64,000 nt of DNA from Nitrosarchaeum sp. (GTDB lineage: Archaea; Thermoproteota; Nitrososphaeria; Nitrososphaerales; Nitrosopumilaceae), in contig NZ_JAVYIM010000008.1 in the NCBI RefSeq assembly GCF_035968265.1, forward strand, positions 1-64,000, read 5' to 3'. Under the pieces are notes generated by a model. That model saw only the letters and a list, made by a program, of their open reading frames with translations. It was not told where the DNA came from and searched no databases. Both the position numbers and the translations under genes were made by a program. The first letter of the stretch is position 1; each line of letters starts with the position of its first letter. Shown here piece after piece: positions 1 through 64,000 of the stretch.

Positions 1-187
1 AGTTGCTAAAGCACCAAAAGTTGCTAAAGCACCAAAAGTTGCTAAAGCACCAAAAGTTGCTAAAGCACCAAAAGTTGCTAAAGCACCAAAAGTTGCTAAA
101 GCACCAAAAGTTGCTAAAGCACCAAAAGTTGCTAAAATAAAATTGGAATCAATCCCAGAAACTGAATCAATAGCAATAAAAGCATAA
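1..187 (+). CDS. C-terminal end of a lysine/alanine/proline-repeat protein (partial)
   Basis: The reading frame that opens at position 2 is already coding at the window edge and stops at the TAA at 185-187. Seven identical copies of the hexapeptide VAKAPK are followed by VAKIKLES and a short acidic-to-neutral tail ending IAIKA. Such low-complexity Lys/Ala/Pro tails resemble those of histone-H1-like or other nucleic-acid-binding proteins, but the folded N-terminal part lies outside the window, so the function is unknown. It sits 17 bases upstream of the next gene on the same strand and may be co-transcribed with it. The basic composition (about one third lysine) is seen directly; DNA or RNA binding is inference. 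Confidence 0.75.
   Translation, partial: VAKAPKVAKAPKVAKAPKVAKAPKVAKAPKVAKAPKVAKAPKVAKIKLESIPETESIAIKA
2..127. repeat. 18-bp perfect tandem repeat, seven copies
   Basis: The unit GTTGCTAAAGCACCAAAA occurs seven times without a single mismatch from 2 to 127, and an eighth copy diverges after nine bases. Every unit is in frame and encodes VAKAPK. Identity at all synonymous positions points to recent expansion or active homogenisation, and copy number probably varies between strains. Confidence 0.95.
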
Positions 188-204
188 GATTTGTTCATAG
201 CACA

Positions 205-543
205 TTGAACTCTCCAAATGGGTTTTTACAAAAAACCATTAATTTGGAGGGTCGTAGCTTTTTTTTAAAAATAATGAAGTTTGAAAATGGCTATTTTGTT
301 TCTATATCAGAAGGATTTGATAAGATAGGTTCAATGGTTGTCTCATTAGCTACTGGTCCAACACCTGTTACTACAACTGTGATCCCATCCAGATCTGAAT
401 CTTTATTTCTGAAATTAACTGCAGAAAGAATCAGTACTAGGATGAAAGGTATTGCAATTGTTTCAGCATTTATTCAAAAAGAATTAGATCCTAATACTGC
501 AAAAGCTATAATGACTGAAATTATGGAAATGATTCAGAATTGA
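205..543 (+). CDS. Small conserved protein, possibly proteasome-assembly-chaperone (PAC3/PAC4)-like
   Basis: A 112-residue protein with a TTG start 17 bases after the preceding stop. The segment from about residue 30 to the end has alternating beta strands (YFVSISEG, MVVSLATG, GIAIVSAFI) followed by a final amphipathic helix with many Met and Ile residues. The order of strands and helices recalls the small eukaryotic proteasome assembly chaperones PSMG3/PSMG4, but I see no decisive motif, so this is only a fold-level suggestion. The stop codon overlaps the TTG start of the ubiD gene, so the two are translationally coupled. No signal peptide or membrane segment is visible. A plain label of conserved archaeal protein of unknown function is the safe alternative. 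Confidence 0.6.
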   Translation: MNSPNGFLQKTINLEGRSFFLKIMKFENGYFVSISEGFDKIGSMVVSLATGPTPVTTTVIPSRSESLFLKLTAERISTRMKGIAIVSAFIQKELDPNTAKAIMTEIMEMIQN

Positions 544-1871
544 CAGATTTACGAAATTATCTTTCCTTGATAAAGAAAAACGATGATCTAAAAATTATTA
601 AAAAAAAGGTATCAACAAAATATGAAATTGCAGGAATTACTGCTAAAGTTGATGGTTCCACTGCCATTTTATTTGAAAATATTGCGGAAAGTGATTTTAA
701 TTTAGTTGCCAATCTTGTTGGGACCAGGAAAAGATTTGCTCAAGCAATTGGAAGTACCGAAGAAAAAATTCATGAAAATATGATTTTTGCAATTAAAAAT
801 GCAAAAAAACCAAAAATAATTTCTTCGGGAAAATTTATGGAGAATAAATCAAAAAACATCTCCATTATGCCTATTGTTACGCATTTTGAAAAAGAATCAG
901 GACCTTTTATCACTTCTTCTATTGCATATGTTAAGAACCCCGAAACTGGCGAGCAAAATTCATCATTTCACAGATTGATGCCGATTGATAATACTCATTT
1001 TTCAATTAGAATGGTTGAAGGAAGACATCTACACCGATGTTTCATTGATGCTAAGGAACATAATGAAGATCTTAAAATTGCAGTAACTGTTGGCGTGCAT
1101 CCAGCAATATCTATTGCAGGCGCATATCAAGCTGAATGGGGCAAAGATGAAATCAATATTGCAAATTCGCTTTTAGGTGGAAAACTTACATTATCAAAAC
1201 TTCCTTACACTGGATTACACGTTCCTTCCGGGACTGAAATTGTGATGGAGGGAAAAATTCTACAAGATAAAACTCATCAAGAGTGGATGGTAGAAATGCT
1301 ACAAACTTATGACCATCATAGATCTCAACCTATTTTTGAGATAGAGTCATTATACTATAGAAATAATCCTATATTTCATGATGTTCTTTCAGGTTTTTCT
1401 GAACATCGATTACTGATGGGAATGCCAATAGAATCAAAATTAAATGGAGAACTAAAAAAATCATTTCCTCAAACTAAACAAGTATCTATGACAAATGGAG
1501 GATGTAACTGGTTGCATGCAGTAGTCCAAATAAAAAAGAAAAAAGATTCTGATCCTAAAAAAATAATTAAAAAAACATTTGAATTTCATCGCTCATTAAA
1601 ACAAGTAACAGTTGTAGATGAAGACATTAATCCTAATAATGCTGAATCTGTTGAATACGCAATGGCAACAAGATTTCAAGCTGATACAGATCTATTGATA
1701 ATAAAAAATGTACGAGGATCTAGTCTAGATCCTTCTAGTGATCAAAAGAACTTAAAGACTGCAAAAATGGGCATAGATGCTACTAAATCCCTTTCAAAAC
1801 GTCAAGAGGGATTTGAATTAGCAAAAATTCCAAAAATAAATAAAATTAAACTAAATGATTATTTCAAATAA
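540..1871 (+). CDS. UbiD-family (prenyl-FMN-dependent) decarboxylase
   Basis: This 443-residue protein has the UbiD layout: an N-terminal alpha/beta domain, a central split-barrel FMN-binding domain with the strand GPFITSSIAYVKNPETG followed by SSFHRLMP, the acidic segment SGTEIVMEGKI, and a C-terminal domain with DEDINPNNAESVEYAMATR and DLLIIKNVRGSSLDPSS. Family members decarboxylate unsaturated or aromatic acids using prenylated FMN made by UbiX. In many archaea a UbiD homologue performs the trans-anhydromevalonate 5-phosphate decarboxylation of the archaeal mevalonate pathway. That is a plausible role here, because a HMG-CoA reductase is present at 32354-33613. An aromatic-acid substrate is the alternative. 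Translation starts at TTG (540), overlapping the previous stop by four bases. Confidence 0.88.
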   Translation: MTDLRNYLSLIKKNDDLKIIKKKVSTKYEIAGITAKVDGSTAILFENIAESDFNLVANLVGTRKRFAQAIGSTEEKIHENMIFAIKNAKKPKIISSGKFMENKSKNISIMPIVTHFEKESGPFITSSIAYVKNPETGEQNSSFHRLMPIDNTHFSIRMVEGRHLHRCFIDAKEHNEDLKIAVTVGVHPAISIAGAYQAEWGKDEINIANSLLGGKLTLSKLPYTGLHVPSGTEIVMEGKILQDKTHQEWMVEMLQTYDHHRSQPIFEIESLYYRNNPIFHDVLSGFSEHRLLMGMPIESKLNGELKKSFPQTKQVSMTNGGCNWLHAVVQIKKKKDSDPKKIIKKTFEFHRSLKQVTVVDEDINPNNAESVEYAMATRFQADTDLLIIKNVRGSSLDPSSDQKNLKTAKMGIDATKSLSKRQEGFELAKIPKINKIKLNDYFK

Positions 1872-1920
1872 TATTCGTATAATTGATTAAATTAAATTAG
1901 ATTAAATCTAAACTGCCTTA

Positions 1921-2424
1921 TTGCAAAATAATCCTGAAAACTTATCCAAAAAAGAAAAAAGTCCTGAAGAATCCAGCGCAGATGTAATTGTTAGGATGTT
2001 TCCTTCAGATGCCAATCCAGCAGGAAACGTGTTCGGGGGCGAAATTCTCAAACATATTGATATGGTTGCAGGGATTGTAGCTCAAAGACATGCTCAATCA
2101 AATGCAGTAACTGTAAGTATGGATAGTGTAAATTTCATAAAACCGGTTTTTGTTGGTAATGTTTTAAAATTAAATGCAAGAATAAATTATGTTCATAACT
2201 CATCAATGGAAATCGAAGTAAAGGCAGAAGCGGAAGATATTGTAACTGGAATTAAGACCATTACTGGTACAGCTTTTGTGACTTTTGTTGCATTAGATAA
2301 AAATGGAAAACCTACCCATGCTCCAAAACTTTTACTTAAAACCGATGAAGATAGGCAAAAATTTGAAGAAGGGAAAATTAGAATGGAAGAGAGATTAAAA
2401 AATCGTAAAAAATCTAGCAAGTAA
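1921..2424 (+). CDS. Acyl-CoA thioesterase, hotdog fold (YciA/BACH type)
   Basis: A 167-residue single hotdog domain. The segment NVFGGEILKHIDMVAGIVAQRHA contains the central hotdog helix with the acidic catalytic Asp (HIDMVAG). It is followed by the strands TVSMDSVNFIKPVFVGNVL, characteristic of the acyl-CoA hydrolase (YciA/Acot7) family. It would hydrolyse fatty or other acyl-CoAs to the acid plus CoA in the cytosol. The charged tail (residues ~140-167) is lysine-rich and probably disordered. The start is TTG at 1921; there is no in-frame ATG before the conserved core. It lies 49 bases after ubiD. The exact chain-length specificity cannot be read from the sequence. Confidence 0.87.
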   Translation: MQNNPENLSKKEKSPEESSADVIVRMFPSDANPAGNVFGGEILKHIDMVAGIVAQRHAQSNAVTVSMDSVNFIKPVFVGNVLKLNARINYVHNSSMEIEVKAEAEDIVTGIKTITGTAFVTFVALDKNGKPTHAPKLLLKTDEDRQKFEEGKIRMEERLKNRKKSSK

Positions 2425-2467
2425 TTTTCAGGGAACAGTTTAAGTGTCTCAAAGACAAATATAGTTT

Positions 2468-2881
2468 ATGACCTCTGAAGAAAAATCAAATCATTGGGAT
2501 TCTCTTTGGCAAGAATATTCAAAATCTCTTGAAAATTGGAAAACCGTATTTGAACAAATACAAAAAGCAACAAATGAAATGCAAGCCAAATTTAATGAGG
2601 TTTGGGAAAAAGCAGCCAAAGAATCTAGCGTAGATACCATGAAGACGTTTGGTGAAAATTGGCAAAAATCACTTAATGAAGCTGGAATAAAATCTTTCAA
2701 AGAATTTGGAGAAGCTTGGCAAAAATCACTCAATGAAGCTAATGCATCAACATTCAAACAAGTTGCAGAAAATTGGCAACAAACTCTAAATTCATCTGGA
2801 ATGGAAAACATGAAAGCTTATGGTGAAATGATGAAAAAATTTGCAGAAACCTGGAATACCATGTGGCCCAAATACAAATAA
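2468..2881 (+). CDS. Phasin-like all-helical protein with 19-residue repeats
   Basis: 137 residues, predicted almost entirely helical, rich in Trp, Lys and Glu, with no signal peptide. From about residue 58 it consists of four consecutive 19-residue units with the pattern F/Y-G-E-x-W-Q-K-S-L-N-E-A (FGENWQKSLNEA, FGEAWQKSLNEA, VAENWQQTLNSS, then a diverged YGEMMKKFAETW). The composition and Trp spacing resemble phasins and PhaE-type subunits that coat polyhydroxyalkanoate granules, which some ammonia-oxidising archaea are reported to make; that function is inferred. A second protein of the same type is encoded on the other strand at 3864-4331, and the two are probably paralogues. Confidence 0.75.
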   Translation: MTSEEKSNHWDSLWQEYSKSLENWKTVFEQIQKATNEMQAKFNEVWEKAAKESSVDTMKTFGENWQKSLNEAGIKSFKEFGEAWQKSLNEANASTFKQVAENWQQTLNSSGMENMKAYGEMMKKFAETWNTMWPKYK

Positions 2882-2969
2882 TCTTGTGAATTAAGAGTTA
2901 ATCCTATTTTATTTATTAGCAAAAATGTCTAACAAATTTTTCTCATTACGATTTTAATAATTATATCCA

Positions 2970-3347
2970 TTATATTTTGCCAGAATTAATTGCGAATTTT
3001 GATTGTTTTTTAAGATTTAGTGCAAGTTCTTTAAAGATTTCATTTACGCTAACATCAACAAGATTAATCGTTGCGTTTTCAATTACTATTTGTTTTTCAA
3101 ATTTTTCTTTAATTGCAAAAGATACCGATGACCAATGAAGTATTCCCTTTAATTGCTCTTCAACTGTAACGTTTGTTGTTGGAAAATTAGCAGGAGAAAA
3201 AACAATTCCGTTTGTCCACTGCATTGTTGGTATTGCACCTCCTGATGATCTGGTGCTAAATGCTATTTGTTTTACCCAGTCATCGAATTTATATTCAATA
3301 ACCTCATGAATCACCAATTTCTTCCATGGTTCTATTGAAATCTCCAT
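2970..3347 (-). CDS. Conserved hypothetical protein, 125 residues
   Basis: A soluble protein without signal peptide or membrane segment. It opens with strands (MEISIEPWKKLVIHEVIEYKF) and continues with a mixed alpha/beta pattern, a Gly/Ser-rich turn (RSSGGAIP) and a C-terminal helix (VNEIFKELALNLKKQ). I recognise no family motif. It begins with ATG, and its codon use and AT content match the neighbours, so it is likely to be a genuine gene. It lies between the two phasin-like genes but on its own transcription unit, upstream of nothing co-directional. Confidence 0.6.
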   Translation of the reverse strand: MEISIEPWKKLVIHEVIEYKFDDWVKQIAFSTRSSGGAIPTMQWTNGIVFSPANFPTTNVTVEEQLKGILHWSSVSFAIKEKFEKQIVIENATINLVDVSVNEIFKELALNLKKQSKFAINSGKI

Positions 3348-3452
3348 TTGAAACCAAATTCAACTAGACCAATTATAATCCTATTTTTTATGGCTATCGT
3401 AAGTCATTATCTCATAACACTCATACCACTAAATTCATCAATACTATCTATA

Positions 3453-3814
3453 ATGATGACTAGAATCATGATGATTGATGATTCTGAAGAATTCCATTCA
3501 CTTCTTAAAGATTTTTTTAGATCATAATCTTCAGCTACAACATCATAATGATATTAAAGCAATTAAAAAATATCATTCTAGTAACCCTGAACTTATTTTC
3601 TTAGATCTAGTAATGTCAAACTTTGATGGATTAAATGTTCTGAAAAATTAGATCTCAAGATCATTCCTCAAAAATTATTGTAATAACTGGAAATGATGAT
3701 CAGTATGTTTTTAACGAATGCACTAAGTTAGGAGCACTTGTATTTCTTATAAAACCATTTAATCTAAATGATGTATTAAATACTATTTATTTTTCAAATG
3801 AAATTATACATTAA
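3453..3814 (+). pseudogene. Response-regulator receiver (CheY-like) gene broken by two frameshifts
   Basis: Reading across three frames gives a complete ~120-residue receiver domain. It starts at ATG 3453 with MTRIMMIDDSEEFHSLLKDF (acidic pair DD), continues as NPELIFLDLVMSNFDGLNVL (phospho-acceptor Asp in FLDLVM), then KIIVITGNDDQ (Thr switch) and LGALVFLIKPFNLNDV (conserved Lys-Pro). The first shift falls in a run of seven T at 3512-3518 and the second in a run of five A at 3643-3647. Removing one base from each run restores an open frame to the TAA at 3812-3814. The gene is therefore either recently inactivated or carries two homopolymer sequencing errors. It has no output domain, and no cognate kinase is in the window. 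Confidence 0.82.
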
Positions 3815-3863
3815 TGAAATAATCTAAAAATAATTTTTTATTTAAGATAAAAAATTATTAAAA

Positions 3864-4331
3864 TTATGTATGAGTATTTTGCCAAGCTTGATTGAATTGT
3901 TTTATGGCTTCTTGATATGCTTTAATTGAATCATCGCCAGATGTTTTTAAAAATTTTTCCCATTGCTCATTAAATTTTTTAATTGACTCAATATTAGTTT
4001 CTTTAAAAATATTTTCAATCATTTTTGTTTGTTGCTTTATGTATTCTGGACCTATTTCTTGCCAAGTATTTTCCCAACTGGAACTGACTTTTTTCAATAA
4101 TTCTGTATCTGACTCTAATGCTCTTTGGCAGGCATCATGATATGTCATTAATGTATCGTTTGTAGCTTTTTGCCATTGCGCAAGTGATTCTTTCCATACA
4201 CTTAATGCTGAATTATATTCTTTCCAAGCTTTTTCGAATTCTGGTTTATTTGATGTTGTTTGCTTAATTGGTTTAGAAGTTGCTTTTTTTGCTGGTTTAT
4301 TTTTTGACTTGGTTTTTTTACTTGTAGCCAT
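3864..4331 (-). CDS. Phasin-like helical protein with lysine-rich N-terminus
   Basis: 155 residues. The first 30 are very basic and low-complexity (KKTKSKNKPAKKATSK). The rest is a long run of amphipathic helices with regularly spaced Trp and Phe (AWKEYNSALSVWKESLAQWQKA, WENTWQEI, FNEQWEKFLKTSGDDSIKAYQ). The second half matches the Trp-containing repeat of the protein at 2468-2881 (MKAYGEMMKKFAETW versus IKAYQEAIKQFNQAW). The basic head plus helical body is the layout of some phasins that bridge granules and DNA, but that role is inferred. It starts with ATG at 4331, and convergent flanking genes make it a single-gene unit. Confidence 0.75.
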   Translation of the reverse strand: MATSKKTKSKNKPAKKATSKPIKQTTSNKPEFEKAWKEYNSALSVWKESLAQWQKATNDTLMTYHDACQRALESDTELLKKVSSSWENTWQEIGPEYIKQQTKMIENIFKETNIESIKKFNEQWEKFLKTSGDDSIKAYQEAIKQFNQAWQNTHT

Positions 4332-4718
4332 AAAATGTATTAAAAATAGTAGATGTTAAAGTTTTCAATTATTCTATAACATGGAAATTATGCCCAGTTT
4401 ATTTTTTCTTTAAATTCCGATGCCTTGCTAAATTTTGGCGAGTGTTTTTCTTCCCTATTTTTGAATAAATTATAGTGATATTTACATAAGTTTCTGGTTT
4501 CTTTTAGTCCTATTTTGACTGATTGATCGGCTTTACTCTTGCATTCTGTTATACTGCATTTCAATATTCTTCACTACCCATATTCACTAATAAAATTATA
4601 TAATTATATAATTATCATTACAGCAAAATTGTAAATTTACTTTTAAAAAATGAGTTGTGTTGATTTAATAACAAAACATTCATGTTAACTTTTTATGATT
4701 GTATAATATCAAAAAATT
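4332..4718. other. Gap holding one small gene and AT-rich promoter DNA
   Basis: This 387-base interval lacks long reading frames. It contains the 58-codon gene at 4388-4564 on the minus strand, reported separately. The remainder (about 4565-4718) is more than 80% A+T with repeated TATAATTATA-type sequence, which probably holds divergent promoters for that gene and for the one at 4719. Confidence 0.7.
4388..4564 (-). CDS. Small Cys/His protein, probable zinc-binding (58 residues)
   Basis: A minus-strand reading frame with a TTG start at 4564 and TAA at 4388-4390 encodes 58 residues beginning MKCSITECKSKADQSVKIG and ending EFKEKINWA. Cys3, Cys8 (C-x4-C) and a later CKYH (Cys27 and His30) make a likely four-ligand zinc site. 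The middle, LKETRNLCKYHYNLFK, is a convincing helix. TATATAAT box A sequence lies about 38 bases upstream on the coding strand, so the leader would be very short. The frame is unusually protein-like for so AT-rich a stretch. Function unknown; small zinc proteins of this sort often regulate transcription or translation. Confidence 0.68.
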   Translation of the reverse strand: MKCSITECKSKADQSVKIGLKETRNLCKYHYNLFKNREEKHSPKFSKASEFKEKINWA

Positions 4719-4928
4719 ATGTCTGAAGATGAAAAAGGGAAAAGATTTCTTGAGTTAATTGATCAACAAAATAATCTTCAATGGAGTATTGTTACAAAAT
4801 TAACTTTGTTGATTAAATCTAACTGGAATTCATCTCAATTACAAAATGAAATTGAATTACTTGTTGAATCTCATTCTAAAATTACAAAAGAGCTAAACAG
4901 TTTAGATATCAATAACAGTATTTTATAA
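4719..4928 (+). CDS. Small helical hypothetical protein, 69 residues
   Basis: It starts with ATG and is predicted to be two or three amphipathic helices (EKGKRFLELIDQQNNLQWSIVTKLTLLI and LQNEIELLVESHSKITKELNSL), with no cysteine or membrane segment. The second helix has a heptad pattern compatible with a coiled coil. Its last six bases overlap the 3' end of ctaB, which runs in the opposite direction. I recognise no family. Clean composition and position suggest a real gene. Confidence 0.6.
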   Translation: MSEDEKGKRFLELIDQQNNLQWSIVTKLTLLIKSNWNSSQLQNEIELLVESHSKITKELNSLDINNSIL

Positions 4929-5852
4929 TGCCGAATCTACCATCAGTGCAATAAATAAAACTGCCAAATATGGACTAGAAAACTTAAACAAAGTCCATGA
5001 AGCTTTTTCCATTGGTTTTGCAATTACCCACGCTGATAATATTATCATTAAAGCCCCTGATGCTATAGCAGTCCAAAGATAAACTGGACCGACCATAGGC
5101 TCGCCATTTTCTGTTGTTAAAAAGAATGGCACAATTGAAAAAAGAACCATAACAAAAGTTGAACCTGCAATTGCTCTTGCCGATGTCTTTTCAGATTGTA
5201 CAGCAGTTAACATTGGAACATTAACTTTATTGTAATCTTCTTTGAAATGTAAAGTCAAAGCCCAAATATGCATTGGAATCCAAATAAACACTAGACCTGC
5301 CATTGCTAAACCCATTGTCCATAAATCTGTCATAGTCACTGCTACCCAACCAATCATTGGTGGCGAGCCACCGCATAAGCCTCCTAAAATTATATTTGTT
5401 CTAGAATTTCGTTTTAACATGTATGAATAAACAAGAATATTGTTTAACAAACCAAATGCAATAAAGACTGTTGCCCAAATTCCTTGTTCTAGAGTTGTTG
5501 TAAATGTGATTCCAAATGCTAATACAAGAGAGATTCCTGCTAATGCGAGTCCAAAATTTCTTGCTTTCTCTGCAGGATGAATTCTTTTTGAAGGAAGAGG
5601 TCTATTTTTTGTTCTCTCCATAATTGCGTCTATGTCTCTATCATGATAGTTAGTTAGCGTATTGGCTGCAGCAGATCCAGCAGCAACAGAAAATAGCATC
5701 AATGCCCATGTAGGTAAAGAAATTTCAATTCCATAAATATTGGATGCTGTTAAAGTAGCTCCAAATGCAGTAAAAACTAGTAGATACCAAATTTTTGGTT
5801 TAGTTAATTCATAATATACTGCAACACGAGATTCAGATTTTTGCTTTTGCAA
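4923..5852 (-). CDS. ctaB: Protoheme IX farnesyltransferase (heme O synthase)
   Basis: This 309-residue membrane protein of the UbiA prenyltransferase family transfers a farnesyl (or longer) group to heme B to make heme O for the terminal oxidase. The first Asp-rich motif lies at residues 68-87 (NYHDRDIDAIMERTKNRPLP), and a second conserved polar loop contains LHFKEDYNKVNVPM. About eight or nine hydrophobic segments can be seen, including GGLCGGSPPMIGW. The ATG start is two bases after the stop of the Lrp-type regulator gene, so the two probably form one transcript. Conservation of the heme O synthase signature makes a role in ubiquinone synthesis unlikely. Confidence 0.92.
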   Translation of the reverse strand: MQKQKSESRVAVYYELTKPKIWYLLVFTAFGATLTASNIYGIEISLPTWALMLFSVAAGSAAANTLTNYHDRDIDAIMERTKNRPLPSKRIHPAEKARNFGLALAGISLVLAFGITFTTTLEQGIWATVFIAFGLLNNILVYSYMLKRNSRTNIILGGLCGGSPPMIGWVAVTMTDLWTMGLAMAGLVFIWIPMHIWALTLHFKEDYNKVNVPMLTAVQSEKTSARAIAGSTFVMVLFSIVPFFLTTENGEPMVGPVYLWTAIASGALMIILSAWVIAKPMEKASWTLFKFSSPYLAVLFIALMVDSAL

Positions 5853-5854
5853 TG

Positions 5855-6322
5855 TTAGTTACTATCCTTTGATGACTTATATGGCATTGCTTTTGAACGT
5901 GACTTCATTTCTATAAATGATTCTGATGACTGTATTCCTTCAATACGTCCAATTTTTTCTGATACCATCTTATGCATTTGATCTAGTGATTTTGCATACA
6001 TAGTTACCAGAATATCGAATCTTCCCGTAACTTCGGCAACTTCTCTAACTCCTTCTATTTTGAATAATTCTTCAATTATATGGTCTCGTTTTTTTGTATC
6101 CATATTTATCCCGGTTAATGCCTTCACATTATATCCGAGTTCTGTATCATTTACAACAATTGTGAAACGTTCAATTAATTTACGTTTTATCAACCGTTTA
6201 ATTCTAGAGTAGACTACTGATGAATTTACATTGATTTTTTTTGATAATCTTGGAATTGAAATTGAAGCATCATTAGACAGCTCAGATAAAATTTGTAAAT
6301 CTAAATCATCAACTTTTCCCAT
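5855..6322 (-). CDS. Lrp/AsnC-family transcriptional regulator
   Basis: 155 residues. The N-terminal winged helix-turn-helix covers roughly residues 5-60 (DDLDLQILSELSNDASISIP, then VVYSRIKRLIKRKLIERFTI). The C-terminal RAM/ligand-binding domain covers about 70-145, with the typical HIIEELFKIEGVREVAEVTGRFDILV. Such proteins form dimers to octamers and sense amino acids or related metabolites. It is followed two bases later by ctaB, so it may control heme O supply or respiration. A TATA box (6356-6363) and a near-palindrome (6334-6350) lie between it and its own start, a usual arrangement for autoregulation. The effector cannot be deduced. Confidence 0.9.
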   Translation of the reverse strand: MGKVDDLDLQILSELSNDASISIPRLSKKINVNSSVVYSRIKRLIKRKLIERFTIVVNDTELGYNVKALTGINMDTKKRDHIIEELFKIEGVREVAEVTGRFDILVTMYAKSLDQMHKMVSEKIGRIEGIQSSESFIEMKSRSKAMPYKSSKDSN

Positions 6323-6333
6323 TTAAAACTCTC

Positions 6334-6350
6334 GAAACGATCTAGATTTC
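6334..6350 (-). promoter_or_regulatory. Near-palindromic candidate operator upstream of the Lrp-type gene
   Basis: GAAACGATCTAGATTTC lies between box A (6356-6363, CTTATAAA on the plus strand) and the regulator start at 6322. The GAAA/TTTC ends flank a CTAG-centred core. Lrp-family proteins often bind such AT-rich dyads downstream of box A to repress themselves. Only the symmetry is seen; binding is inference. Confidence 0.35.
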
Positions 6351-6393
6351 TGGTTCTTATAAAGTTATTATTGTAAAAATTTCAAAAAATACT

Positions 6394-7476
6394 CTAAATT
6401 TTACCTTTTTTGTAAAGCATCTCTGCTAACAAAACAGCTCCTTTTGCGGAACCCATTTTTTTATTATGTGAGAATAACACATACTTTAATCCATGATCAA
6501 ATAATTCTTCTTTTTCAACTCTTCCAATTGTTGTCGTCATACCATCACCTACACTACGTTCCATTCTTGGTTGAGGTCGTGTTGGATCTTCATGAAATGC
6601 ATAATACTTTTCAGGAGATGAAGGAAGTCCTACTACGGTACTCTCATTATTGGCATCATCGTAGACTTGTTTGGCACTTTGTGAGTCAATCTCCTTTTCA
6701 GTTTCCACAAAAACTGATTCTGTATGACCGTCAATTACTGGAACTCTGGTACATGTACAGCTGACTTTAATGTTAGCATCTTGAATTTTTCCGTTTATCA
6801 ATTTACCTAGGATTTTTCTAGTTTCAATTCTTACTTTTTCTTCTTCTTTTGCAATGAATGGTATGATGTTATCTGTGATGTTCATTGCAGATACCCCAGG
6901 GGCACGACCTGCACCGGATATTGCTTGCATAGAAGTCATCATCACTTTTTTTGCACCATATTTTTCATAAAGTGGTTTTAAAGTAATTGCTAAACCTGTA
7001 GTGGTGCAATTTGGTAGAGGCGCAACCCAACCTTTCCAATTTCTATTCCTTTTTTGTATTTCTAATAATTCCGATTGTTCATCATTAATTCCAGGAATTA
7101 AAATTGGTACATCCTCTTCATAACGATAAGCTGAACTAGTTGAAATAACTGGTAACTCTGCTGCTATCTGAGTTTCAATATCTCTGGCTGCCTTTGATTC
7201 AACTGCCGAAAATACCAAGTCTAATTGAGTTAAATCTAACTCGCTAATGTTTTTCACAGTCATTTCTTTTATGTATTCAGGAATTTGTCCGTCTACTTCC
7301 CATGAAATTATTCCACTATTGGGATCTCTGATTGCTTCAAGATATTTTTTTCCAGCGGATCGCTCAGATGCTGCTATCTGTGTAACTTGAAACCAAGGAT
7401 GATTATTTAATGATAATACAAATTCTTGTCCTACTGAACCTGTAACTCCTACAATTGCAACTCTTTTCTTATCCAT
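6394..7476 (-). CDS. asd: Aspartate-semialdehyde dehydrogenase
   Basis: This 360-residue enzyme reduces aspartyl-4-phosphate to aspartate-4-semialdehyde with NADPH, feeding threonine, methionine and lysine synthesis. The nucleotide-binding GVTGSVGQEF starts at residue 10. The catalytic cysteine is Cys157 in LPNCTTTGLAITLKPLYEKYGAK. The dimer/substrate region contains GAGRAPGVSAMNITDNIIPF and the acyl-phosphate-binding CTCTRVPVIDGHTESVFVE. These features and the length fit the archaeal/fungal form of the enzyme. It is 71 bases upstream of the Lrp-type gene on the same strand. Threonine synthase (thrC) is encoded at 42667 in the same window. Confidence 0.95.
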   Translation of the reverse strand: MDKKRVAIVGVTGSVGQEFVLSLNNHPWFQVTQIAASERSAGKKYLEAIRDPNSGIISWEVDGQIPEYIKEMTVKNISELDLTQLDLVFSAVESKAARDIETQIAAELPVISTSSAYRYEEDVPILIPGINDEQSELLEIQKRNRNWKGWVAPLPNCTTTGLAITLKPLYEKYGAKKVMMTSMQAISGAGRAPGVSAMNITDNIIPFIAKEEEKVRIETRKILGKLINGKIQDANIKVSCTCTRVPVIDGHTESVFVETEKEIDSQSAKQVYDDANNESTVVGLPSSPEKYYAFHEDPTRPQPRMERSVGDGMTTTIGRVEKEELFDHGLKYVLFSHNKKMGSAKGAVLLAEMLYKKGKI

Positions 7477-7560
7477 GATCTAAAAAATCATTCATACAAT
7501 TAATAATCGTTTTCTGAATTTAAGCAAAACATACTATATTAGCACAGAATATTTCAAATT

Positions 7561-8634
7561 ATGAGAATAAATCCCTACATATCTAAACATAAACGAATTC
7601 ATCATGGGGGTCCGTTTTCAACAAATAATCCTAATTCAGATATTGTGGATTTTAGCTCAAATATTAGCCCTCTTGGGATTCCTTCAATTGTTCGTAAAAC
7701 AATAAAAAATCAGATTAATTCAGTACAAATCTATCCTGATTCAGATTCTATACAACTTAGAAAAAATCTAGAACACTATACCAAAATACCATCATCTCAA
7801 ATTGTTGTAGGGAATGGTGCTACAGAAATCATCTATAATTTCTGCAGATCTTTTCTATCTGATAAAACACCTGTTTTGATTCCAATTCCAACATTTGGTG
7901 AATATGAATCTGCAGCAAAACTGTGTGGGGCAAAAATTACATTTTTTAAAACACTGAATCTAGAAAAAAATCTTGATGAATTTATTTCTAAAATTCCAAA
8001 TACTGGATGCATCTTTATTTGTAATCCGAACAACCCGACAGGAAATCTTCTCTCAAAACAAACATTACAAAAAATAATCATATTAGCAAATAAACAGAAA
8101 ACTTTAGTGTTTGTAGATGAATGTTTTATTGAATTAGTACCAGATTATGATGAATCTATTATTCATCTAATTAGGAAATATAACAATTTGTTTATTTTAA
8201 GATCTTTGACAAAATCATTTGCATTAGCTGGATTACGAATTGGTTATGGAATAGGTTCAAAACAAATGGCTTTAGTTTTAAATAAAATTAGTATTCCTTG
8301 GAATATCTCTGGATTAGCACAACAAGCAGCATCTGCTGCTCTTTTAGATAGATTTTATTTAGACAAGGTTAAAAAATTAATCAAAAAAGAATCCTTGTAT
8401 CTCATAAATGGCATTTCCAAACTAAAAAATTTTCAATGTATTGATACCTCTACAAATTTTATTTTAATAAAAACGAAAATAAAATCAAATGTACTGCAAA
8501 AAAAACTACTTGAAAGAAAAATTTTAGTTCGTGATTGTAGAACAATTCGAGGATTAAATAATAATTACATCCGAATTGCTGTAAAGACAAGACAAGAAAA
8601 TCAAAAATTAATCAATGCTTTGGAGAGATTATGA
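7561..8634 (+). CDS. Class I/II PLP aminotransferase fold: probable threonine-phosphate decarboxylase-type enzyme
   Basis: 357 residues of the HisC/CobD family. The PLP-binding lysine is in RSLTKSFALAGLRIGYG. The substrate-cofactor motifs GNGATEIIYNFC, NPNNPTGN and FVDECFIELV are all present. A true hisC lies in the histidine operon at 36777, and this gene opens a cobalamin operon whose next gene overlaps it by four bases. I therefore favour L-threonine-O-3-phosphate decarboxylase (CobD), which makes the (R)-1-aminopropan-2-ol phosphate linker for the nucleotide loop. Sequence alone cannot exclude an aminotransferase activity. ATG start; the N-terminal HHGGPF segment is typical of the CobD/CobC branch. 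Confidence 0.8.
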   Translation: MRINPYISKHKRIHHGGPFSTNNPNSDIVDFSSNISPLGIPSIVRKTIKNQINSVQIYPDSDSIQLRKNLEHYTKIPSSQIVVGNGATEIIYNFCRSFLSDKTPVLIPIPTFGEYESAAKLCGAKITFFKTLNLEKNLDEFISKIPNTGCIFICNPNNPTGNLLSKQTLQKIIILANKQKTLVFVDECFIELVPDYDESIIHLIRKYNNLFILRSLTKSFALAGLRIGYGIGSKQMALVLNKISIPWNISGLAQQAASAALLDRFYLDKVKKLIKKESLYLINGISKLKNFQCIDTSTNFILIKTKIKSNVLQKKLLERKILVRDCRTIRGLNNNYIRIAVKTRQENQKLINALERL

Positions 8635-9470
8635 AATCGTTAATGATACAAGGTACCTCATCTGGATCTGGAAAAACTACACTTGTTACATCTCTGTGTA
8701 GAATTTTTTCAGATAAGGGATTTTCCGTAGCGCCTTTCAAATCTCAAAACATGTCAAATTATGCATACCAAACAAATGATTTTGAAATATCTCGTGCTCA
8801 AGCAATCCAAGCAATAGCAGCTAGATGTGAAATTACTCCCGATCTAAATCCAATTTTATTGAAACCTCTAGGAAATTATTATAGCGATGTATATCTCAAT
8901 GGAATATTGTTTAAAAAAATGCATGCTTCAGAATATTATAAAAAATTTGTAACAACCAAAGGATTAACGATTGCTACCAAATCATTTAAGCGTCTTCAAA
9001 GAAATCACGATTTGATTATTTTAGAAGGAGCTGGTTCGCCTGCTGAAATTAATTTGCAAAAATTTGATATTGCAAATATGAAAATGGCAGAAATATCTAA
9101 TTCTTCAGTATTGTTAATTTCAGATATTGATAGAGGAGGTTCGTTTGCCAGTATTGTAGGCACTATGTCTCTTTTAGAAAAAAAATATCAAAAGTTGGTT
9201 AAAGGTTTTGTAATTAATAAATTTCGAGGTGATATCAATATACTAAAACCAGGTTTTAAAAAAATTAAAGAAATAACAAATCGTCCAGTATTAGGTACGA
9301 TACCGATGACTAACTTAGATTTGCCTGAGGAAGATTCTTTGAATGGTAATGACAAGAAAATGACTTGGAATAAGAAAAATCTCGTTAAGATAGAAAGTGA
9401 AATTGATAAACTTAGTAAATTAGTAAAATCAAATTTGAATATTGCTGAAATAGAGAGAATGATTAGTTGA
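8631..9470 (+). CDS. Cobyric acid synthase (CbiP/CobQ) lacking the glutaminase domain
   Basis: 279 residues that match only the N-terminal ATP-dependent synthetase half of CobQ: the P-loop GTSSGSGKTTLVTSL, the substrate loop PFKSQNMSNYAYQT, EISRAQAIQAIAA, NPILLKPLG, LEGAGSPAEINL and SDIDRGGSFASIVG. Usual CobQ/CbiP proteins are about 480-500 residues and carry a C-terminal class I glutamine amidotransferase domain with a catalytic Cys/His pair. Here the protein ends after a short helical tail (KIESEIDKLSKLVK) exactly where the next gene begins (TTGA overlap), so no remnant of that domain is left. It would amidate adenosyl-cobyrinic a,c-diamide side chains using free ammonia or a separate glutaminase. 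Confidence 0.85.
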   Translation: MKSLMIQGTSSGSGKTTLVTSLCRIFSDKGFSVAPFKSQNMSNYAYQTNDFEISRAQAIQAIAARCEITPDLNPILLKPLGNYYSDVYLNGILFKKMHASEYYKKFVTTKGLTIATKSFKRLQRNHDLIILEGAGSPAEINLQKFDIANMKMAEISNSSVLLISDIDRGGSFASIVGTMSLLEKKYQKLVKGFVINKFRGDINILKPGFKKIKEITNRPVLGTIPMTNLDLPEEDSLNGNDKKMTWNKKNLVKIESEIDKLSKLVKSNLNIAEIERMIS

Positions 9471-10438
9471 TAATTGAATCCATCCTGGTTGTATTTTTTG
9501 CACTCATATTAGATTTCACAGTAGGAGATCCGAGAAATAAATTTCATCCTACTGCTTGGATTGGTTCATTAATTGCAAAATTAACTCCTTATACAAAAAA
9601 TTCATCAGAAAATTTGGAAAAACTAGGTGGTTTTTTTATCATTTTAATTTCCAGTGGAATAGTCATATCCCTAGTTATTTTTTTGGAAATTGGAATTAAC
9701 TTAATTTCGATAGATTACATTTACATAATTATTTCAGTAATTGTAGGAAGTATATTGTTAAAATCAACTATTGCAATAAAAGGAATGGAAAAACATGCAA
9801 TAGCAGTTGTTACTGCACTAGAACAAGACAACATTTCTTCTGCTAGAGATAACCTATCAATGATTGTAAAGCGAAATACTAAGAATCTTGATAAAAATCA
9901 TGTATATTCAGGCGTACTAGAAAGTATCAGTGAAAATACAGTTGATGGTATAACTGGGCCCCTTTTCTATTTTACATTTTTTGGTTTACCTGGTGCCTTT
10001 GTTTACCGAGTAGTCAATACTGCTGATTCCATGATTGGATACAAGACAGATATTTTCAAAAATATTGGATGGTTTGGAGCAAAATGTGATACAATTTTGA
10101 ATTACATTCCATCAAGACTTACTGGATTTATCATGGTAGTTAGTGCGATGATTCTAGGAAATAATTGGAAAAAGTCTTTTGAAATAATGATTCGTGATGG
10201 AAAGAAAACTGAAAGTTCTAATGCTGGTTATCCAATGGCAGCTATCGCAGGAGCATTAGGAACAAAATTTGAAAAACTGGATCACTATTCATTAGGTGAT
10301 GGAAATGTTTCATTTACTAAAGATCATGTCAGGTCAGCAATTTTAATAATGAAAGTTACATCGATATTATTTTGTGGAATGGTTGTCGTTCCACTTCTCT
10401 TACTTTTATCATATTTAGGTTGGTGGATTCATGCTTAA
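9467..10438 (+). CDS. cbiB: Adenosylcobinamide-phosphate synthase
   Basis: A 323-residue membrane protein that joins adenosylcobyric acid to the aminopropanol (phosphate) linker. It opens with a hydrophobic helix followed by the family signature LDFTVGDPRNKFHPTAWIG. Later come VLESISENTVDGITGPLFYF, YRVVNTADSMIGYK, FGAKCDTILNYIPSRLTG and SSNAGYPMAAIAGALG, all typical of CbiB/CobD. Four or five membrane segments are visible. The TTG start overlaps the cbiP stop and the 3' end overlaps cobS by eight bases. In the Salmonella naming this is cbiB; in Pseudomonas it is cobD. Confidence 0.93.
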   Translation: MIIESILVVFFALILDFTVGDPRNKFHPTAWIGSLIAKLTPYTKNSSENLEKLGGFFIILISSGIVISLVIFLEIGINLISIDYIYIIISVIVGSILLKSTIAIKGMEKHAIAVVTALEQDNISSARDNLSMIVKRNTKNLDKNHVYSGVLESISENTVDGITGPLFYFTFFGLPGAFVYRVVNTADSMIGYKTDIFKNIGWFGAKCDTILNYIPSRLTGFIMVVSAMILGNNWKKSFEIMIRDGKKTESSNAGYPMAAIAGALGTKFEKLDHYSLGDGNVSFTKDHVRSAILIMKVTSILFCGMVVVPLLLLLSYLGWWIHA

Positions 10439-11156
10439 AGAAATTGGTTCTGTTTTTTCATTTCTGACCATCGTTCCAATTGGTAATTCAAGTCTTGAAA
10501 CAATTGCAAGATACATGTATCTTTTTCCAGTCGTAGGAATTGTAATTGGTTTAATTGTTGGCTCAATCGGATTTGGACTCTCGTTATTTTTAGATCCATT
10601 GATAGTAAGTTTACTAGTTGTTACTTCATTTGCAATACTTACAGGTATACATCACACTGATGGTTTAGCAGATTTTGCTGATGGTTTAATGGTAAAAGGT
10701 ACAAAAGAACAAAAACTTGCGGCGATGAAAGATCTCTCTACTGGTTCTGCAGGAATGGTAACAATAGTTTTGCATATTGTGGGATTATTAATTATAATAT
10801 CACTATCAACTGGGTATCAATTATTTCTAGCAATTTTACTAAGTGAAATAATTGCAAAATTTTCAATGGTTTTAATGGCAAGTATTGGGAAATCTGCATC
10901 TCTAGGATCCAATTCTCCTTTTGTTGAAATGATGAAAAATAAAAGTAAATTGTTAGTAGCAGCTGTTATTACTTTAATCCCTATGATTTTGCTTGGTGGC
11001 CACACAGGTTTACTCGTATTTGGAATAGGCGTGACTTTAACCACGTTTCTAGTTATTTTGAGTACTCGCAGCTTTGGAGGAATTACTGGAGATGTTTTTG
11101 GAGCTACTAATGAATTAACACGACTTGCATCTCTTTTGGTCTTTGTTTCAGTATGA
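10431..11156 (+). CDS. cobS: Adenosylcobinamide-GDP ribazoletransferase (cobalamin synthase)
   Basis: A 241-residue polytopic membrane protein that attaches alpha-ribazole (phosphate) to adenosylcobinamide-GDP as the last step of cobalamin assembly. The family signature THHTDGLADFADGL is present as GIHHTDGLADFADGLMVKGT near residue 75, followed by MKDLSTGSAGMVTIV. The C-terminal RSFGGITGDVFGATNE motif binds metal and substrate. The ATG start lies inside the end of cbiB, and the stop overlaps the ATG of the following nucleotidyltransferase. Confidence 0.95.
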   Translation: MLKEIGSVFSFLTIVPIGNSSLETIARYMYLFPVVGIVIGLIVGSIGFGLSLFLDPLIVSLLVVTSFAILTGIHHTDGLADFADGLMVKGTKEQKLAAMKDLSTGSAGMVTIVLHIVGLLIIISLSTGYQLFLAILLSEIIAKFSMVLMASIGKSASLGSNSPFVEMMKNKSKLLVAAVITLIPMILLGGHTGLLVFGIGVTLTTFLVILSTRSFGGITGDVFGATNELTRLASLLVFVSV

Positions 11157-11737
11157 TTGGCATTGTGATGGCAGGTGGCAAAGGAAGTAGAATGAGTTTA
11201 ACTGGAGAAAAACTACTTCTAAAATATAAAAAACCTGTAATTCTTCACGTCATTGATGCTTTAAGAGATTCTGATTGTTTTTCAAAAATATTGGGAATCA
11301 CTAGCTCTAATTCACCCCAAACAAAGAAATTTTTAGAAGAAAATAGAATTGAGCTTTTTAATACTACTGGTGATGGTTATGTCAATGATCTTAATTTAGT
11401 TCTTAAATCATTAAATGATTTTGTTTTGATTACATCAGCTGATTTACCATTTTTAGATGGTGATATAATTAAAAAAATTATAACTCAATGTGATTTAGAA
11501 CATATTTGGACGACAATTATTATTACAAAGAAATTTCTTGATTCTTTACATCTTTCATCTGATTATTGGTTTGAGTTTGAGAATCAACTATGCTGTTATT
11601 CTGGAATTTCATTAGTAAATGCAAAAAAAATTTTAACTATGGAAAATATATCTGAAAAATTTATAATAATTGATGACAAAAGAATTGCTTTTAATCTAAA
11701 TACAAAACAAGATTATGATTTACTCGGCACTGCCTGA
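11153..11737 (+). CDS. cobY: Adenosylcobinamide-phosphate guanylyltransferase (archaeal CobY type)
   Basis: A 194-residue nucleotidyltransferase. The N-terminal GTP-binding loop is MIGIVMAGGKGSRM, followed by EKLLLKYKKPVILHVI. The acidic metal-binding segment is VLITSADLPFLDGDIIKKI. The lack of a CobU-type P-loop kinase and the position at the end of the cobalamin operon identify it as the archaeal non-orthologous replacement for CobU, which transfers GMP from GTP to adenosylcobinamide phosphate. The start overlaps the cobS stop. Its last 18 bases overlap the 3' end of the ribosomal protein S27e gene on the opposite strand. Confidence 0.9.
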   Translation: MIGIVMAGGKGSRMSLTGEKLLLKYKKPVILHVIDALRDSDCFSKILGITSSNSPQTKKFLEENRIELFNTTGDGYVNDLNLVLKSLNDFVLITSADLPFLDGDIIKKIITQCDLEHIWTTIIITKKFLDSLHLSSDYWFEFENQLCCYSGISLVNAKKILTMENISEKFIIIDDKRIAFNLNTKQDYDLLGTA

Positions 11738-11917
11738 GATTTTACCATTAATTTTTGCTTTAGAACCTGTTGGCTCTGCAATATTGTTACCACAAGAATT
11801 GCATACAACAACTTGTGAAGCATGAGAATATACCACTTGTAATTCACCGCATTCATTGCAATTAACTTTCTGGAATTTACTTGATGGCTTTGGAATTTCA
11901 ACGTGATCTTTTTTCAT
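11720..11917 (-). CDS. rps27e: Small ribosomal subunit protein S27e
   Basis: 65 residues with a zinc ribbon of two Cys pairs, NCNECGE and CNSCGNN, around a short beta core (LQVVYSHASQVVVC), and the family tail PTGSKAKI. S27e sits on the 30S platform. Length and Cys spacing match archaeal S27e. The gene is directly downstream of L44e with an overlapping ATGA, an arrangement found widely in archaea. Its end overlaps cobY tail to tail. Confidence 0.95.
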   Translation of the reverse strand: MKKDHVEIPKPSSKFQKVNCNECGELQVVYSHASQVVVCNSCGNNIAEPTGSKAKINGKISGSAE

Positions 11918-12195
11918 GCTGCCACCAACTCAAATTTTCTAATTCTAATGCCTATTTTATTATATTTCTTTTTGCATACTGTACATGTCATTATAGGAGT
12001 CACTTTCTTTGTAGTTTTTGCAGGTTTTGCAAGTTTTGGGAATTTTTGTCCACCATACCCTCGTTTACGCTCAGCGTGTCTACGTTCTCCTCTTGCTGAA
12101 CCCCTTCTTTTTCCAGCCTTGTATATGGAGACCTTTTGCTCAGTATGTGTTTTACATTTTGCACAATACTTTCGCATAACCTTAGGTATGTTCAT
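11914..12195 (-). CDS. rpl44e: Large ribosomal subunit protein L44e
   Basis: 93 residues, strongly basic. The N-terminal MNIPKVMRKYCAKCKTHTEQ and the C-terminal CTVCKKKYNKIGIRIRKFEL give the two Cys pairs of the L44e zinc site. The linker GKRRGSARGERRHAERKRGYGGQ is the RNA-binding arm near the tRNA E site. ATG start at 12195; the stop overlaps the S27e start by four bases, so the two are one operon. The 48-base gap to the divergent adenine deaminase gene must hold both promoters. Confidence 0.96.
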   Translation of the reverse strand: MNIPKVMRKYCAKCKTHTEQKVSIYKAGKRRGSARGERRHAERKRGYGGQKFPKLAKPAKTTKKVTPIMTCTVCKKKYNKIGIRIRKFELVAA

Positions 12196-12243
12196 ATGAA
12201 AAAAACCGCCTCAACGGTAATTTAAGCATTGAATCTATAATAG

Positions 12244-14028
12244 GTGCATAATCTAAGAAAATTCGTGACTTCGAGCCTAGCAAATTCGATTTCTTCATTA
12301 AATTCAGTAGCTATGGGTGACAAAAAAGCAGATCTTGTGCTAAAAAACTGCTCATTGGTGTCTGTTTATACTAAAGAAATTATTCCAAAAATTCAGATCG
12401 CAATAGTAGATGATCGTATAGCATATGTTGGACCAAACGCTGGACATGCAATTGGATCAAAAACAACTATTATTGATATTGAAGAAAAATATGCAGGACC
12501 AGGCTTTGCTGATCCACACTTACACATAGATCAATTTGTTTTACCATCCGAACTTGCAAAAAAATCATTATTATGTGGCGTAACATCTCTTTTCTCAGAT
12601 CCAATAGACATCGTTAGTGTATCTGGATACAAAGGATTTCAAGAGTTTCTGAAACTTGGTGAAGATTTACCAATTAGGATATTTCAAGTTGTTCCAGGAG
12701 GTCTACCGGTAGATGGAAAATTTAGTCATAGCAAAACTTTATCGTTATCACAAGAAAAATTAGCAGTAAAACATCCTCATGTTTTAGGACTAGGAGAAGT
12801 TTTTTCATGGACCAAAGTAACGTTACGAGATCCTAAAACAATGAAATCTTTGAGTGCTATGTTGGAAGGTGATTGCATAATTAATGGACATACTGCTGGA
12901 GCAAGTGAAAAAAAACTCAATGCATACGTTGCATCGGGAATTCTATCTTGTCATGAGCCTATCAATTTTGATCAGGTTTTAGAAAGACTACGTCTAGGGA
13001 TGTGGATTATGATCAGAGAAGGATCAATTAGGCGTGACTTGAAAGAAATTATTCCACGTGTTTTGTCTCATGGAATTAATCTGGATAGACTGATGTTTTG
13101 TTCTGATGGACTTGATCCTACAGACTTGGTGCAATATGGCCATATCGATCATTGTGTAAGGGAATCTATCAAATTTGGTCTAAACCCTATTGATGCTATT
13201 TCAATGGCTTCAAAAAACTGCTTTGATTATTACAACATGAATAAAGACCTCGGTGGTATTGCTCCAGGAAAGATTGCCGATATCTTAATTTTTGATGATT
13301 TAAAATCTGTAAAGCCTAACAAAGTCTTTGTAGGTGGAAAATTAGTAGTATCTAACGGTAGTATTGTTACTTCGGTAAAGAAAAAAGTAATTCCTTCATG
13401 GATTAAAAAAACTATCAAATTAAAAAAACTCTCTCCAAAAGATTTTGTTATAAAGTCAAAAAAGAAAAGTGTTCTTGCAAATACTATTTTTATGCAAACT
13501 GAAATTATAACAAAACAAGGCTCTGTTGAATTATTTACTGAAAATGGCAACGTTTTAACTTCTTTGGATAAGGATGTGTGGAAAGTAGCTTCTTTTGATA
13601 GAATTCATGGAACTAACAAACATGTCATAGGATTTCTTGAAAATTTTGGAGCAGATATAGGTGCATTTGCATCTACTTGGAGTTTTCATGAAAACGACAT
13701 GATTGTAATTGGATCTAATGATTCTGATATGTCCATAGCCGCTAATATTCTTATCAAAAATCAAGGAGGTCTTGTTGTAGTAAAATCTGGAAAAATTATT
13801 GCATCATTGCCATTACAATTAGCAGGAATTATTTCTACTGACTCATTTGAAAAAGTTTTAACTAATTTTCAGCAAGTAAATAATTCCATTATAGATTCTG
13901 GATGCAAGTTTTCACGACCACATCTGATCCCACTTTTCTTACCATTCCTTGCTCTTCCCTCAATTCGAATACTTTCTGGAGGGATTGTTGATGTAAAGAA
14001 ACGATCTTACATTAATCCAATCTGCTAA
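12244..14028 (+). CDS. ade: Adenine deaminase
   Basis: This 594-residue amidohydrolase-superfamily enzyme converts adenine to hypoxanthine and ammonia. The metal-binding HxH is in GPGFADPHLHIDQFVLP. Further motifs are INGHTAGASEKKLNAYVASG, LSCHEPINFDQVLERLRLG, FCSDGLDPTDLVQYGHIDHC and the AMASKNCFDYYNM-like SMASKNCFDYY region. The C-terminal ~200 residues form the adenine-deaminase-specific beta domain. The start is GTG at 12244; an in-frame ATG at residue 24 (AMGDKKADLVLKN) is a possible shorter start. In an ammonia oxidiser the released ammonia could be used, but salvage of purines is the simple explanation, and guaA and guaB are in the same region. Confidence 0.92.
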   Translation: MHNLRKFVTSSLANSISSLNSVAMGDKKADLVLKNCSLVSVYTKEIIPKIQIAIVDDRIAYVGPNAGHAIGSKTTIIDIEEKYAGPGFADPHLHIDQFVLPSELAKKSLLCGVTSLFSDPIDIVSVSGYKGFQEFLKLGEDLPIRIFQVVPGGLPVDGKFSHSKTLSLSQEKLAVKHPHVLGLGEVFSWTKVTLRDPKTMKSLSAMLEGDCIINGHTAGASEKKLNAYVASGILSCHEPINFDQVLERLRLGMWIMIREGSIRRDLKEIIPRVLSHGINLDRLMFCSDGLDPTDLVQYGHIDHCVRESIKFGLNPIDAISMASKNCFDYYNMNKDLGGIAPGKIADILIFDDLKSVKPNKVFVGGKLVVSNGSIVTSVKKKVIPSWIKKTIKLKKLSPKDFVIKSKKKSVLANTIFMQTEIITKQGSVELFTENGNVLTSLDKDVWKVASFDRIHGTNKHVIGFLENFGADIGAFASTWSFHENDMIVIGSNDSDMSIAANILIKNQGGLVVVKSGKIIASLPLQLAGIISTDSFEKVLTNFQQVNNSIIDSGCKFSRPHLIPLFLPFLALPSIRILSGGIVDVKKRSYINPIC

Positions 14029-14071
14029 GTAATGTTAAAAAGGGGGATCACAAGGATTGTAGTTTATCTAA
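14029..14071 (+). promoter_or_regulatory. Promoter of the thermosome gene
   Basis: The 43-base gap contains GTTAAAAAG (about 14035-14043), a plausible box A, whose expected start site 25-27 bases downstream falls about five bases before the ATG at 14072. The transcript would be nearly leaderless, as at other strong genes in this window. Confidence 0.5.
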
Positions 14072-15667
14072 ATGGCATCAATTCAACAAACTCCAAATGG
14101 ACCAGTATTAGTTCTAAAAGAGAGTGCGCTACAACAAAAAGGTAAGGACGCTCAACACAACAATATTGCTGCTGCTAAACTAGTTGCTGAATTAGTTAGA
14201 AGCAGTTTAGGTCCACGAGGATTAGATAAGATGCTAGTTGATTCCTTAGGTGATGTTACTATTACTAATGATGGCGCAACCATCTTAAAAGAAATTGATG
14301 TTCAACATCCAGCTGCCAAAATGATGGTGGAAATTTCAAAAACAGTCGATAATGAAGTAGGAGATGGAACCACATCATCTGTAGTTTTTGGGGGTGCCCT
14401 TTTAGCTAAGGCAGAAGATCTTCTCAAAAAAGATGTTCATCCTTCTGTAATTATCGAAGGTTATCAAGCAGCAGCTGAAAAGACACTAGAGATCTATTCT
14501 CAAATGGCAAAAAAAATCCAACCTGATGATAGAGAAACACTTCTCAAAATTGCCACAACCAGTATGCAATCTAAATTAATCTCTGAAGATAGCGATATCC
14601 TCTCTAAAGTTGTAGTTGATGCAATCTTAAAAGTTGCAACAAAGAAGGCAGAGACCTATTCAGTTGATCTTGAAAATATTAAAGTTGAAAAGAAAGCCGG
14701 TGGTTCTATTACCGATACTCAAATTATCAAAGGCATTGTTTTAGATAAAGAAGTCGTTCATAGTGGAATGCCGACAAAAGTTGAGAAAGCAAAGATAGCA
14801 TTGTTGAATTCTGCCTTAGAAATTGAAAAGACTGAGATGAGTTCAGAAATTAGAATCACAGATCCAACACAAATGCAAATGTTTTTGGAAGAAGAAAATA
14901 GAATGCTCAAAACAATGGTTGACAAACTTCATAATGTTGGTGTTAATGTATTAATTTGCCAAAAAGGAATTGATGATATTGCACAGCATTATTTGGCAAA
15001 ATATGGTATCATGGCAGTTAGACGTGTTAAAGAAAGTGATATGATAAAACTTGGCAAAGCAACTGGTGGACGTGTTATTTCTAACCTCGATGATCTTACA
15101 GAAAAAGATCTTGGTACTGCAGACATTGCTCATCAAAAGAAAGTCGAATCTGATAAATGGGTATTTGTTGAAGGTTGTAAAAATCCACAATCTGTTACCT
15201 TGCTTATCAGAGGTGGTTCACAAAGAGTCATTGATGAAGTTGACCGTTCCATACATGACTCCTTAATGGTGGTAAAAGATGTTATTGAAAAACCAGAAAT
15301 TGTTGCAGGCGGTGGAGCACCAGAATCATTTGCTGCATCCCAACTAAAAGAATGGGCAGATAGTTTTGATGGTAGAGAACAACTTGCAATCAAAAAATAT
15401 GCTGAGGCACTTGAAATTATTCCTCTTACAATAGCAGAAAATGCTGGAATGGATCCTATTGATACAATGGCTACACTAAGATCAAAACAAAATCAAGGTC
15501 GTAAATGGACTGGAATTGATGCACGAAATACAAGAATTGCTGATATGCTTTCTATAGATGTTGTAGAGCCACTTGCAGTCAAAGAACAAATAATTAAATC
15601 TGCAACAGAAGCTGCATGCATGATTCTCAGAATTGATGATGTAATTTCTGTTTCTGGCGCACGATAA
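14072..15667 (+). CDS. Thermosome (group II chaperonin) subunit
   Basis: 531 residues. The ATP-binding motifs of group II chaperonins are all present: [54 protein letters not shown] and the C-terminal [18 protein letters not shown]. The middle contains the helical-protrusion apical domain. Eight or nine such subunits per ring fold proteins in an ATP-driven cycle with a built-in lid. The protein ends at VISVSGAR without the Gly/Met-rich GGM tail that many archaeal thermosome subunits carry, so it is either a tail-less paralogue or the normal form of this lineage. ATG start. No second subunit is in the window. Confidence 0.95.
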
Positions 15668-15723
15668 AATTATTCAACAAATTTAGCTAAAACTTAAGCA
15701 ATCCTAATTGTATTGAATTATCG

Positions 15724-16581
15724 TTGTACAAACTAGGAATAGATCTAGGTGGTTCCAAAACCGAAGCAATTCTACTGGATGAAAATCTAAACATAATTCA
15801 AAGAAAACGAGTTCCAACCCCAAGAAATGATTATTCCCAAATACTAGATACAATTACCTCATTGAGTTTCGATCTTTTAGCAAATGTTGAAAATTATTCT
15901 ATAGGAATTTGTTCACCTGGCGCAATTTCAAAAAAAACTGGTTTGATAAAAAACAGTAATACTCAATGTCTCATTGGAAAATCACTTAAAGAAGATTTAG
16001 AAAAAAAATTAGGTCAAAAAATATCTATGGAGAACGATGCAAATTGTTTTGCAATGGCTGAATCTACATTAGGTGTTGCAAAAGGATTTGACGTAGTTTT
16101 TGGCATCATTATGGGTACTGGTGTAGGTGGAGGAATAGTTATCAATGAAAAGATTCACCAAGGTAGGACAAACATTGCAGGAGAATGGGGACATCATACA
16201 TTACATCGAAATGGAAATAATTGTTATTGTGGAAAGAAAGGTTGTGTTGAGACATACATTAGTGGCCCAGCATTGGAAAATCGATGGAAAGAACTAACTG
16301 GAAAATCACAAAACATGCGTGAAATTTTACAAAATATTGATAATTCTAAACAATGGAAAGATGAGTTTTTGGAAAATTTTGGGTTTGGACTGGCAAATGT
16401 TATTGATATCTTAGATCCTGATGTAATTGTCTTGGGAGGAGGTTTATCCAATATTGATTTTTTATACACTGAAGGAAGAGATTCTGTATATCAAAAAGTT
16501 TTTTCAGATTTAGTTGATACGCCAATTTTACAAAACAAATTAGGTGATTCTGCTGGAGTGTTTGGTGCAGCATTATTATAA
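15724..16581 (+). CDS. ROK-family sugar kinase
   Basis: 285 residues with the ROK signature: phosphate-binding LGIDLGGSKTEAILLDE at the N-terminus, the catalytic Asp in SMENDANCFAMAES, GIIMGTGVGGGIVINEKI, and the ROK zinc motif GEWGHHTLHRNGNNCYCGKKGCVET with one His and three Cys. The C-terminal DVIVLGGGLSN binds adenosine. The closest activity classes are glucokinase, fructokinase and N-acetyl-hexosamine kinase; the substrate cannot be fixed here. Start TTG at 15724. It stands alone downstream of the thermosome gene, separated by 56 bases. Confidence 0.88.
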   Translation: MYKLGIDLGGSKTEAILLDENLNIIQRKRVPTPRNDYSQILDTITSLSFDLLANVENYSIGICSPGAISKKTGLIKNSNTQCLIGKSLKEDLEKKLGQKISMENDANCFAMAESTLGVAKGFDVVFGIIMGTGVGGGIVINEKIHQGRTNIAGEWGHHTLHRNGNNCYCGKKGCVETYISGPALENRWKELTGKSQNMREILQNIDNSKQWKDEFLENFGFGLANVIDILDPDVIVLGGGLSNIDFLYTEGRDSVYQKVFSDLVDTPILQNKLGDSAGVFGAALL

Positions 16582-16612
16582 AATTTTATAATATGATCTT
16601 TTCCTTTGATGT

Positions 16613-17113
16613 TTAAACATTTTTTAAATTATATTCTTTTATGATTTTCCATTTTTTTATATCTGGAGAAAATTTTTGTATTGCTAGTTTGCTTACCTGA
16701 AATTCATTTTTAATATCTAAATTATTTATTATTTTCATTTTTTCTTCAATTGGTAAGATTTTGTAAATTAGACTTACGTGTGGTTTGAACTGATATCTTG
16801 ATACTTTGTCAAAATATTTTTTAAAATTTTTATGAACTGACTCCATCTGATTATTTGATTTTAATTCTATGAATATTGTCTTCCATAATTCTTCAGATTG
16901 CAAAATTTCCGATTTTTTAACTAAAAATGAATTTTGGTTTAATATTACTTCTTTAGCAATTTTATCGATTTGATTAATTTCTGTTTCTATTAATCCATAA
17001 ACTGTAATATGTGGTTCAAATTTTGGAGCATGATATTTTTCTGAAATTCCATCAATTGTATTTTTTAGATATTCTCTATCGCTTTTCGAAAATGTCAACC
17101 AAATAGCATGCAT
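16613..17113 (-). CDS. 2H phosphoesterase (LigT/ThpR-like)
   Basis: 166 residues with the two H-x-T/S-x motifs of the 2H superfamily: PHITVYG near residue 35 and PHVSLIY near residue 115, each at the end of a strand. Relatives open 2',3'-cyclic phosphates at RNA ends (RNA 2',3'-cyclic phosphodiesterase) or act on ADP-ribose 1'',2''-cyclic phosphate. The layout with MHAIWLTF at the N-terminus resembles plant/yeast-type cyclic phosphodiesterases as much as bacterial ThpR. It could act downstream of tRNA splicing, but no experiment can be read from sequence. It is 13 bases upstream of nothing but follows the DUF2024 gene on the same strand. Confidence 0.8.
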   Translation of the reverse strand: MHAIWLTFSKSDREYLKNTIDGISEKYHAPKFEPHITVYGLIETEINQIDKIAKEVILNQNSFLVKKSEILQSEELWKTIFIELKSNNQMESVHKNFKKYFDKVSRYQFKPHVSLIYKILPIEEKMKIINNLDIKNEFQVSKLAIQKFSPDIKKWKIIKEYNLKNV

Positions 17114-17126
17114 AATTTTTCAAATT

Positions 17127-17387
17127 TTAATTGGGACAACCTTCCATTTTTGCAATAAAATAACCACTTGTCATTATCTCAATTTCAATTTCTTCAGATA
17201 CTGATTGTGTATGGCAAAATCTACATTCTTTTGTTGTAACCACAGCGTCTTTCTCTCCAATGCTATTTAGCCACTCTTTTGCAAACATGATTGCGTTTTC
17301 TATGTTATTTTTGTCAGTTATTACATCAAAATGCATTATGTGTCCATCTTTAGACTTGACATATGTATCAAATACATGAAAACCCAT
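17127..17387 (-). CDS. DUF2024 family protein
   Basis: 86 residues. It opens with HVFDTYVKSKDGHIMHFDVIT and contains AKEWLNSIGE, ECRFCHTQ and a final YFIAKMEGCP, which are the conserved features of DUF2024. The CRFCH and GC cysteines could bind a metal. The family is found in bacteria and some archaea and has no established function. The gene lies 13 bases upstream of the 2H phosphoesterase gene on the same strand, suggesting co-transcription. Confidence 0.85.
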   Translation of the reverse strand: MGFHVFDTYVKSKDGHIMHFDVITDKNNIENAIMFAKEWLNSIGEKDAVVTTKECRFCHTQSVSEEIEIEIMTSGYFIAKMEGCPN

Positions 17388-17418
17388 ACACTATCAAAAA
17401 AATTTGATTATTAATGGA

Positions 17419-17889
17419 TTACTTTTGAAATAACTGTGTAGAATCTACATCAGATCCTATACACATATCACTGAACTCATCTGGATTTAATGAGTAACAT
17501 ACTTTTGGCTCAAACCGTATGACTTGGACTTCTATTTTTTCACTCAATTTTTTTATTTTCTCTGATGAATTTTTTTCTAATGTTTTCTTTATTATTGATT
17601 CTTTTATTTCTGATTTTATTGGTTCATCTGTTATAAAATTTACAATTCCTCTAAATTGAAATCCCTTCAAGTCGTCTTTATTAAAAACAGAGATAGTGAC
17701 CCATGGATTTGCTTGTATATTCTTGTAAGATTTATGTTTAAAAAAATCTAACCAATAGATTGTATTTTGATCAACCCTAAAAAAAATTCTTGGCGAAATA
17801 TTTGGTATGTTATTTACTCCTATAGTTCCTACAGCAAAGATTCCTTGTATCTCAATAAACTCTTTAATTTCATTAGGTATTGTTATCAT
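17419..17889 (-). CDS. Pyridoxamine 5'-phosphate oxidase-like flavin-binding protein
   Basis: 156 residues with the FMN-binding split barrel of the PNPOx-like superfamily: IPNEIKEFIEIQGIFAVGTIG, PNISPRIFFRVDQNTIYWLD, HKSYKNIQANPWVTISVFN and GFQFRGIVNFI. The second half has a charged helical insert (KIKKLSEKIEVQVIRFEP). Members bind FMN, F420 or heme and include general stress proteins. The full PNPOx substrate residues cannot be confirmed, so vitamin B6 synthesis should not be assumed. Same strand as the DUF2024 and 2H genes, with short gaps. Confidence 0.8.
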   Translation of the reverse strand: MITIPNEIKEFIEIQGIFAVGTIGVNNIPNISPRIFFRVDQNTIYWLDFFKHKSYKNIQANPWVTISVFNKDDLKGFQFRGIVNFITDEPIKSEIKESIIKKTLEKNSSEKIKKLSEKIEVQVIRFEPKVCYSLNPDEFSDMCIGSDVDSTQLFQK

Positions 17890-17975
17890 GAATTTATTTT
17901 AGTTATTTTATATTAAAATAGTCTTTTGAACATCAAACTTGAGAACAATTTTTGAGTTGTTTGAAAATGTAGTTT

Positions 17976-19499
17976 TTATTGTGGCTCAATCGTTGCAGGA
18001 GGCTTACTTGAAATAGCATATGTTACCCATGTTACATCTTCTACCTCATTTGTGATTCTATTGCTGATTTTTTCTAGTAATTCATGTGGTAATCTAGTCC
18101 AATCAGCCGTCATTGCATCAATAGAGTCTACCACTCTAATCATTACAATATTCCCATATTTTCTTTCATCGCCAACTACGCCTACTGCCTTATCGTCACC
18201 TACTGCTGCATATGCTTGCCAGACTTTACCGTAGAATCCAGATGCTATCAATTCATCTTCAACAATTTTACTTGCTACTTTTGATATCTGCAATTTTTTT
18301 GGTGTAACTTCACCGATAATTCTTACAGCCAGTCCTGGTCCTGGAAATGGATGTCGCATGAAAAGTTTTTCTGGAACACCTAAAATTTTAGCAATTTTTC
18401 TAACTTCGTCTTTGTATAATTCACGTAATGGTTCTAAAATTTCCAAATCAAGCCAATCTGGTAGTCCTCCAACATTATGATGGGATTTTATCACTGCAGC
18501 AGGACCTTTTGAAACTCCACTCTCTATTACATCTGGATACAATGTACCTTGTGCAAGCCATTTGAAAGGACCTTTGTTTTTTGCAAAATCCGTAAATACC
18601 CGGATAAATTCTTCACCTATGATCTTTCTTTTTCTCTCAGGGTCTTCAATGCCTTTTAATTTACTTAAAAAATCTTGAACCGCATCAACCATTGTAAAAT
18701 TCACATTAAAGTTTTTTTCAAACATCTCTTTGATTTCTATCTCTTCGTTTAATCGTAATAGACCATTATTTACAAAAACACATTTTAGTCTATTTCCAAT
18801 TGCTTTGTGAATAAGTAATGCAGCTACTGTGGAATCTATTCCACCACTAACACCGCATAAAACATCTCCTTCGATTTTTGAAATTTTATTCACTGCAGAA
18901 TCTATGAATCCCTCCATTGTCCAATCTTGTTTAGCTCCGCAAACTTTCAAAACAAAATTTTTGAGAATTTCGGTTCCTTGCTCTGTGTGAACCACCTCTG
19001 GATGAAATTGAATTCCATAGATTGATCTTTCCTCTGAAGCAATTGCTGCAGCTTTTGCACTTTCAGTGTGCCCTATTACCTTGAATCCTGGTGGTATTTG
19101 TTCTGCCTCATCACCATGACTCATCCATGCTCTTACCGAACCTCCAATTCCGTTTAACAGATTATTATCACTATCAATTGTTAGTAGTGATGAACCATAT
19201 TCTTTGTTAGCTCTTTTTACCTTTCCTCCAAACTTATTTACAATTAATTGATGTCCATAACAAATTCCTAGTAATGGTAAATTCATATCAAAAATTTTAT
19301 TTTCAGGAACAGGAGCATCGGAGTTATAGACACTTGATGGTCCTCCAGAAAAAATTATTCCTTTAGGATTTTGCTTTTGTAATTCTTCAAGACTGATATC
19401 AAAAGGGACTAGCTCTGCATACACTGAAAATTCTCTTATTCTTCTGCAGATTAAATGACTATATTGAGAACCAAAATCTAAAACTACTATCTTATCCAT
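17976..19499 (-). CDS. guaA: GMP synthase (glutamine-hydrolysing)
   Basis: A single-chain enzyme that converts XMP, ATP and glutamine to GMP. The N-terminal glutaminase has the nucleophile Cys80 in LGICYGHQLIVNKFGG and the His/Glu of IQFHPEVVHTE. The ATP pyrophosphatase domain has the PP-loop CGVSGGIDSTVAALL, and the C-terminal dimerisation domain ends with SSKPPATIEPQ. Many archaea split this enzyme into two genes; here it is fused. The frame stays open to 19523, but the ATG at 19499 gives the family's usual N-terminus (MDKIVVLDFGSQY) and lies four bases after the preceding stop, so I chose it. IMP dehydrogenase is at 21788. Confidence 0.95.
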   Translation of the reverse strand: MDKIVVLDFGSQYSHLICRRIREFSVYAELVPFDISLEELQKQNPKGIIFSGGPSSVYNSDAPVPENKIFDMNLPLLGICYGHQLIVNKFGGKVKRANKEYGSSLLTIDSDNNLLNGIGGSVRAWMSHGDEAEQIPPGFKVIGHTESAKAAAIASEERSIYGIQFHPEVVHTEQGTEILKNFVLKVCGAKQDWTMEGFIDSAVNKISKIEGDVLCGVSGGIDSTVAALLIHKAIGNRLKCVFVNNGLLRLNEEIEIKEMFEKNFNVNFTMVDAVQDFLSKLKGIEDPERKRKIIGEEFIRVFTDFAKNKGPFKWLAQGTLYPDVIESGVSKGPAAVIKSHHNVGGLPDWLDLEILEPLRELYKDEVRKIAKILGVPEKLFMRHPFPGPGLAVRIIGEVTPKKLQISKVASKIVEDELIASGFYGKVWQAYAAVGDDKAVGVVGDERKYGNIVMIRVVDSIDAMTADWTRLPHELLEKISNRITNEVEDVTWVTYAISSKPPATIEPQ

Positions 19500-19503
19500 A
19501 AAA

Positions 19504-20085
19504 TCACTTTTTGATTTTTTCAAGCATTCGTGTAAGTGACCATCCTGCGGTGTTAATTATTTCATTTACTCTTTCTTTTTGTCTGTAATTTTTAATGATT
19601 ATTTCTCGTATATCTGAACCGTTTTTGTTAATAATGTAATCAATAACGGATTCTTTCTGAATTTTGCCATTTTCAGCTTCAACAGAATCCTTTCTTTTCA
19701 TCTCCCCAATAATTCTATCAATAAAAAATGATTTGAAAGGCGGTGTATCTGCATTTATCTCCATATTTTCTGCTAAAATTATTGAAACTTGATCAGGTGT
19801 GATGTAAGCATTTGCAATAATCTTGCCGTCACTTCCACTAGTTATTGGAATTGTATTTTTTTCTAATTTTTCAGTAGGCTCAATAGGGATATTTTTTGAT
19901 GATTCTGATGTTTTTACTTGTTTAATGGCAGAAGCCTTTGTAAAACTAGATTCTTTTAATATTGAATCTAAAATTGATAAATTTTTCTGTAATGTCTCTA
20001 TTGCATTTTGATGCTTGTCCATTTGTTTCATTATGTTATCTCTCATGGCAATAATATCTCGTATTTGCTCTTCTGAGAATTTCAT
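19504..20085 (-). CDS. Hypothetical coiled-coil protein upstream of guaA
   Basis: 193 residues. The first ~50 form a coiled coil (EEQIRDIIAMRDNIMKQMDKHQNAIETLQKNLSILDSIL). A polar linker of about 50 residues follows (SSKNIPIEPTEKLEKN). The C-terminal ~90 are alpha-helical with a basic stretch (RIIGEMKRK, YRQKERVNEIINTAGWSLTRMLEKIKK). I do not recognise the family. The C-terminal part could be a small nucleic-acid-binding domain. The stop is four bases before the guaA ATG, so the two genes are probably one operon. Not obviously transferred: base composition matches the neighbours. Confidence 0.65.
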   Translation of the reverse strand: MKFSEEQIRDIIAMRDNIMKQMDKHQNAIETLQKNLSILDSILKESSFTKASAIKQVKTSESSKNIPIEPTEKLEKNTIPITSGSDGKIIANAYITPDQVSIILAENMEINADTPPFKSFFIDRIIGEMKRKDSVEAENGKIQKESVIDYIINKNGSDIREIIIKNYRQKERVNEIINTAGWSLTRMLEKIKK

Positions 20086-20121
20086 AATTTCTTTGATATG
20101 TATATGGGTATTAAATGCATT

Positions 20122-20859
20122 CTAGGTAATTATAATATCGAGTTTATTATATGGTATTTTTTCAAATCCTTTAATTTGGCTTGATGTTGTAAATAACTGC
20201 GATCTTGAATTTTCTGATAGCCATTCCAAAAGTAATTTAGCTCTTCTTAATTTCTTTAATTTAATTTGTCTTTCTGATGCTTTTGTTTGGGAATATTTTC
20301 CAATTCTTTTTCCAAAATCCATTCCAAATAAAATAATTTTCTTTGCCTCAAAATGATTTGCAAGAAAAACACTTCTATCTCCATCTGTAAAGCCACCAAA
20401 ATTTTGTATTTTTTTAAATGGATTTGTTTGTGTGGTACCAATACAATTTTTAAAATTTTCAGCAAGAAGTAATTTATTTATATTGTCTCCATGTGCATGT
20501 ACCACAAAAATTGAATCTGTTTTACCAACTTTTTTTAAAGAATACTCATCCCCATCCAAGTCTGTTACAACAATGTTTGGTTTAATTCCATTCTCAATCA
20601 ATGGTTTTACTGCACTATCTGCCACAATCTTCACAACTTTTTTAAATTTTTTTAATTTTGGTATAGCTAACGACAATGAAGGCCCGGCACCTATTACAAA
20701 CACCGTTTTTCCAGATATTTCATCTCTGATTTTTTTATTAGAAATATTTTTCCTTAAAATTGAATCTAAAATAATTGCTGACTCTTTATCTTGTTTTTCA
20801 CTGTATTTGAATTCTTTTCGAATCTTTGCATATTTTTCATTCCAACCGACAATTACCAT
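20122..20859 (-). CDS. mptE: 6-hydroxymethyl-7,8-dihydropterin pyrophosphokinase, archaeal type (DUF115)
   Basis: About 245 residues. The DUF115/MptE signature is present: KTVFVIGAGPSLSLAIPKL, VVKIVADSAVKPLIENGIKPNIVVTDLDGD, VHAHGDN and TQTNPFKKIQNFGGFTDGDRSVFLA. In Methanocaldococcus MptE makes the pterin pyrophosphate that dihydropteroate synthase uses; it replaces the unrelated bacterial FolK. The gene is back-to-back with folP, which supports this role. The frame extends to a TTG at 20868, but the ATG at 20859 is preferred because it leaves room for a divergent promoter. No membrane segment. Confidence 0.9.
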   Translation of the reverse strand: MVIVGWNEKYAKIRKEFKYSEKQDKESAIILDSILRKNISNKKIRDEISGKTVFVIGAGPSLSLAIPKLKKFKKVVKIVADSAVKPLIENGIKPNIVVTDLDGDEYSLKKVGKTDSIFVVHAHGDNINKLLLAENFKNCIGTTQTNPFKKIQNFGGFTDGDRSVFLANHFEAKKIILFGMDFGKRIGKYSQTKASERQIKLKKLRRAKLLLEWLSENSRSQLFTTSSQIKGFEKIPYNKLDIIIT

Positions 20860-20881
20860 ATGACTCAAATTGACATGGCTT

Positions 20882-21742
20882 ATGATAAATCATGTGACTA
20901 AGCTTGGAAATATAGGCGTAGGAGGGAAAAACCCGGTACGAATAATGGCAATTTTAAACACCAGTCCTGAGTCATTTTACAAAAAATCAATTAAAGTAAC
21001 AAAACAACAGATTGCAAATACAATAAAGCAGATGGAAATTGATGGTGCAGATTTTATTGACGTTGGAGGAATGTCTACTGCACCATATCTTTCTACATTA
21101 GTATCTGAAAAATTAGAAACAAAAAGAATTCTAAATGCAATAAATGTTATTCAAAATATATCTAATCTGCCAATATCTGTTGATACATGTAGGGCCAATG
21201 TTGCCAAGTCTGTTTTAGAATATGGAATTGAAATAATTAATGATATTTCTGGCTTAAAATATGATGATAAAATGATTAATGTAATTGAAGATTATTCCCC
21301 ATCGCTTGTTTTATGTGCGTTTAATTCAAAAACTGTATCTGGAAATCTACAATCGACTAAAAATCTCTTAAAAGAGAGCATTACACTTGCAAAAACTGCT
21401 AATATTCCATCAAGTAAGATTGTTTTAGATCCTGCTGTCGGTTTTTTTAGAAAATCTGGTAGTGGATCTTTTTTTACAAAAATTAAATCTAATTGGATAG
21501 AAAGAGATCTTTCAATTATTCAAAATTTAAAATCTATTAAGATGGGGTATCCAATCATGATCTCCGTTTCAAACAAATCATTTATTGGAAAACTTTTAGG
21601 TAAGGAAAATGTTTCAGATCGATTATTTGGATCTCTTGCAGCCGAAGTTGTATCTGTTCTTAATGGTGCTGATATCATTCGTACTCATAATGTAGCAGAA
21701 ACAAAAGATGCTATTACTATTGCATCAAAATTATCTCGGTGA
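20882..21742 (+). CDS. folP: Dihydropteroate synthase-like protein
   Basis: About 286 residues in a TIM-barrel layout. Motifs of dihydropteroate synthase are seen: IMAILNTSPESFY (usual NVTPDSF), DGADFIDVGGMSTAP (usual DIGGESTRP), PISVDTCRANVAKS, IINDISGLKYDD and IVLDPAVGF. The C-terminal SAPVFI/RTHN region reads IIRTHNVAETKDA. It condenses hydroxymethyl-dihydropterin pyrophosphate with an aminobenzoate-type partner. The frame could begin at TTG 20870; ATG 20882 leaves 22 bases to the divergent mptE. The Asp-to-Glu change in the first motif and Glu-to-Met in the second are unusual for the bacterial enzyme, so the substrate could be an archaeal pterin variant. Confidence 0.87.
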   Translation: MINHVTKLGNIGVGGKNPVRIMAILNTSPESFYKKSIKVTKQQIANTIKQMEIDGADFIDVGGMSTAPYLSTLVSEKLETKRILNAINVIQNISNLPISVDTCRANVAKSVLEYGIEIINDISGLKYDDKMINVIEDYSPSLVLCAFNSKTVSGNLQSTKNLLKESITLAKTANIPSSKIVLDPAVGFFRKSGSGSFFTKIKSNWIERDLSIIQNLKSIKMGYPIMISVSNKSFIGKLLGKENVSDRLFGSLAAEVVSVLNGADIIRTHNVAETKDAITIASKLSR

Positions 21743-21787
21743 CACAAAGGCTTATAATCCATCTCAGACCATCTTTACAAGGTTTCA

Positions 21788-23221
21788 TTGGAATTCAAAG
21801 AAGGATTAACTTTTGATGATGTTCTTCTCGTACCCAAATATTCAGACATAACTAGCAGGTCTCAAACAGATCTAAAAACAAAATTATCACGTAATATCTC
21901 AATTAACATTCCATTTGTTAGTGCAAATATGGATACCGTGACTGAATCTGCTATGGCAGTAGCTATGGCTCGTGCTGGAGGAATAGGAATTATTCATAGG
22001 TTCTTGACAATTAAAGAGCAAGCTAACGAAGTTCTAAAAGTAAAGCGTTCAGGAAGTGTAATGATTGAAAATCCATATGTAATTAACCACGATAAAACTA
22101 TCCAAGACGCAATAAATTATGCTGAAGAAAAAGAAATTTCTGGTCTTTTAGTTATTGATTCAAATTCCAAATTGGTTGGAATAGTTACAGATAGGGATCT
22201 TTTGTTTGAAACTGACACTACTCATCTTATCAAAGATGTTATGACCAAAGATATCGTAACTGCCAAACTTGGTGTAAGCTTGGATGATGCAAAGAAAATT
22301 TTACATCAACATAGAATTGAAAAATTACCAATAATTGATGAAAATGGTTCGATTAAAGGTCTGATTACAAGCAAAGACATTACAAATATCGAAGATTATC
22401 CTTCTGCATCAAAAGATAAGAAAGGAAGGCCTCTTGTTGGTGCTGCAGTAGGTGTAAAAGGGGATTTTATGGAAAGATCAGAATCTCTACTAGAGGCAGG
22501 TGCCGATGTACTAGTTGTTGATATTGCTCATGGTCATAGTGAAAATGCAATAAGCACAATTCGTAACATCAAAAAGGCATTTCCTAAATGTGAATTAATT
22601 GCTGGAAATATTGCAACTGCACAAGGTGCTGAGGATCTAATCAAGGCTGGAGTAGATGCAGTAAAGGTTGGTGTAGGGTCTGGCTCAATTTGTATTACTA
22701 GAGTAATTACGGGTTCTGGAGTACCACAATTAACTGCAGTAATGGATTGTGCAAAGATTGGAAAAGATTACGGCATTCCGATAATTTCTGATGGTGGAAC
22801 TAGAACATCTGGTGATGCTACAAAAGCATTGGCAGCAGGTGCATCTTCTGTAATGGTAGGCAGTATGCTTGGAGGTACTGATGAATCACCTGGAACTGTA
22901 TTGACTAAAAATGGTAAACGATTCAAGATATATCGTGGAATGGCCTCCCTTGGAGCTTCTTTAGGAAGAAAATCAAAAGAAACAGGTTCAATCTCATTTG
23001 ATGAAGATCTTAATGATTATGTTGCAGAAGGAGTTGAAGCAATGGTTCCGTACAAAGGAACAGTGACAGATATTTTAAAACAATTAACTGGCGGTGTTCG
23101 TTCTGGTCTGAGCTACTGTGGCGCACACACTATTCCACAAATGCAAGCAAATGCAGAATTTATCAAAATGTCTAGAGCCGGGTTTGCTGAAAGTCAACCA
23201 CATGACGTATCTTTAATGTGA
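21788..23221 (+). CDS. guaB: Inosine-5'-monophosphate dehydrogenase
   Basis: A 477-residue NAD-dependent enzyme for the committed step to GMP. N-terminal [16 protein letters not shown] is diagnostic. Two CBS domains lie at about residues 97-205 ([21 protein letters not shown], then [20 protein letters not shown]). The catalytic Cys302 is in [12 protein letters not shown], the phosphate loop is [17 protein letters not shown], and the flap contains YRGMASLGA. Start TTG at 21788, 45 bases after folP. With guaA at 17976 the full IMP to GMP route is in the window, though the two genes are on opposite strands. Confidence 0.96.
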
Positions 23222-23410
23222 TTAATTTTTTATCATGATCTAAAATACCAGATTATCCCATATTTAAGAATAAATCATTTAGCTAATACAAATTAAGATA
23301 TCTAAATTCTTAATATCTATAAATATAAAATGTATATTCGAAATATGGAAAATTAGTAATTACTAAGTTATAATATAAAGTTAATATGCATACTTTCAAA
23401 ATTATATTTA
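23222..23410. other. AT-rich intergenic stretch with promoter
   Basis: About 190 bases with more than 80% A+T and no protein-like frame. TTATAATATAAAG near 23369-23381 is a likely box A for the downstream membrane protein gene. A poly-T run just after the guaB stop may end its transcript. Confidence 0.45.
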
Positions 23411-24790
23411 TTGGAAATTTTGCAACTTGTATCTATAAAACTACAAAAGATTAACATCATCCATATTATTTTTACATCTTTTTCAATTCATATGTTTGTA
23501 ATATCTCACCCAAACTTTGAGGTGTTAGATGAAGTATATTTTACAACTTTTATGAGATGGTTCATGTTAGGAATTGATCATTCCCCATACCAACTTCCCG
23601 GATTATCATTTATTGTCTCTCCGTTTGTGTATGTATTTGGGGACAACTGGGCATCTTGGAGATTTCCAATAGTTATACTTGGAATGGTTTTTTTGTATTT
23701 TAATTATAAGGTAATTGAACATGTATCTTCCAAAAAAACTGCACTCATAACTAGCATAATCATGGCATTTAGTCCTGTGATATTTGTATCATCTTCATTG
23801 ATGTTGAGAGACATGCCAGTTATGGCAATAGGTTTTTTCTCAATCTATCTATATTTTAAACACAAATACTATCTTGCAGCACTATTCATAGGATTATCCG
23901 CCCTAATCAAAGAAACTGCAATATTTTTTGTTATTTTCATTGTAATCTACCATACTCTCAATAACAAAGAGGAACTCATCATAACATCCAAAAATATACA
24001 AAAATATGGTTTGCAGTTTATCAAAACTCCATTAATTTCTTTGTTGATAATGATGGCTTCGTTTTTGATTCCATTGGCAATTTATGACAACACAATAACC
24101 GTTTTGGAGTATTCTACGAGACATCCAGAATACTTTGCAGTAAATGAAAATTTTGAACGAGGTGTCGTACGATTTGATATCTTGAAGAGTAATGCTGAAA
24201 TATATCAGAAACCTGTTGAACAGTTTAACTATTTATCTCAGGTAACTAATCCGATACATCATTTACAGGTTGTATTCACAAAGGGATATTATACACAACA
24301 AGAAGTTGCAACAAATGAATTCATTGCATCATTCCTCCCAATTCCAAGTGGTAAAACCATTCATGATATCGTATATGGATATGATAAGACGTTCATAGAT
24401 GAGGAAGGAATAGAGAAACATCAAAAAGAATATTCAACTTTATGGGTTCAATCAATAATTGATTATACTTGGTGGCATGTTGGTTTTTGGAGTTGTATTG
24501 TACTAATAAGTTACACATTATTTCAGAGAATTAAAAATAAAATACAAATTTCCAAAGACATGACTTTCATATTTGCTGGATTTGCTTTCTTTATTCCATA
24601 TTTGATAATAGACATGTTGAGAGATACTTTTGCATATTATATGATCTATTTTTTACCAGTAATGGGTATGGGGCTAGCAACTATTATCTATAAAATTCCA
24701 AATAAAACTATACGTTTCTTATTATTTACAGCATTTCTTTTAGCCATTATAAGTAATTTTTTGTACATATTTCCAATGTGGGGTTTTTAA
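23411..24790 (+). CDS. Polytopic membrane glycosyltransferase (GT-C, PMT-like)
   Basis: 459 residues with about nine to ten hydrophobic segments. The first outside loop has the acidic pair of GT-C transferases in NFEVLDEVYFTT, followed by HSPYQLPGLSFIVSPFVYVFGDNWASWRFP. A further LMLRDMPVMAIGF and SALIKETAIFF resemble the Arg/Lys-bearing loops of dolichyl-phosphate-mannose-protein mannosyltransferases (family 39). Such enzymes use lipid-linked sugars to glycosylate surface proteins, fitting an S-layered archaeon. The frame begins at TTG 23411; an ATG at residue 28 (MFVISHPNFE) would be a shorter start. Substrate not determinable. Confidence 0.75.
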   Translation: MEILQLVSIKLQKINIIHIIFTSFSIHMFVISHPNFEVLDEVYFTTFMRWFMLGIDHSPYQLPGLSFIVSPFVYVFGDNWASWRFPIVILGMVFLYFNYKVIEHVSSKKTALITSIIMAFSPVIFVSSSLMLRDMPVMAIGFFSIYLYFKHKYYLAALFIGLSALIKETAIFFVIFIVIYHTLNNKEELIITSKNIQKYGLQFIKTPLISLLIMMASFLIPLAIYDNTITVLEYSTRHPEYFAVNENFERGVVRFDILKSNAEIYQKPVEQFNYLSQVTNPIHHLQVVFTKGYYTQQEVATNEFIASFLPIPSGKTIHDIVYGYDKTFIDEEGIEKHQKEYSTLWVQSIIDYTWWHVGFWSCIVLISYTLFQRIKNKIQISKDMTFIFAGFAFFIPYLIIDMLRDTFAYYMIYFLPVMGMGLATIIYKIPNKTIRFLLFTAFLLAIISNFLYIFPMWGF

Positions 24791-24849
24791 CATACAACAC
24801 TATCTAAATTAAATATAAAAATTAAGAAAAATTGGATACACAAAAATTA

Positions 24850-24977
24850 TTATCCTAATTTGTAGAGTTTTTTCAAAGCCTGTTTTGCATATGCCTCTGC
24901 ATAGATTTTCTTATATGCTTTTACTTCTTGTTTTATCCCATCAAAGATATTTGTACATGACTTTCATTTTGTGGCAT
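24850..24977 (-). pseudogene. Possible frameshifted small gene
   Basis: On the minus strand an ATG at 24977 opens MPQNESHVQISL and then soon stops, while the next frame carries FDGIKQEVKAYKKIYAEAYA plus KQALKKLYKLG up to a TAA at 24850. The second part is clearly protein-like (helical, Lys/Ala-rich) but has no start codon of its own. One indel near 24940 would join both into a protein of about 42 residues. It may be a decayed gene, a remnant of a longer one, or an error. Confidence 0.4.
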
Positions 24978-25034
24978 GCTAAAAATTGATTCTCTTCCGG
25001 TAATTTTTTAAACTGCATTCCAAATCATTCATTT

Positions 25035-25535
25035 GTGTTATCTAAAAGAACCATTATTGGAATTATTATAGGAAGTGCTATTATTGCAATTGGAGGATTT
25101 TCGTTAATTTCACATATTGGTACAATTACAATTAATGAAAATTATGTTGTTGCAGTAGGCGATTCAACATTTTATACAATTCCTGCTCCAAATCACACTC
25201 CACAACATATGGAAATTTCAGGAGATGCTTTTGATCTAAAACTTGAAAGTCCAAGCACTGGATTACAAATTCCTCCAAAAAATTCAGAAAAAACAATGGA
25301 ATCATTCAAAAATCGCATCGATGAACCGTTGATTCTAGATTGGGTTCATTTAGCGGATGGTGAAACAAAAATTAAGATTCAAAATACTGGTGATTCTGAA
25401 TTAACCATTACTGGTGTTTTGATTAGAAGTTCTGATCCAATATGGTTCACTTATGATCTTATGGTAATAATATCTGGAGTTATCATTATTGGATTTAGCA
25501 TGGGCTTTACTTTAAGAAAACCAAAAGGATTCTAG
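25035..25535 (+). CDS. Membrane-anchored extracytoplasmic hypothetical protein
   Basis: 166 residues with a hydrophobic N-terminal helix (IIGIIIGSAIIAIGGFSLI) and a C-terminal helix (LMVIISGVIIIGFSMGFTL) that ends in the positively charged RKPKGF. Between them lies a beta-sandwich-like outer domain of about 100 residues (NENYVVAVGDSTFYTI, GETKIKIQNTGDSELTITGVLI). Two-helix anchored proteins like this are common in Nitrosopumilus-type genomes, but I cannot name the function. Start is GTG at 25035. Its last four bases overlap the end of pheA on the other strand. Confidence 0.7.
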   Translation: MLSKRTIIGIIIGSAIIAIGGFSLISHIGTITINENYVVAVGDSTFYTIPAPNHTPQHMEISGDAFDLKLESPSTGLQIPPKNSEKTMESFKNRIDEPLILDWVHLADGETKIKIQNTGDSELTITGVLIRSSDPIWFTYDLMVIISGVIIIGFSMGFTLRKPKGF

Positions 25536-26347
25536 GTTAACTTTGCAGAAGGATAAGACCCAAGTATTTTCATAAATAATGTCTCGTGTTTGATTTTCTC
25601 TAGCATCTCTACAATCTTTGGATTTTTTGCATGACCTTCAAAATCCACGTAGAAATTATATTCCCATGTATTTGTCTTGGTAGGTCGTGATTCAATTTTT
25701 GTTAAATTGACGTTATAGTTGTAAAATTTTTCTATTATTCTGTGCAAAGAACCAGGTTCATGTTTTATTGAAAAAATTATTGATGTCTTGTCTTTTCCAG
25801 TTTCTTCCTTATTGTTTTTTGATAATATCAAAAATCTGGTATAGTTATTCAGATTATTGGCAATGTTTTCTGATATTACAGGCATATTGTAAATTTTAGA
25901 TGCATCTTTGCTTGCAATACATGCTATGTTTTTTTTATTCAACTCTTTGATTATCTTTACACTTCCTGCAGTATCATACGAAGGCACTGTCTTCATGTTG
26001 TGTTTTTCGATAAAATTCCTACACTGTCCAAGTGCTTGTGGATGAGAGTAAACGGTATCTATCTCTTCTAACGAACCACTTCCTATCAAGCAATGTTCAA
26101 TTCTATGATAGATTTCTCCTATGGCATTAAGCGATGTTGAATACAACAAATCATAACTTTCTCCAATACTGCCTTCCAATGAATTTTCTACTGGTAAAAT
26201 AGAATACTCTGTCTTATCTTGTATTGTATTTTCTAAAACTTTTGCAAAGGTTGGAAGAGGAGATACGTTAATTTCAGTGTTGAAAAATGCCTTAGCTGCT
26301 GCTTCACTGTATGCCCCTCGTTCGCCTTGGAACGAAACACTAGTCAT
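25532..26347 (-). CDS. pheA: Prephenate dehydratase
   Basis: This 271-residue enzyme makes phenylpyruvate from prephenate for phenylalanine synthesis. N-terminal SFQGERGAYSEAAAKAFF is typical, followed by ILPVENSLEGSIGESYDLL, CLIGSG, YSHPQALGQCRNFIEKH and the catalytic Thr-Arg-Phe in NYTRFLIL. A C-terminal ACT domain carries the ESRP motif (GSLHRIIEKF, IESRPTKTNTWEYNFYVDF) for feedback inhibition by phenylalanine. No chorismate mutase domain is fused. The ATG at 26347 lies three bases after the Csl4 stop, so the two genes share a transcript. Confidence 0.94.
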   Translation of the reverse strand: MTSVSFQGERGAYSEAAAKAFFNTEINVSPLPTFAKVLENTIQDKTEYSILPVENSLEGSIGESYDLLYSTSLNAIGEIYHRIEHCLIGSGSLEEIDTVYSHPQALGQCRNFIEKHNMKTVPSYDTAGSVKIIKELNKKNIACIASKDASKIYNMPVISENIANNLNNYTRFLILSKNNKEETGKDKTSIIFSIKHEPGSLHRIIEKFYNYNVNLTKIESRPTKTNTWEYNFYVDFEGHAKNPKIVEMLEKIKHETLFMKILGSYPSAKLT

Positions 26348-26350
26348 TTC

Positions 26351-26902
26351 TTATTCTCTCAGCTTTACGAAATCACTATTACCGTAATTTGTTGAAAGTT
26401 TTCTTTCATCAATCCAAGAACATTCTGTACACTTTATGGCATCACGCATCTGGACTACTTTTTTACCACACTTTCTGCATTTTGTAAATAATACACCCAA
26501 ATGTGGTTCCTCAATTGTTGCATGAATTGTACCGTTTAGATGATTCAAAATTTTTAATGTGACAATATCGTTTACCAAAGCAACATTCTTTTTTCTAAGA
26601 TTTCTTGTTGAGCAAATACATTCAACTTTTGAAGTGGTTGGTTTACCATTAATGTAATCAATTGATACTGCTATCATAGAAGACATGACTGCTGCTACCG
26701 TCCCAATAATGATGTCTCCTACTTTTGGAATTGATATCATTTTTGGATGTTTTATGTTTGCAACTCTAGCTTCTTTGTCCAGTTCTGTCTTACCTACAGT
26801 TGATGCACGAACCATATCTCCATCGTCAAAAGTATTGTAGCCTGTTTCATATTCTTCAATGGATGCTATTTTGTCTCCTGGAAGTGCAGCAATTTCAGAC
26901 AT
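26351..26902 (-). CDS. csl4: Archaeal exosome RNA-binding subunit Csl4
   Basis: 183 residues in the Csl4 order. An N-terminal beta domain starts LPGDKIASIEEYETGYNTFDDGD. The central S1 domain covers about residues 65-145 (KVGDIIIGTVAAVMSSMIAVSI). A C-terminal zinc ribbon carries the Cys pairs in CRKCGKKV and CTEC. Csl4 caps the RNase-PH ring of the exosome and recruits DnaG and RNA substrates. ATG start. It is cotranscribed with pheA rather than with other exosome genes, which are not in the window. Confidence 0.93.
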   Translation of the reverse strand: MSEIAALPGDKIASIEEYETGYNTFDDGDMVRASTVGKTELDKEARVANIKHPKMISIPKVGDIIIGTVAAVMSSMIAVSIDYINGKPTTSKVECICSTRNLRKKNVALVNDIVTLKILNHLNGTIHATIEEPHLGVLFTKCRKCGKKVVQMRDAIKCTECSWIDERKLSTNYGNSDFVKLRE

Positions 26903-26956
26903 GTTATATTTTTTGAAGTTATGATTATAATTGTTTGTGGTTTGAGCCTAATTTGA

Positions 26957-26991
26957 CAAATCATATAACCCAAAAATGTTTGAAATAATCA
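26957..26991 (+). promoter_or_regulatory. Promoter of the MDR dehydrogenase gene
   Basis: CATATAACCC at about 26962-26971 is a good box A. The expected start site 25-27 bases downstream coincides with the ATG at 26991, so the message would be leaderless. This supports the 26991 start over the upstream in-frame ATG at 26976. Confidence 0.5.
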
Positions 26992-28061
26992 TGAAAGCCC
27001 TAGTATATGATAATTATACTACGGATGATGATTTTTCAAAAATTTTAAAAATTAAAGATATTCCTGAACCAACTCCAAAACAAAATGAAGTCGTCTTCAA
27101 AGTAAAATGTGCCTCCTTGAATTATGATGATATTTGGGGGATGAGGGGAAAACCTCTAGCTGTACCTTTACCTCACATCTCTGGTACTGATGCTGCAGGA
27201 GAAGTAATTGCAATCGGTGAAGATGTAAAAAATATCAAAATAGGTGATAGAGTTGTATCTCATGGAAATATGTCATGTCGAGTTTGTAAATTATGTACAA
27301 GTGGAAGAGAATATGATTGTAAAAAGAGAAAAATTTGGGGATTTGAAACTGGTCCACTTTGGGGAGGATATTGTGAAGTTACACATTTACCAGAAGTAAA
27401 TGTTGTAAAAATACCTGATAATGTAACGTATGAATCAGCAGCTGCAGCTTCAATGACTCTGCTTACATCATGGCATATGTTAGTTGGTAGAGCAAAGATT
27501 CAACCCGGACAATTGGTATTGATTATGGGTGGCAGTTCAGGTGTAGGAAATTATGGAATTCAGATAGCTAAATTATTTGGTTGTACTGTAATTGCAACAG
27601 CTAGTCCTGATAAGTTAAATCAATTATTAGAACTAGGCGCTGATTATGCAGTAGATCATAGAAAAGAAGACTGGCATAAAGAAGTTCGTGATATTGCTAA
27701 AAAAATTATCAAACCATTTGGTGATTCTCCAGGAATAGATGTAATTTTTGAGCATATTGGTGGTTCCCATTGGAATAAAGAATTAACTTTGTTAAAGTAT
27801 GGCGCAACAATTGTTACTACTGGAGCAACAACTGGCTATGACGCTAAAACTGACTTGCGCCATATTTTTTTCAAAGGAATTAATATTTTAGGCTCAACTC
27901 AGGGAACTAGATCTGAATTAGAACAGGCTCTGTATTGGATGTCCCGGGGAAAAATAAGATCTATTATTGATTCTGTTTATACATTTGAGCAAGCAGTAGA
28001 AGCTCATACTAAAATGTTAACTGGCAAAGGCCTATTTGGTAAAATCTTAATGAAACCATAA
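26991..28061 (+). CDS. Zinc-type medium-chain dehydrogenase/reductase
   Basis: About 356 residues of the MDR superfamily. Catalytic-domain motifs: NYDDIWGMRG, HISGTDAAGEVIAIGEDV, and the structural-zinc Cys set in SCRVCKLCTSGREYDC. NAD(P)-binding motif: VLIMGGSSGVGNYGIQIAKLFG. The stretch IWGFETGPLWGGYCEV and TASPDKLNQLLELGADYAVDHRKEDW resemble acyl-CoA reductases of the crotonyl-/acryloyl-CoA type. In the 3-hydroxypropionate/4-hydroxybutyrate cycle of ammonia-oxidising archaea an acryloyl-CoA reductase is needed, so this is a candidate; a simple alcohol dehydrogenase is the alternative. The ATG at 26991 gives MKALVYDNY as N-terminus. Confidence 0.82.
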   Translation: MKALVYDNYTTDDDFSKILKIKDIPEPTPKQNEVVFKVKCASLNYDDIWGMRGKPLAVPLPHISGTDAAGEVIAIGEDVKNIKIGDRVVSHGNMSCRVCKLCTSGREYDCKKRKIWGFETGPLWGGYCEVTHLPEVNVVKIPDNVTYESAAAASMTLLTSWHMLVGRAKIQPGQLVLIMGGSSGVGNYGIQIAKLFGCTVIATASPDKLNQLLELGADYAVDHRKEDWHKEVRDIAKKIIKPFGDSPGIDVIFEHIGGSHWNKELTLLKYGATIVTTGATTGYDAKTDLRHIFFKGINILGSTQGTRSELEQALYWMSRGKIRSIIDSVYTFEQAVEAHTKMLTGKGLFGKILMKP

Positions 28062-28074
28062 TTTAATATCAATT

Positions 28075-28677
28075 ATGACTGGTAATCCAAAAATTGATTC
28101 TCTTTTAGATGAAGCAAATAGATTGTTTTTAAAAGGAAAATTACAAGAAGCAATTGTTTATTATGATAAAATTTTAGATGATGATTCAAATCATATTGCT
28201 TCGCTTAACAACAAAGGATATGCATTAAATAAGTTGAAAAATTATGATGGTGCAATTCAATGCTATGATACTGCATTAAAATTAGACCCTAACGATCTGT
28301 CTGTTTTAGTAAATAAAATATCTTCACTGAGAAAAAAAGGTGCATTTACTGACGCATTAATTTACTGTAATACTATTTTGAAAAATAATCCCAAATACAA
28401 CATTGTTTTATATCATAAAGAAAGAATTTTGTTTTCATTGAATAGTTTTGAAGAATCAATTCATTGTTGTGATGTTATTTTAGAGGACTATCCTAATAAC
28501 GGTGATGTTCTTTTTGACAAATCTTGTAATCTTGCAATGCTTTCTAGGTTAGACGATTCACTTGATACACTTGAAAAAGCAATTTCACAAGGAATTCAAT
28601 ATAAAATCAAAGCAAAAAAAACTAAATCTTTTGAAAAACTAATTGGGAATCAAAAATTTCAAAAACTAGTATTCTAA
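28075..28677 (+). CDS. Tetratricopeptide-repeat protein
   Basis: 200 residues made of about five TPR motifs, the clearest being EAIVYYDKILDDDSNHIASL, GAIQCYDTALKLDPND and DALIYCNTILKNNPKYNIVL. The last repeat (LDTLEKAISQGIQYKIKAKK) is diverged. There is no signal peptide or enzymatic domain, so it is likely to be a cytosolic scaffold. It begins 13 bases after the MDR gene on the same strand and may be co-transcribed with it. Partner proteins cannot be inferred. Many Asn/Asp and few Ala compared with bacterial TPRs reflect the AT-rich genome. Confidence 0.88.
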   Translation: MTGNPKIDSLLDEANRLFLKGKLQEAIVYYDKILDDDSNHIASLNNKGYALNKLKNYDGAIQCYDTALKLDPNDLSVLVNKISSLRKKGAFTDALIYCNTILKNNPKYNIVLYHKERILFSLNSFEESIHCCDVILEDYPNNGDVLFDKSCNLAMLSRLDDSLDTLEKAISQGIQYKIKAKKTKSFEKLIGNQKFQKLVF

Positions 28678-28679
28678 TT

Positions 28680-29675
28680 TTAAAGCCAATGAGGAATCTC
28701 TAGATATTCATCAATGCTTTCATGTCTTAATATTTTTAAAAGTGCGTTTGCCTGTGGTGTTGAAAGAACAGGCTTGTCAAACTGGTTATCTGTAGAAATT
28801 CTAGGACATGCTACTTGAATAAATGCATCAATTCCTTTTAGATTTTTTAATCTCTCATTTGTGATATCAGTTAATGCAAATAACTGAACAGTTTTTCCTT
28901 CTTTTTCTAATTCTTTTTTAAATTTTAAAGCAAATACTTTTGATAACTGTCCTTCTTTAAGTCCTATGATTATTCCAAATGATTGAGCATCAGCTGCTTT
29001 GTATATTGCAAGTGTAGCTTTCTTTTTTAATTTTTGAGCAAATTCTGTCACTTCTCGTACTTCATTAAAATATGGATCTAAAACATACGTTGGCTTGTTA
29101 GTTGATAGAGCAATTCCAGCTGCATGAAAATTACTTTGTCCTAAGAAAACATATGCATCGACTTTGTCTTTAAGCTCTGTGGCTGGATAAAATTCGCAAC
29201 CAAACACTTGTCCATCATTTAATTGTCCTTTACCTTTTCCAATTTTCACATGAATTCCTCCGTTAGTCAAAATCTCATTTACTTTATCCATCTGATGTAA
29301 ATGCTGACTATCAGTGACCAACGATATTTGCTTTCCCTTAAGAATGTCAACACATTTTTTGGCAACGCTATCAAATTCAACATCATCAAATGCGTTAATT
29401 AGAATTAGATTTTTTTCAAAGGACTCTGTGTTTATTGTATGTCCAATGTTAAATTGAATTTCAGCTCCTAATACTTTGGAACCATTTGAATTAAGATCAC
29501 ATGTTCCCCAAGTCGTATCAGCTAATACATATGCAGGAATCCCAAATCGCCTAGTGATATTCATTGCAGTTTCTTGTACTTGAGGTAGAATTCCATCTGG
29601 ACCGTTTAGTGATACTGAGGCAGGTTTCTTTGTTTCAATTTCTTTGAATATGCGCTCTTCATCTATTACTATCAA
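28680..29675 (-). CDS. dph2: Diphthamide synthesis protein Dph2 (2-(3-amino-3-carboxypropyl)histidine synthase)
   Basis: 331 residues. The enzyme transfers the 3-amino-3-carboxypropyl group of SAM to a histidine of elongation factor 2 by radical chemistry at a [4Fe-4S] cluster held by three cysteines. These are visible at Cys59 (WGTCDLN), Cys160 (FGCEFYP) and Cys290 (VACPRIS), matching the spacing known in archaeal Dph2. The N-terminal SLNGPDGILPQVQ is also typical. The start appears to be TTG at 29675. The 3' end lies two bases from the TPR gene, tail to tail. Confidence 0.93.
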   Translation of the reverse strand: MIVIDEERIFKEIETKKPASVSLNGPDGILPQVQETAMNITRRFGIPAYVLADTTWGTCDLNSNGSKVLGAEIQFNIGHTINTESFEKNLILINAFDDVEFDSVAKKCVDILKGKQISLVTDSQHLHQMDKVNEILTNGGIHVKIGKGKGQLNDGQVFGCEFYPATELKDKVDAYVFLGQSNFHAAGIALSTNKPTYVLDPYFNEVREVTEFAQKLKKKATLAIYKAADAQSFGIIIGLKEGQLSKVFALKFKKELEKEGKTVQLFALTDITNERLKNLKGIDAFIQVACPRISTDNQFDKPVLSTPQANALLKILRHESIDEYLEIPHWL

Positions 29676-29759
29676 TTCCAGCTAAAAATATAGCGTTATT
29701 AATTTAAACCAACTGTACCTTCCAACAACTAAAAATGTCTGAAATTATATAATTTGTTT

Positions 29760-31088
29760 ATGGCTAATTCACAAGTACTCAATATCGGTTTTGATGATAC
29801 AGATTCTCCAAAAGGAATGTGCACAACTTTTCTTGCTTACAAAATTGTTGATTCACTAAAAAAACAAGATATTGAATTTCTAGATTTTCCAAAATTAATT
29901 CGATTTAATCCAAACATTCCTTGGAAAACACGAGGGAATGGCGCAGTTTCAATGAAAATAAGAACAAAAAATCCATCTAAAATTAAAAATCAGATTAAAA
30001 ATCTAGTTGAAAAATACTCTGATATCAAAAATGGAGCAAATCCTGGTTTAGTTTTCTATGAGAATAAAGAAATTCCAGATCAGTTTTCTAAATTTAGTAA
30101 ATTAGCTTTATGGCAACTAATAAACAGAAATTATGCAAAAAAATTTGCCAGAAAAAATAACATGGAATTTTTTTATCAAGGAAATGGTCAAGGTCTTGTA
30201 GGTGCTATCGGTGCAATTGGTTATGATTTTAAGGATCACACATTGGAGCTATTAAGCTATAGAAAAAATTCTAAATTTGGAAAAAAACGAAATCTTTCTG
30301 CTAAAAGTGTAAAGATTATGCAGGAAAAAACATTGCCGTTTACATTTAACAGCTTTGATAATAGAAAAGAGCGAGTTTTAATTACTCCTCATGGTCCTGA
30401 TCCTGTTTTTTATGGTGTACGTGGCGAAAACGTAAATTCACTATTACGTGCAACTAAAATTTTGAAAACAAGTGAAAAATTATCCGGTCATATGATATTC
30501 AAATCAAATCAAGGCACAGGAGATCATTTAAAAAATGAACTAAATCCAAAAAATATTAAACCTTATGCTTCTGGAAAAATTACTGGTATTATATCTGATG
30601 AACCAACGATAGTAAAAGGCGGCCATGTTTTTTTCTCTATTGATTCAGATGGATTTGAATTATGTTGTGCTGTGTACAAACCTACTGGAATAACATCTGT
30701 GGCATCGAGTTTGATCAAAGGAGACAAAGTTTGTGTTGGCGGTGGTATTAGAAAAGCATCAAAAAATCACCCAAGGATTCTAAATCTTGAATTTATCGAT
30801 GTACTTGAACTTAAAAAAAATATGATAAAATCCAATCCAAATTGTAAAAAATGTAATAAAAAGATGAAATCAAAAGGAAACAATCAAGGTTTTCAATGTA
30901 TAAAATGTGGTAAAAAATCTGAAAATAAAGTCTCTATAGAAATTCCTAGAAAAATCAAAAAGCAACTGTATATTCCAATAGTTTCTGCACATAGACATCT
31001 TAGTAGACCATTACAAAGAATTGGAAGAATTAACAAGGAATCAAGATTTGATGAATCATCTTCATGGTTTTGTGTATATGATAACTAA
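29760..31088 (+). CDS. tiaS: tRNA(Ile2) 2-agmatinylcytidine synthetase TiaS
   Basis: About 442 residues. TiaS attaches agmatine to C34 of tRNA-Ile2 (CAU) so it reads AUA. Motifs: NIGFDDTDSPKGMCTTFLAY (kinase-like ATP/Mg site), FPKLIRFNPNIPWKTRGNGA, and GQGLVGAIGAIGYD. They are followed by an OB-fold region (ASGKITGIISDEPTIVKGGHVFF) and a C-terminal zinc ribbon with Cys pairs CKKCNKKM and CIKCGKK. An upstream TTG at 29754 is possible; ATG 29760 is preferred. It abuts a CAU-anticodon tRNA gene on the other strand one base after its stop. Confidence 0.94.
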   Translation: MANSQVLNIGFDDTDSPKGMCTTFLAYKIVDSLKKQDIEFLDFPKLIRFNPNIPWKTRGNGAVSMKIRTKNPSKIKNQIKNLVEKYSDIKNGANPGLVFYENKEIPDQFSKFSKLALWQLINRNYAKKFARKNNMEFFYQGNGQGLVGAIGAIGYDFKDHTLELLSYRKNSKFGKKRNLSAKSVKIMQEKTLPFTFNSFDNRKERVLITPHGPDPVFYGVRGENVNSLLRATKILKTSEKLSGHMIFKSNQGTGDHLKNELNPKNIKPYASGKITGIISDEPTIVKGGHVFFSIDSDGFELCCAVYKPTGITSVASSLIKGDKVCVGGGIRKASKNHPRILNLEFIDVLELKKNMIKSNPNCKKCNKKMKSKGNNQGFQCIKCGKKSENKVSIEIPRKIKKQLYIPIVSAHRHLSRPLQRIGRINKESRFDESSSWFCVYDN

Positions 31089-31089
31089 G

Positions 31090-31179
31090 TAGCGGGGAGT
31101 AGATTTGAACTACTGAACTGCGGGTTATGAGCCCGCCGGGATGACCTAGCCCTAAAGAGTCTGGCTTCCCCACCCCGCT
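31090..31179 (-). tRNA. Initiator tRNA-Met (CAU) with a D-loop intron
   Basis: The minus strand folds into a tRNA. The acceptor AGCGGGG pairs with CCCCGCU. The anticodon stem GCGGG/CCCGC surrounds the loop CUCAUAA with anticodon CAU. The T-arm AGUAG-UUCAAAU-CUACU follows, and the discriminator is A at 31090. A1-U72 and three consecutive G-C pairs in the anticodon stem mark an archaeal initiator rather than elongator or Ile2. The D-arm is 15 bases too long; removing 31146-31160 gives a normal D-arm and a 75-base tRNA. CCA is not encoded. A box A sequence sits 26 bases upstream. Confidence 0.93.
31146..31160 (-). other. 15-base tRNA intron between G18 and G19
   Basis: On the minus strand ACUCUUUAGGGCUAG interrupts the D-loop. 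AGCC before it pairs with GGCU near its 3' end as a four-base-pair helix. Three-base bulges AGA and AGG flank this helix, giving a bulge-helix-bulge site for the archaeal splicing endonuclease. Cutting after the second base of each bulge joins GCCAG to GUCAUCCC. The AG repeat at both ends means the exact junction could shift by one or two bases. Confidence 0.8.
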
Positions 31180-31202
31180 GATACGTGAATGAGCACGAGC
31201 CG

Positions 31203-31208
31203 TATATA
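31203..31208 (-). promoter_or_regulatory. Box A of the initiator tRNA gene
   Basis: TATATA within CGTATATACG (31201-31210) is centred 26 bases upstream of the first tRNA base at 31179, the standard distance for archaeal promoters. The surrounding sequence is richer in G+C than other upstream regions here. Confidence 0.65.
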
Positions 31209-31262
31209 CGCTTTATCAAATTCTTGAAAGTAATTAATAGGATTTCAATTGAATGATTTTTT

Positions 31263-32357
31263 ATGGACAAAAAACTAAGGATTGCAGGAATTATAGCTGC
31301 ATTATCATTTTCAATATTTTATTTGACATTCTCTTCTAATTCTTTACCGATTCCAGAACCACTTTCACCAATTCCTGAAAATAATTCTGTAGATATTTTG
31401 GCAGAAAATCTTGATGAACCACGTTCCATTGCAATATCTGATGATAGAATTTTTGTGACAGAAAAAGATGGACTAATTAGAGTTATTCAAAATAACACTT
31501 TGCTTGATGAACCACTTGCTGCATTGCGTCCAGCAAAAGTATTTGATGGCGGATTACTTGGGATTGCACTACATCCTGATTTTTCAAACAATCATCTAAT
31601 CTATGTTTTTTTAACATATGAAGAACATGGAGAACTATGGAATAAAATACTGCAAATCACTGAATCTGAAAACAAACTAGTTGACGCAAAAACTATCTTT
31701 GATAAAATACCTGGTTCTGTGTTTACAAATGGTGGCTTTTTAAAATTTGGTCCTGATAAAAAACTGTATGTAGGTACCGGAACCATTTCTGAATCTTCAC
31801 ATCTACCACAAAATCTAGATTCCTTATCGGGAAAAATTTTACGATTAAACGATGATGGTACAATTCCCACAGATAACCCATTTTCAAACTCCCCTGTATA
31901 CTCTTTAGGTCATAGAAATCCACAGGGTATGACTTGGGATGATAAGGGTCAAATGTATTTGTCAGAACTTGGACCCGAAAAAAATGATGAAATTAATTTC
32001 ATTAAACCTGGACAAAATTATGGTTGGCCTGAACAACAGTGTTCAGGTGATGGTAAATATGAAAATGCAATAATGTGTTATGATCCTAGCATTGAACCTG
32101 GTGGTATATTGTATTATTCTGGCAATAAGATATTTCTAGAGGCTGATTTTGTCATGGCTTCCCTACGTGCAACCAATCTATACCAACTAGATTTTTCTGA
32201 AGGTCTTTCATCTCAAAAAACCATACTAAGTGGGGTTGGACGTATACGTGATGTCGTGCAAAGCCCCGATGGTAGTCTTTATGTAATTACTTCAAATACT
32301 GATGGTAAAGGTTTTCCAGATAGTATGGATGATAAGTTATTGAGGATAAAAAAATGA
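31263..32357 (+). CDS. Secreted PQQ-type glucose/sorbosone dehydrogenase
   Basis: 364 residues. An N-terminal hydrophobic helix (AGIIAALSFSIFYLTF) acts as signal or anchor. It is followed by a six-bladed beta-propeller of the soluble glucose dehydrogenase family: NLDEPRSIAISDDRIFVTEKDG, GLLGIALHPDFSNNHLIYVFLTY, YVGTGTISESSHLPQNLDSLSGKILRL, SLGHRNPQGMTWD and SELGPEKNDEINFIKPGQNYGWP. Relatives oxidise aldoses or similar sugars with PQQ outside the cytoplasmic membrane. PQQ dependence here is not proven. The gene overlaps the HMG-CoA reductase start by four bases, an unexpected operon partner. Confidence 0.87.
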   Translation: MDKKLRIAGIIAALSFSIFYLTFSSNSLPIPEPLSPIPENNSVDILAENLDEPRSIAISDDRIFVTEKDGLIRVIQNNTLLDEPLAALRPAKVFDGGLLGIALHPDFSNNHLIYVFLTYEEHGELWNKILQITESENKLVDAKTIFDKIPGSVFTNGGFLKFGPDKKLYVGTGTISESSHLPQNLDSLSGKILRLNDDGTIPTDNPFSNSPVYSLGHRNPQGMTWDDKGQMYLSELGPEKNDEINFIKPGQNYGWPEQQCSGDGKYENAIMCYDPSIEPGGILYYSGNKIFLEADFVMASLRATNLYQLDFSEGLSSQKTILSGVGRIRDVVQSPDGSLYVITSNTDGKGFPDSMDDKLLRIKK

Positions 32358-33613
32358 GTGATTCATCAATTTCAAAATTTTTTGAAAAAACACGAAAAGA
32401 AAGATTGGATATTGTTGGTAATTTTGCAGATTTGACTGCTGAAGAGTTGGAAATTTTACAAAACAATGACGGCGGTATCTCTTTTGAAAAAGCTGATAAA
32501 ATGATTGAAAATGTAATTGGTACTTTTTCCTTGCCACTGGGAATAGCAACTAGTTTTAAAATTAATGGAAAAGACTATCTTATTCCGATGGTTATTGAAG
32601 AGCCATCAGTGATTGCTGCAGCTTCAAAGGGTGCAAAAATTGCAAGAATAAAGAGAGGATTCAAGGCAACAGCTGACGAGTCTTACAGTATAGGTCAAAT
32701 CCAAGTATTGGATGTTAATATTGACTCGGCAATTAAAAAAATACAAGAGACTTCTAAAGAGATTATATCTCTTGCAAATTCAAAGAGTAACACATTATCT
32801 AAAATGAATAAAGGCGCAAAGGAAGTTTCTTGTAAAATAATTGATACTGATTTTGGAAAAATGCTGATTGTTGAGATGTTAATTGATGTAGGTGATGCAA
32901 TGGGTGCAAATGTTACAAATACAATGTGCGAAGCTGTTTCACCATTATTAGAAAAAATAACTGGAGGTAGAACGCTACTTCGTATTTTATCAAATTATTC
33001 TACTCGCAGAATTGCAAAGGCTATGGCAGTTTTTGATAAAAATGAAATTGGTGGGGAAGATGTGGTTGATGATATTATTTTGGCATATCAGTTTGCTAAC
33101 AATGATGTTTATCGAGCTGTAACTCATAACAAAGGAATAATGAATGGTATCATTGCTGTTGCCAATGCGACTGGCCAAGACAGTAGAGCAATTGAGGCAG
33201 CTGCTAATGCATACGCTGCAAGATCAGGCTCATATCGCTCTCTTAGTAAATGGACTAAAGACAGTGACGGAAATCTTGTTGGTTCGTTAGAACTTCCTTT
33301 ATCTGTTGGAATTGTTGGTGGAATTGCAAACGTTCATCCCATTGCAAAAATTTGCATGAAAATTCTCAATGTTAAATCAGCACAGGAACTTGCATGTATA
33401 ATGGCTGCAACTGGACTTGCCCAAAATTACAGTGCAATTAGAGCATTATCTACAGAAGGAATCCAAAAGGGACACATGAGATTGCATGCAAGAAACTTGG
33501 CAGCTGCTGCCGGTGCAAAACCTAATCAAATAGATAAAATTGTTCAGAAAATGATTGAACAAAAGCAAATCTCACTTGATAAAGCCAAGGAAATACTGCT
33601 TAGTCTGGATTGA
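32354..33613 (+). CDS. Hydroxymethylglutaryl-CoA reductase, class II type
   Basis: 419 residues. The N-terminal STS-like segment ISKFFEKTRKERLDIVGNFADLT is that of the class II (bacterial, mvaA-like) enzyme, not the class I form of most archaea. Catalytic residues lie in VIEEPSVIAAASKGAKI (Glu), VGDAMGANVTNTMCEAV (Asp region), THNKGIMNGI (Lys) and RLHARNLAAAAG (His). The reaction is HMG-CoA to mevalonate for isoprenoid lipids, presumably in the reducing direction here because it is the only HMG-CoA reductase seen. ATG start overlaps the dehydrogenase stop. A class II enzyme suggests ancestral acquisition from bacteria, which has been proposed for other archaea. Confidence 0.92.
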   Translation: MSDSSISKFFEKTRKERLDIVGNFADLTAEELEILQNNDGGISFEKADKMIENVIGTFSLPLGIATSFKINGKDYLIPMVIEEPSVIAAASKGAKIARIKRGFKATADESYSIGQIQVLDVNIDSAIKKIQETSKEIISLANSKSNTLSKMNKGAKEVSCKIIDTDFGKMLIVEMLIDVGDAMGANVTNTMCEAVSPLLEKITGGRTLLRILSNYSTRRIAKAMAVFDKNEIGGEDVVDDIILAYQFANNDVYRAVTHNKGIMNGIIAVANATGQDSRAIEAAANAYAARSGSYRSLSKWTKDSDGNLVGSLELPLSVGIVGGIANVHPIAKICMKILNVKSAQELACIMAATGLAQNYSAIRALSTEGIQKGHMRLHARNLAAAAGAKPNQIDKIVQKMIEQKQISLDKAKEILLSLD

Positions 33614-33614
33614 T

Positions 33615-34472
33615 CTACAATTCCTTTAATGTTTTTAAAAATTTTTCATCTTTCCAAATTTTCTGCTCTGGATAACAGTTTAACATCTTAGCGTTTGGAA
33701 TTTCATAAAATTCCCAATCATTGCATTCTTTGTCAAATTCATATGGACGAGTATTATCGTATTTCCAATCAAATCCATTATCTATACTTGCATCAGGATA
33801 CCCATGACCTCTAATCAATGAAATCGTATTGTCTACAAAATTTGTAGATATCTCAGCATGCAGTACGTTGGGATATAGATAAATCACATTAGGATGAGCC
33901 GTTATTGCATCAAACATTTTTTTTGTTACATATTCATTATGTAACATTATGACCTTGTCATATTTTGCTAATATGCTTGGATTTTTATCTAATTCCATAT
34001 CTGTAACTGAATCATATCCTAATAATTCTAAAACTTTAACCGCGTTTGCACTGGACTGCTCTCCTAATTCATCAATTGATACAATTTTTGTAGTCAGGCA
34101 AGTATCGCAATTTCCATTGTAAAAATCATAAAATCCATTTTTTGCATATGCACTTGCAGTATATACTGGTATGATAACTAGAGGCTTATTTTTTTCATCA
34201 TAAACTCCAATTTCAGAATAAGTATCTGATAAATTTGGTTTTAATTGAAAGGTGCCTTTTATTGGTATTTGTTTTCCATCTATGTTTACAATGTCTTTTG
34301 GATCTACAAAAACATCAAATAAAATTCCATCACTCCATTTTATTAACTCTGAATTTGCTGAATCAGGAGTATCTTGAGTTGGTATGTCTTGCTCGTTAAA
34401 TCCAAAATAAATTACTGAAACAATAACTGATAATACTATCGAACCTAAAATGATAGGTTTCACAAATTTCAT
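33615..34472 (-). CDS. Membrane-anchored extracytoplasmic hypothetical protein
   Basis: 285 residues with an N-terminal anchor (ILGSIVLSVIVSVIYFGF) followed by a polar stretch and a globular domain. Seen features: the putative disulfide GNCDTCLTT, a Rossmann-like middle (ANAVKVLELLGYDSVTDM, YDKVIMLHNEYVTKKMFDAI, NVIYLYPN), and a C-terminal aromatic-rich part with CNDWEFYEIPNAKMLNCYP. The middle resembles glutamine-amidotransferase-like or LamG-independent alpha/beta folds, but no catalytic triad is evident. Found outside the membrane by prediction. Convergent with HMG-CoA reductase with a one-base gap. Confidence 0.65.
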   Translation of the reverse strand: MKFVKPIILGSIVLSVIVSVIYFGFNEQDIPTQDTPDSANSELIKWSDGILFDVFVDPKDIVNIDGKQIPIKGTFQLKPNLSDTYSEIGVYDEKNKPLVIIPVYTASAYAKNGFYDFYNGNCDTCLTTKIVSIDELGEQSSANAVKVLELLGYDSVTDMELDKNPSILAKYDKVIMLHNEYVTKKMFDAITAHPNVIYLYPNVLHAEISTNFVDNTISLIRGHGYPDASIDNGFDWKYDNTRPYEFDKECNDWEFYEIPNAKMLNCYPEQKIWKDEKFLKTLKEL

Positions 34473-34501
34473 AGATATAATTTTAAAAATAAATGTAGTT
34501 A

Positions 34502-34509
34502 TTATATAC
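34502..34509 (+). promoter_or_regulatory. Box A of the histidine operon
   Basis: TTATATAC lies with its centre about 26 bases upstream of the hisG ATG at 34532, predicting a leaderless transcript for the whole nine-gene operon. No ribosome-binding site precedes hisG. No obvious operator dyad was noticed nearby. Confidence 0.6.
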
Positions 34510-34531
34510 TAAGTTTAGAGACATATAGGAA

Positions 34532-35509
34532 ATGTCGCAAATTCGTTTTGCTATACCAAAAGGCAGCCTTGAAGAAGCAACATTCAAACTTCTTGAAAGG
34601 TCTTGGACCAAAGTAAACAGAAAAGATAGGACTTATCGTGTATATCTTGATGATCCAAACATTGTGGTAAAAATGCTCAGGCCACAAGAAATACCAACAC
34701 TTGTGTCTGAAGGACTGTACGATGTTGGCATCACTGGAAAGGATTGGGTTGGTGAAACCAGTGCTGATGTTGAAGCAATTTTGGATTTGGAATACGGAAA
34801 AATTCGACTGGTTGTTGCATTTCCTGATAAATACAAGTACAAAAATCTTGATGAGATGATAGCAGATTATGCTAAAAAGAAAAAAACACTTCGTATATCC
34901 TCTGAATATCTAACTACTGCATCAAAATTTCTTAAACAATGTAAATCTTATAAAAAATACTATGGCTCAAAAGATCCACTAATTGTGACTCCTTGGCTTC
35001 GACTTGGTACAAACAAAAATGTACAAATTCATTTATCGTTTGGTGCTACAGAAGCAAAACCACCTGAAGATGTAGATGCAATAATGGATGTTACTGAGAC
35101 TGGAACTACATTAAAGCAAAATAAACTAAAAATTGTTGATGAAGTTCTAACATCTACAGCTCATTTGATAGTTAACAAAAAATCTCTACGAGATCCACAA
35201 AAACGTGAAAAAATATTTGACATTGTAACTCTTATGCGTGGTGCTGTACACGGAAGAAAATATTTACACATTTATCTCAATGTGGAAGAACAGAATCTAA
35301 AAAAGCTCTTGCAGCAAGTACCTTCTCTTAAAAAACCAACAATAAGTCCTCTTAGCGAAGAAGGATGGTATGGAATTAATACAGTGATTCTAAAAGAAGA
35401 TTTTCACAAACTAATTCCAAAACTGCGAAAAATTGCCCAGGGACTGGTTGTTCACGAACCACGGCAAATTCTAGAGCTAGAGGAGATTAAGCGTGATGAA
35501 GAAAATTGA
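34532..35509 (+). CDS. hisG: ATP phosphoribosyltransferase, long form
   Basis: A 325-residue enzyme catalysing the first step of histidine synthesis (ATP + PRPP). The N-terminal IRFAIPKGSLEEATFKLLE and the periplasmic-binding-like domains with YDVGITGKDWVGETSADV are followed by the PRPP loop DAIMDVTETGTTLKQN. A C-terminal regulatory domain of about 75 residues (YLHIYLNVEEQNLKKLL, EEGWYGINTVILKED) shows it is the long, histidine-inhibited form that does not need HisZ. First gene of the operon; the stop overlaps the hisD start (ATGA). Confidence 0.95.
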   Translation: MSQIRFAIPKGSLEEATFKLLERSWTKVNRKDRTYRVYLDDPNIVVKMLRPQEIPTLVSEGLYDVGITGKDWVGETSADVEAILDLEYGKIRLVVAFPDKYKYKNLDEMIADYAKKKKTLRISSEYLTTASKFLKQCKSYKKYYGSKDPLIVTPWLRLGTNKNVQIHLSFGATEAKPPEDVDAIMDVTETGTTLKQNKLKIVDEVLTSTAHLIVNKKSLRDPQKREKIFDIVTLMRGAVHGRKYLHIYLNVEEQNLKKLLQQVPSLKKPTISPLSEEGWYGINTVILKEDFHKLIPKLRKIAQGLVVHEPRQILELEEIKRDEEN

Positions 35510-36780
35510 TGAAAATAATTCGAGTAACTAATGTTGAAAAGTTTTCAGCTCAAATATTGCCAAAACAGCCTCAAAAAAATAAGTTCATAGTTGAAACTAT
35601 ATTAAAAAATGTACAAAAAAATGGAGATTCAGCAATAAGAAAATATGAAAAACAATTCAGTGGAGCTAAAATCACTTCATTACGTTTATCTCAAAATGAA
35701 ATTAGAGATGCTTTTTCCAAAGTGTCTGAAAATAAAATAAATGCAATACGCCAAGCTAAATTGAGATTAGAAAAAACTGAGTCTATTGTAAAATCAATCC
35801 TGAAAAATAAAACTATCAATACAGATGGAATTAAAATTTCAAAGAAATTTACACCAATACAAAGTGTTGGGTGCTATATTCCGGGTGGTTTGGCAAGATA
35901 TCCAAGTTCTGTTATAATGTCTGTAATTCCTGCAAAAATTGCTGGAGTCAAAAGAATTGTGATTGTATCCCCTCCTAACTCTGATGGAAAAATTGATCCA
36001 CTTACTGTCGTAACTGCAAAGATTTGTGGCGCAAATGAAATTTATCGTGTTGGAGGCGCTCAGGCAATTGCTGCTTTATCATATGGCACAAAATCAATCT
36101 CCAAAGTAGATAAAATAGTTGGACCTGGTGGAGCATTTGTAACACTTGCAAAGTCTATGGTTAGTGAAAGGACATCAATCGATATGCTTGCAGGTCCTAC
36201 TGAATTAGGAATCATTGCAGATGCAACTGCAAACCCAAAGTACATCGCACTCGATCTCATATCTCAATCAGAGCACAGCAAAGATACTCTTTGTTATCTG
36301 ATAACAAATTCAGAAAAACTTGCAAAATCTGTAGATAAAATCATTACCGACATGGTCAATAAAATTAAGCGAAGTGAATTTGTTAAAACCAGTCTTAAAG
36401 ACAATGGCTTTATTGCAATATGTAAAAATAATTCTGATATGATAAAACTTGCAAATGAATTAGCTCCTGAGCACTTGCAAATTATGACAAAGAATCCTGA
36501 TACTTTTGGAACTAAAATCACTTCGCCTGGGCTAGTATTGCTAGGACACAATACTCCTTCGTCTGCAAGTGACTATCTTTTAGGCTCAAATCATATCTTG
36601 CCCACAAATAGATTTGGCAAAACTAGGGGATCTCTATCCGTTTTAGACTTTATCAAGATTAATACCCAAGTCTCTACATCAAAGTCAGTTTTATTCAAAA
36701 TTTCAAAACATTTGGAAATATTTACAGAAGCAGAAGGATTACCAAATCACTATGAAGCAGTACGGGGTAGAATAACATGA
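35506..36780 (+). CDS. hisD: Histidinol dehydrogenase
   Basis: A 424-residue NAD-dependent, zinc-containing enzyme for the last two oxidations to histidine. Signature sequence: VGCYIPGGLARYPSSVIM, IYRVGGAQAIAALSYGT, KVDKIVGPGGAFVTLAK, DMLAGPTELGIIAD and QSEHSKDTLCYLITNS (zinc ligands Gln/His). The catalytic Glu-His pair is in NELAPEHLQIM, and the C-terminal ASDYLLGSNHILPTN follows. Two tandem ATG codons occur at the start. Tight four-base overlaps with hisG and hisC indicate translational coupling. Confidence 0.96.
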   Translation: MMKIIRVTNVEKFSAQILPKQPQKNKFIVETILKNVQKNGDSAIRKYEKQFSGAKITSLRLSQNEIRDAFSKVSENKINAIRQAKLRLEKTESIVKSILKNKTINTDGIKISKKFTPIQSVGCYIPGGLARYPSSVIMSVIPAKIAGVKRIVIVSPPNSDGKIDPLTVVTAKICGANEIYRVGGAQAIAALSYGTKSISKVDKIVGPGGAFVTLAKSMVSERTSIDMLAGPTELGIIADATANPKYIALDLISQSEHSKDTLCYLITNSEKLAKSVDKIITDMVNKIKRSEFVKTSLKDNGFIAICKNNSDMIKLANELAPEHLQIMTKNPDTFGTKITSPGLVLLGHNTPSSASDYLLGSNHILPTNRFGKTRGSLSVLDFIKINTQVSTSKSVLFKISKHLEIFTEAEGLPNHYEAVRGRIT

Positions 36781-37847
36781 AACAAGACTGGATTAGCAAA
36801 AAGATTAATGAATTAAATTCTATTGGTGGATATCAAAAACCTGAGATACACCCAGATGCACTAAAACTTGATTCTAATGAAAACTATGTTATATCAAAAC
36901 AATTTCAACAAGATCTAATTAATAACGCCAAAAAAAATTGTGATGTTAGAGAATACCCTTTAGGAGGTGTAGAACGCTTGATTAATCAACTATCAAAATT
37001 TCTCAAAGTTCCTTCATCTATGATTGGTGTTGGAAATGGCTCTGATCAAATACTTGATTTGATACTTTCAAATTTTGCATCAAAACAAACCAAGATTCTT
37101 ACATCAAATCCCACATTTGGATTTTTTGAGGAACGATGCAAACTCTATTCTATTCCAGTAATTGCAATTCCATTTTCCAACAATATGACTCTAGATATTG
37201 AGGAATTTCTCAAATTATCCAAAAATACTGATATCTTATATCTTGATTCTCCAAACAATCCAACCGGATTCCAATTTCAAAAAAATGATCTACAAAAATT
37301 AGTAAAATCATTTAACGGATTAATAATAATTGATGAAGCTTATGGAGAGTTTGGTGATTTTTCATTATCTGGTATGGTAAAATCACAAGAAAATCTGATT
37401 GTTGTACAAACACTATCCAAGTCCTTTGGTTTAGCTGGTTTAAGATTGGGCTACTTTATAGCAAACAAAAAATTCACCGATGTCTTTAATCGTGTCTTGC
37501 AGTACCCATATCCAGTAAGTACACTAACCATTGAATCTGCAATTGTAGCATTGGAACAATCCGCACAAATGAAAGATGCAGTACAAACAATCAAAGAAGA
37601 GAGAAAAAGAATAGTCGAAAACCTCAAAAAATATGAGGCGTTTGAGGTCTTTGATTCCAAGGCTAATTTCGTACTATTTGACGCTCATGGTTCTCACAAA
37701 AGAGTCTACAATGCTCTTGCAGAGCAAGGCATATCGATTAGAACATTAGGAAAAATTGGAAAACATGACGGGTGTCTTAGAGTTACAATTGGAACTAAGG
37801 AAATGAACTCTAAATTTTTACTTGCAATTCGTGATCTGTTAGGATGA
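36777..37847 (+). CDS. hisC: Histidinol-phosphate aminotransferase
   Basis: A 356-residue PLP enzyme converting imidazole-acetol phosphate to histidinol phosphate. Motifs: LDSNENYVISKQF (typical KLDSNENP), GVGNGSDQILDLILS, TSNPTFGFFEERC, LDSPNNPTGFQF, LIIDEAYGEFGD and the PLP lysine in QTLSKSFGLAGLRLGY. Its location inside the his operon assigns it to histidine synthesis, as distinct from the paralogue in the cobalamin operon at 7561. Start ATG overlaps the hisD stop; the 3' end overlaps the HAD gene. Confidence 0.95.
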   Translation: MKQDWISKKINELNSIGGYQKPEIHPDALKLDSNENYVISKQFQQDLINNAKKNCDVREYPLGGVERLINQLSKFLKVPSSMIGVGNGSDQILDLILSNFASKQTKILTSNPTFGFFEERCKLYSIPVIAIPFSNNMTLDIEEFLKLSKNTDILYLDSPNNPTGFQFQKNDLQKLVKSFNGLIIIDEAYGEFGDFSLSGMVKSQENLIVVQTLSKSFGLAGLRLGYFIANKKFTDVFNRVLQYPYPVSTLTIESAIVALEQSAQMKDAVQTIKEERKRIVENLKKYEAFEVFDSKANFVLFDAHGSHKRVYNALAEQGISIRTLGKIGKHDGCLRVTIGTKEMNSKFLLAIRDLLG

Positions 37848-38818
37848 CCTTAGCGAAAAAACAATCAGGAATATACATAGATGATTCTGTTTTAGATGAT
37901 CTTGTTTCTACAGATGGAATAATATTTGATTGTGATGGGGTTTTAATCGATATTACAAAATCATATGACCTTGCAATAGATAAAACTGTACAATATGTTT
38001 TAAAAAATTTTTCTCAAATTAAAGATAACATTAGAGTTGATTCAAAAATTATTGATGGATTCAAATCTAGTGGAGGATTCAATGATGAAGTTGATCTGAC
38101 ATATGCAGCAATTCTTTCTCTAACTGCTGCTAAAAAATTAAACAAGGATCAACATGAATTTATCCTTGATGTAATATCTAATGCTGATTCTTCAGGAATT
38201 TTATCCATAGAAAAACATCTTGAGAGCTTTGTTGATCTAAGTGACATTAAAAACAAATTATCATATCCTGGAACCCGTAATGATAATCTATTATACAATA
38301 TATTTGATCAAATATTTTATGGGCCGGAACTCTACAGCAAACTATTCAAACACAAGTCTCAGTTTTCCGAAGATGGTTTGATAGACAATGACGTTGTAAT
38401 TTTAAATCTACAACTAATTCAAAAACTGAAATCAAAATTTGGAAAAAACATTGCTATTGTTTCTGGAAGAGGACTAGAATCAATTCGTTATTCACTGGAA
38501 TCTCTCTTAGGTGAATTTGATCTGAAAAATTCCGCATTTTTAGAAGATGAGCCACGTGAACTTGCAAAGCCTAATCCTGAATCCTTAATTCGTTCTATTA
38601 ATGAAATGAATTGTAAATGCTGTATTTATGTTGGAGATTCTATGGAGGATTTTATAATGGCTAAAAAGGCAACAGAACAAGGCTGTAAAGTTATTTTTTG
38701 TGGAATTATAGGAACTAGTAAAAATCCGCAAGAAAAATTGAAATTATTTGAGAATAGTGGTGCTATGTTGGTATTAGAATCTATTCATTTACTTCCGAAG
38801 GTATTAAATTTAGAATAA
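37844..38818 (+). CDS. HAD-superfamily phosphatase in the his operon (candidate histidinol-phosphate phosphatase)
   Basis: 324 residues. HAD motif I is [11 protein letters not shown] (residues ~27-37), motif II lies in [13 protein letters not shown], and motif III/IV in [15 protein letters not shown]. The helical cap between motif I and II is unusually large, over 130 residues. No classical HisB-N or PHP-type histidinol phosphatase is present in the operon, and the gene overlaps hisC and is followed by hisB. It is therefore the best candidate for dephosphorylating histidinol phosphate. Archaeal HAD proteins have been shown to serve this function in some Thermococcales; the assignment here is inference from context. 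Confidence 0.8.
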
Positions 38819-38835
38819 TACAAAGTACATCTCCT

Positions 38836-39432
38836 GTGAAAAATATGAAGTCCCGAAAAAGTTCCGTAAATCGCAGTACAAAAGAAACCACCGTATCTGT
38901 ATCTGTTAATTTAGATGGAACCGGAAAAACTATCGTTCACACTGGGATTAGCTTTCTTGATCATTTGATTACGGCCTTTGGAAAACATGGAATGATGGAT
39001 CTTAAGGTTAATGCAAAATCAAATGACAAAATCGAGCACCACTTGATTGAAGATACTGCAATTACCATGGGTTTGGCTATTGACAAAGCCTTGGGTACAA
39101 GGAGTGGAATTACTAGATTTAGCTATGCATCAGTACCGATGGATGAATCTTTAGCTGAGGCTTCAATTGATCTAGTAAAAAGACCATTTTGGAAACTCGT
39201 ACTATCAGTTAAACGAAACGCAATTGAAGGTATCTCAAAAGAGGATTTAGAACACTTTTTCCAATCCCTCCTTCAAAATCTAAACATCTGTGTTCACCTT
39301 ACTGTAAAGTATGGCGATAATGATCATCACAAAGTAGAAGCTGCCATCAAATCATTGGCAGTTGCATTTAGAGAAGCTTCTTCATATGACAAAAAACAAA
39401 AAGGTATTCCAAGCACTAAAGGTTCAATGTAG
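38836..39432 (+). CDS. hisB: Imidazoleglycerol-phosphate dehydratase
   Basis: About 195-198 residues, a monofunctional dehydratase without a phosphatase domain. Two duplicated manganese-binding halves show [44 protein letters not shown] and the second site [21 protein letters not shown]. Start is GTG at 38836 or ATG at 38845 three codons later; both keep the ESSVN-like first strand. It follows the HAD gene by 17 bases and is followed directly by hisH. Residues match the plant and bacterial active-site pattern. Confidence 0.95.
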
Positions 39433-40038
39433 ATGGTCAATCTAGCAATATTTGATTACGGAGCTGGAAATATTTTCAGTCTAAAAAACTCACTTGAAAA
39501 AGCAGGAGCTAATGTTGATGTTATCACAAATTTTGACAAACCAAATATTTACTCTGGATTATTACTTCCAGGGGTAGGAAATTTTGATCCTGCAATCAAG
39601 AGTATATCTAAATCAAAAACAAATTTTCATGAGTATGTCAAGGATAATACTCCTGTTTTAGGAATTTGTCTTGGCATGGAAATGTTTTTTGAAAAAAGTG
39701 AAGAAGGAAACGAGAAAGGATTAGGTGTAATTGAAGGAGACGTGATCGTCCTTCCGCAATCTATGAAGGTTCCACATATGGGATGGAATAATCTGGAAAT
39801 TAAAAAATCTGGCAAAATACTTGACGGAGTAAAAAATGAATCTTGGGTTTATTTTGTACACTCGTATAGAGTAAACCCGATAAATTATGATGCTATTACT
39901 GCAGAATCTGACTATGGAATTAAAGTGCCTGCAGTCATTGAACAAGATAACTTTTTTGGCACACAATTTCATCCAGAAAAATCTGGCAAAGTGGGAAAAA
40001 TTATGATTCAAAATTTTTTAGATGTGTGTAAAAAATGA
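39433..40038 (+). CDS. hisH: Imidazole glycerol phosphate synthase, glutaminase subunit
   Basis: 201 residues of the class I glutamine amidotransferase fold. Nucleophile Cys in GICLGMEMFFEKS, His and Glu in TQFHPEKSGKVG, and an oxyanion region LLPGVGNFDPAIKS. It supplies ammonia to HisF. The ATG at 39433 immediately follows the hisB stop. The stop overlaps hisA by four bases. Other family features such as PHMGWNNLEIK and YFVHSYRV are present. Compare cbiP at 8631, which has lost its glutaminase domain. Confidence 0.95.
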   Translation: MVNLAIFDYGAGNIFSLKNSLEKAGANVDVITNFDKPNIYSGLLLPGVGNFDPAIKSISKSKTNFHEYVKDNTPVLGICLGMEMFFEKSEEGNEKGLGVIEGDVIVLPQSMKVPHMGWNNLEIKKSGKILDGVKNESWVYFVHSYRVNPINYDAITAESDYGIKVPAVIEQDNFFGTQFHPEKSGKVGKIMIQNFLDVCKK

Positions 40039-40742
40039 AAGTCATTCCTGCAATTGATCTAATGAATGGCCAAGTAGTACGACTCTACAAAGGTGATCCT
40101 AAACAGAAAACCGTATACAATGACAATCCTGTAGAAGTGGCAAAAAAATGGGAGGCAAACGGAGCTGATATGCTTCATTTGGTAGACCTTGATGCAACAC
40201 TTGGTATTGGTTCAAATTTACCAATAATTAAAAAAATTCTTGAACAGATTTCAATTCCAATTCAAGTTGCTGGTGGATTGCGGGACGAATCCATAATTAC
40301 TGATGTTTCAAAAATTTGCAACAGAGTAGTTTTAGGCACATTGGCATTTAAAGATAAACCGGTATTGCAAAAATTATTGTCAAATTTGGGTTCTCAAAAA
40401 ATTGTAATCTCAGTTGATCATATTGATGGTGAAATAGTGATACACGGATGGCAAAAACAAACCGGCATTAAATTAATTGATGCGATGCAGGAATTTCTAA
40501 CAATGGGATTCTCTGAATTTTTATTGACAAATGTCAGTAGAGATGGAACACTTCAGGGTCCTGATTTAAAATTTTTATCTCAAGCATGTCAATTAACCAA
40601 CGCACATGTGATTGCAAGTGGCGGAATTTCAAATATGAAAGATATACAGGATGTAAAACAAGAAAATGCATTTGGTGTAATTTTAGGCAAGGCACTTTAT
40701 GAAAATAAAATTTCAATCTTGGAGGCAAAACAAGTAGCATGA
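40035..40742 (+). CDS. hisA: ProFAR isomerase
   Basis: A 235-residue TIM barrel that isomerises the aminoaldose ProFAR to the ketose PRFAR. Catalytic Asp in VIPAIDLMNGQVVRLYKGD and partner Asp/Thr in TNVSRDGTLQGPD. Phosphate-binding loops are VAGGLRDES and ASGGISNMKD. Internal duplication of half-barrels is typical of HisA/HisF. ATG overlaps hisH; the stop overlaps the hisF ATG. TrpF-type bifunctionality cannot be judged here. Confidence 0.94.
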   Translation: MKVIPAIDLMNGQVVRLYKGDPKQKTVYNDNPVEVAKKWEANGADMLHLVDLDATLGIGSNLPIIKKILEQISIPIQVAGGLRDESIITDVSKICNRVVLGTLAFKDKPVLQKLLSNLGSQKIVISVDHIDGEIVIHGWQKQTGIKLIDAMQEFLTMGFSEFLLTNVSRDGTLQGPDLKFLSQACQLTNAHVIASGGISNMKDIQDVKQENAFGVILGKALYENKISILEAKQVA

Positions 40743-41542
40743 CTCTGACAAAAAGAATCATTCCGTGTCTTGATGTAAAAAACGGACGAGTAGTAAAGGG
40801 TCTTCATTTTGAATCAATCAAAGATGCAGGTGATCCAGTAGAATTGGCTGAAAAATATAGCAATGAAGGTGCAGACGAACTAATCTTTTTGGATATCGCT
40901 GCATCTGACGAACAAAGAAAAACAATCAAGGATTTAGTTAGAAGCGTTGCATCTGTGATTGATATTCCATTTACGGTTGGAGGTGGTGTAAAATCATTAG
41001 AAGATGCAAGAAATATTTTATTAAATGGTGCTGATAAGGTCGGTATCAACACAGGTGCAATAAAAAATCCTCAAGTTATTTCTGAGTTAATGCAGCTATT
41101 TGGACGACAATGTGTAGTGGTTGCAATTGACGCTAAAAGGAATTTTGATCTTCAAAAAGACAAGAGCATTTTTTCTGAGAATGGAAAAAAATTCTGGTTT
41201 GAGGTCTTCATTTATGGCGGAAAAGAAGCAACAGGAATTGATGTTATTGAATGGGCAAAAAAAGCTGAAAAACTAGGAGCAGGAGAAATACTTCTTACTA
41301 GTATTGACAAAGATGGTACCAAAGATGGATATGACATTGTTCTAACTAGGGAGATTGTCAACTCTGTATCAATTCCAGTAATAGCTTCTGGTGGATGTGG
41401 TAAGCCTGATGATATGGTTAGCATTTTCAAAGAATCAAACGCAGACGCCGCTTTGGCTGCCTCAATATTTCACTATCAAACTCATGGGGTAAATGGTGTA
41501 AAAAAATATCTCAAAGACAAACAAATTCCTGTAAGGTTATAA
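40739..41542 (+). CDS. hisF: Imidazole glycerol phosphate synthase, cyclase subunit
   Basis: 267 residues. First catalytic Asp in RIIPCLDVKNGRVVKG, second in LLTSIDKDGTKDGYD, with phosphate loops TVGGGVKSLEDA and ASGGCGKPDD. It is about 15 residues longer than typical HisF, chiefly in the segment around residues 120-160 (RNFDLQKDKSIFSENGKKFW). It forms a complex with HisH, which delivers ammonia through the barrel. Overlaps hisA by four bases and is followed 20 bases later by hisI. Confidence 0.95.
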   Translation: MTLTKRIIPCLDVKNGRVVKGLHFESIKDAGDPVELAEKYSNEGADELIFLDIAASDEQRKTIKDLVRSVASVIDIPFTVGGGVKSLEDARNILLNGADKVGINTGAIKNPQVISELMQLFGRQCVVVAIDAKRNFDLQKDKSIFSENGKKFWFEVFIYGGKEATGIDVIEWAKKAEKLGAGEILLTSIDKDGTKDGYDIVLTREIVNSVSIPVIASGGCGKPDDMVSIFKESNADAALAASIFHYQTHGVNGVKKYLKDKQIPVRL

Positions 41543-41562
41543 ACAATACTTTGTGATTTTAA

Positions 41563-41895
41563 ATGATGAAAAAATCAATCGATGATATTGATTTTGCAAA
41601 AAGTGATGGACTAATCCCAGTTATTGTTCAAGATGCAAATACCAAAGATGTATTAACACTTGCTTACTCTAACAAGGAATCACTTGAGCTAACTAAAAAA
41701 ACTGGCAATTCTTGGTTCTGGAGTCGTTCCAGAAATAAACTCTGGATGAAAGGTGAAGAATCTGGTAATACACAAAGAGTAAAAGAAATTCTTGTTGATT
41801 GTGATTCAGATGCAGTAATCTATCTTGTAGAACCATCAGGGCCGGCATGTCATACTGGTGAGAAAATCTGCTTTCACAACAGTCTAGACAAGTAA
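41563..41895 (+). CDS. hisI: Phosphoribosyl-AMP cyclohydrolase
   Basis: 110 residues: only the cyclohydrolase domain, with no fused HisE pyrophosphohydrolase. Motifs: LIPVIVQDANTKDVLTLAY, TGNSWFWSRSRNKLW, KGEESGNTQRVKEI, the metal-binding VDCDSDAVIYLVEP and GPACHTGEKICFHN with three Cys residues. It opens the adenine ring of PR-AMP. The partner HisE is not encoded within the window and must lie elsewhere. Last gene of the operon; the next gene is convergent one base away. Confidence 0.95.
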   Translation: MMKKSIDDIDFAKSDGLIPVIVQDANTKDVLTLAYSNKESLELTKKTGNSWFWSRSRNKLWMKGEESGNTQRVKEILVDCDSDAVIYLVEPSGPACHTGEKICFHNSLDK

Positions 41896-41896
41896 T

Positions 41897-42469
41897 CTAA
41901 CATTCTGGTTCTATGTTTGTACCTGGAACAACATTGTCTGTAATTTCAAAATAAAGATTTGGATAATTAGTTCCTCTGAAAACTACTGCCCATTTTCCAA
42001 TTATGTCTTCTATTGAACATATCTCTTTGGTTTTTGAAATCTGCGGTTCTACATAGTAATTAAAAATATCTTTTTTCATACCATCAAAAGGTATTGTCAT
42101 GTATACGGAATAATGTGTATCATTTAACGGTCTCATAAACGCAATCTGTCCTTTTTCATTTCCATTTAATCCTCCAATTACCAAGAAAATTTTTTCACCT
42201 ATGGCATATTTACTTCGATCAATTTGAAATGGTCCCGACGTTAACCATTCTCTTGGTTTAGGCGAATATTCGTTTTCTAAATTAATTTTTTCAATGTCAT
42301 CTATTTTTTCTTCAATTTCCGGAATTTCAGTTTCCGGGCTTATTTCTTTATTTAACGTATCTTCAACCTCTATTATCTCTGATTTTGGACTAGATGTCAA
42401 AATTACAGCTAAAATAATTATAACGATACTTACACCAAGTATACCTGCTACAATTATCTCTTTTTTCAT
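41897..42469 (-). CDS. Membrane-anchored extracytoplasmic hypothetical protein
   Basis: 190 residues. N-terminal anchor IIVAGILGVSIVIIILAVIL, then an acidic linker of about 45 residues rich in Glu and Ile, then a small beta domain (PFQIDRSKYAIGEKIFLVIGGL, GQIAFMRPLNDTHYSVYMTIPFDG) ending with a probable disulfide between CSIED and the C-terminal EPEC. Related domains occur in other surface proteins of this group but I know no function. Convergent with hisI with a one-base gap. ATG start. Confidence 0.65.
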   Translation of the reverse strand: MKKEIIVAGILGVSIVIIILAVILTSSPKSEIIEVEDTLNKEISPETEIPEIEEKIDDIEKINLENEYSPKPREWLTSGPFQIDRSKYAIGEKIFLVIGGLNGNEKGQIAFMRPLNDTHYSVYMTIPFDGMKKDIFNYYVEPQISKTKEICSIEDIIGKWAVVFRGTNYPNLYFEITDNVVPGTNIEPEC

Positions 42470-42604
42470 GGTTTTTCCTTTCTAAAAATATCTAAAAACC
42501 TTCCTCATAATTGTTAATTCGTTCATATTTTTTGAAAATCTACAAAATTTTACTTAATTTTTAAAATATGGCTATGTTTTCAGTATATTTTTTACTCTAT
42601 AAAA

Positions 42605-42619
42605 TTAAGTATTGCTTAA
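42605..42619. promoter_or_regulatory. Inverted repeat upstream of thrC
   Basis: TTAAG-TATTG-CTTAA is a perfect five-base dyad about 48 bases before the thrC start. It might be an operator for an amino-acid-responsive regulator, but a single site of this size can occur by chance in AT-rich DNA. Confidence 0.3.
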
Positions 42620-42650
42620 CTTGATATTAGGATTTTTTATGTATTGTTTC

Positions 42651-42657
42651 AAAGGAG
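42651..42657 (+). promoter_or_regulatory. Shine-Dalgarno-like sequence of thrC
   Basis: AAAGGAG ends nine bases before the TTG start at 42667. It is one of few convincing Shine-Dalgarno sequences in the window, where most lead genes appear leaderless, and it decides the TTG start. Confidence 0.55.
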
Positions 42658-42666
42658 AAACTGATC

Positions 42667-43881
42667 TTGGCTAGAACATCACTACAATGTAGAGAATGCA
42701 AAAAAGAATATGATGCTGCTTTCAAGTATATCTGCGATGATTGTTTTGGACCCCTAGATGTAAAATATAATTTTCCTGCAATTACAAAAAACACATTTAC
42801 AAATCGCGAGCATAACTATTGGAGATATTTTGAATTACTACCAATAGAAAACAAATCTAACATTATTAGTATTGGTGCAGGAATGACACCTCTTATCAAA
42901 GCTGACAATCTTGGAAAAAAATTAGGACTAAACAATCTTTACATTAAAAACGATTCTGTAAATCCAACATTTTCATTTAAAGACAGACCTGCGGGAGTTG
43001 CAATATCAAAAGCAAAGGAGTTAGGACTATCAGCTGTTGGATGTGCATCCACTGGCAATTTAGCATCTGCAACTGCAGCACATGCCGCAAAAGCTGGATT
43101 ACCATGCCATGTATTTGCACCAAGTAACATTGAGATGGCAAAAATTGCACAGGCATTATCTTATGGAGCAAATTACATTGCAGTAGATGGAACATATGAT
43201 GATGCAAATAGAATAGCTGCTCAAATTGGTGACAGCAAAGGAATAGGAATTGTAAACATTAACATGCGTTCTCACTATGTGGAAGGTTCCAAAACACTTG
43301 CATACGAAGTTGCAGAACAACTTGACTGGCAGGTTCCTGATCAACTCATAGTTCCAGTAGGAAGTGGTGCAATGCTAAATGCAATCTGCAAGGGATTTGA
43401 AGAATTACAGACAGTCTCATTGTTAAATAATGTATCAAATATGCACATGATTGCTGCACAACCACATGGATGTGCTCCTATTGTTAATGCATTTAAGAAA
43501 AACAGTAAAGAAGTGATTCCAGTTGAGAATCCTGATACCATTGCAAAGAGTTTGGCAATAGGTGATCCTGGAGATGGCCGATATGTTTTGAAACGATTAG
43601 TACAGTATCATGGATTTGCAGAAGAATGTAACAATAAGGAAATTTTAGATGCAATATTGCTTTTGGCAAGGACCGAAGGAATCTTTACAGAACCTGCAGG
43701 TGGTGTCTCTGTTGCTGTACTTCAAAAAATGATTGAGCAGGGAAAAATCGACAAAAATGATTCTGTAGTGTGTTATGTCACTGGAAATGGATTAAAAGCA
43801 ACTGAGGCAATAATGGAAGTCTTACAAAAACCAAAAGTAATGAAGGCAAACATTGCAGAAATATCGGCGGTAGTAAATTAA
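42667..43881 (+). CDS. thrC: Threonine synthase
   Basis: 404 residues, fold-type II PLP enzyme converting O-phosphohomoserine to threonine. An N-terminal zinc-ribbon-like module (Cys8, Cys11, Cys23, Cys26) precedes the catalytic core, as in the archaeal/plant type. The PLP lysine is Lys105 in NPTFSFKDRPAG. GCASTGNLASATAAHAA binds the cofactor phosphate region, and VPVGSGAMLNA the phosphate of PLP. TTG start with an upstream AAAGGAG. The following gene, a ubiquitin-like/E1 fusion, starts one base after its stop, which suggests a functional link. asd, two steps earlier, is at 6394. Confidence 0.93.
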   Translation: MARTSLQCRECKKEYDAAFKYICDDCFGPLDVKYNFPAITKNTFTNREHNYWRYFELLPIENKSNIISIGAGMTPLIKADNLGKKLGLNNLYIKNDSVNPTFSFKDRPAGVAISKAKELGLSAVGCASTGNLASATAAHAAKAGLPCHVFAPSNIEMAKIAQALSYGANYIAVDGTYDDANRIAAQIGDSKGIGIVNINMRSHYVEGSKTLAYEVAEQLDWQVPDQLIVPVGSGAMLNAICKGFEELQTVSLLNNVSNMHMIAAQPHGCAPIVNAFKKNSKEVIPVENPDTIAKSLAIGDPGDGRYVLKRLVQYHGFAEECNNKEILDAILLLARTEGIFTEPAGGVSVAVLQKMIEQGKIDKNDSVVCYVTGNGLKATEAIMEVLQKPKVMKANIAEISAVVN

Positions 43882-43882
43882 A

Positions 43883-45226
43883 ATGGCAAATATCACATTT
43901 ACAATTCCATCAGTGTTAAATCAAGGCGGTGGAGAGAGAAAGACAGAGATTTTAGCTGATTCTCTTACTGATGCATTTGTAAAGATATCTGAAATTATGG
44001 GTGATGATTTTAAGAGACGAGTTTTGGAAAGTGATGGAACTCCGCGCTCTTTGATTAATATCTACATTAACGGAAAGAATGCAAAATTTTCTGATGGGAT
44101 GAATACTGTTCTAAATAATGGAGATGAGGTGTATATTTTACCTGCAGTGGCTGGTGGTTCTGATGAATTATCTGCAAAAGAGCTGGATAGATTTTCAAGA
44201 CAGGTAATGCTTGAAGAGATTGGTTACACTGGACAGCTGAAATTAAAAAACTCCAAAGTATGTGTTGTAGGTGTAGGTGGATTAGGAAATCCAATCACAT
44301 CAAGACTAGCTGCAATGGGTATTGGTACTTTGAGAATTGTTGATAGAGATGTAATAGAATTATCTAATCTACATCGCCAAACTATGTTTGATGAATCTGA
44401 CGTTGGTCAAGTAAAAGTAGAAGTTGCAGCAAAGAAATTACAGAAATTAAATCCTGACTGTAAGATAGAATATTTGGCAGTCTCAGTAAATGATTACACT
44501 GCACTTGAAGTTGTAGAGGGTTGTGATGTTGTAATTGATGCACTTGATAGTGTTAATGCAAGATATGCTCTAAATAATGCATGTGTAAAATTTGGAATTC
44601 CATTTGTTACTGGTGCAGCAGTAGGAGTATCAGGGCAAGCATTTACAATTTTGCCAAAAGAGTCGGCATGTTACTATTGCATGTTTCCTGAGCTAAACGA
44701 AGATGCAATGCCGACTTGCAGCATTGAGGGAGTTCATCCATCTATACTTTCTATTGTTGGGGGAATCGAAGTATCAGAAGCTGTAAAAATTATTATTGGA
44801 AAAAAACCTAGTCTATCTCAAAGAATTCTTCACATTGATTTAGAGAATCTTGATTTTACAAGTACCAGAACATTTCGAGCTGAAGAATGTCCAATTTGTG
44901 GAACCGGAAAAATTACATCTGTGCCAAAACAAGAATTAATTCTAGAAGAACTATGCGGAAGAAATCGTGGAAAGCGAACTTATTCTATAACTCCTACTGA
45001 TACATTTGATATTGATACTGCTATAGTTTCTAACATTGCAAAAAAACAAGGATTTACAGTAGAAAATCTTGGTGACTTGGGGTTGTCATTGCGGACAAAT
45101 GATCTCTCTGTAAGTTTTATGAAAAAAGGCTCTGCAGTAATTGTTGGCTCAAAAGATGAAGATGATGCTATATCATTATACAAAAGTCTGCTTGGTAAGG
45201 AATTGAGTGCAAAAACTAGCCTATAA
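43883..45226 (+). CDS. Fusion of a ubiquitin-like (MoaD/SAMP) domain and an E1/MoeB-ThiF activating enzyme
   Basis: 447 residues in three parts. Residues 1-92 form a beta-grasp, MoaD/SAMP-like domain that ends in the di-glycine AVAGG (Gly91-Gly92). Residues ~95-355 are an E1-like adenylating domain: FSRQVMLEEIGYTGQ, Rossmann loop VCVVGVGGLGNP, DRDVIELSNLHRQTMF, IDALDSVNARYALN, the TCSIEGVHPS segment with the candidate catalytic Cys, and zinc Cys pairs CYYC and CPIC. A C-terminal domain of about 90 residues is of unknown type. Separate MoaD and MoeB proteins normally adenylate and thiocarboxylate the free C-terminal glycine. Here that glycine is internal, so processing or an altered role is implied. 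Confidence 0.88.
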   Translation: MANITFTIPSVLNQGGGERKTEILADSLTDAFVKISEIMGDDFKRRVLESDGTPRSLINIYINGKNAKFSDGMNTVLNNGDEVYILPAVAGGSDELSAKELDRFSRQVMLEEIGYTGQLKLKNSKVCVVGVGGLGNPITSRLAAMGIGTLRIVDRDVIELSNLHRQTMFDESDVGQVKVEVAAKKLQKLNPDCKIEYLAVSVNDYTALEVVEGCDVVIDALDSVNARYALNNACVKFGIPFVTGAAVGVSGQAFTILPKESACYYCMFPELNEDAMPTCSIEGVHPSILSIVGGIEVSEAVKIIIGKKPSLSQRILHIDLENLDFTSTRTFRAEECPICGTGKITSVPKQELILEELCGRNRGKRTYSITPTDTFDIDTAIVSNIAKKQGFTVENLGDLGLSLRTNDLSVSFMKKGSAVIVGSKDEDDAISLYKSLLGKELSAKTSL

Positions 45227-45374
45227 AAATTTCATAAATTATAGTAAAATGTTCTAAAATATAACGATCATATTATAGAAAAAAGATAAAAGTATAATTT
45301 TTATATCAAAAATATATAAGAATCTTTTAAAATCTAATATTTTAATAAAAAAATCTTAAAAAATTGTCTAATTG

Positions 45375-45389
45375 TGGACAATTCGTCCA
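45375..45389. promoter_or_regulatory. Inverted repeat overlapping the upstream promoter region of the S-layer gene
   Basis: TGGAC-AATTC-GTCCA (45375-45389) lies eight bases upstream of box A. It overlaps a second short palindrome, ATTGTGGACAAT (45371-45382). The dyad is GC-richer than its surroundings and stands where an archaeal activator could help TFB binding. Whether it is bound by anything is unknown. Confidence 0.45.
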
Positions 45390-45396
45390 TTAGCCT

Positions 45397-45404
45397 TATA
45401 TACA
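45397..45404 (+). promoter_or_regulatory. Box A (TATA) of the S-layer gene
   Basis: TTATATAC is placed 26-33 bases before the ATG at 45430, giving a predicted start site about five bases upstream of the start codon. The purine-rich AAAGAGAAAAACC between them may serve as initiator region. The abundant surface protein is expected to need a strong promoter. Confidence 0.65.
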
Positions 45405-45429
45405 AATTTTAAAGAGAAAAACCAATAAC

Positions 45430-48400
45430 ATGAATAACGAAATAGGACGAAAAATAACTAGTCTTACATTAATGACAATTATGTTAGCCGGTGGTTTGAC
45501 ATTTGCTGCTCCATCTATGATGCCAGTAGCACATGCCGCCAACGCTAACCTATTTGTTTCCGCAGAAAACTCGCAGTTCAATAACTACATGTCAGGACCT
45601 CAAGTAATTGAAGTTGTGATAATAGATTCTGATATCAATGATACTGATGAGGCAAAAGGTGAACCAGACATTACCGTAAACGGCAAGAAACTTAGAATGG
45701 TTCAAGCAGTAGACGGTAACTGGTATGGTTACTTTGCAGATAAGACAATGGCACAAACAGCAGACCAAACCGTTGTGGGTAAGACCACAGGTGAAGGTCT
45801 TGACTTTGGTACATTTTGTAGCTCAGCTACATTATTAGATCCATCAAACTTGAATGTAACCGTCTCCGAGACCGTAGGTATCGCAGTAGGTGCACAAGTG
45901 ACTGGTGGTACACAAGGTACAACATCTCCATTTACAGCATGTACAGGTTTCAATGCAACTGACACTCAAAATGTCATTCGTGAACAAAAGGCAGCTAATG
46001 GATTCCCAACATCAGCAAGAGTTGGGCAAATTGGTATTGATGCCGATGTTTGGCCATTTATACAACTCTATACTCTAAGTGCAGGTGGAAACGTTGTAAT
46101 TCAATATAACAAAGGTGGTGGTGTTCAAACAACAACACTTACTTTTGATACAGTTGACCAATTTTCCAGTGTATCTTTAGATAGAACAGCTTATCCGCGA
46201 ACATCTCAGGTTCATACAACGATTACAGATCTATGGTTAAACGTTGACCCAACTGATGAAGACTCTTGGACATTTGGTACAAACAGTACAAACTCTGAAA
46301 AGGGTACATACTACCAAGTATTCAATGAAAATGGCGATTCAGATGGTGATCAACAAGCACTTGGTGTGATTAACATTGACTCAGTCTTAGGTGCCCTCAT
46401 GTGTGAGGATAACTGTAGATTGTTAGTTAATACTAACACACAAGGTGCTACTAACCCAGTATTAACTCTCCAAGATAACGGTGATAGTGTCTTAAACAAT
46501 ACTAGCGCTGGAATCACAGCAGATGCAAATCTAGCTAGTGAGTTCCATTTGAACAATACACTTGCTCAAGCAGGTGGTCCAGCACACGGATTCTTAGGAG
46601 AAAATACAGTACCAGTAACAATTACTGAACAAGGACCAAACAGCGGTATATTTGGTACATATGATGAATCAGATACCTCTGTTTTGAAAATCACTAGCAA
46701 TGCAGCAAGGGGAACCTCTGCAACTATTGATTACAATGCGTCCCCAGTAACAGTTCTTGTAGGATTTGGCTTTGCAACAGTTGATATACAGCCAACAGAT
46801 GCCGAATGGACCTCTGGTGAAGAGATTCCAGTAGTCATCGTTGACAGTGATGCCAACAAAAACAGTAGATCTGATGAAGACTTAGACTTGTTTAACACAG
46901 ATGTGGCATTGATCCCATCACTTCAAACTGGTGATCCATTCACATTAGGTGAAGCAGGTTTAACCGCTCCAAAAGCTACTTGGTTTGCTTTCACTTCTAT
47001 CAACTCAACAATTGCACCATCTGGTTCTAACGGAACTGAATCAACTATTACAGTTGATAAATTCAGCGAACGAGCAATTATAACGCCAGTTAAAACCAGT
47101 AACCAAGCAAGCGTTACTGCAAGTAACTCTCTTGTAATTGATCTTAGAACAACCGTTGATGAACTTAGAAAGACAATCAGAAATCCAGAAGGAGGTTCAT
47201 TCCATGGTTTCAACTTCCTTAACTTAGATGTTAGAAGCTTGAACACCACAGGTACCTTCGATGTTTATCTATTGAACAGTACTGACAACATCTTAAAAGC
47301 AGATGGTAACCTTACCAGCTCCCAAATTGGTGCTTTGAAAATAGGTAGTGCTGTTGGCTCACAAAGCTTCACATTACTCAATGCAACCGCCCTTAACACT
47401 CAACTATTTGATACAACTAACACATTATCAACTAATAAAGTTGGTTTATTGATAGTACACAGTGTAATAGGTGCTGGAAATGTTATCCCAGGAACTGATG
47501 CAATTGTAGCAGACTTCTTCTCCTTTGGATTCATAAATGATGGATTAGCAGCTGGAGACAGAGTAGCTAATCAGATTATAAGAATTGAAGCAGAAGAATC
47601 TGGTGATAATACATCTACCTTCGAAGGTAGTTTGGAATTTGTCATGATTAATCAGCTAAATATACTTGATCGTACCACTTACACAGGTTTATCTACAATT
47701 GCCGATGATCCAAACTTCATCGTCATTGAAGATCTAACTGATGAAGATTCACCTAGAGTCAACTATAATGACTTGGGTGCAGATGGTGTTACAACTCAAG
47801 TTGCTGATCAACAGGCAGCTCCAAGTCACTCAGGTGTTGTATCTTTGAATGCAGAGTCATACAAGAATGCTGACACAGTTATGATTACACTACAAGACTT
47901 AGATCTTAACGTCGATTCTGACCTAGTTGATATCTATACTACTATTACCGACGGAGGTAGTTTACGTGATGTTGTTGGAAACAACTCTACATCAATAGCA
48001 CTATCTACCGGAGATGATCTTGGTAGATTATTAGATGTCACTTTCGATGATCAAAAATGGACTACACCAACAAACGCTTGTGCGACATCATTGTCAAACG
48101 CAGGTGTAACAGATACAGGATTAGGTGCAACCGGATTTACTCTGATTGAAACTGGACCTGAAACTGGTATATTTACTGGTGATTTCCAAATTCCAGGAGC
48201 ATGGTGCAGAGCAGATGCAACAACATCTGAATCTGTCACAGGTAATGATATTGAAGTCAATTATGTTGACTTTAGAGATGCATCTGGTGAAGTCATTGAA
48301 GTAGGTGATGGTGCAGGCGTTCGCGCTAACACTGGATCCGTCAGTCTCGATCGAACCGTTTACCCAGTACCATTTGGAGTCACAGGTGACTTTGGTACTA

Positions 48401-50547
48401 GTACAAATACAGCCCCAGATGGAAGAGCCTTATTCCCAATCCATCAAACTGGAATGAATACAGCTGGAACAACACGTTCTAGCTCAGGACTTCAATCTGG
48501 TGAGTTTATTGGTAACGGAGATCTAACAATTCACGTCAGAGTTAATGATCCAGACTTTAATACATCTGCAACCGGTGAAGATATTATTGGAACAAACGCT
48601 ACCGGCACAACAACCGTAGTAGGACCTGTTAAGATCTCTGTATTAAGAGGTTCTTCAGCAGTAGTACTTGGTTATGCTGGTGGTCCAGATGCATTAGGTG
48701 GTACAATTGATACCAATAATGCTCTGCTCAATAGTACCAGACAATTTGGTCCAATGGGCGAAATTGCACCAGATGCAGGAATATTTGAATCTGATATAAT
48801 CATTAGATATACCGATGGTCCAGCAAGTACTGCTTGTCCAAGCACAACATCTGCATGGACAAACATCCTTGATGATGCTGGTACAACAGAAACAGACAGA
48901 TTTGATATTGCCGCAACCAGTGGTGATTACTGTATCTTACAAGGAGATATTCTCCAAGTAGAGTACACTGATCCAGCTGATGCATCAGGTGATGTCAACA
49001 CTGTAACTGATTCTGCTACCTTTGACCTAAGAAACGGTGTATTGCAATCTGACAAATCAGTGTATATTATTGGATCCGACATGATCTTGACCCTCATTGA
49101 GCCAGACTTCGATTTGGACAATGACCAGGCTGAGACATATGACTTGGACTTAATTGAATGGGACTCTGATGCCGCAACCGTCACCATGGGTGACGCTGAT
49201 GGCCAAGGAGCCAACTTCGACCCAGAACCATCTAACTTTAGAGAAACAGGTGACAGCACTGGAATCTTCCAGATTGTCGTCGAAATTCCTTCAGCATTAG
49301 ATGGTGATAACCTAGAAAGAGGAGAAGAAATTGTCCTCGAGTACAGCGATTGGGGTCCATCCGGATCTGACTTTGTAGGTGACGAAGATGAAGATGTCAA
49401 CTTGACACTCTTTACTTCAAACTTCGGAGCAACTGTAGAGCTTGACCAAAAAGTTTACACATGGACTGATAAAGTATACATTACTATCGTAGCCCCAGAT
49501 CACAACTTTGACAGCAACCTAGTCGATGAGATTGGTGACTCTGATTCTGACCCAATAAAGGTCTCAACTAGAGGTAACAAACTCAACAACTACAAACTAG
49601 TCGAAACTGGTACTGACACAGGCATTTTCACTGGTGAGGTAATTCTTACCGGCTTTACACATAATGCTGATGGCGATACCACAACTGGTACTAACGGTAA
49701 TGATGTAACAACCACTTCTCCTTCTGGCAGTGGTCCAACAGATGGACTATTGTCAGCTGATGATGATGACGGCATAACTGTCTCCTTTGAATTCTCAGAG
49801 GATGAAACTATTGTCGGTTCAGCATTAATCAGATGGAATATTGGTGAGGTTCAGTGGCTTGAAGCAAGCTACCCAGCAAGCGGTACAGGTGTTGTAAGAG
49901 TAATTGATCCAGATATGAACTTAAACCCAGAAGCAGTTGATAATTTCAACGCTGATGTGTGGTCTGACTCCGATGCCGGAGGTATTGATCTAACTGTAAC
50001 TGAGACTAATGAGGCAACCGGAATATTCGAAGGCACTGTGTTCTTCACAACTGTCGACGAATCATCTGGTCACAGACTCAGAGTCGCAGAAGGTGACACT
50101 GTCACTGCAGAGTATTCAGACAATACATTACCTAATCCATACACAACAGCAGATGAACTTGATATTACTGCCACTTCGCTAATCGGTACGGTTGTACCAC
50201 CTCTTGAGAGAGCACCAGCTGCTAACTTGAGAGTTGTTGACGCATTCGGTAACAGCTTAAGCACTGTTAACGTTGATCAACAGGTGCAAATAACTGCCGA
50301 CCTAGCAAATGGTCAGGATAGAGAGCAAGCATTTGCCTACTTGGTACAGATTCAGGATGGTAACGGTGTTACAGTCTCACTAGCATGGATTACAGGTTCA
50401 TTATCCGCTGGTCAATCATTCAGCCCTGCTTTATCATGGATCCCAACTGACGCTGGCACTTATACTGCCACTGCATTTGTCTGGGAATCTGTTGATAATC
50501 CAACGGCATTATCACCACCAGTAACTACGACAATAATCGTACAGTAA
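45430..50547 (+). CDS. Major S-layer protein (Nitrosopumilus type)
   Basis: 1705 residues. A signal peptide (SLTLMTIMLAGGLTFAAPSM, cleavage near AHAAN) is followed by a Thr/Ser/Asp/Asn-rich, very acidic, lysine-poor protein. At least six Ig-like units recur, each with VxLDxxxY, an Asp-rich D-x-D-x-N loop and the closing ETGxxTGIF motif (SGIFGTYDE, TGIFTGDFQ, TGIFQIVVE, TGIFTGEVI, TGIFEGTVF). Length, N-terminus and repeats agree with the known N. maritimus S-layer protein, which builds a hexagonal lattice thought to attract ammonium. No C-terminal membrane anchor is present. Codon use is richer in G+C than the neighbours, as expected for a highly expressed gene. A poly-T terminator follows. 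Confidence 0.93.
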   Translation: MNNEIGRKITSLTLMTIMLAGGLTFAAPSMMPVAHAANANLFVSAENSQFNNYMSGPQVIEVVIIDSDINDTDEAKGEPDITVNGKKLRMVQAVDGNWYGYFADKTMAQTADQTVVGKTTGEGLDFGTFCSSATLLDPSNLNVTVSETVGIAVGAQVTGGTQGTTSPFTACTGFNATDTQNVIREQKAANGFPTSARVGQIGIDADVWPFIQLYTLSAGGNVVIQYNKGGGVQTTTLTFDTVDQFSSVSLDRTAYPRTSQVHTTITDLWLNVDPTDEDSWTFGTNSTNSEKGTYYQVFNENGDSDGDQQALGVINIDSVLGALMCEDNCRLLVNTNTQGATNPVLTLQDNGDSVLNNTSAGITADANLASEFHLNNTLAQAGGPAHGFLGENTVPVTITEQGPNSGIFGTYDESDTSVLKITSNAARGTSATIDYNASPVTVLVGFGFATVDIQPTDAEWTSGEEIPVVIVDSDANKNSRSDEDLDLFNTDVALIPSLQTGDPFTLGEAGLTAPKATWFAFTSINSTIAPSGSNGTESTITVDKFSERAIITPVKTSNQASVTASNSLVIDLRTTVDELRKTIRNPEGGSFHGFNFLNLDVRSLNTTGTFDVYLLNSTDNILKADGNLTSSQIGALKIGSAVGSQSFTLLNATALNTQLFDTTNTLSTNKVGLLIVHSVIGAGNVIPGTDAIVADFFSFGFINDGLAAGDRVANQIIRIEAEESGDNTSTFEGSLEFVMINQLNILDRTTYTGLSTIADDPNFIVIEDLTDEDSPRVNYNDLGADGVTTQVADQQAAPSHSGVVSLNAESYKNADTVMITLQDLDLNVDSDLVDIYTTITDGGSLRDVVGNNSTSIALSTGDDLGRLLDVTFDDQKWTTPTNACATSLSNAGVTDTGLGATGFTLIETGPETGIFTGDFQIPGAWCRADATTSESVTGNDIEVNYVDFRDASGEVIEVGDGAGVRANTGSVSLDRTVYPVPFGVTGDFGTSTNTAPDGRALFPIHQTGMNTAGTTRSSSGLQSGEFIGNGDLTIHVRVNDPDFNTSATGEDIIGTNATGTTTVVGPVKISVLRGSSAVVLGYAGGPDALGGTIDTNNALLNSTRQFGPMGEIAPDAGIFESDIIIRYTDGPASTACPSTTSAWTNILDDAGTTETDRFDIAATSGDYCILQGDILQVEYTDPADASGDVNTVTDSATFDLRNGVLQSDKSVYIIGSDMILTLIEPDFDLDNDQAETYDLDLIEWDSDAATVTMGDADGQGANFDPEPSNFRETGDSTGIFQIVVEIPSALDGDNLERGEEIVLEYSDWGPSGSDFVGDEDEDVNLTLFTSNFGATVELDQKVYTWTDKVYITIVAPDHNFDSNLVDEIGDSDSDPIKVSTRGNKLNNYKLVETGTDTGIFTGEVILTGFTHNADGDTTTGTNGNDVTTTSPSGSGPTDGLLSADDDDGITVSFEFSEDETIVGSALIRWNIGEVQWLEASYPASGTGVVRVIDPDMNLNPEAVDNFNADVWSDSDAGGIDLTVTETNEATGIFEGTVFFTTVDESSGHRLRVAEGDTVTAEYSDNTLPNPYTTADELDITATSLIGTVVPPLERAPAANLRVVDAFGNSLSTVNVDQQVQITADLANGQDREQAFAYLVQIQDGNGVTVSLAWITGSLSAGQSFSPALSWIPTDAGTYTATAFVWESVDNPTALSPPVTTTIIVQ

Positions 50548-50561
50548 GAAACTAGTTCACA

Positions 50562-50583
50562 TTTTCCTTTTTTTCTTTTTTTT
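50562..50583 (+). terminator. Poly-T terminator after the S-layer gene
   Basis: A run of 22 bases that is T except for three C residues begins 14 bases after the S-layer stop. Archaeal polymerases terminate on such coding-strand T tracts without a hairpin. It would separate the S-layer message from the two downstream surface-protein genes. Confidence 0.75.
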
Positions 50584-50656
50584 GAATCGACACTTAACGT
50601 AAGTTATAGATAATTCCAGAAGCAATATCTAGGAGATATTATCCAATTATTTTAAA

Positions 50657-51625
50657 TTGAAATCACACATTTTGTTATTATCTTTTATTTTATTATTGAT
50701 TATTCCTGTTAATAATGCATATTCTGAATTAAAATTATTTACAACCAATCAAGTATACTCAGAAGGAGAGCCTCTTTTTGTGTATGGCAATGGCAAACCA
50801 AATGAAACTTTGATAATTAGATTATTTTCCCCCGATGATACTATCGTAGGATTTGATCAATTAACTACTGCTGATGACGGCTCTTTTAATCATGTGTTAC
50901 TGATATGGCCTAAACCGACTTCTAGCTTTCCATTTGGTACATATACTATAGAGGCAATTAGTACTGAGCAAAATGGACTTTCTCAAAAACTAGATGTAAA
51001 ATTTACATCTACAACAGATCTGATGGAAATACCAATAGAGCGACATGTACTTACATCGGTATTTGCTCCAGAAACTGCAGCAATTAACAATCCGTTTAGA
51101 ATATTTGTACAAACTACAAGTGATGGTTTGTTAATCGGTGATGACCCAAAAGAATTACTTCAAACAACTCATATTCATTTACCTTCAGGAAAGGTAGAAA
51201 CAATATCAAACGCATTTTCAACACTTCATCAGGGATTGTACTATCTAGATTATACTCCAAAAGAAGAAGGCACGTATGTTTTTCATGTGGTGTCATTTAA
51301 TCAAGGAACAATATCTCATGCTTCTGTTGCAACCAATGTTCTAAGTCAGGATCTTGGTGGAATCTCAAATCAAATTATAGAACTAAATTCAGTTTTAAAA
51401 GAAACATCTGATGAACTAGACATATTAAAATCAGAAATTGAAGGATTTGGCTCTACCTTGGAGGGTGCTAGTACAAATATTGATGCAAGTGTGACATCAG
51501 TATCAAATTCTGTATCTAACATTGAAGAGGCATCATCTCAGCTAAACTCTTTATTTTTTCCAATTGTAGCATCAATTGGAATCATTGTAGCACTGCAAAT
51601 TGCAATACTTGCCAGAAGAAGATAG
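50657..51625 (+). CDS. Secreted, C-terminally membrane-anchored protein of unknown function
   Basis: 322 residues. Signal peptide LLLSFILLLIIPVNNAYS; two beta-sandwich domains (KLFTTNQVYSEGEPLFVYGN, about 25-110, and 130-230); a helical stalk predicted as a coiled coil (IIELNSVLKETSDELDILKS, about 235-285); and a C-terminal helix PIVASIGIIVALQIAILARRR that anchors it with the basic end inside. The first domain resembles the macroglobulin-type MG2 fold (YGNGKPNETLIIRLFSP). The stalk plus anchor suits an S-layer-supporting protein. TTG start. The following protease gene begins within 35 bases. Confidence 0.75.
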   Translation: MKSHILLLSFILLLIIPVNNAYSELKLFTTNQVYSEGEPLFVYGNGKPNETLIIRLFSPDDTIVGFDQLTTADDGSFNHVLLIWPKPTSSFPFGTYTIEAISTEQNGLSQKLDVKFTSTTDLMEIPIERHVLTSVFAPETAAINNPFRIFVQTTSDGLLIGDDPKELLQTTHIHLPSGKVETISNAFSTLHQGLYYLDYTPKEEGTYVFHVVSFNQGTISHASVATNVLSQDLGGISNQIIELNSVLKETSDELDILKSEIEGFGSTLEGASTNIDASVTSVSNSVSNIEEASSQLNSLFFPIVASIGIIVALQIAILARRR

Positions 51626-51659
51626 TTATAATAATGCAAGAAAGAAAAAATTCATCATA

Positions 51660-54600
51660 ATGCCCAAAGCGGCGATTCTTTTTTGTGTTCTTCTTGTTTC
51701 AGGAATGTTTGTAAATTCATATGCTTATGTCGGCGGTGATCTACCTCTTGAAAATACAATATCAATAAATAATTCTGAATTATCTGATTCTGATATTGTA
51801 AAAATAGATTCAGATTTTTTTAAACAAAATAATTTTAAAAGATACATTATTTTTGGAACGGACTATGTTGACTCTAATTTTTTAAAAAATAATTCTCTTT
51901 ATGGAGTTGAATCTGGTGGAGGATTTTTTTATGTTGCAGTGATTCCTGAAAATTCAATTTCAAATTTAATTTCTAAAGGATATAATGTAATAGAAGATTT
52001 TAAGATTGACTTTCATTCTAATTTATCTATTCCTGATGCATCAAGAATTGGAGAAATAACTGGATCAACTTTAGCACAATCAAAGTATGATGTTAATGGA
52101 GAAGGAATCACAATTGGAATAGTTGATACTGGTGTTGATTTTTCAAATCTTGATATCCAAAGTTCTTTAGCAAGAGACAAAAACAATCATCCAATCATGC
52201 TTGATGCTGATGGTCAGGGAATAATTCTCACAAATTCTACTTTTATTGCGTTCATTGATAAAGATGGAATCATACGAAACAACACAAAACCAATTCCAGA
52301 AGGAATCACTTCGTCTGTATATCAAACAAGAGATGGTATTTTTTTAAACATATCTCAAAATGGTAAAGGAACAACAATTTCTATTTACAACTCTTTTTTT
52401 CCTCAATCTGGAAATGCTCCTATCTTTGAGGGAATTTTAGATACTGATATGAAAATTGGCAGTGATAACAGAAATTATATCAAATCAAAAAGTGGGATTT
52501 ACCATCTTGGAGTAATGTATCAGGGAGGTTTAGAAGGGCCATTAGCAAGAATACAAGTAGTACCTATACTTGTAGTGGATTCTAACACAGCTGGAGTTTA
52601 CGATACCATAATTCCTGATATGAGTACATCTTGGGAAGATTATACTAGATTTGATTTAAAATCAGGAGAGAGGCCAAAGTATGATTTTGATTTTACTGAT
52701 GAAAAACCTATAGTTTTGGGAAGTGGAAATGAGTTTCTCGTTTATGATTCAAATGGTGATGGCAAAGCAGATTATAGTGCAGGAACAGTTGGCGCTCAAG
52801 TACTAGATGTTTATGGTGTGATTCAAAACAAAACTGCCAATATTGATAAAACACTAAACGCAATTAATGGAACTTTATTGCCTGCTTTTGATTCCAAAGG
52901 AATGTTTTTTGGAGTGATGACTGATTTTGCAGGGCATGGAACATCAAGTGCTTCTTCTATTACATCAAAAGGTAATCAGACCTATGACATTTACAACAAC
53001 ACAAGTAAATTTACTATTACTGGTGTTGCGCCAGGTGCAAAGATTGTACCTGTTAAATCACTGTGGGTAGGTGATACTGTTTATGCATGGTTGTGGTTAT
53101 CTGGCTTTGACAGTAATGATCATAGTTGGAAGTTTACTGGAAAACCAAGAGTAGATATAATTTCAAACAGCTGGGGAATCTCAAACTTTCCATCATTTAA
53201 TTCTGCACCTGGAATGGATATACTATCTGTAATACTTAGCGTACTTGCTACACCTAATTCACTTGATGATAATTATCCAGGAATAACAATTGTATCTAGT
53301 GCAGGAAACTCTGGACATGGTTATGGAACAATTGGAATGCCAAACTCTTCTCCATTTGGAATTACAGTAGGGGCTACTACAAACAACGTCTTTGTTGGAT
53401 ATGGTCCATTTAAGGATCAACCTAGATTTGGAAGTAATACTACTCACTACAATGACGTAGTGGATTTTTCAAGTAGAGGGCCTGGAATTATCGGTGATCC
53501 AAAACCTGACTTGATGAGTATTGGTGCACATGGTTTTACTCCATCTAATGTTATTAAAACAAAAAAAGATTCAAAGGACGAATCTTTTTCATTATTTGGA
53601 GGAACTAGTATGGCAGCGCCTCTGGTTTCTGGAAGTGCAGCACTTCTAATGGAGGGCCTAAACAAACAATCAAAAGAATATGATTCTTTTACCATCAAAA
53701 ATATTCTAATGTCTACTGCTAAAGATCTTAAAAATGATCCGTATACTCAAGGAGCTGGATTAGTGGATGCAAGTGCTGCATTAAGTTTTGTAAACGGTGA
53801 GGATGGAAAATTTATCGTTTACAATGATGCATCATACAATAATATCAAAGAAATTTTAAAACAACCACTTGAAACAATTAATTCTACATCGCTGGGATTT
53901 GAGAAGTTTGAATTTCCAACAAAAACCATGCCTATGACAAGTTGGTTTGCAGGTCAATTACATTCTGGAGAGCACAGTCAAACAACTTTTACAATTGAAA
54001 ATCCAACTGATAAGCCAATTCAAGTATCGATCAAACCAACAACAATATCTTTGATCAAAAACACCCTATATGACGGAACAACTAAAGTACAACAAAAAGA
54101 TTCAATCCTAAACAAATCAGATGTGTTCATTCCAAATTATATCAAGTTGTCAGATATAAAAAATCCAAAAGAATTAGGAGAATTTTTTGATAGTAATCCA
54201 ATTCCACCTGAATCATCGTTAATGATATTGAATCTTAATTTTTCATTTGATAATTTTATGAACAAAACTGATGTTCTTTATGCTAATGACATGAAAATTT
54301 CTTCATTATATCTTTATGATTGGATTGATAAAAACAATGACAACAATATATCGAGCAACGAACTATCGATGGTTAGCAGAGCTGGATCATGGGGAACAGT
54401 TCAAGAACTTAGAATTTCTGAACCAAACGAAAAATTCAAAGGAACTCCACTAGTTGGCGTGTATCCAACTCCAACTAGATACTCTTACTATTTAGGTGAT
54501 ACAAAACAAAATTCCACTTCAATGGAATACACACTATCTGCAAGCTATTATCAAAAAGATAAATGGTCTGTAATATGGCCAGAATTTGAGACAATTACCG

Positions 54601-55487
54601 TTCCTGCTAATGACATTACAAAAATAAATATCTCATTAATTGCACCAAATGATTTTCAAACTGGTAACTATCAGGGATTCATATCATTTGAAGGAAAAAA
54701 CCACATTGTTAATGCACCAGTATCATTTGTTATTAAAGAAGTAGTTAATCAAAAAGATTCACTTGTATTAATTGATGGAACGCAAAGTAATGACATTCTT
54801 TATGGTAATGGTTATGTTAAAGGCGCATTTGATATGACAAATAGATACATGGCAGGTGACTGGAGACAATATTATTTTGATATAGATGATGACTCGATAA
54901 ATTCTGCAGCAATAGAACTATCTTGGAAATCTGATGATACAAACTTGTCTGTATTTGTTGTTGATCCTAAAGGAAGAATAATTCAATCTAATATGCCATC
55001 AGGAGTGTTTGGTCATTTTCTAGGTTGGCCTTCACTTGATTGGTTAGGTAATTCTGTTTTCAGTCAAGGAGGCGGTTTCTATCCAGTAAAAAATAAAGAT
55101 AATAATTCTACTGTACTTTACGTTCCGATTAATCAAACAGGAACATATTCTCTTTTAGCTCATACTACATTGTTTGGTGGAAATGAAACTACAGAGTCAA
55201 TTACACTTGCAGCTAAATTTTCTAATATTTCTTCAAAAATTCAACCAATACAAATTCAATCAAATAATTCGGAAATTATATCAACTTTAGAAAATATAAC
55301 TGACTCTGATTTTTCTGATCAAATAATTAATGATTCTCAAATCGTCACAAATAATTCTCAAATCATAATGAATGATAATGATGATAATTCATCTTTTAAT
55401 GTTGGATTATCTATTGGTATTGGAGTTGGAATTGCGATCGGAATTGTTCTATTTTTGATTCTTAGACAAAAACCAACAAATTATTGA
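51660..55487 (+). CDS. Large surface-anchored subtilisin-like (S8) protease, pyrolysin/TPPII-like
   Basis: About 1275 residues. Signal peptide MPKAAILFCVLLVSGMFVNS. The catalytic triad is Asp156 (ITIGIVDTGVD), His426 (DFAGHGTSS) and Ser650 (FGGTSMAAPLVSG), with the oxyanion Asn in SSAGNSGHG. About 270 residues separate Asp and His, whereas about 35 is usual; long inserts there are typical of pyrolysin and tripeptidyl peptidase II. Long beta-rich domains follow, then a low-complexity Asn/Asp/Ser stretch and a C-terminal membrane helix (VGLSIGIGVGIAIGIVLFLI). The reading frame opens at 51600, but the ATG at 51660 gives the proper signal peptide. It probably works on the S-layer or on proteins outside the cell. 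Confidence 0.9.
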   Translation: MPKAAILFCVLLVSGMFVNSYAYVGGDLPLENTISINNSELSDSDIVKIDSDFFKQNNFKRYIIFGTDYVDSNFLKNNSLYGVESGGGFFYVAVIPENSISNLISKGYNVIEDFKIDFHSNLSIPDASRIGEITGSTLAQSKYDVNGEGITIGIVDTGVDFSNLDIQSSLARDKNNHPIMLDADGQGIILTNSTFIAFIDKDGIIRNNTKPIPEGITSSVYQTRDGIFLNISQNGKGTTISIYNSFFPQSGNAPIFEGILDTDMKIGSDNRNYIKSKSGIYHLGVMYQGGLEGPLARIQVVPILVVDSNTAGVYDTIIPDMSTSWEDYTRFDLKSGERPKYDFDFTDEKPIVLGSGNEFLVYDSNGDGKADYSAGTVGAQVLDVYGVIQNKTANIDKTLNAINGTLLPAFDSKGMFFGVMTDFAGHGTSSASSITSKGNQTYDIYNNTSKFTITGVAPGAKIVPVKSLWVGDTVYAWLWLSGFDSNDHSWKFTGKPRVDIISNSWGISNFPSFNSAPGMDILSVILSVLATPNSLDDNYPGITIVSSAGNSGHGYGTIGMPNSSPFGITVGATTNNVFVGYGPFKDQPRFGSNTTHYNDVVDFSSRGPGIIGDPKPDLMSIGAHGFTPSNVIKTKKDSKDESFSLFGGTSMAAPLVSGSAALLMEGLNKQSKEYDSFTIKNILMSTAKDLKNDPYTQGAGLVDASAALSFVNGEDGKFIVYNDASYNNIKEILKQPLETINSTSLGFEKFEFPTKTMPMTSWFAGQLHSGEHSQTTFTIENPTDKPIQVSIKPTTISLIKNTLYDGTTKVQQKDSILNKSDVFIPNYIKLSDIKNPKELGEFFDSNPIPPESSLMILNLNFSFDNFMNKTDVLYANDMKISSLYLYDWIDKNNDNNISSNELSMVSRAGSWGTVQELRISEPNEKFKGTPLVGVYPTPTRYSYYLGDTKQNSTSMEYTLSASYYQKDKWSVIWPEFETITVPANDITKINISLIAPNDFQTGNYQGFISFEGKNHIVNAPVSFVIKEVVNQKDSLVLIDGTQSNDILYGNGYVKGAFDMTNRYMAGDWRQYYFDIDDDSINSAAIELSWKSDDTNLSVFVVDPKGRIIQSNMPSGVFGHFLGWPSLDWLGNSVFSQGGGFYPVKNKDNNSTVLYVPINQTGTYSLLAHTTLFGGNETTESITLAAKFSNISSKIQPIQIQSNNSEIISTLENITDSDFSDQIINDSQIVTNNSQIIMNDNDDNSSFNVGLSIGIGVGIAIGIVLFLILRQKPTNY

Positions 55488-55493
55488 ATAAGG

Positions 55494-55501
55494 TTTATAA
55501 G
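55494..55501 (+). promoter_or_regulatory. Box A of the Rieske-cytochrome b operon
   Basis: TTTATAAG centred near 55497 is about 30 bases before the ATG at 55527; the predicted start site is three to five bases before the start codon. It lies only seven bases after the protease stop, so the respiratory operon has its own promoter. Confidence 0.6.
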
Positions 55502-55526
55502 CAATTTGGCGAGTACGACAGCTTGA

Positions 55527-56135
55527 ATGTCTGAGCAGGGGACAAAAAAGTCTGGCGGATTATCTAGAAGGGATTTTCTAAAGTTGATGGGGGCTGCAGG
55601 CACTGGATTGGCTTTTGCTCCTTTTGTTCCATTTGGGAATTTTATGCCAAATCCTTCACAGGCAACTCTAGAAAAAGTTAAAGTCATTTTACCTGATGGT
55701 ACCCAAGCAAACGTCAAAACATTTCCACTTAACCATGCTGAAGTAATTACATATCCAAGTACTGGTGATCCTGCACTTGATGCAGAAGCATTTAGAAAAT
55801 GGCAATTCATTAGATTGCCAAAAGAACTTGGAGGAGAACAACAAAATGTTTCAGCTTTTAGGGCATATAGTATGGTGTGTCTTCATCTTTGGTGTTTATG
55901 GAAATACTGGCCTGAAGAAGGACGAAAGAGAGGAGAATGCCCTTGTCATGGAAGTATGTATGATCCTACAACAGGAACCGCATTTGCTGGACCTGCATCT
56001 CTACAAGCTGCACCATCAGATACATTGGCACAATTAAATTTTGAAGCTGATGCAGATGGCTTTTTATGGGTTTTACCACCAACATGGGGTGTGAATGACA
56101 ATGGAGTAATTGGATATGGCCGTTTCGCTTCATAG
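55527..56135 (+). CDS. Rieske iron-sulfur protein of a cytochrome bc-type complex
   Basis: 202 residues. A Tat signal anchor begins SRRDFLKLMGAAGTGLAFAP (residues 13-32). The [2Fe-2S] ligands are in two boxes: Cys118 and His120 in CLHLWC, Cys138 and His141 in CPCHGS, with the disulfide pair Cys123-Cys140. The first box is normally CTHLGC; here Gly is replaced by Trp. The iron-sulfur domain faces outside and passes electrons from quinol to a copper or cytochrome carrier. The gene overlaps the cytochrome b gene by about 20 bases, and a cupredoxin gene follows. A role in ammonia oxidation electron flow is the context inference. Confidence 0.93.
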   Translation: MSEQGTKKSGGLSRRDFLKLMGAAGTGLAFAPFVPFGNFMPNPSQATLEKVKVILPDGTQANVKTFPLNHAEVITYPSTGDPALDAEAFRKWQFIRLPKELGGEQQNVSAFRAYSMVCLHLWCLWKYWPEEGRKRGECPCHGSMYDPTTGTAFAGPASLQAAPSDTLAQLNFEADADGFLWVLPPTWGVNDNGVIGYGRFAS

Positions 56136-57693
56136 ACGTACTGGCGCAGTTGCCTTTTTTTATTGGCTATGGGATGGACTAGACAGAACAATCTTTACTG
56201 CGATTAAATTTTCATTTCCTGCTAGATTTGTAAGTCCATTTGGATTTTTGGGAATGCTTACATTTGTTGTATTTGTAATTCTTGGAATTTCAGGTGCACT
56301 TTTAATGTTTTACTACCAACCAATGTTGGATAGAGCATGGGATAGTGTCAAGTTCATCAATGATGAAGTCCCATTTGGTTTTCACATTAGAAATATTCAC
56401 TATCATGGATCCAACGCCATGGTGCTTTTAGCAATTTTACATATGTATTATCAATACTTTAGTGGAAGATACAAAATTAGAAATGAAATTTTATGGGCAA
56501 CTGGTGTAATACTTGGAACCGTTACAATTCTAGAAGCATTTACTGGTTACGATGTAATATTTAGTGAAAGGGCAGAACTTGCAATTAGCATAGCTGCATC
56601 TCTTACCACGTCAATCCCGATAGCAGGACCGACAATCCGTGATGCGATGTTTGGTAGTGGGTTTTCAGACTTTGTGTTACGATTTTATGCACAACATGTG
56701 TTTCTCTTACCTCTTGTAATGCTTGGATTGATGGCTGTACACTTTCCAAGATTTCTTGTGTTTGATGTACCAATGGTTATGGCAATAGGTGGTGCGATTC
56801 TGATAACTGGGGGTGTATTTCCAATTGATATGGGATTCAAGTTTGAACCGACGGTTCCGCCTGGAATCACTGTACCTGAATGGTATCTTACAGGACTGTA
56901 TGCATTTTTGAGAACTCAGTATGACAAGTTTGTTACAGGTGTATTGTGGCCCGGACTTTTTATTGCATCCTTTTTACTGATTCCTTTTATTGATAGATAT
57001 AAAAAATTCTCTTGGAAAGATCGCCCAATAATCACTGCGTTTGGTATTACTGGAATAGCTCAAATCATGGTTACAACATATTGGGGATTCTATATTCCAT
57101 CTGACACTACCATTCCTCTAGTAGAGCGTTTGGTAATTGATCCAGTGTTTCTATATACAGTAATGATATTGTTAGTTCCGTTAGGATTTGGATTCTCATA
57201 TATGATGATCAAACTTGCAAAAGAATCTGAAAGAAAAGCCAAACTTGCAAAAGACAAGGGTCCAAAGAAAGTGGCAACAATTAATCTCTCACAAAAATGG
57301 ATTAATTGGCTAATTGTTGCGCTGTTGGCATTTCAAGTATTTCTAAACATTGCAGCATATAATGCAGCCTTGACAGGAATGAAAAATATCTCATTATTCT
57401 TCATAGGAATAATCTTGATAGTGTTTGCTGGATTCTTCCATCTTTACAGATATGGATTAAACCAAGCAAAGAACGCACCTCCACCACCACCTATCCATGA
57501 AGAAAAACCAAAGGAACTACCACAATCAATTCCAACTAGTGGAAAACTTCCAGAAGAAAAGTCAGTAGATGAAAGCAAGAAAGAAACAAAAGAAATTGCT
57601 CCACAAATTACACCGCCAAAAGTTCAAGCTGATTTGGGAGTTGGTACTAACACAATTCCAGATTTAGGTTCTTCAGATCTAAAAAAACTCTAG
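56116..57693 (+). CDS. Cytochrome b (b6-like, with fused subunit IV part)
   Basis: About 525 residues with at least nine membrane helices. Heme ligands: His95 and His109 (13 residues apart, NIHYHGSNAMVLLAILH) and His194 and His209 (14 residues apart, QHVFLLPLVMLGLMAVH). The 14-residue spacing in the second pair is the b6-type spacing; mitochondrial-type cytochrome b has 13. The Qo site motif PEWY occurs in TVPEWYLTGLYAFLRT, and the C-terminal half includes helices equal to subunit IV. The last ~80 residues are a Pro/Lys/Glu-rich cytosolic tail. The frame begins at TTG 56110, but the ATG at 56116 is preferred. Confidence 0.92.
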   Translation: MAVSLHRRTGAVAFFYWLWDGLDRTIFTAIKFSFPARFVSPFGFLGMLTFVVFVILGISGALLMFYYQPMLDRAWDSVKFINDEVPFGFHIRNIHYHGSNAMVLLAILHMYYQYFSGRYKIRNEILWATGVILGTVTILEAFTGYDVIFSERAELAISIAASLTTSIPIAGPTIRDAMFGSGFSDFVLRFYAQHVFLLPLVMLGLMAVHFPRFLVFDVPMVMAIGGAILITGGVFPIDMGFKFEPTVPPGITVPEWYLTGLYAFLRTQYDKFVTGVLWPGLFIASFLLIPFIDRYKKFSWKDRPIITAFGITGIAQIMVTTYWGFYIPSDTTIPLVERLVIDPVFLYTVMILLVPLGFGFSYMMIKLAKESERKAKLAKDKGPKKVATINLSQKWINWLIVALLAFQVFLNIAAYNAALTGMKNISLFFIGIILIVFAGFFHLYRYGLNQAKNAPPPPPIHEEKPKELPQSIPTSGKLPEEKSVDESKKETKEIAPQITPPKVQADLGVGTNTIPDLGSSDLKKL

Positions 57694-57716
57694 TCTTTCA
57701 AAATTCTAAAAAAGCT

Positions 57717-57724
57717 TTATAAGA
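57717..57724 (+). promoter_or_regulatory. Box A of the cupredoxin gene
   Basis: TTTATAAG has its centre about 27 bases upstream of the TTG at 57748, so the transcript would be leaderless with a TTG start. This gives the cupredoxin gene its own promoter in addition to possible read-through from cytochrome b. Confidence 0.55.
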
Positions 57725-57747
57725 ACTCTAAAGACCTACAAAAATCG

Positions 57748-58209
57748 TTGAGTGCAACATCAAGTCATGCATATGGTATTGGAGTTATGGCAATAATTAT
57801 TGGCGTATCTGTTGGAGTAGTTTTTTACACATCATTTTATCTTCCAGAATCTTTATTGAAACCATCTGTAGATGAGCATATTTTACATCCAGTTTCTGAA
57901 ACAATCATTGAAATGATTGAAGGCTCTGCTAGCTCTGCTCAACAGGATAATTTTGTACCAAAATTAGTAAACATACAGTTAGGAATCGACAACCAAGTTA
58001 TTTGGAAGAATGTTGATACAACTGCACATACAGTTACACCAGATCATAGAACTGAAGATTCTTACAGTGGTGTCTTTGGCTCACAAGGTGTTATAAAACC
58101 TGGATATGATTATGAGTTTCTTTTCACAGAACCTGCAGTAATAGAATATCATTGTGAACCACATCCATGGATGAAAGGTAAACTGGAAATTACCAAACAA
58201 AGATTCTAG
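57748..58209 (+). CDS. Membrane-anchored cupredoxin (plastocyanin-like)
   Basis: 153 residues. N-terminal membrane helix GVMAIIIGVSVGVVFYTSFY, a polar linker and a cupredoxin domain. Type 1 copper ligands: His94 in TTAHTVTPDH, Cys136, His139 and Met142 in EYHCEPHPWMKGK. The anchored domain lies outside the membrane and would carry one electron between the Rieske/cytochrome b complex and other copper proteins. Nitrosopumilus genomes encode many such proteins in place of c-type cytochromes. TTG start at 57748. Its last four bases overlap the end of the next gene on the other strand. Confidence 0.92.
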   Translation: MSATSSHAYGIGVMAIIIGVSVGVVFYTSFYLPESLLKPSVDEHILHPVSETIIEMIEGSASSAQQDNFVPKLVNIQLGIDNQVIWKNVDTTAHTVTPDHRTEDSYSGVFGSQGVIKPGYDYEFLFTEPAVIEYHCEPHPWMKGKLEITKQRF

Positions 58210-58556
58210 GTAGAATATTTTGCAAATATTATTTTGCTTTCAATTTCTTTATGTTGTTCAATAATTGACACTCTGAATTTTACATCATGTACCTTTTTTG
58301 GTTCAAATTCTATTATTGCTGTAAATTCTGCTTTATTTTCAGGCATGACATCTTTGCTGATAAATAATCTTGCAACATTTTGTGAAATTTTTTTTCCATT
58401 GTATGACTTGTAAATAATATGTTCATTTGAATCTAAAATTTGTGTATTAATTACAACTCCGTCATATCTCCCTGGATATGATACAAAAATCGTCCCCCTA
58501 ATCTCAGATTTTGGATGAATCTCTTTAGGATTCAAGTCAAATTCAATATCTTTCAC
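58206..58556 (-). CDS. Hypothetical beta-sandwich protein, 116 residues
   Basis: No signal peptide. Predicted strands alternate through the whole chain (EIRGTIFVSYPGRYDGVVINTQIL, ARLFISKDVM, AEFTAIIEFEPKK, VKFRVSIIEQ). The arrangement and absence of cysteines recall arrestin-like or immunoglobulin-like domains, but no family is certain. ATG start at 58556. Located between tRNA-Arg and the cupredoxin gene; convergent with the latter by a four-base overlap. Probably a lineage-specific gene. Confidence 0.6.
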   Translation of the reverse strand: MKDIEFDLNPKEIHPKSEIRGTIFVSYPGRYDGVVINTQILDSNEHIIYKSYNGKKISQNVARLFISKDVMPENKAEFTAIIEFEPKKVHDVKFRVSIIEQHKEIESKIIFAKYST

Positions 58557-58598
58557 GTTAACACCGTAATTTAGTCATCATAAATAATTTTGTTAAAA

Positions 58599-58673
58599 CG
58601 GGCCGGAAGGGCTTCGATCCCTTGACCACTGGATTAGAAGTCCAGCACTCTATCCAAGCTGAGCTACCAGCCC
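58599..58673 (-). tRNA. tRNA-Arg (UCU)
   Basis: The minus strand gives an uninterrupted 75-base cloverleaf. Acceptor GGGCUGG pairs with CCGGCCC (one G-U). The D-arm begins AGCUCAGC. The anticodon stem CUGGA/UCCAG has loop CUUCUAA with anticodon UCU. The T-arm is AAGGG-AUCGAAG-CCCUU. The discriminator is G and CCA is not encoded. No intron. Reads AGA/AGG, the common arginine codons in this AT-rich genome. Confidence 0.95.
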
Positions 58674-58694
58674 AAGAATCTAAAAATTAATTGT

Positions 58695-58703
58695 CATTTT
58701 AAG
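58695..58703 (-). promoter_or_regulatory. Box A of tRNA-Arg
   Basis: CCTTAAAAT on the coding strand is centred 26 bases before the tRNA 5' end at 58673. It lies between the tRNA and the ogg stop codon. Confidence 0.5.
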
Positions 58704-58706
58704 GGT

Positions 58707-59549
58707 TTACAACCATTTTTTCTGGTAATTTTCTCTTTCCATTTTAAACAAAAATTGCTGTGCATATCCAGCATATGGTCCAAAATAATTTACAATTTTT
58801 TCATGTAATATGTTATATTGTTTTTCTGTAATTGATTTTGTTTTAATTTCAAATTTTTTTAAATAATATTTTTTTAAAATTCTAATCATCCAAGTGTCTA
58901 ATGGGAATGCTTCTATCTTATCAAGTGAAAATAATAAAATACAATCTGCAACTTTGTTTCCTATTCCCGGTACAGTTAGAATTGTCTCTTTTGCATCATG
59001 ATAATTTGATTTTTTAAGACGCGCAAAATCTATCTTTTTTGATTCTACCATTTTTGCTGCATCAATTATGAATTTTGCTCTATATCCAACACCACAACTT
59101 TGAATTTCTTGAATTGATGCATTTGCTATTTTGTTTGGTTCTGGAAAACTATGAAATTCTTGATTGTCAAATTTAATTTTTGTACCAAATTTTATGGAGA
59201 TTTTTTCTAGACTTGATTTAATTTTCTGAATATTGGAATTTGAAGAAACAATAAACGATATAAAGCACTGAAATGGATCTTGTCTAATCAATCTTAGTCC
59301 GAGATATTTTTTTACAGCGATTTTTGTTGTTTTATCTTTTGAAATTGATTTAATTATTTTTTCAATGTCGTCATTACTTCTAAAAAAATCATATTTTTTA
59401 TTATTATAGGATACAACATCTCCTAAATTATCTATCTTTAAAATATCTTGACCGTTAACACCATACCAAAAATTATCTTGTTTTTTCCAAAGAAAAACTT
59501 GCCCACTATTTATTGTGTTTTCTAAGTTAATTGTCCTGTATTCTATCAT
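58707..59549 (-). CDS. 8-oxoguanine DNA glycosylase, Ogg1 type
   Basis: 280 residues. An N-terminal beta domain (NTINSGQVFLWKKQDNFWYGV) precedes helical domains with LIRQDPFQCFISFIVSSNSN. The helix-hairpin-helix TVPGIGNKVADCILLFSL carries the catalytic Lys in GNKVAD, and the catalytic Asp is in AFPLDTWMIRIL. This order is that of eukaryotic OGG1 (full N-terminal domain), not the shorter archaeal Ogg2/AGOG. It removes 8-oxoG opposite C. ATG start, one base before the beta-CASP gene stop, so they are one transcript. Confidence 0.93.
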   Translation of the reverse strand: MIEYRTINLENTINSGQVFLWKKQDNFWYGVNGQDILKIDNLGDVVSYNNKKYDFFRSNDDIEKIIKSISKDKTTKIAVKKYLGLRLIRQDPFQCFISFIVSSNSNIQKIKSSLEKISIKFGTKIKFDNQEFHSFPEPNKIANASIQEIQSCGVGYRAKFIIDAAKMVESKKIDFARLKKSNYHDAKETILTVPGIGNKVADCILLFSLDKIEAFPLDTWMIRILKKYYLKKFEIKTKSITEKQYNILHEKIVNYFGPYAGYAQQFLFKMERENYQKKWL

Positions 59550-59550
59550 A

Positions 59551-60816
59551 TCAGATAGTTATTATTTCATTCACATCTGGAGCGTGAGTATCAAAACCAA
59601 ATTTTTCATGAATTTCTTGAGCAAATTTTTTACATGATTCAGAGTCTCCGTGAACAGTTAGAACTTTAGGATTGCCTTTGATCTTTTCAATTATTTCAAA
59701 AAGTTCATTTCGATCTGCATGACCTGAAAATTCAAATTGTTTTACCTCTGCAGCGACTCTTAGATCTTTTCCTCTGGTAGATACTTTTCCTGTATCTAGT
59801 AGTTTTTTTCCGGGCGTTCCTTCACCCTGGTATGATACAAGAGCAATTCCGTTGTTGCTGTTAAATGAAAGCTCTTGCAAATAATACGTTGCATTACCTC
59901 CTACTAACATACCTGCAGGTGAAATAACAACACATGGTTCTTCTAATGCATGTTTTCTTTTTTCATGATCTCTTATTGCAACTGATTCATTGATTGCATC
60001 TGCAAACACTTTTGGATCTCTTAGATATTCTGGATGATTAAACATTATTTCATTTACTTTTAGTGCCATACCATCCATTATGATTTTATGCTTAAAGTTT
60101 GAACTTCTTAAAATGCAAGCCATTTCTTGAGAGCGCTCAACTGAAAATGATGGTATGAATAATACTCCTTTTCTATCCATGACCTCATTTGCAAACTCGA
60201 TTAATTCTTTCTCAGATTCTTTTCTTGGTTTTTGTTCTGTTTGAGAATACGTGCTTTCAATGATTAAAAGATCAATGTCTCCTACATCCAAGTCTGCTTC
60301 ACGAAGCATTCTTGAACCATGTGTTTTGATATCACCAGTATAGAAAAGTCGTTTTTTCTGAGATTCTACTAATACAGAACCTCCTCCAATCACATGTCCT
60401 GTCTCTCTTAATTCAAAAGTTGCATTGCCTTTAGTAATTTTCTGTCTGAATCCTATCTCTTTTGCATTTCGCATCATGTTATTTAATTCAGGCTGTCCAA
60501 ATGGCTGAGCATCTTTTGTAATTTTCAACATATCTTCTATGAGTAATCTTGTTAAATCAAAAGTTGGCGGCGTTGCATAAACATCTGTATTGCCACTGAT
60601 AAATAGCGATGGGACATTTCCTGAATGATCAAGGTGGGCATGAGTAATAATAATTGCATCAAGATCTTTTGGTTTTACATGAAGTGGATATTCTGGTGGC
60701 GAACCACGTTTACCAAATAGTACTCCATAATCTAATAACAGATTCGTTCCATTACAATTTACCAAAAAACCTGAACGTCCTACTTCATTGGCTGCCCCTA
60801 AAACTTTAACCTCCAA
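59551..60816 (-). CDS. Beta-CASP metallo-beta-lactamase ribonuclease (aCPSF2-type)
   Basis: 421 residues. Metallo-beta-lactamase motif 2 is THAHLDHSGN; later metal ligands include RETGHVIGGGS and FYTGDIKTHGS. The beta-CASP motifs follow: FIPSFSVERSQE (B region), VVISPAGMLVGG and FSGHADRNEL (C). There is no N-terminal KH domain, which distinguishes aCPSF2 from the transcription-termination factor aCPSF1. Length and motifs match archaeal CPSF2 proteins with endo/exoribonuclease activity. Start is TTG at 60816. Downstream partner is the Ogg1-type glycosylase. Confidence 0.9.
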   Translation of the reverse strand: MEVKVLGAANEVGRSGFLVNCNGTNLLLDYGVLFGKRGSPPEYPLHVKPKDLDAIIITHAHLDHSGNVPSLFISGNTDVYATPPTFDLTRLLIEDMLKITKDAQPFGQPELNNMMRNAKEIGFRQKITKGNATFELRETGHVIGGGSVLVESQKKRLFYTGDIKTHGSRMLREADLDVGDIDLLIIESTYSQTEQKPRKESEKELIEFANEVMDRKGVLFIPSFSVERSQEMACILRSSNFKHKIIMDGMALKVNEIMFNHPEYLRDPKVFADAINESVAIRDHEKRKHALEEPCVVISPAGMLVGGNATYYLQELSFNSNNGIALVSYQGEGTPGKKLLDTGKVSTRGKDLRVAAEVKQFEFSGHADRNELFEIIEKIKGNPKVLTVHGDSESCKKFAQEIHEKFGFDTHAPDVNEIITI

Positions 60817-60898
60817 GAAATAAATTGAATTTTGCTCTACCTTAAAACCTTCTTAGCATAGAATCGATCATTATGCTTATCATAGAATCTACAAAAGC

Positions 60899-60906
60899 TT
60901 TAATTA
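60899..60906 (+). promoter_or_regulatory. Box A of the 70-residue protein gene
   Basis: TTTAATTA is centred 27 bases before the ATG at 60930, predicting a leaderless transcript. Confidence 0.5.
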
Positions 60907-60929
60907 GTGTAAGCTAAGACTCGATCCTC

Positions 60930-61142
60930 ATGGGAAGAAGCTTCCAAGAATGGTTAAAACAACAAGATCAAGCAGTAGTTGCTAAAACACGTGCAGGCGA
61001 CGAAGCAAACAAACCACTTCTTAACCAACTTAACTGGATCTGGGTTAACAATCTGATGAAACAGAGAGCAGACCTAAATCCATCTTCAGCTGAATTACTT
61101 GACTGGGTAACCTCTGGTCAAATTGATGCAATGAGAAAATAA
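60930..61142 (+). CDS. Small conserved protein, 70 residues
   Basis: Predicted helical, soluble, with three Trp (QEWLKQQ, LNWIWVNNLM, LLDWVTSG) and no cysteines. Codon use is richer in G+C at third positions than most neighbours, similar to the S-layer and ferredoxin genes, suggesting high expression. It has a clear promoter and a strong terminator hairpin of its own. I cannot name a family or function; a small RNA- or protein-binding helical bundle is possible. ATG start, predicted leaderless. Confidence 0.8.
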   Translation: MGRSFQEWLKQQDQAVVAKTRAGDEANKPLLNQLNWIWVNNLMKQRADLNPSSAELLDWVTSGQIDAMRK

Positions 61143-61175
61143 ACGTGTAACACACGTTATCTTTTTGTTTTTTAT
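61142..61175 (+). terminator. Hairpin plus T-rich terminator
   Basis: AACGTGT (61142-61148) and ACACGTT (61152-61158) form a seven-base-pair stem with a three-base loop, directly followed by ATCTTTTTGTTTTTTATT. It begins in the stop codon of the 70-residue protein gene. Hairpins of this kind are uncommon in this window. Confidence 0.75.
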
Positions 61176-61260
61176 TATATTATTAATTCGTCCTTGATGA
61201 AATTTTTGGCAATTTTATTTCCGATCAATTTCATAACAGGGTTATGGATTTTGATTATGG

Positions 61261-61268
61261 TTTAAATA
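61261..61268 (+). promoter_or_regulatory. Box A of the ferredoxin gene
   Basis: TTTAAATA is centred about 29 bases before the ATG at 61294, with a predicted start site two to three bases upstream of it. Confidence 0.55.
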
Positions 61269-61293
61269 GCAACCAAGCAGACATTATGTTGTA

Positions 61294-61596
61294 ATGCCAA
61301 TAGCAATACTTCCAGACATTGATGAACAAAGATGTATCGGATGTGCACTATGTGTAGAAATCTGTACAACTCTTGGTCCTGATGTCCTTAGAGTAAAACC
61401 TGTTGAAGGCTGGAAGAGAGGTAAAGCATTTGTATTTTATCCAGAAAGATGTATTTCTGACGGTGCATGCATCGGTGTATGCCCAACAAAATCAATCTTT
61501 TGGATGAGACCAATGAATTACACAGCTGGACAACCAGTACCTCTTCACAAAAACGGTATCTTCATCAAAGGTTGGGCAGAAGACGCTGCACTATAA
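61294..61596 (+). CDS. Ferredoxin, 2x[4Fe-4S]-type
   Basis: 100 residues. Cluster motifs CIGCALCVEIC near residue 15 and CISDGACIGVCP near residue 56, with about 30 residues between them including WKRGKAFVFYPE. In the second motif the usual C-x2-C is widened (C-x4-C). A C-terminal extension of about 30 residues (GQPVPLHKNGIFIKGWAEDA) is unusual for a free ferredoxin. Codon choice suggests high expression. Possible low-potential electron carrier for 2-oxoacid oxidoreductases or nitrogen metabolism; partner unknown. One box A and a downstream T tract isolate it as a single-gene unit. Confidence 0.88.
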   Translation: MPIAILPDIDEQRCIGCALCVEICTTLGPDVLRVKPVEGWKRGKAFVFYPERCISDGACIGVCPTKSIFWMRPMNYTAGQPVPLHKNGIFIKGWAEDAAL

Positions 61597-61607
61597 GCAG
61601 AATCTTT

Positions 61608-61638
61608 TAGCACACACTTTTTTCTTATTTTTATTTAA
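61608..61638. terminator. T-rich terminator between ferredoxin and tgtA
   Basis: ACTTTTTTCTTATTTTTATTT follows the ferredoxin stop by about 20 bases. It touches the end of the convergent tgtA gene at 61635. Confidence 0.55.
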
Positions 61639-63161
61639 ACAATAGATTTTTTCTTGATATCTTTTGGAAGCATTTTGATATAGTATTTCAAAAATTCATC
61701 GGCCTTATCAAAATAAATTTCTGAAAATTGATTATTCTTAAAAAATATTTTCCACGTATTTTCAAAAGTTGGAAACTCTATCGGATTGAATTTTAATCTT
61801 GAAGTTTCATGATGCGATGCAGGAAAGATATCTGAAATTTCTAATGGGATTAATCCTAAATGTGGACTATATTGGCAAACTTGAATATTTTTTATCTCTT
61901 TGAATTTTCGTTTTAGTGAGAAATACTCATGTGACAGATATGCTGGTTTTGTATTGGATTCTTTGGTTATGATTAGAGTTTTTTTCTTTGACTTGAATTT
62001 TCTAACCATTTTATGATAAGATTGAACTTCTGGACGATATTGATCCTCTTTCCCATAAAGGAAAATAGCCTTTTCTTTGAATTTTGGAGTTGATGTTTCA
62101 AAGTAATTTGAATTTTCAGTAAAAATATCAATCATTTCAAATAACTTTGGATGTGCCCTTGCTTTTTTTAAGACATATTCCCACAATCTACCTTCATGGA
62201 TTGCCTGTTTTACTTTATCTACTTCATTTTTTATTGAATGAAGGTTATGTAGTGCAATTTCATTAATTTTTTCATGAATTTCTAATTGACGTAATTCATC
62301 AGGGGTATACTTTGAGCAGACTTCACAGTTACATGGAAATACGGAAATATCTGAAATATTTCTTGTACCATCATCTGTGATGTATCTCTCTTGTTTAGCA
62401 TATAACATGTAAGATGCAGAATCAAAAGTATCACAACCGAGTGCAACTGCAAATGGTATAGTTAATGGGTGTCCTGCACCAAACAAATGTAAAGGAATGG
62501 AATGCGGCATCTGTTTTTTTGCAGATACAATCATTTGTGCTAATAATTTGTATTCATATGATTCCATAAATTCCACTGGGCTACCTAAAGCTAGCATTTG
62601 AAAACCCATATCGACTAAACCTTTAGTTGATTTGGCTACCAGATCAAAATGTTCTCCACCTTGAATTGGTCCAATCCAGATCTGACCATTACTTTCACTA
62701 TCTTCAAGTGTCTTCTTTGAGACTTTGAGAGTATGATTGACATATGATTCAGCTTTTTTCCATGCAAGTCCATAACCTGTAGGTTTATCCAACGGAATTG
62801 CAAAATCTGTAAGTATTTTTCTTTCAAATTCTGCCATCTCTGGTGGTAAAACTTTGACATCCCCATACTCTAAAACCTGATACCCTCCAGAGTCTGTCAT
62901 TATTGCGCCGTCAAAATTTATAATGTTGTGAATTCCTTTTTTTACCGCTTCGTCGCCATAATTGTTTCTAGTGATGTATGCATTTGTAATTACTAAATCA
63001 AAACCAATCTCTTTGATTTTTTTAGCTGAAATAGTCTGTTTGACAGGATGAATCACTGGGACATAAGCAGGAGTTTCAATTTTTCCATGATTTGTATGAA
63101 TCACTCCAATTCTTCCAGCCAAATCACTTTTTAAAATCTCAAACAAGTTACTGATTCTCAA
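61635..63161 (-). CDS. tgtA: tRNA-guanine(15) transglycosylase (archaeosine synthesis)
   Basis: 508 residues. It exchanges guanine-15 of archaeal tRNAs for preQ0. The N-terminal TIM barrel carries TPAYVPVIHPVKQTISAKKI, the nucleophile region IMTDSGGYQVLEYGD, and WIGPIQGGEHFDLV. The zinc site is FPCNCEVCSKYTPDEL plus a later His. The C-terminal ~150 residues are longer than in bacterial Tgt and correspond to the C1/C2 domains; a clear PUA domain is not visible at the end and may be separate. Start TTG at 63161, 16 bases after the AK6 gene. No archaeosine synthase gene is in the window. Confidence 0.92.
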   Translation of the reverse strand: MRISNLFEILKSDLAGRIGVIHTNHGKIETPAYVPVIHPVKQTISAKKIKEIGFDLVITNAYITRNNYGDEAVKKGIHNIINFDGAIMTDSGGYQVLEYGDVKVLPPEMAEFERKILTDFAIPLDKPTGYGLAWKKAESYVNHTLKVSKKTLEDSESNGQIWIGPIQGGEHFDLVAKSTKGLVDMGFQMLALGSPVEFMESYEYKLLAQMIVSAKKQMPHSIPLHLFGAGHPLTIPFAVALGCDTFDSASYMLYAKQERYITDDGTRNISDISVFPCNCEVCSKYTPDELRQLEIHEKINEIALHNLHSIKNEVDKVKQAIHEGRLWEYVLKKARAHPKLFEMIDIFTENSNYFETSTPKFKEKAIFLYGKEDQYRPEVQSYHKMVRKFKSKKKTLIITKESNTKPAYLSHEYFSLKRKFKEIKNIQVCQYSPHLGLIPLEISDIFPASHHETSRLKFNPIEFPTFENTWKIFFKNNQFSEIYFDKADEFLKYYIKMLPKDIKKKSIV

Positions 63162-63177
63162 TAATAGCGTTATTTAA

Positions 63178-63726
63178 TCAATAAGCAAAAAATTTTTTCA
63201 AATCATCATGTTTTGCTACTAAATCAAGCCAATCAACATCTTCACTTGAATCTTCACCGTTGATTATGCTCATCACTTTATTTATCACTTCTAAAACACT
63301 CTTTGTTGTAACATCTACCTGGAATACCTTTACTCCAAATTGATTTATTGCATCATGTGCTATTACTCCTAAAATTTCACTACCTGTATTTTCTCTAGTT
63401 TTTTCATCTGAGTACTCTCTTTTTTTATAAACTGAAATCAAATCATATGGGTTTCTTCTCAATACAATCATTTTCTTTATTTGCTCTGATGATAAAACAT
63501 ATGGTGCTAAATGTCCAACAATTAAACATGGTTTTGAAATTTTCTTATTGATTATTTTTTTTAATTCTGTTGTATCAACATCATTTGTATCTTTATTTCT
63601 TTCAAATAATCCCGAATCTTTAGCGATATTGTTTATGTCTACTATCTGTAATTCTAAACGTTTAGCAATTTCATTGGCTATAGTATGCTTCCCAACGCCA
63701 GGATTTCCAGTAATTACTATTGACAT
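63178..63726 (-). CDS. Adenylate kinase-like NTPase (AK6/Fap7 family)
   Basis: About 182 residues. Walker A is SIVITGNPGVGKHTIANEIAK, followed by the AMP-binding like LQIVDINNIAKDSGLF and LIVGHLAPYV. The LID-like segment contains VLRRNPYDLISVYKKREYSDEKTREN, as in AK6. AK6/Fap7 acts in small-subunit assembly with uS11 and has adenylate kinase activity. The reading frame extends to 63738, but ATG at 63726 gives the family N-terminus. It is upstream of tgtA on the same strand, so both likely form one unit concerned with translation. Confidence 0.88.
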   Translation of the reverse strand: MSIVITGNPGVGKHTIANEIAKRLELQIVDINNIAKDSGLFERNKDTNDVDTTELKKIINKKISKPCLIVGHLAPYVLSSEQIKKMIVLRRNPYDLISVYKKREYSDEKTRENTGSEILGVIAHDAINQFGVKVFQVDVTTKSVLEVINKVMSIINGEDSSEDVDWLDLVAKHDDLKKFFAY

Positions 63727-63799
63727 ATTATAAAACAAACATGAACCGAATTAAACAATTTCTGCAATACTAATAAGTACAATAGCATTTTTGTGTGTA

Positions 63800-64000
63800 T
63801 TGCAAATTGGTTTATTAGGTAAAGCAAATGTTGGAAAATCTACATTTTTTTCAGCTGCTACTGAAACTCCTGTCCCTATAGGCAACTTTCCATTTACAAC
63901 AATTCAACCAAATGTTGGTGTTGCTTATGTAAAATCTGATTGCGCCTGTAAACATTTTGAAATTAAACATCAAAATCCATTATGTGTAAATGGAACTCGT
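63800..64000 (+). CDS. YchF/Ola1-type GTP-binding protein, N-terminal part (window edge)
   Basis: 67 codons from a TTG start at 63800 to the window end. It begins MQIGLLGKANVGKSTFFSAA (P-loop G1), then TETPVPIGNFPFTTIQPNVGVAYV with the switch region typical of archaeal YchF-like proteins, and a Cys cluster DCACKHFEIKHQNPLC. The full gene would be about 395 residues with a C-terminal TGS domain. Relatives bind the ribosome and may hydrolyse ATP instead of GTP. Divergent from the AK6 gene, with 73 bases between the starts. Confidence 0.9.
   Translation, partial: MQIGLLGKANVGKSTFFSAATETPVPIGNFPFTTIQPNVGVAYVKSDCACKHFEIKHQNPLCVNGTR

Follow-up and report, generated by a model that had tools for sequence, protein, structure and literature searches.

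A ubiquitin-like domain fused to its own E1 enzyme in ammonia-oxidising archaea: a probable precursor of a CysO-like sulfur carrier

The substrate that an E1 enzyme adenylates is a free C-terminal carboxylate. In the DNA analysed here, a stretch of 64,000 nucleotides from Nitrosarchaeum sp. (contig NZ_JAVYIM010000008.1, positions 1 to 64,000; hereafter the window), a single gene encodes a ubiquitin-like (Ubl) domain whose Gly-Gly lies inside the chain and is followed by the E1 enzyme itself. The locus thus raises the question whether the Ubl domain is released to serve as a carrier or modifier, and for which pathway, or whether it is a fixed part of the enzyme. The features concerned are the following.

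42667..43881, + strand: PLP-dependent enzyme, a threonine-synthase paralogue of 404 aa, ending 1 nt before the fusion gene
43883..45226, + strand: whole fusion gene, Ubl plus E1 plus TBP-like domain, 447 aa
43883..44158, + strand: CysO/MoaD-like ubiquitin-fold domain, residues 1-92 (Pfam ThiS; CysO)
44153..44158, + strand: Gly91-Gly92, predicted cleavage between Gly92 and Ser93 (Gly-Gly invariance; homologous C-terminus in split relatives)
44159..44191, + strand: linker, residues 93-103, of low conservation and varying length
44192..44893, + strand: ThiF/MoeB-type E1 adenylation domain, residues 104-337 (Pfam ThiF)
44717..44719, + strand: Cys279 of PTCSIEG, the ThiF/MoeB cysteine position (alignment; invariant)
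44930..45193, + strand: C-terminal TBP-like domain with a conserved EELCGR (Cys358) (AF2 model, structure matches, alignment)

A sequence-only reading of the window had placed a fusion ORF at 43883-45226, with Gly-Gly at residues 91-92 and a Ubl module running on into a MoeB/ThiF-type E1. The coordinates and the Gly-Gly (codons 44153-44158), followed by Ser93, are correct, and the continuity is confirmed by Pfam, with ThiS matching residues 52-92 (9.5e-8) and ThiF matching residues 104-337 (5e-73). The label given to the first module, SAMP/MoaD-like, was right as to the type of Ubl, but CysO-like is the sharper description, since MoaE is absent and a PLP-enzyme gene always lies upstream. Mycobacterium tuberculosis CysO (3dwg_C) aligns with residues 3-92 (phmmer, 5.5e-11), is the closest Ubl of known structure, and ends in ILPAVAGG exactly as does the Ubl domain of the fusion. 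The remaining part had been called an unfamiliar domain of 90 residues, a description that has to be abandoned because the NCBIfam MoeB/ThiF-family model NF009123 covers residues 102-438, C-terminal domain included, because the AF2 model of this domain (pLDDT 81) matches TATA-binding proteins with Z 8.6, nearly all of the best 33 structure matches being TBP chains, and because a Ubl-E1-TBP architecture of Thaumarchaeota was described in 2010 (PMC2948915). The TBP-like domain also matches residues 85-165 of PDB 1v8c_A, the C-terminal part of a MoaD-related protein of Thermus (Z 6.1), and a solved structure of a Ubl with a following TBP-like fold may therefore already exist in that entry. For the whole fusion, AF2 produced a model of moderate quality (17 sequences, pLDDT 75), with pLDDT below 50 for residues 88-113; it offers no picture of the tail within the active site. 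Immediately after the fusion gene, the window encodes a repetitive protein of 1705 aa with a signal-like N-terminus (45430-50547).

PF00899 matches the genome only once, at the ThiF domain of the fusion. In an alignment of this domain with MoeB and ThiF of E. coli, Cys279 falls on the cysteines of MoeB ...LTCVEAG... and ThiF ...RNCRTAG..., and it is invariant among the fused orthologues. Invariant in the family alignment are moreover R106, R165, K178, D222 and the CxxC pairs C263/C266 and C336/C339, which, on the MoeB/ThiF alignment, we take to be the MoeB catalytic and zinc residues. Judged from its residues, the E1 domain is catalytically intact, and those predicted to be needed for carrier adenylation are present, the catalytic and zinc positions of the ThiF domain being invariant. 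The enzyme has no rhodanese domain, the TBP-like domain standing in that place instead, and it matches NF047750 with a score under the cut-off of that model.

The sequence-only reading had proposed an alignment of homologues as a check on the invariance of the Gly-Gly, and invariant it is: Gly91-Gly92 is kept in 28/28 fused orthologues from relatives, and in 80/80 named loci from Nitrosarchaeum, Nitrosopumilus, Nitrosotenuis, Nitrosotalea, Nitrosopelagicus and others, which were retrieved via peptide patterns that do not contain the Gly-Gly and which overlap the 28 orthologues, the genomes being partly shared. Among the 28, conservation is 0.98 for residues 85-92 versus 0.68 for residues 93-99 of the linker, and the linker extends to about 25-30 residues in more distant members (G053, G057). 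Nine genomes from other, basal families of the order encode the Ubl as an ORF of its own, which ends exactly in Gly-Gly-stop; the same PLP-enzyme gene immediately precedes it, and in most cases the E1 gene immediately follows. Because these stand-alone homologues end at the aligned position, the internal Gly-Gly corresponds to the old C-terminus, and this alignment together with the invariance shows that it is not there by chance. All fused forms make up one clade in the E1 tree (support 1.0); from this clade and the Gly-Gly-stop ends of the split relatives it follows that the fusion arose once and was joined behind the Gly-Gly.

One genome (G037), in which the Ubl ends in AVAGGNSKGYGYG-stop and the E1 is in another frame, was considered as an ancestral intermediate and rejected, as the E1 tree puts it inside the fused clade; on that placement the fused gene was either broken later or carries a frameshift signal or a sequencing error. 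The Ubl ORF at this locus (L054) ends in AVAGG followed by NSKGYGYG and overlaps the E1 ORF of the other frame. An N-to-O acyl shift at Ser93, by which the protein would cleave itself, is disfavoured as well, the residue after the Gly-Gly being also Ala, Gln, Glu or Leu among the homologues.

The strongest clue to function is the PLP-enzyme gene upstream, which the sequence-only reading had missed, as it had the published reports of the fusion. In 78/78 scored loci this gene directly precedes the fusion gene, the gap ranging from -1 to 10 nt. Its product matches Pfam PALP (1.9e-75) and NCBIfam thrC models, and its nearest solved structures are threonine synthases. However, an ordinary threonine synthase was rejected as its identity on account of altered loops and a separate ThrC in the genome. 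All Ubl-linked PLP enzymes (38/38) carry STGNL and N[IV][NT]xR loops, and also NP[TS][FY]SFKDRPA with the exception of one divergent sequence (L023). These loops differ from those of Aquifex ThrC and of the separate threonine synthase (L091), which has the canonical STGNT and NSVNPFR and is kept where the PLP/E1 pair is missing; none of the 38 Ubl-linked enzymes shows the canonical STGNT and NSVNP[YF]R, whereas the group of the separate enzyme has both. In threonine synthases, the loop at the N[IV][NT]xR position binds the substrate phosphate. The adjoining enzyme is of threonine-synthase lineage, and a CysK/CysM-type synthase was not found beside the Ubl. Other candidate cysteine synthases occur elsewhere in the genome; one locus (L100, G000:C5:9870-10736) encodes a PLP enzyme of 521 aa that is of cysteine-synthase type and has, judged by eye, a rhodanese-like C-terminal part (CMAGNTSL), possibly a cysteine synthase fused to a sulfurtransferase.

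Eight genomes of the family (G001, G002, G015, G024, G028, G029, G030, G036) have neither a full E1 domain nor an orthologue of the PLP enzyme; several of them are 97-99% complete, and they are scattered over a rough tree. As the two genes are adjacent, their joint loss may represent single deletions. These pair-less members are natural knock-outs of the system. In two further genomes (G003:C22, G016:C38) the apparent absence of the fusion is an assembly gap, as the contig ends within the PLP-enzyme gene. PF01053 was not used for a metabolic inference, because its matches in the family genomes are weak and probably belong to other PLP folds.

Searched with a profile of ten diverse Ubls, the genome shows two Ubls of the ThiS/MoaD type, both with an internal Gly-Gly, and no third or free one. 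The second is fused to a KEOPS subunit:

L053:1450-2220 = G000:C4:44163-44933: Cgi121-Ubl fusion with an internal IHGG-Ser

This Ubl keeps His-Gly-Gly in 29/29 genomes, eight of which lack a full E1 domain, and the split form of the Cgi121-linked Ubl ends in HGG-stop in basal genomes. Since the Gly-Gly is retained there in E1-less genomes, conservation by itself was rejected as proof of release, and by this sequence control the Gly-Gly of a fused Ubl can persist for a reason other than activation by an E1, which lowers the confidence in release. The Cgi121-Ubl fusion of Thaumarchaeota (PMC2948915) resembles the gene in the window in its N-terminal Ubl, its internal Gly-Gly and the Gly-Gly-stop of its split form in basal relatives, and differs in having a KEOPS subunit as partner and in keeping the Gly-Gly even where no E1 is encoded.

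Because the genome holds only two such Ubls, both with an internal Gly-Gly, and a single intact E1, cleavage would be needed to provide this E1 with a substrate of this type. The survey for JAMM-type proteases that the sequence-only reading had suggested turned up two in the genome. In one of these (L042, G000:C4:162674) the HSHP-x7-S-x2-D motif is intact, and all fused genomes examined, even the reduced G021 and G038, encode an orthologue of it. As candidates for a peptidase of the Mec+ type, the JAMMs show no linkage to the operon. JAMMs were found also in genomes without the fusion, and for that reason no JAMM is tied to it. Two genomes (G040, G044; loci L068, L070; same order) have a bacterial-type operon in the order CysM-like enzyme, JAMM, Ubl and rhodanese-type E1. 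In G040, the JAMM gene is immediately followed by an independent Ubl-E1-rhodanese fusion with VAGG and then Ser, while the Ubl of G044 carries a tail behind its Gly-Gly; by their gene order, these operons come closest to linking a JAMM genetically with an internal Gly-Gly.

Cleavage of such fusions has precedents. MoaX is cut between Gly82 and Ser83, Gly81 being required for the cutting (PMC4326299); the JAMM protease DR0402 cuts the MoaD-MoaE fusion DR2607, leaving a C-terminal Gly, and linear SAMP1 fusions are cut by HvJAMM1 (PMC8832034). MoaX and DR2607 share with the present gene an N-terminal Ubl and an internal Gly-Gly, followed by Ser in MoaX, and for both of them cleavage behind the second Gly is established, with a JAMM as the protease in Deinococcus. 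They differ in that their partner is MoaE instead of an E1; the role here is not in molybdopterin synthesis. The precedent for the pathway is the thiocarboxylate-dependent cysteine synthesis by CysO, CysM and Mec+ in M. tuberculosis (PMC3227635). With the CysO-CysM-MoeZ-Mec+ system the archaeal locus shares a CysO-like Ubl ending in ILPAVAGG, an E1, a PLP synthase encoded beside the Ubl and a JAMM in the genome; in contrast, the Ubl is here fused to the E1 with its Gly-Gly internal, the E1 has a TBP-like domain in place of a rhodanese, the PLP enzyme is of threonine-synthase lineage, and the JAMM lies outside the operon.

The reading that we favour, and regard as probable though well short of certain, is that the fusion is a precursor that is cut at Gly92 and feeds a CysO-like, thiocarboxylate-dependent synthesis of a sulfur amino acid. 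The fusion gene would encode the precursor, and a protease, most likely the JAMM conserved in all fused genomes examined, would cut after Gly92 and thereby set free equal amounts of a CysO-like sulfur carrier and of its E1. Gly92 would then be adenylated by this E1, a sulfur donor would make the thiocarboxylate, and the adjacent PLP enzyme, acting probably on O-phosphoserine or O-phosphohomoserine, would take the carrier sulfur to form cysteine or homocysteine; this JAMM may also release the amino acid from the carrier, the task of Mec+ in M. tuberculosis. The indication for a sulfur amino acid comes from the presence of a dedicated, altered PLP enzyme beside a CysO-like carrier. Against this reading count the Gly-Gly that the Cgi121-fused Ubl keeps where no E1 is encoded, the occurrence of JAMMs in fusion-less genomes, the lack of a rhodanese domain in the E1, the threonine-synthase rather than CysM lineage of the PLP enzyme, the other cysteine synthase candidates, and the chance that single deletions removed the two neighbouring genes. 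A literature search for cysteine or homocysteine pathways of ammonia-oxidising archaea returned nothing specific.

The sequence-only reading had offered protease release and a module that never leaves as alternatives, and release is much better supported, by the invariant Gly-Gly, split homologues ending in Gly-Gly, the absence of another Ubl, the intact E1, two JAMMs and the MoaD-MoaE precedent. The equal yield of modifier and activator that the same reading had expected from release would be a fair consequence. A Ubl that stays on the E1 as a regulatory or docking module, its Gly-Gly kept because the tail lies near or in the active site, is unlikely in our judgement. The IHGG retained by the Cgi121-fused Ubl in genomes without a full E1 domain speaks for it, as do some bacterial ThiF proteins whose fused Ubl-like domain is thought to be unlike ThiS (PMC1779556). 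Yet it would leave a catalytically complete E1 without any free Ubl of this type in the genome, a separate ThiS beside the fusion is absent, unlike in the bacterial case, and the linker varies in length and sequence and is modelled at low confidence, consistent with disorder. If the Ubl is released, it may act mainly as a SAMP-like protein modifier with the PLP enzyme as user or target. Archaeal Ubls often serve both jobs, the rhodanese-less E1 resembles Haloferax UbaA (the NF047750 match below cut-off), and JAMMs are encoded; however, the one-to-one linkage with the PLP enzyme and the fact that several relatives lack both suggest metabolism rather than regulation, and we consider a mainly modifying role quite unlikely.

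Two further fates of the sulfur have to be weighed. Supply for tRNA thiolation or thiamine would suit an E1 that is the only one of its genome, and archaeal Ubls have been implicated in tRNA thiolation (PMC2948915). At least five relatives, 98-99% complete, nevertheless manage without the E1 and the PLP gene, and the adjacency of the PLP enzyme would be left without explanation, which makes this supply role distinctly improbable. Molybdenum cofactor synthesis is what the Pfam and NCBIfam domain names suggest and what the label MoaD-MoeB implies where the 2024 fusion survey lists the protein (PMC11237513). A search for MoaE found it in 0/37 genomes of the family, but in 11/14 control genomes as well as in basal relatives; the cofactor role was rejected on this ground, the MoaD label being strongly disfavoured, and with CysO as the closest Ubl of known structure it is hardly credible.

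The fusion itself is already known (2010, 2024), as are precedents for processing at an internal Gly-Gly. The sections of PMC2948915 and PMC11237513 that deal with the fusion, under the names Ubl-E1-TBP and MoaD-MoeB, describe the same protein family as the gene in the window and record it in 61/98 assemblies and in NC10 and Rokubacteria; in those sections, no PLP partner, Gly-Gly analysis, processing argument or function beyond MoaD/MoeB is given for it. Ubl-ThiF fusions of Campylobacter and other bacteria (PMC1779556) likewise have a Ubl at the N-terminus of a ThiF-type E1, but theirs is described as a distinct Ubl family, encoded beside a separate ThiS gene. New are the dedicated PLP partner with its altered active-site loops, the joint absence of the pair from some relatives, the single origin of the fusion behind the Gly-Gly, the lack of MoaE and of further Ubls, and the finding that the second Ubl is fused in a parallel way.

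More tentatively, as a generalisation that we hold to be possible but rather doubtful, ammonia-oxidising archaea may produce every ThiS/MoaD-type Ubl fused to the N-terminus of a partner, E1 or Cgi121, and these fusions would be matured by a shared JAMM in parallel to the ubiquitin-fusion precursors of eukaryotes, with the E1-fused Ubl feeding a new, threonine-synthase-derived and thiocarboxylate-dependent cysteine or homocysteine synthase. In the sea, few microbes are more abundant than ammonia-oxidising archaea. If the precursor reading is true, they would possess an unrecognised route of sulfur into an amino acid, and the fusion would show that prokaryotes, too, use ubiquitin-fusion precursors, here with activator and carrier produced one to one.
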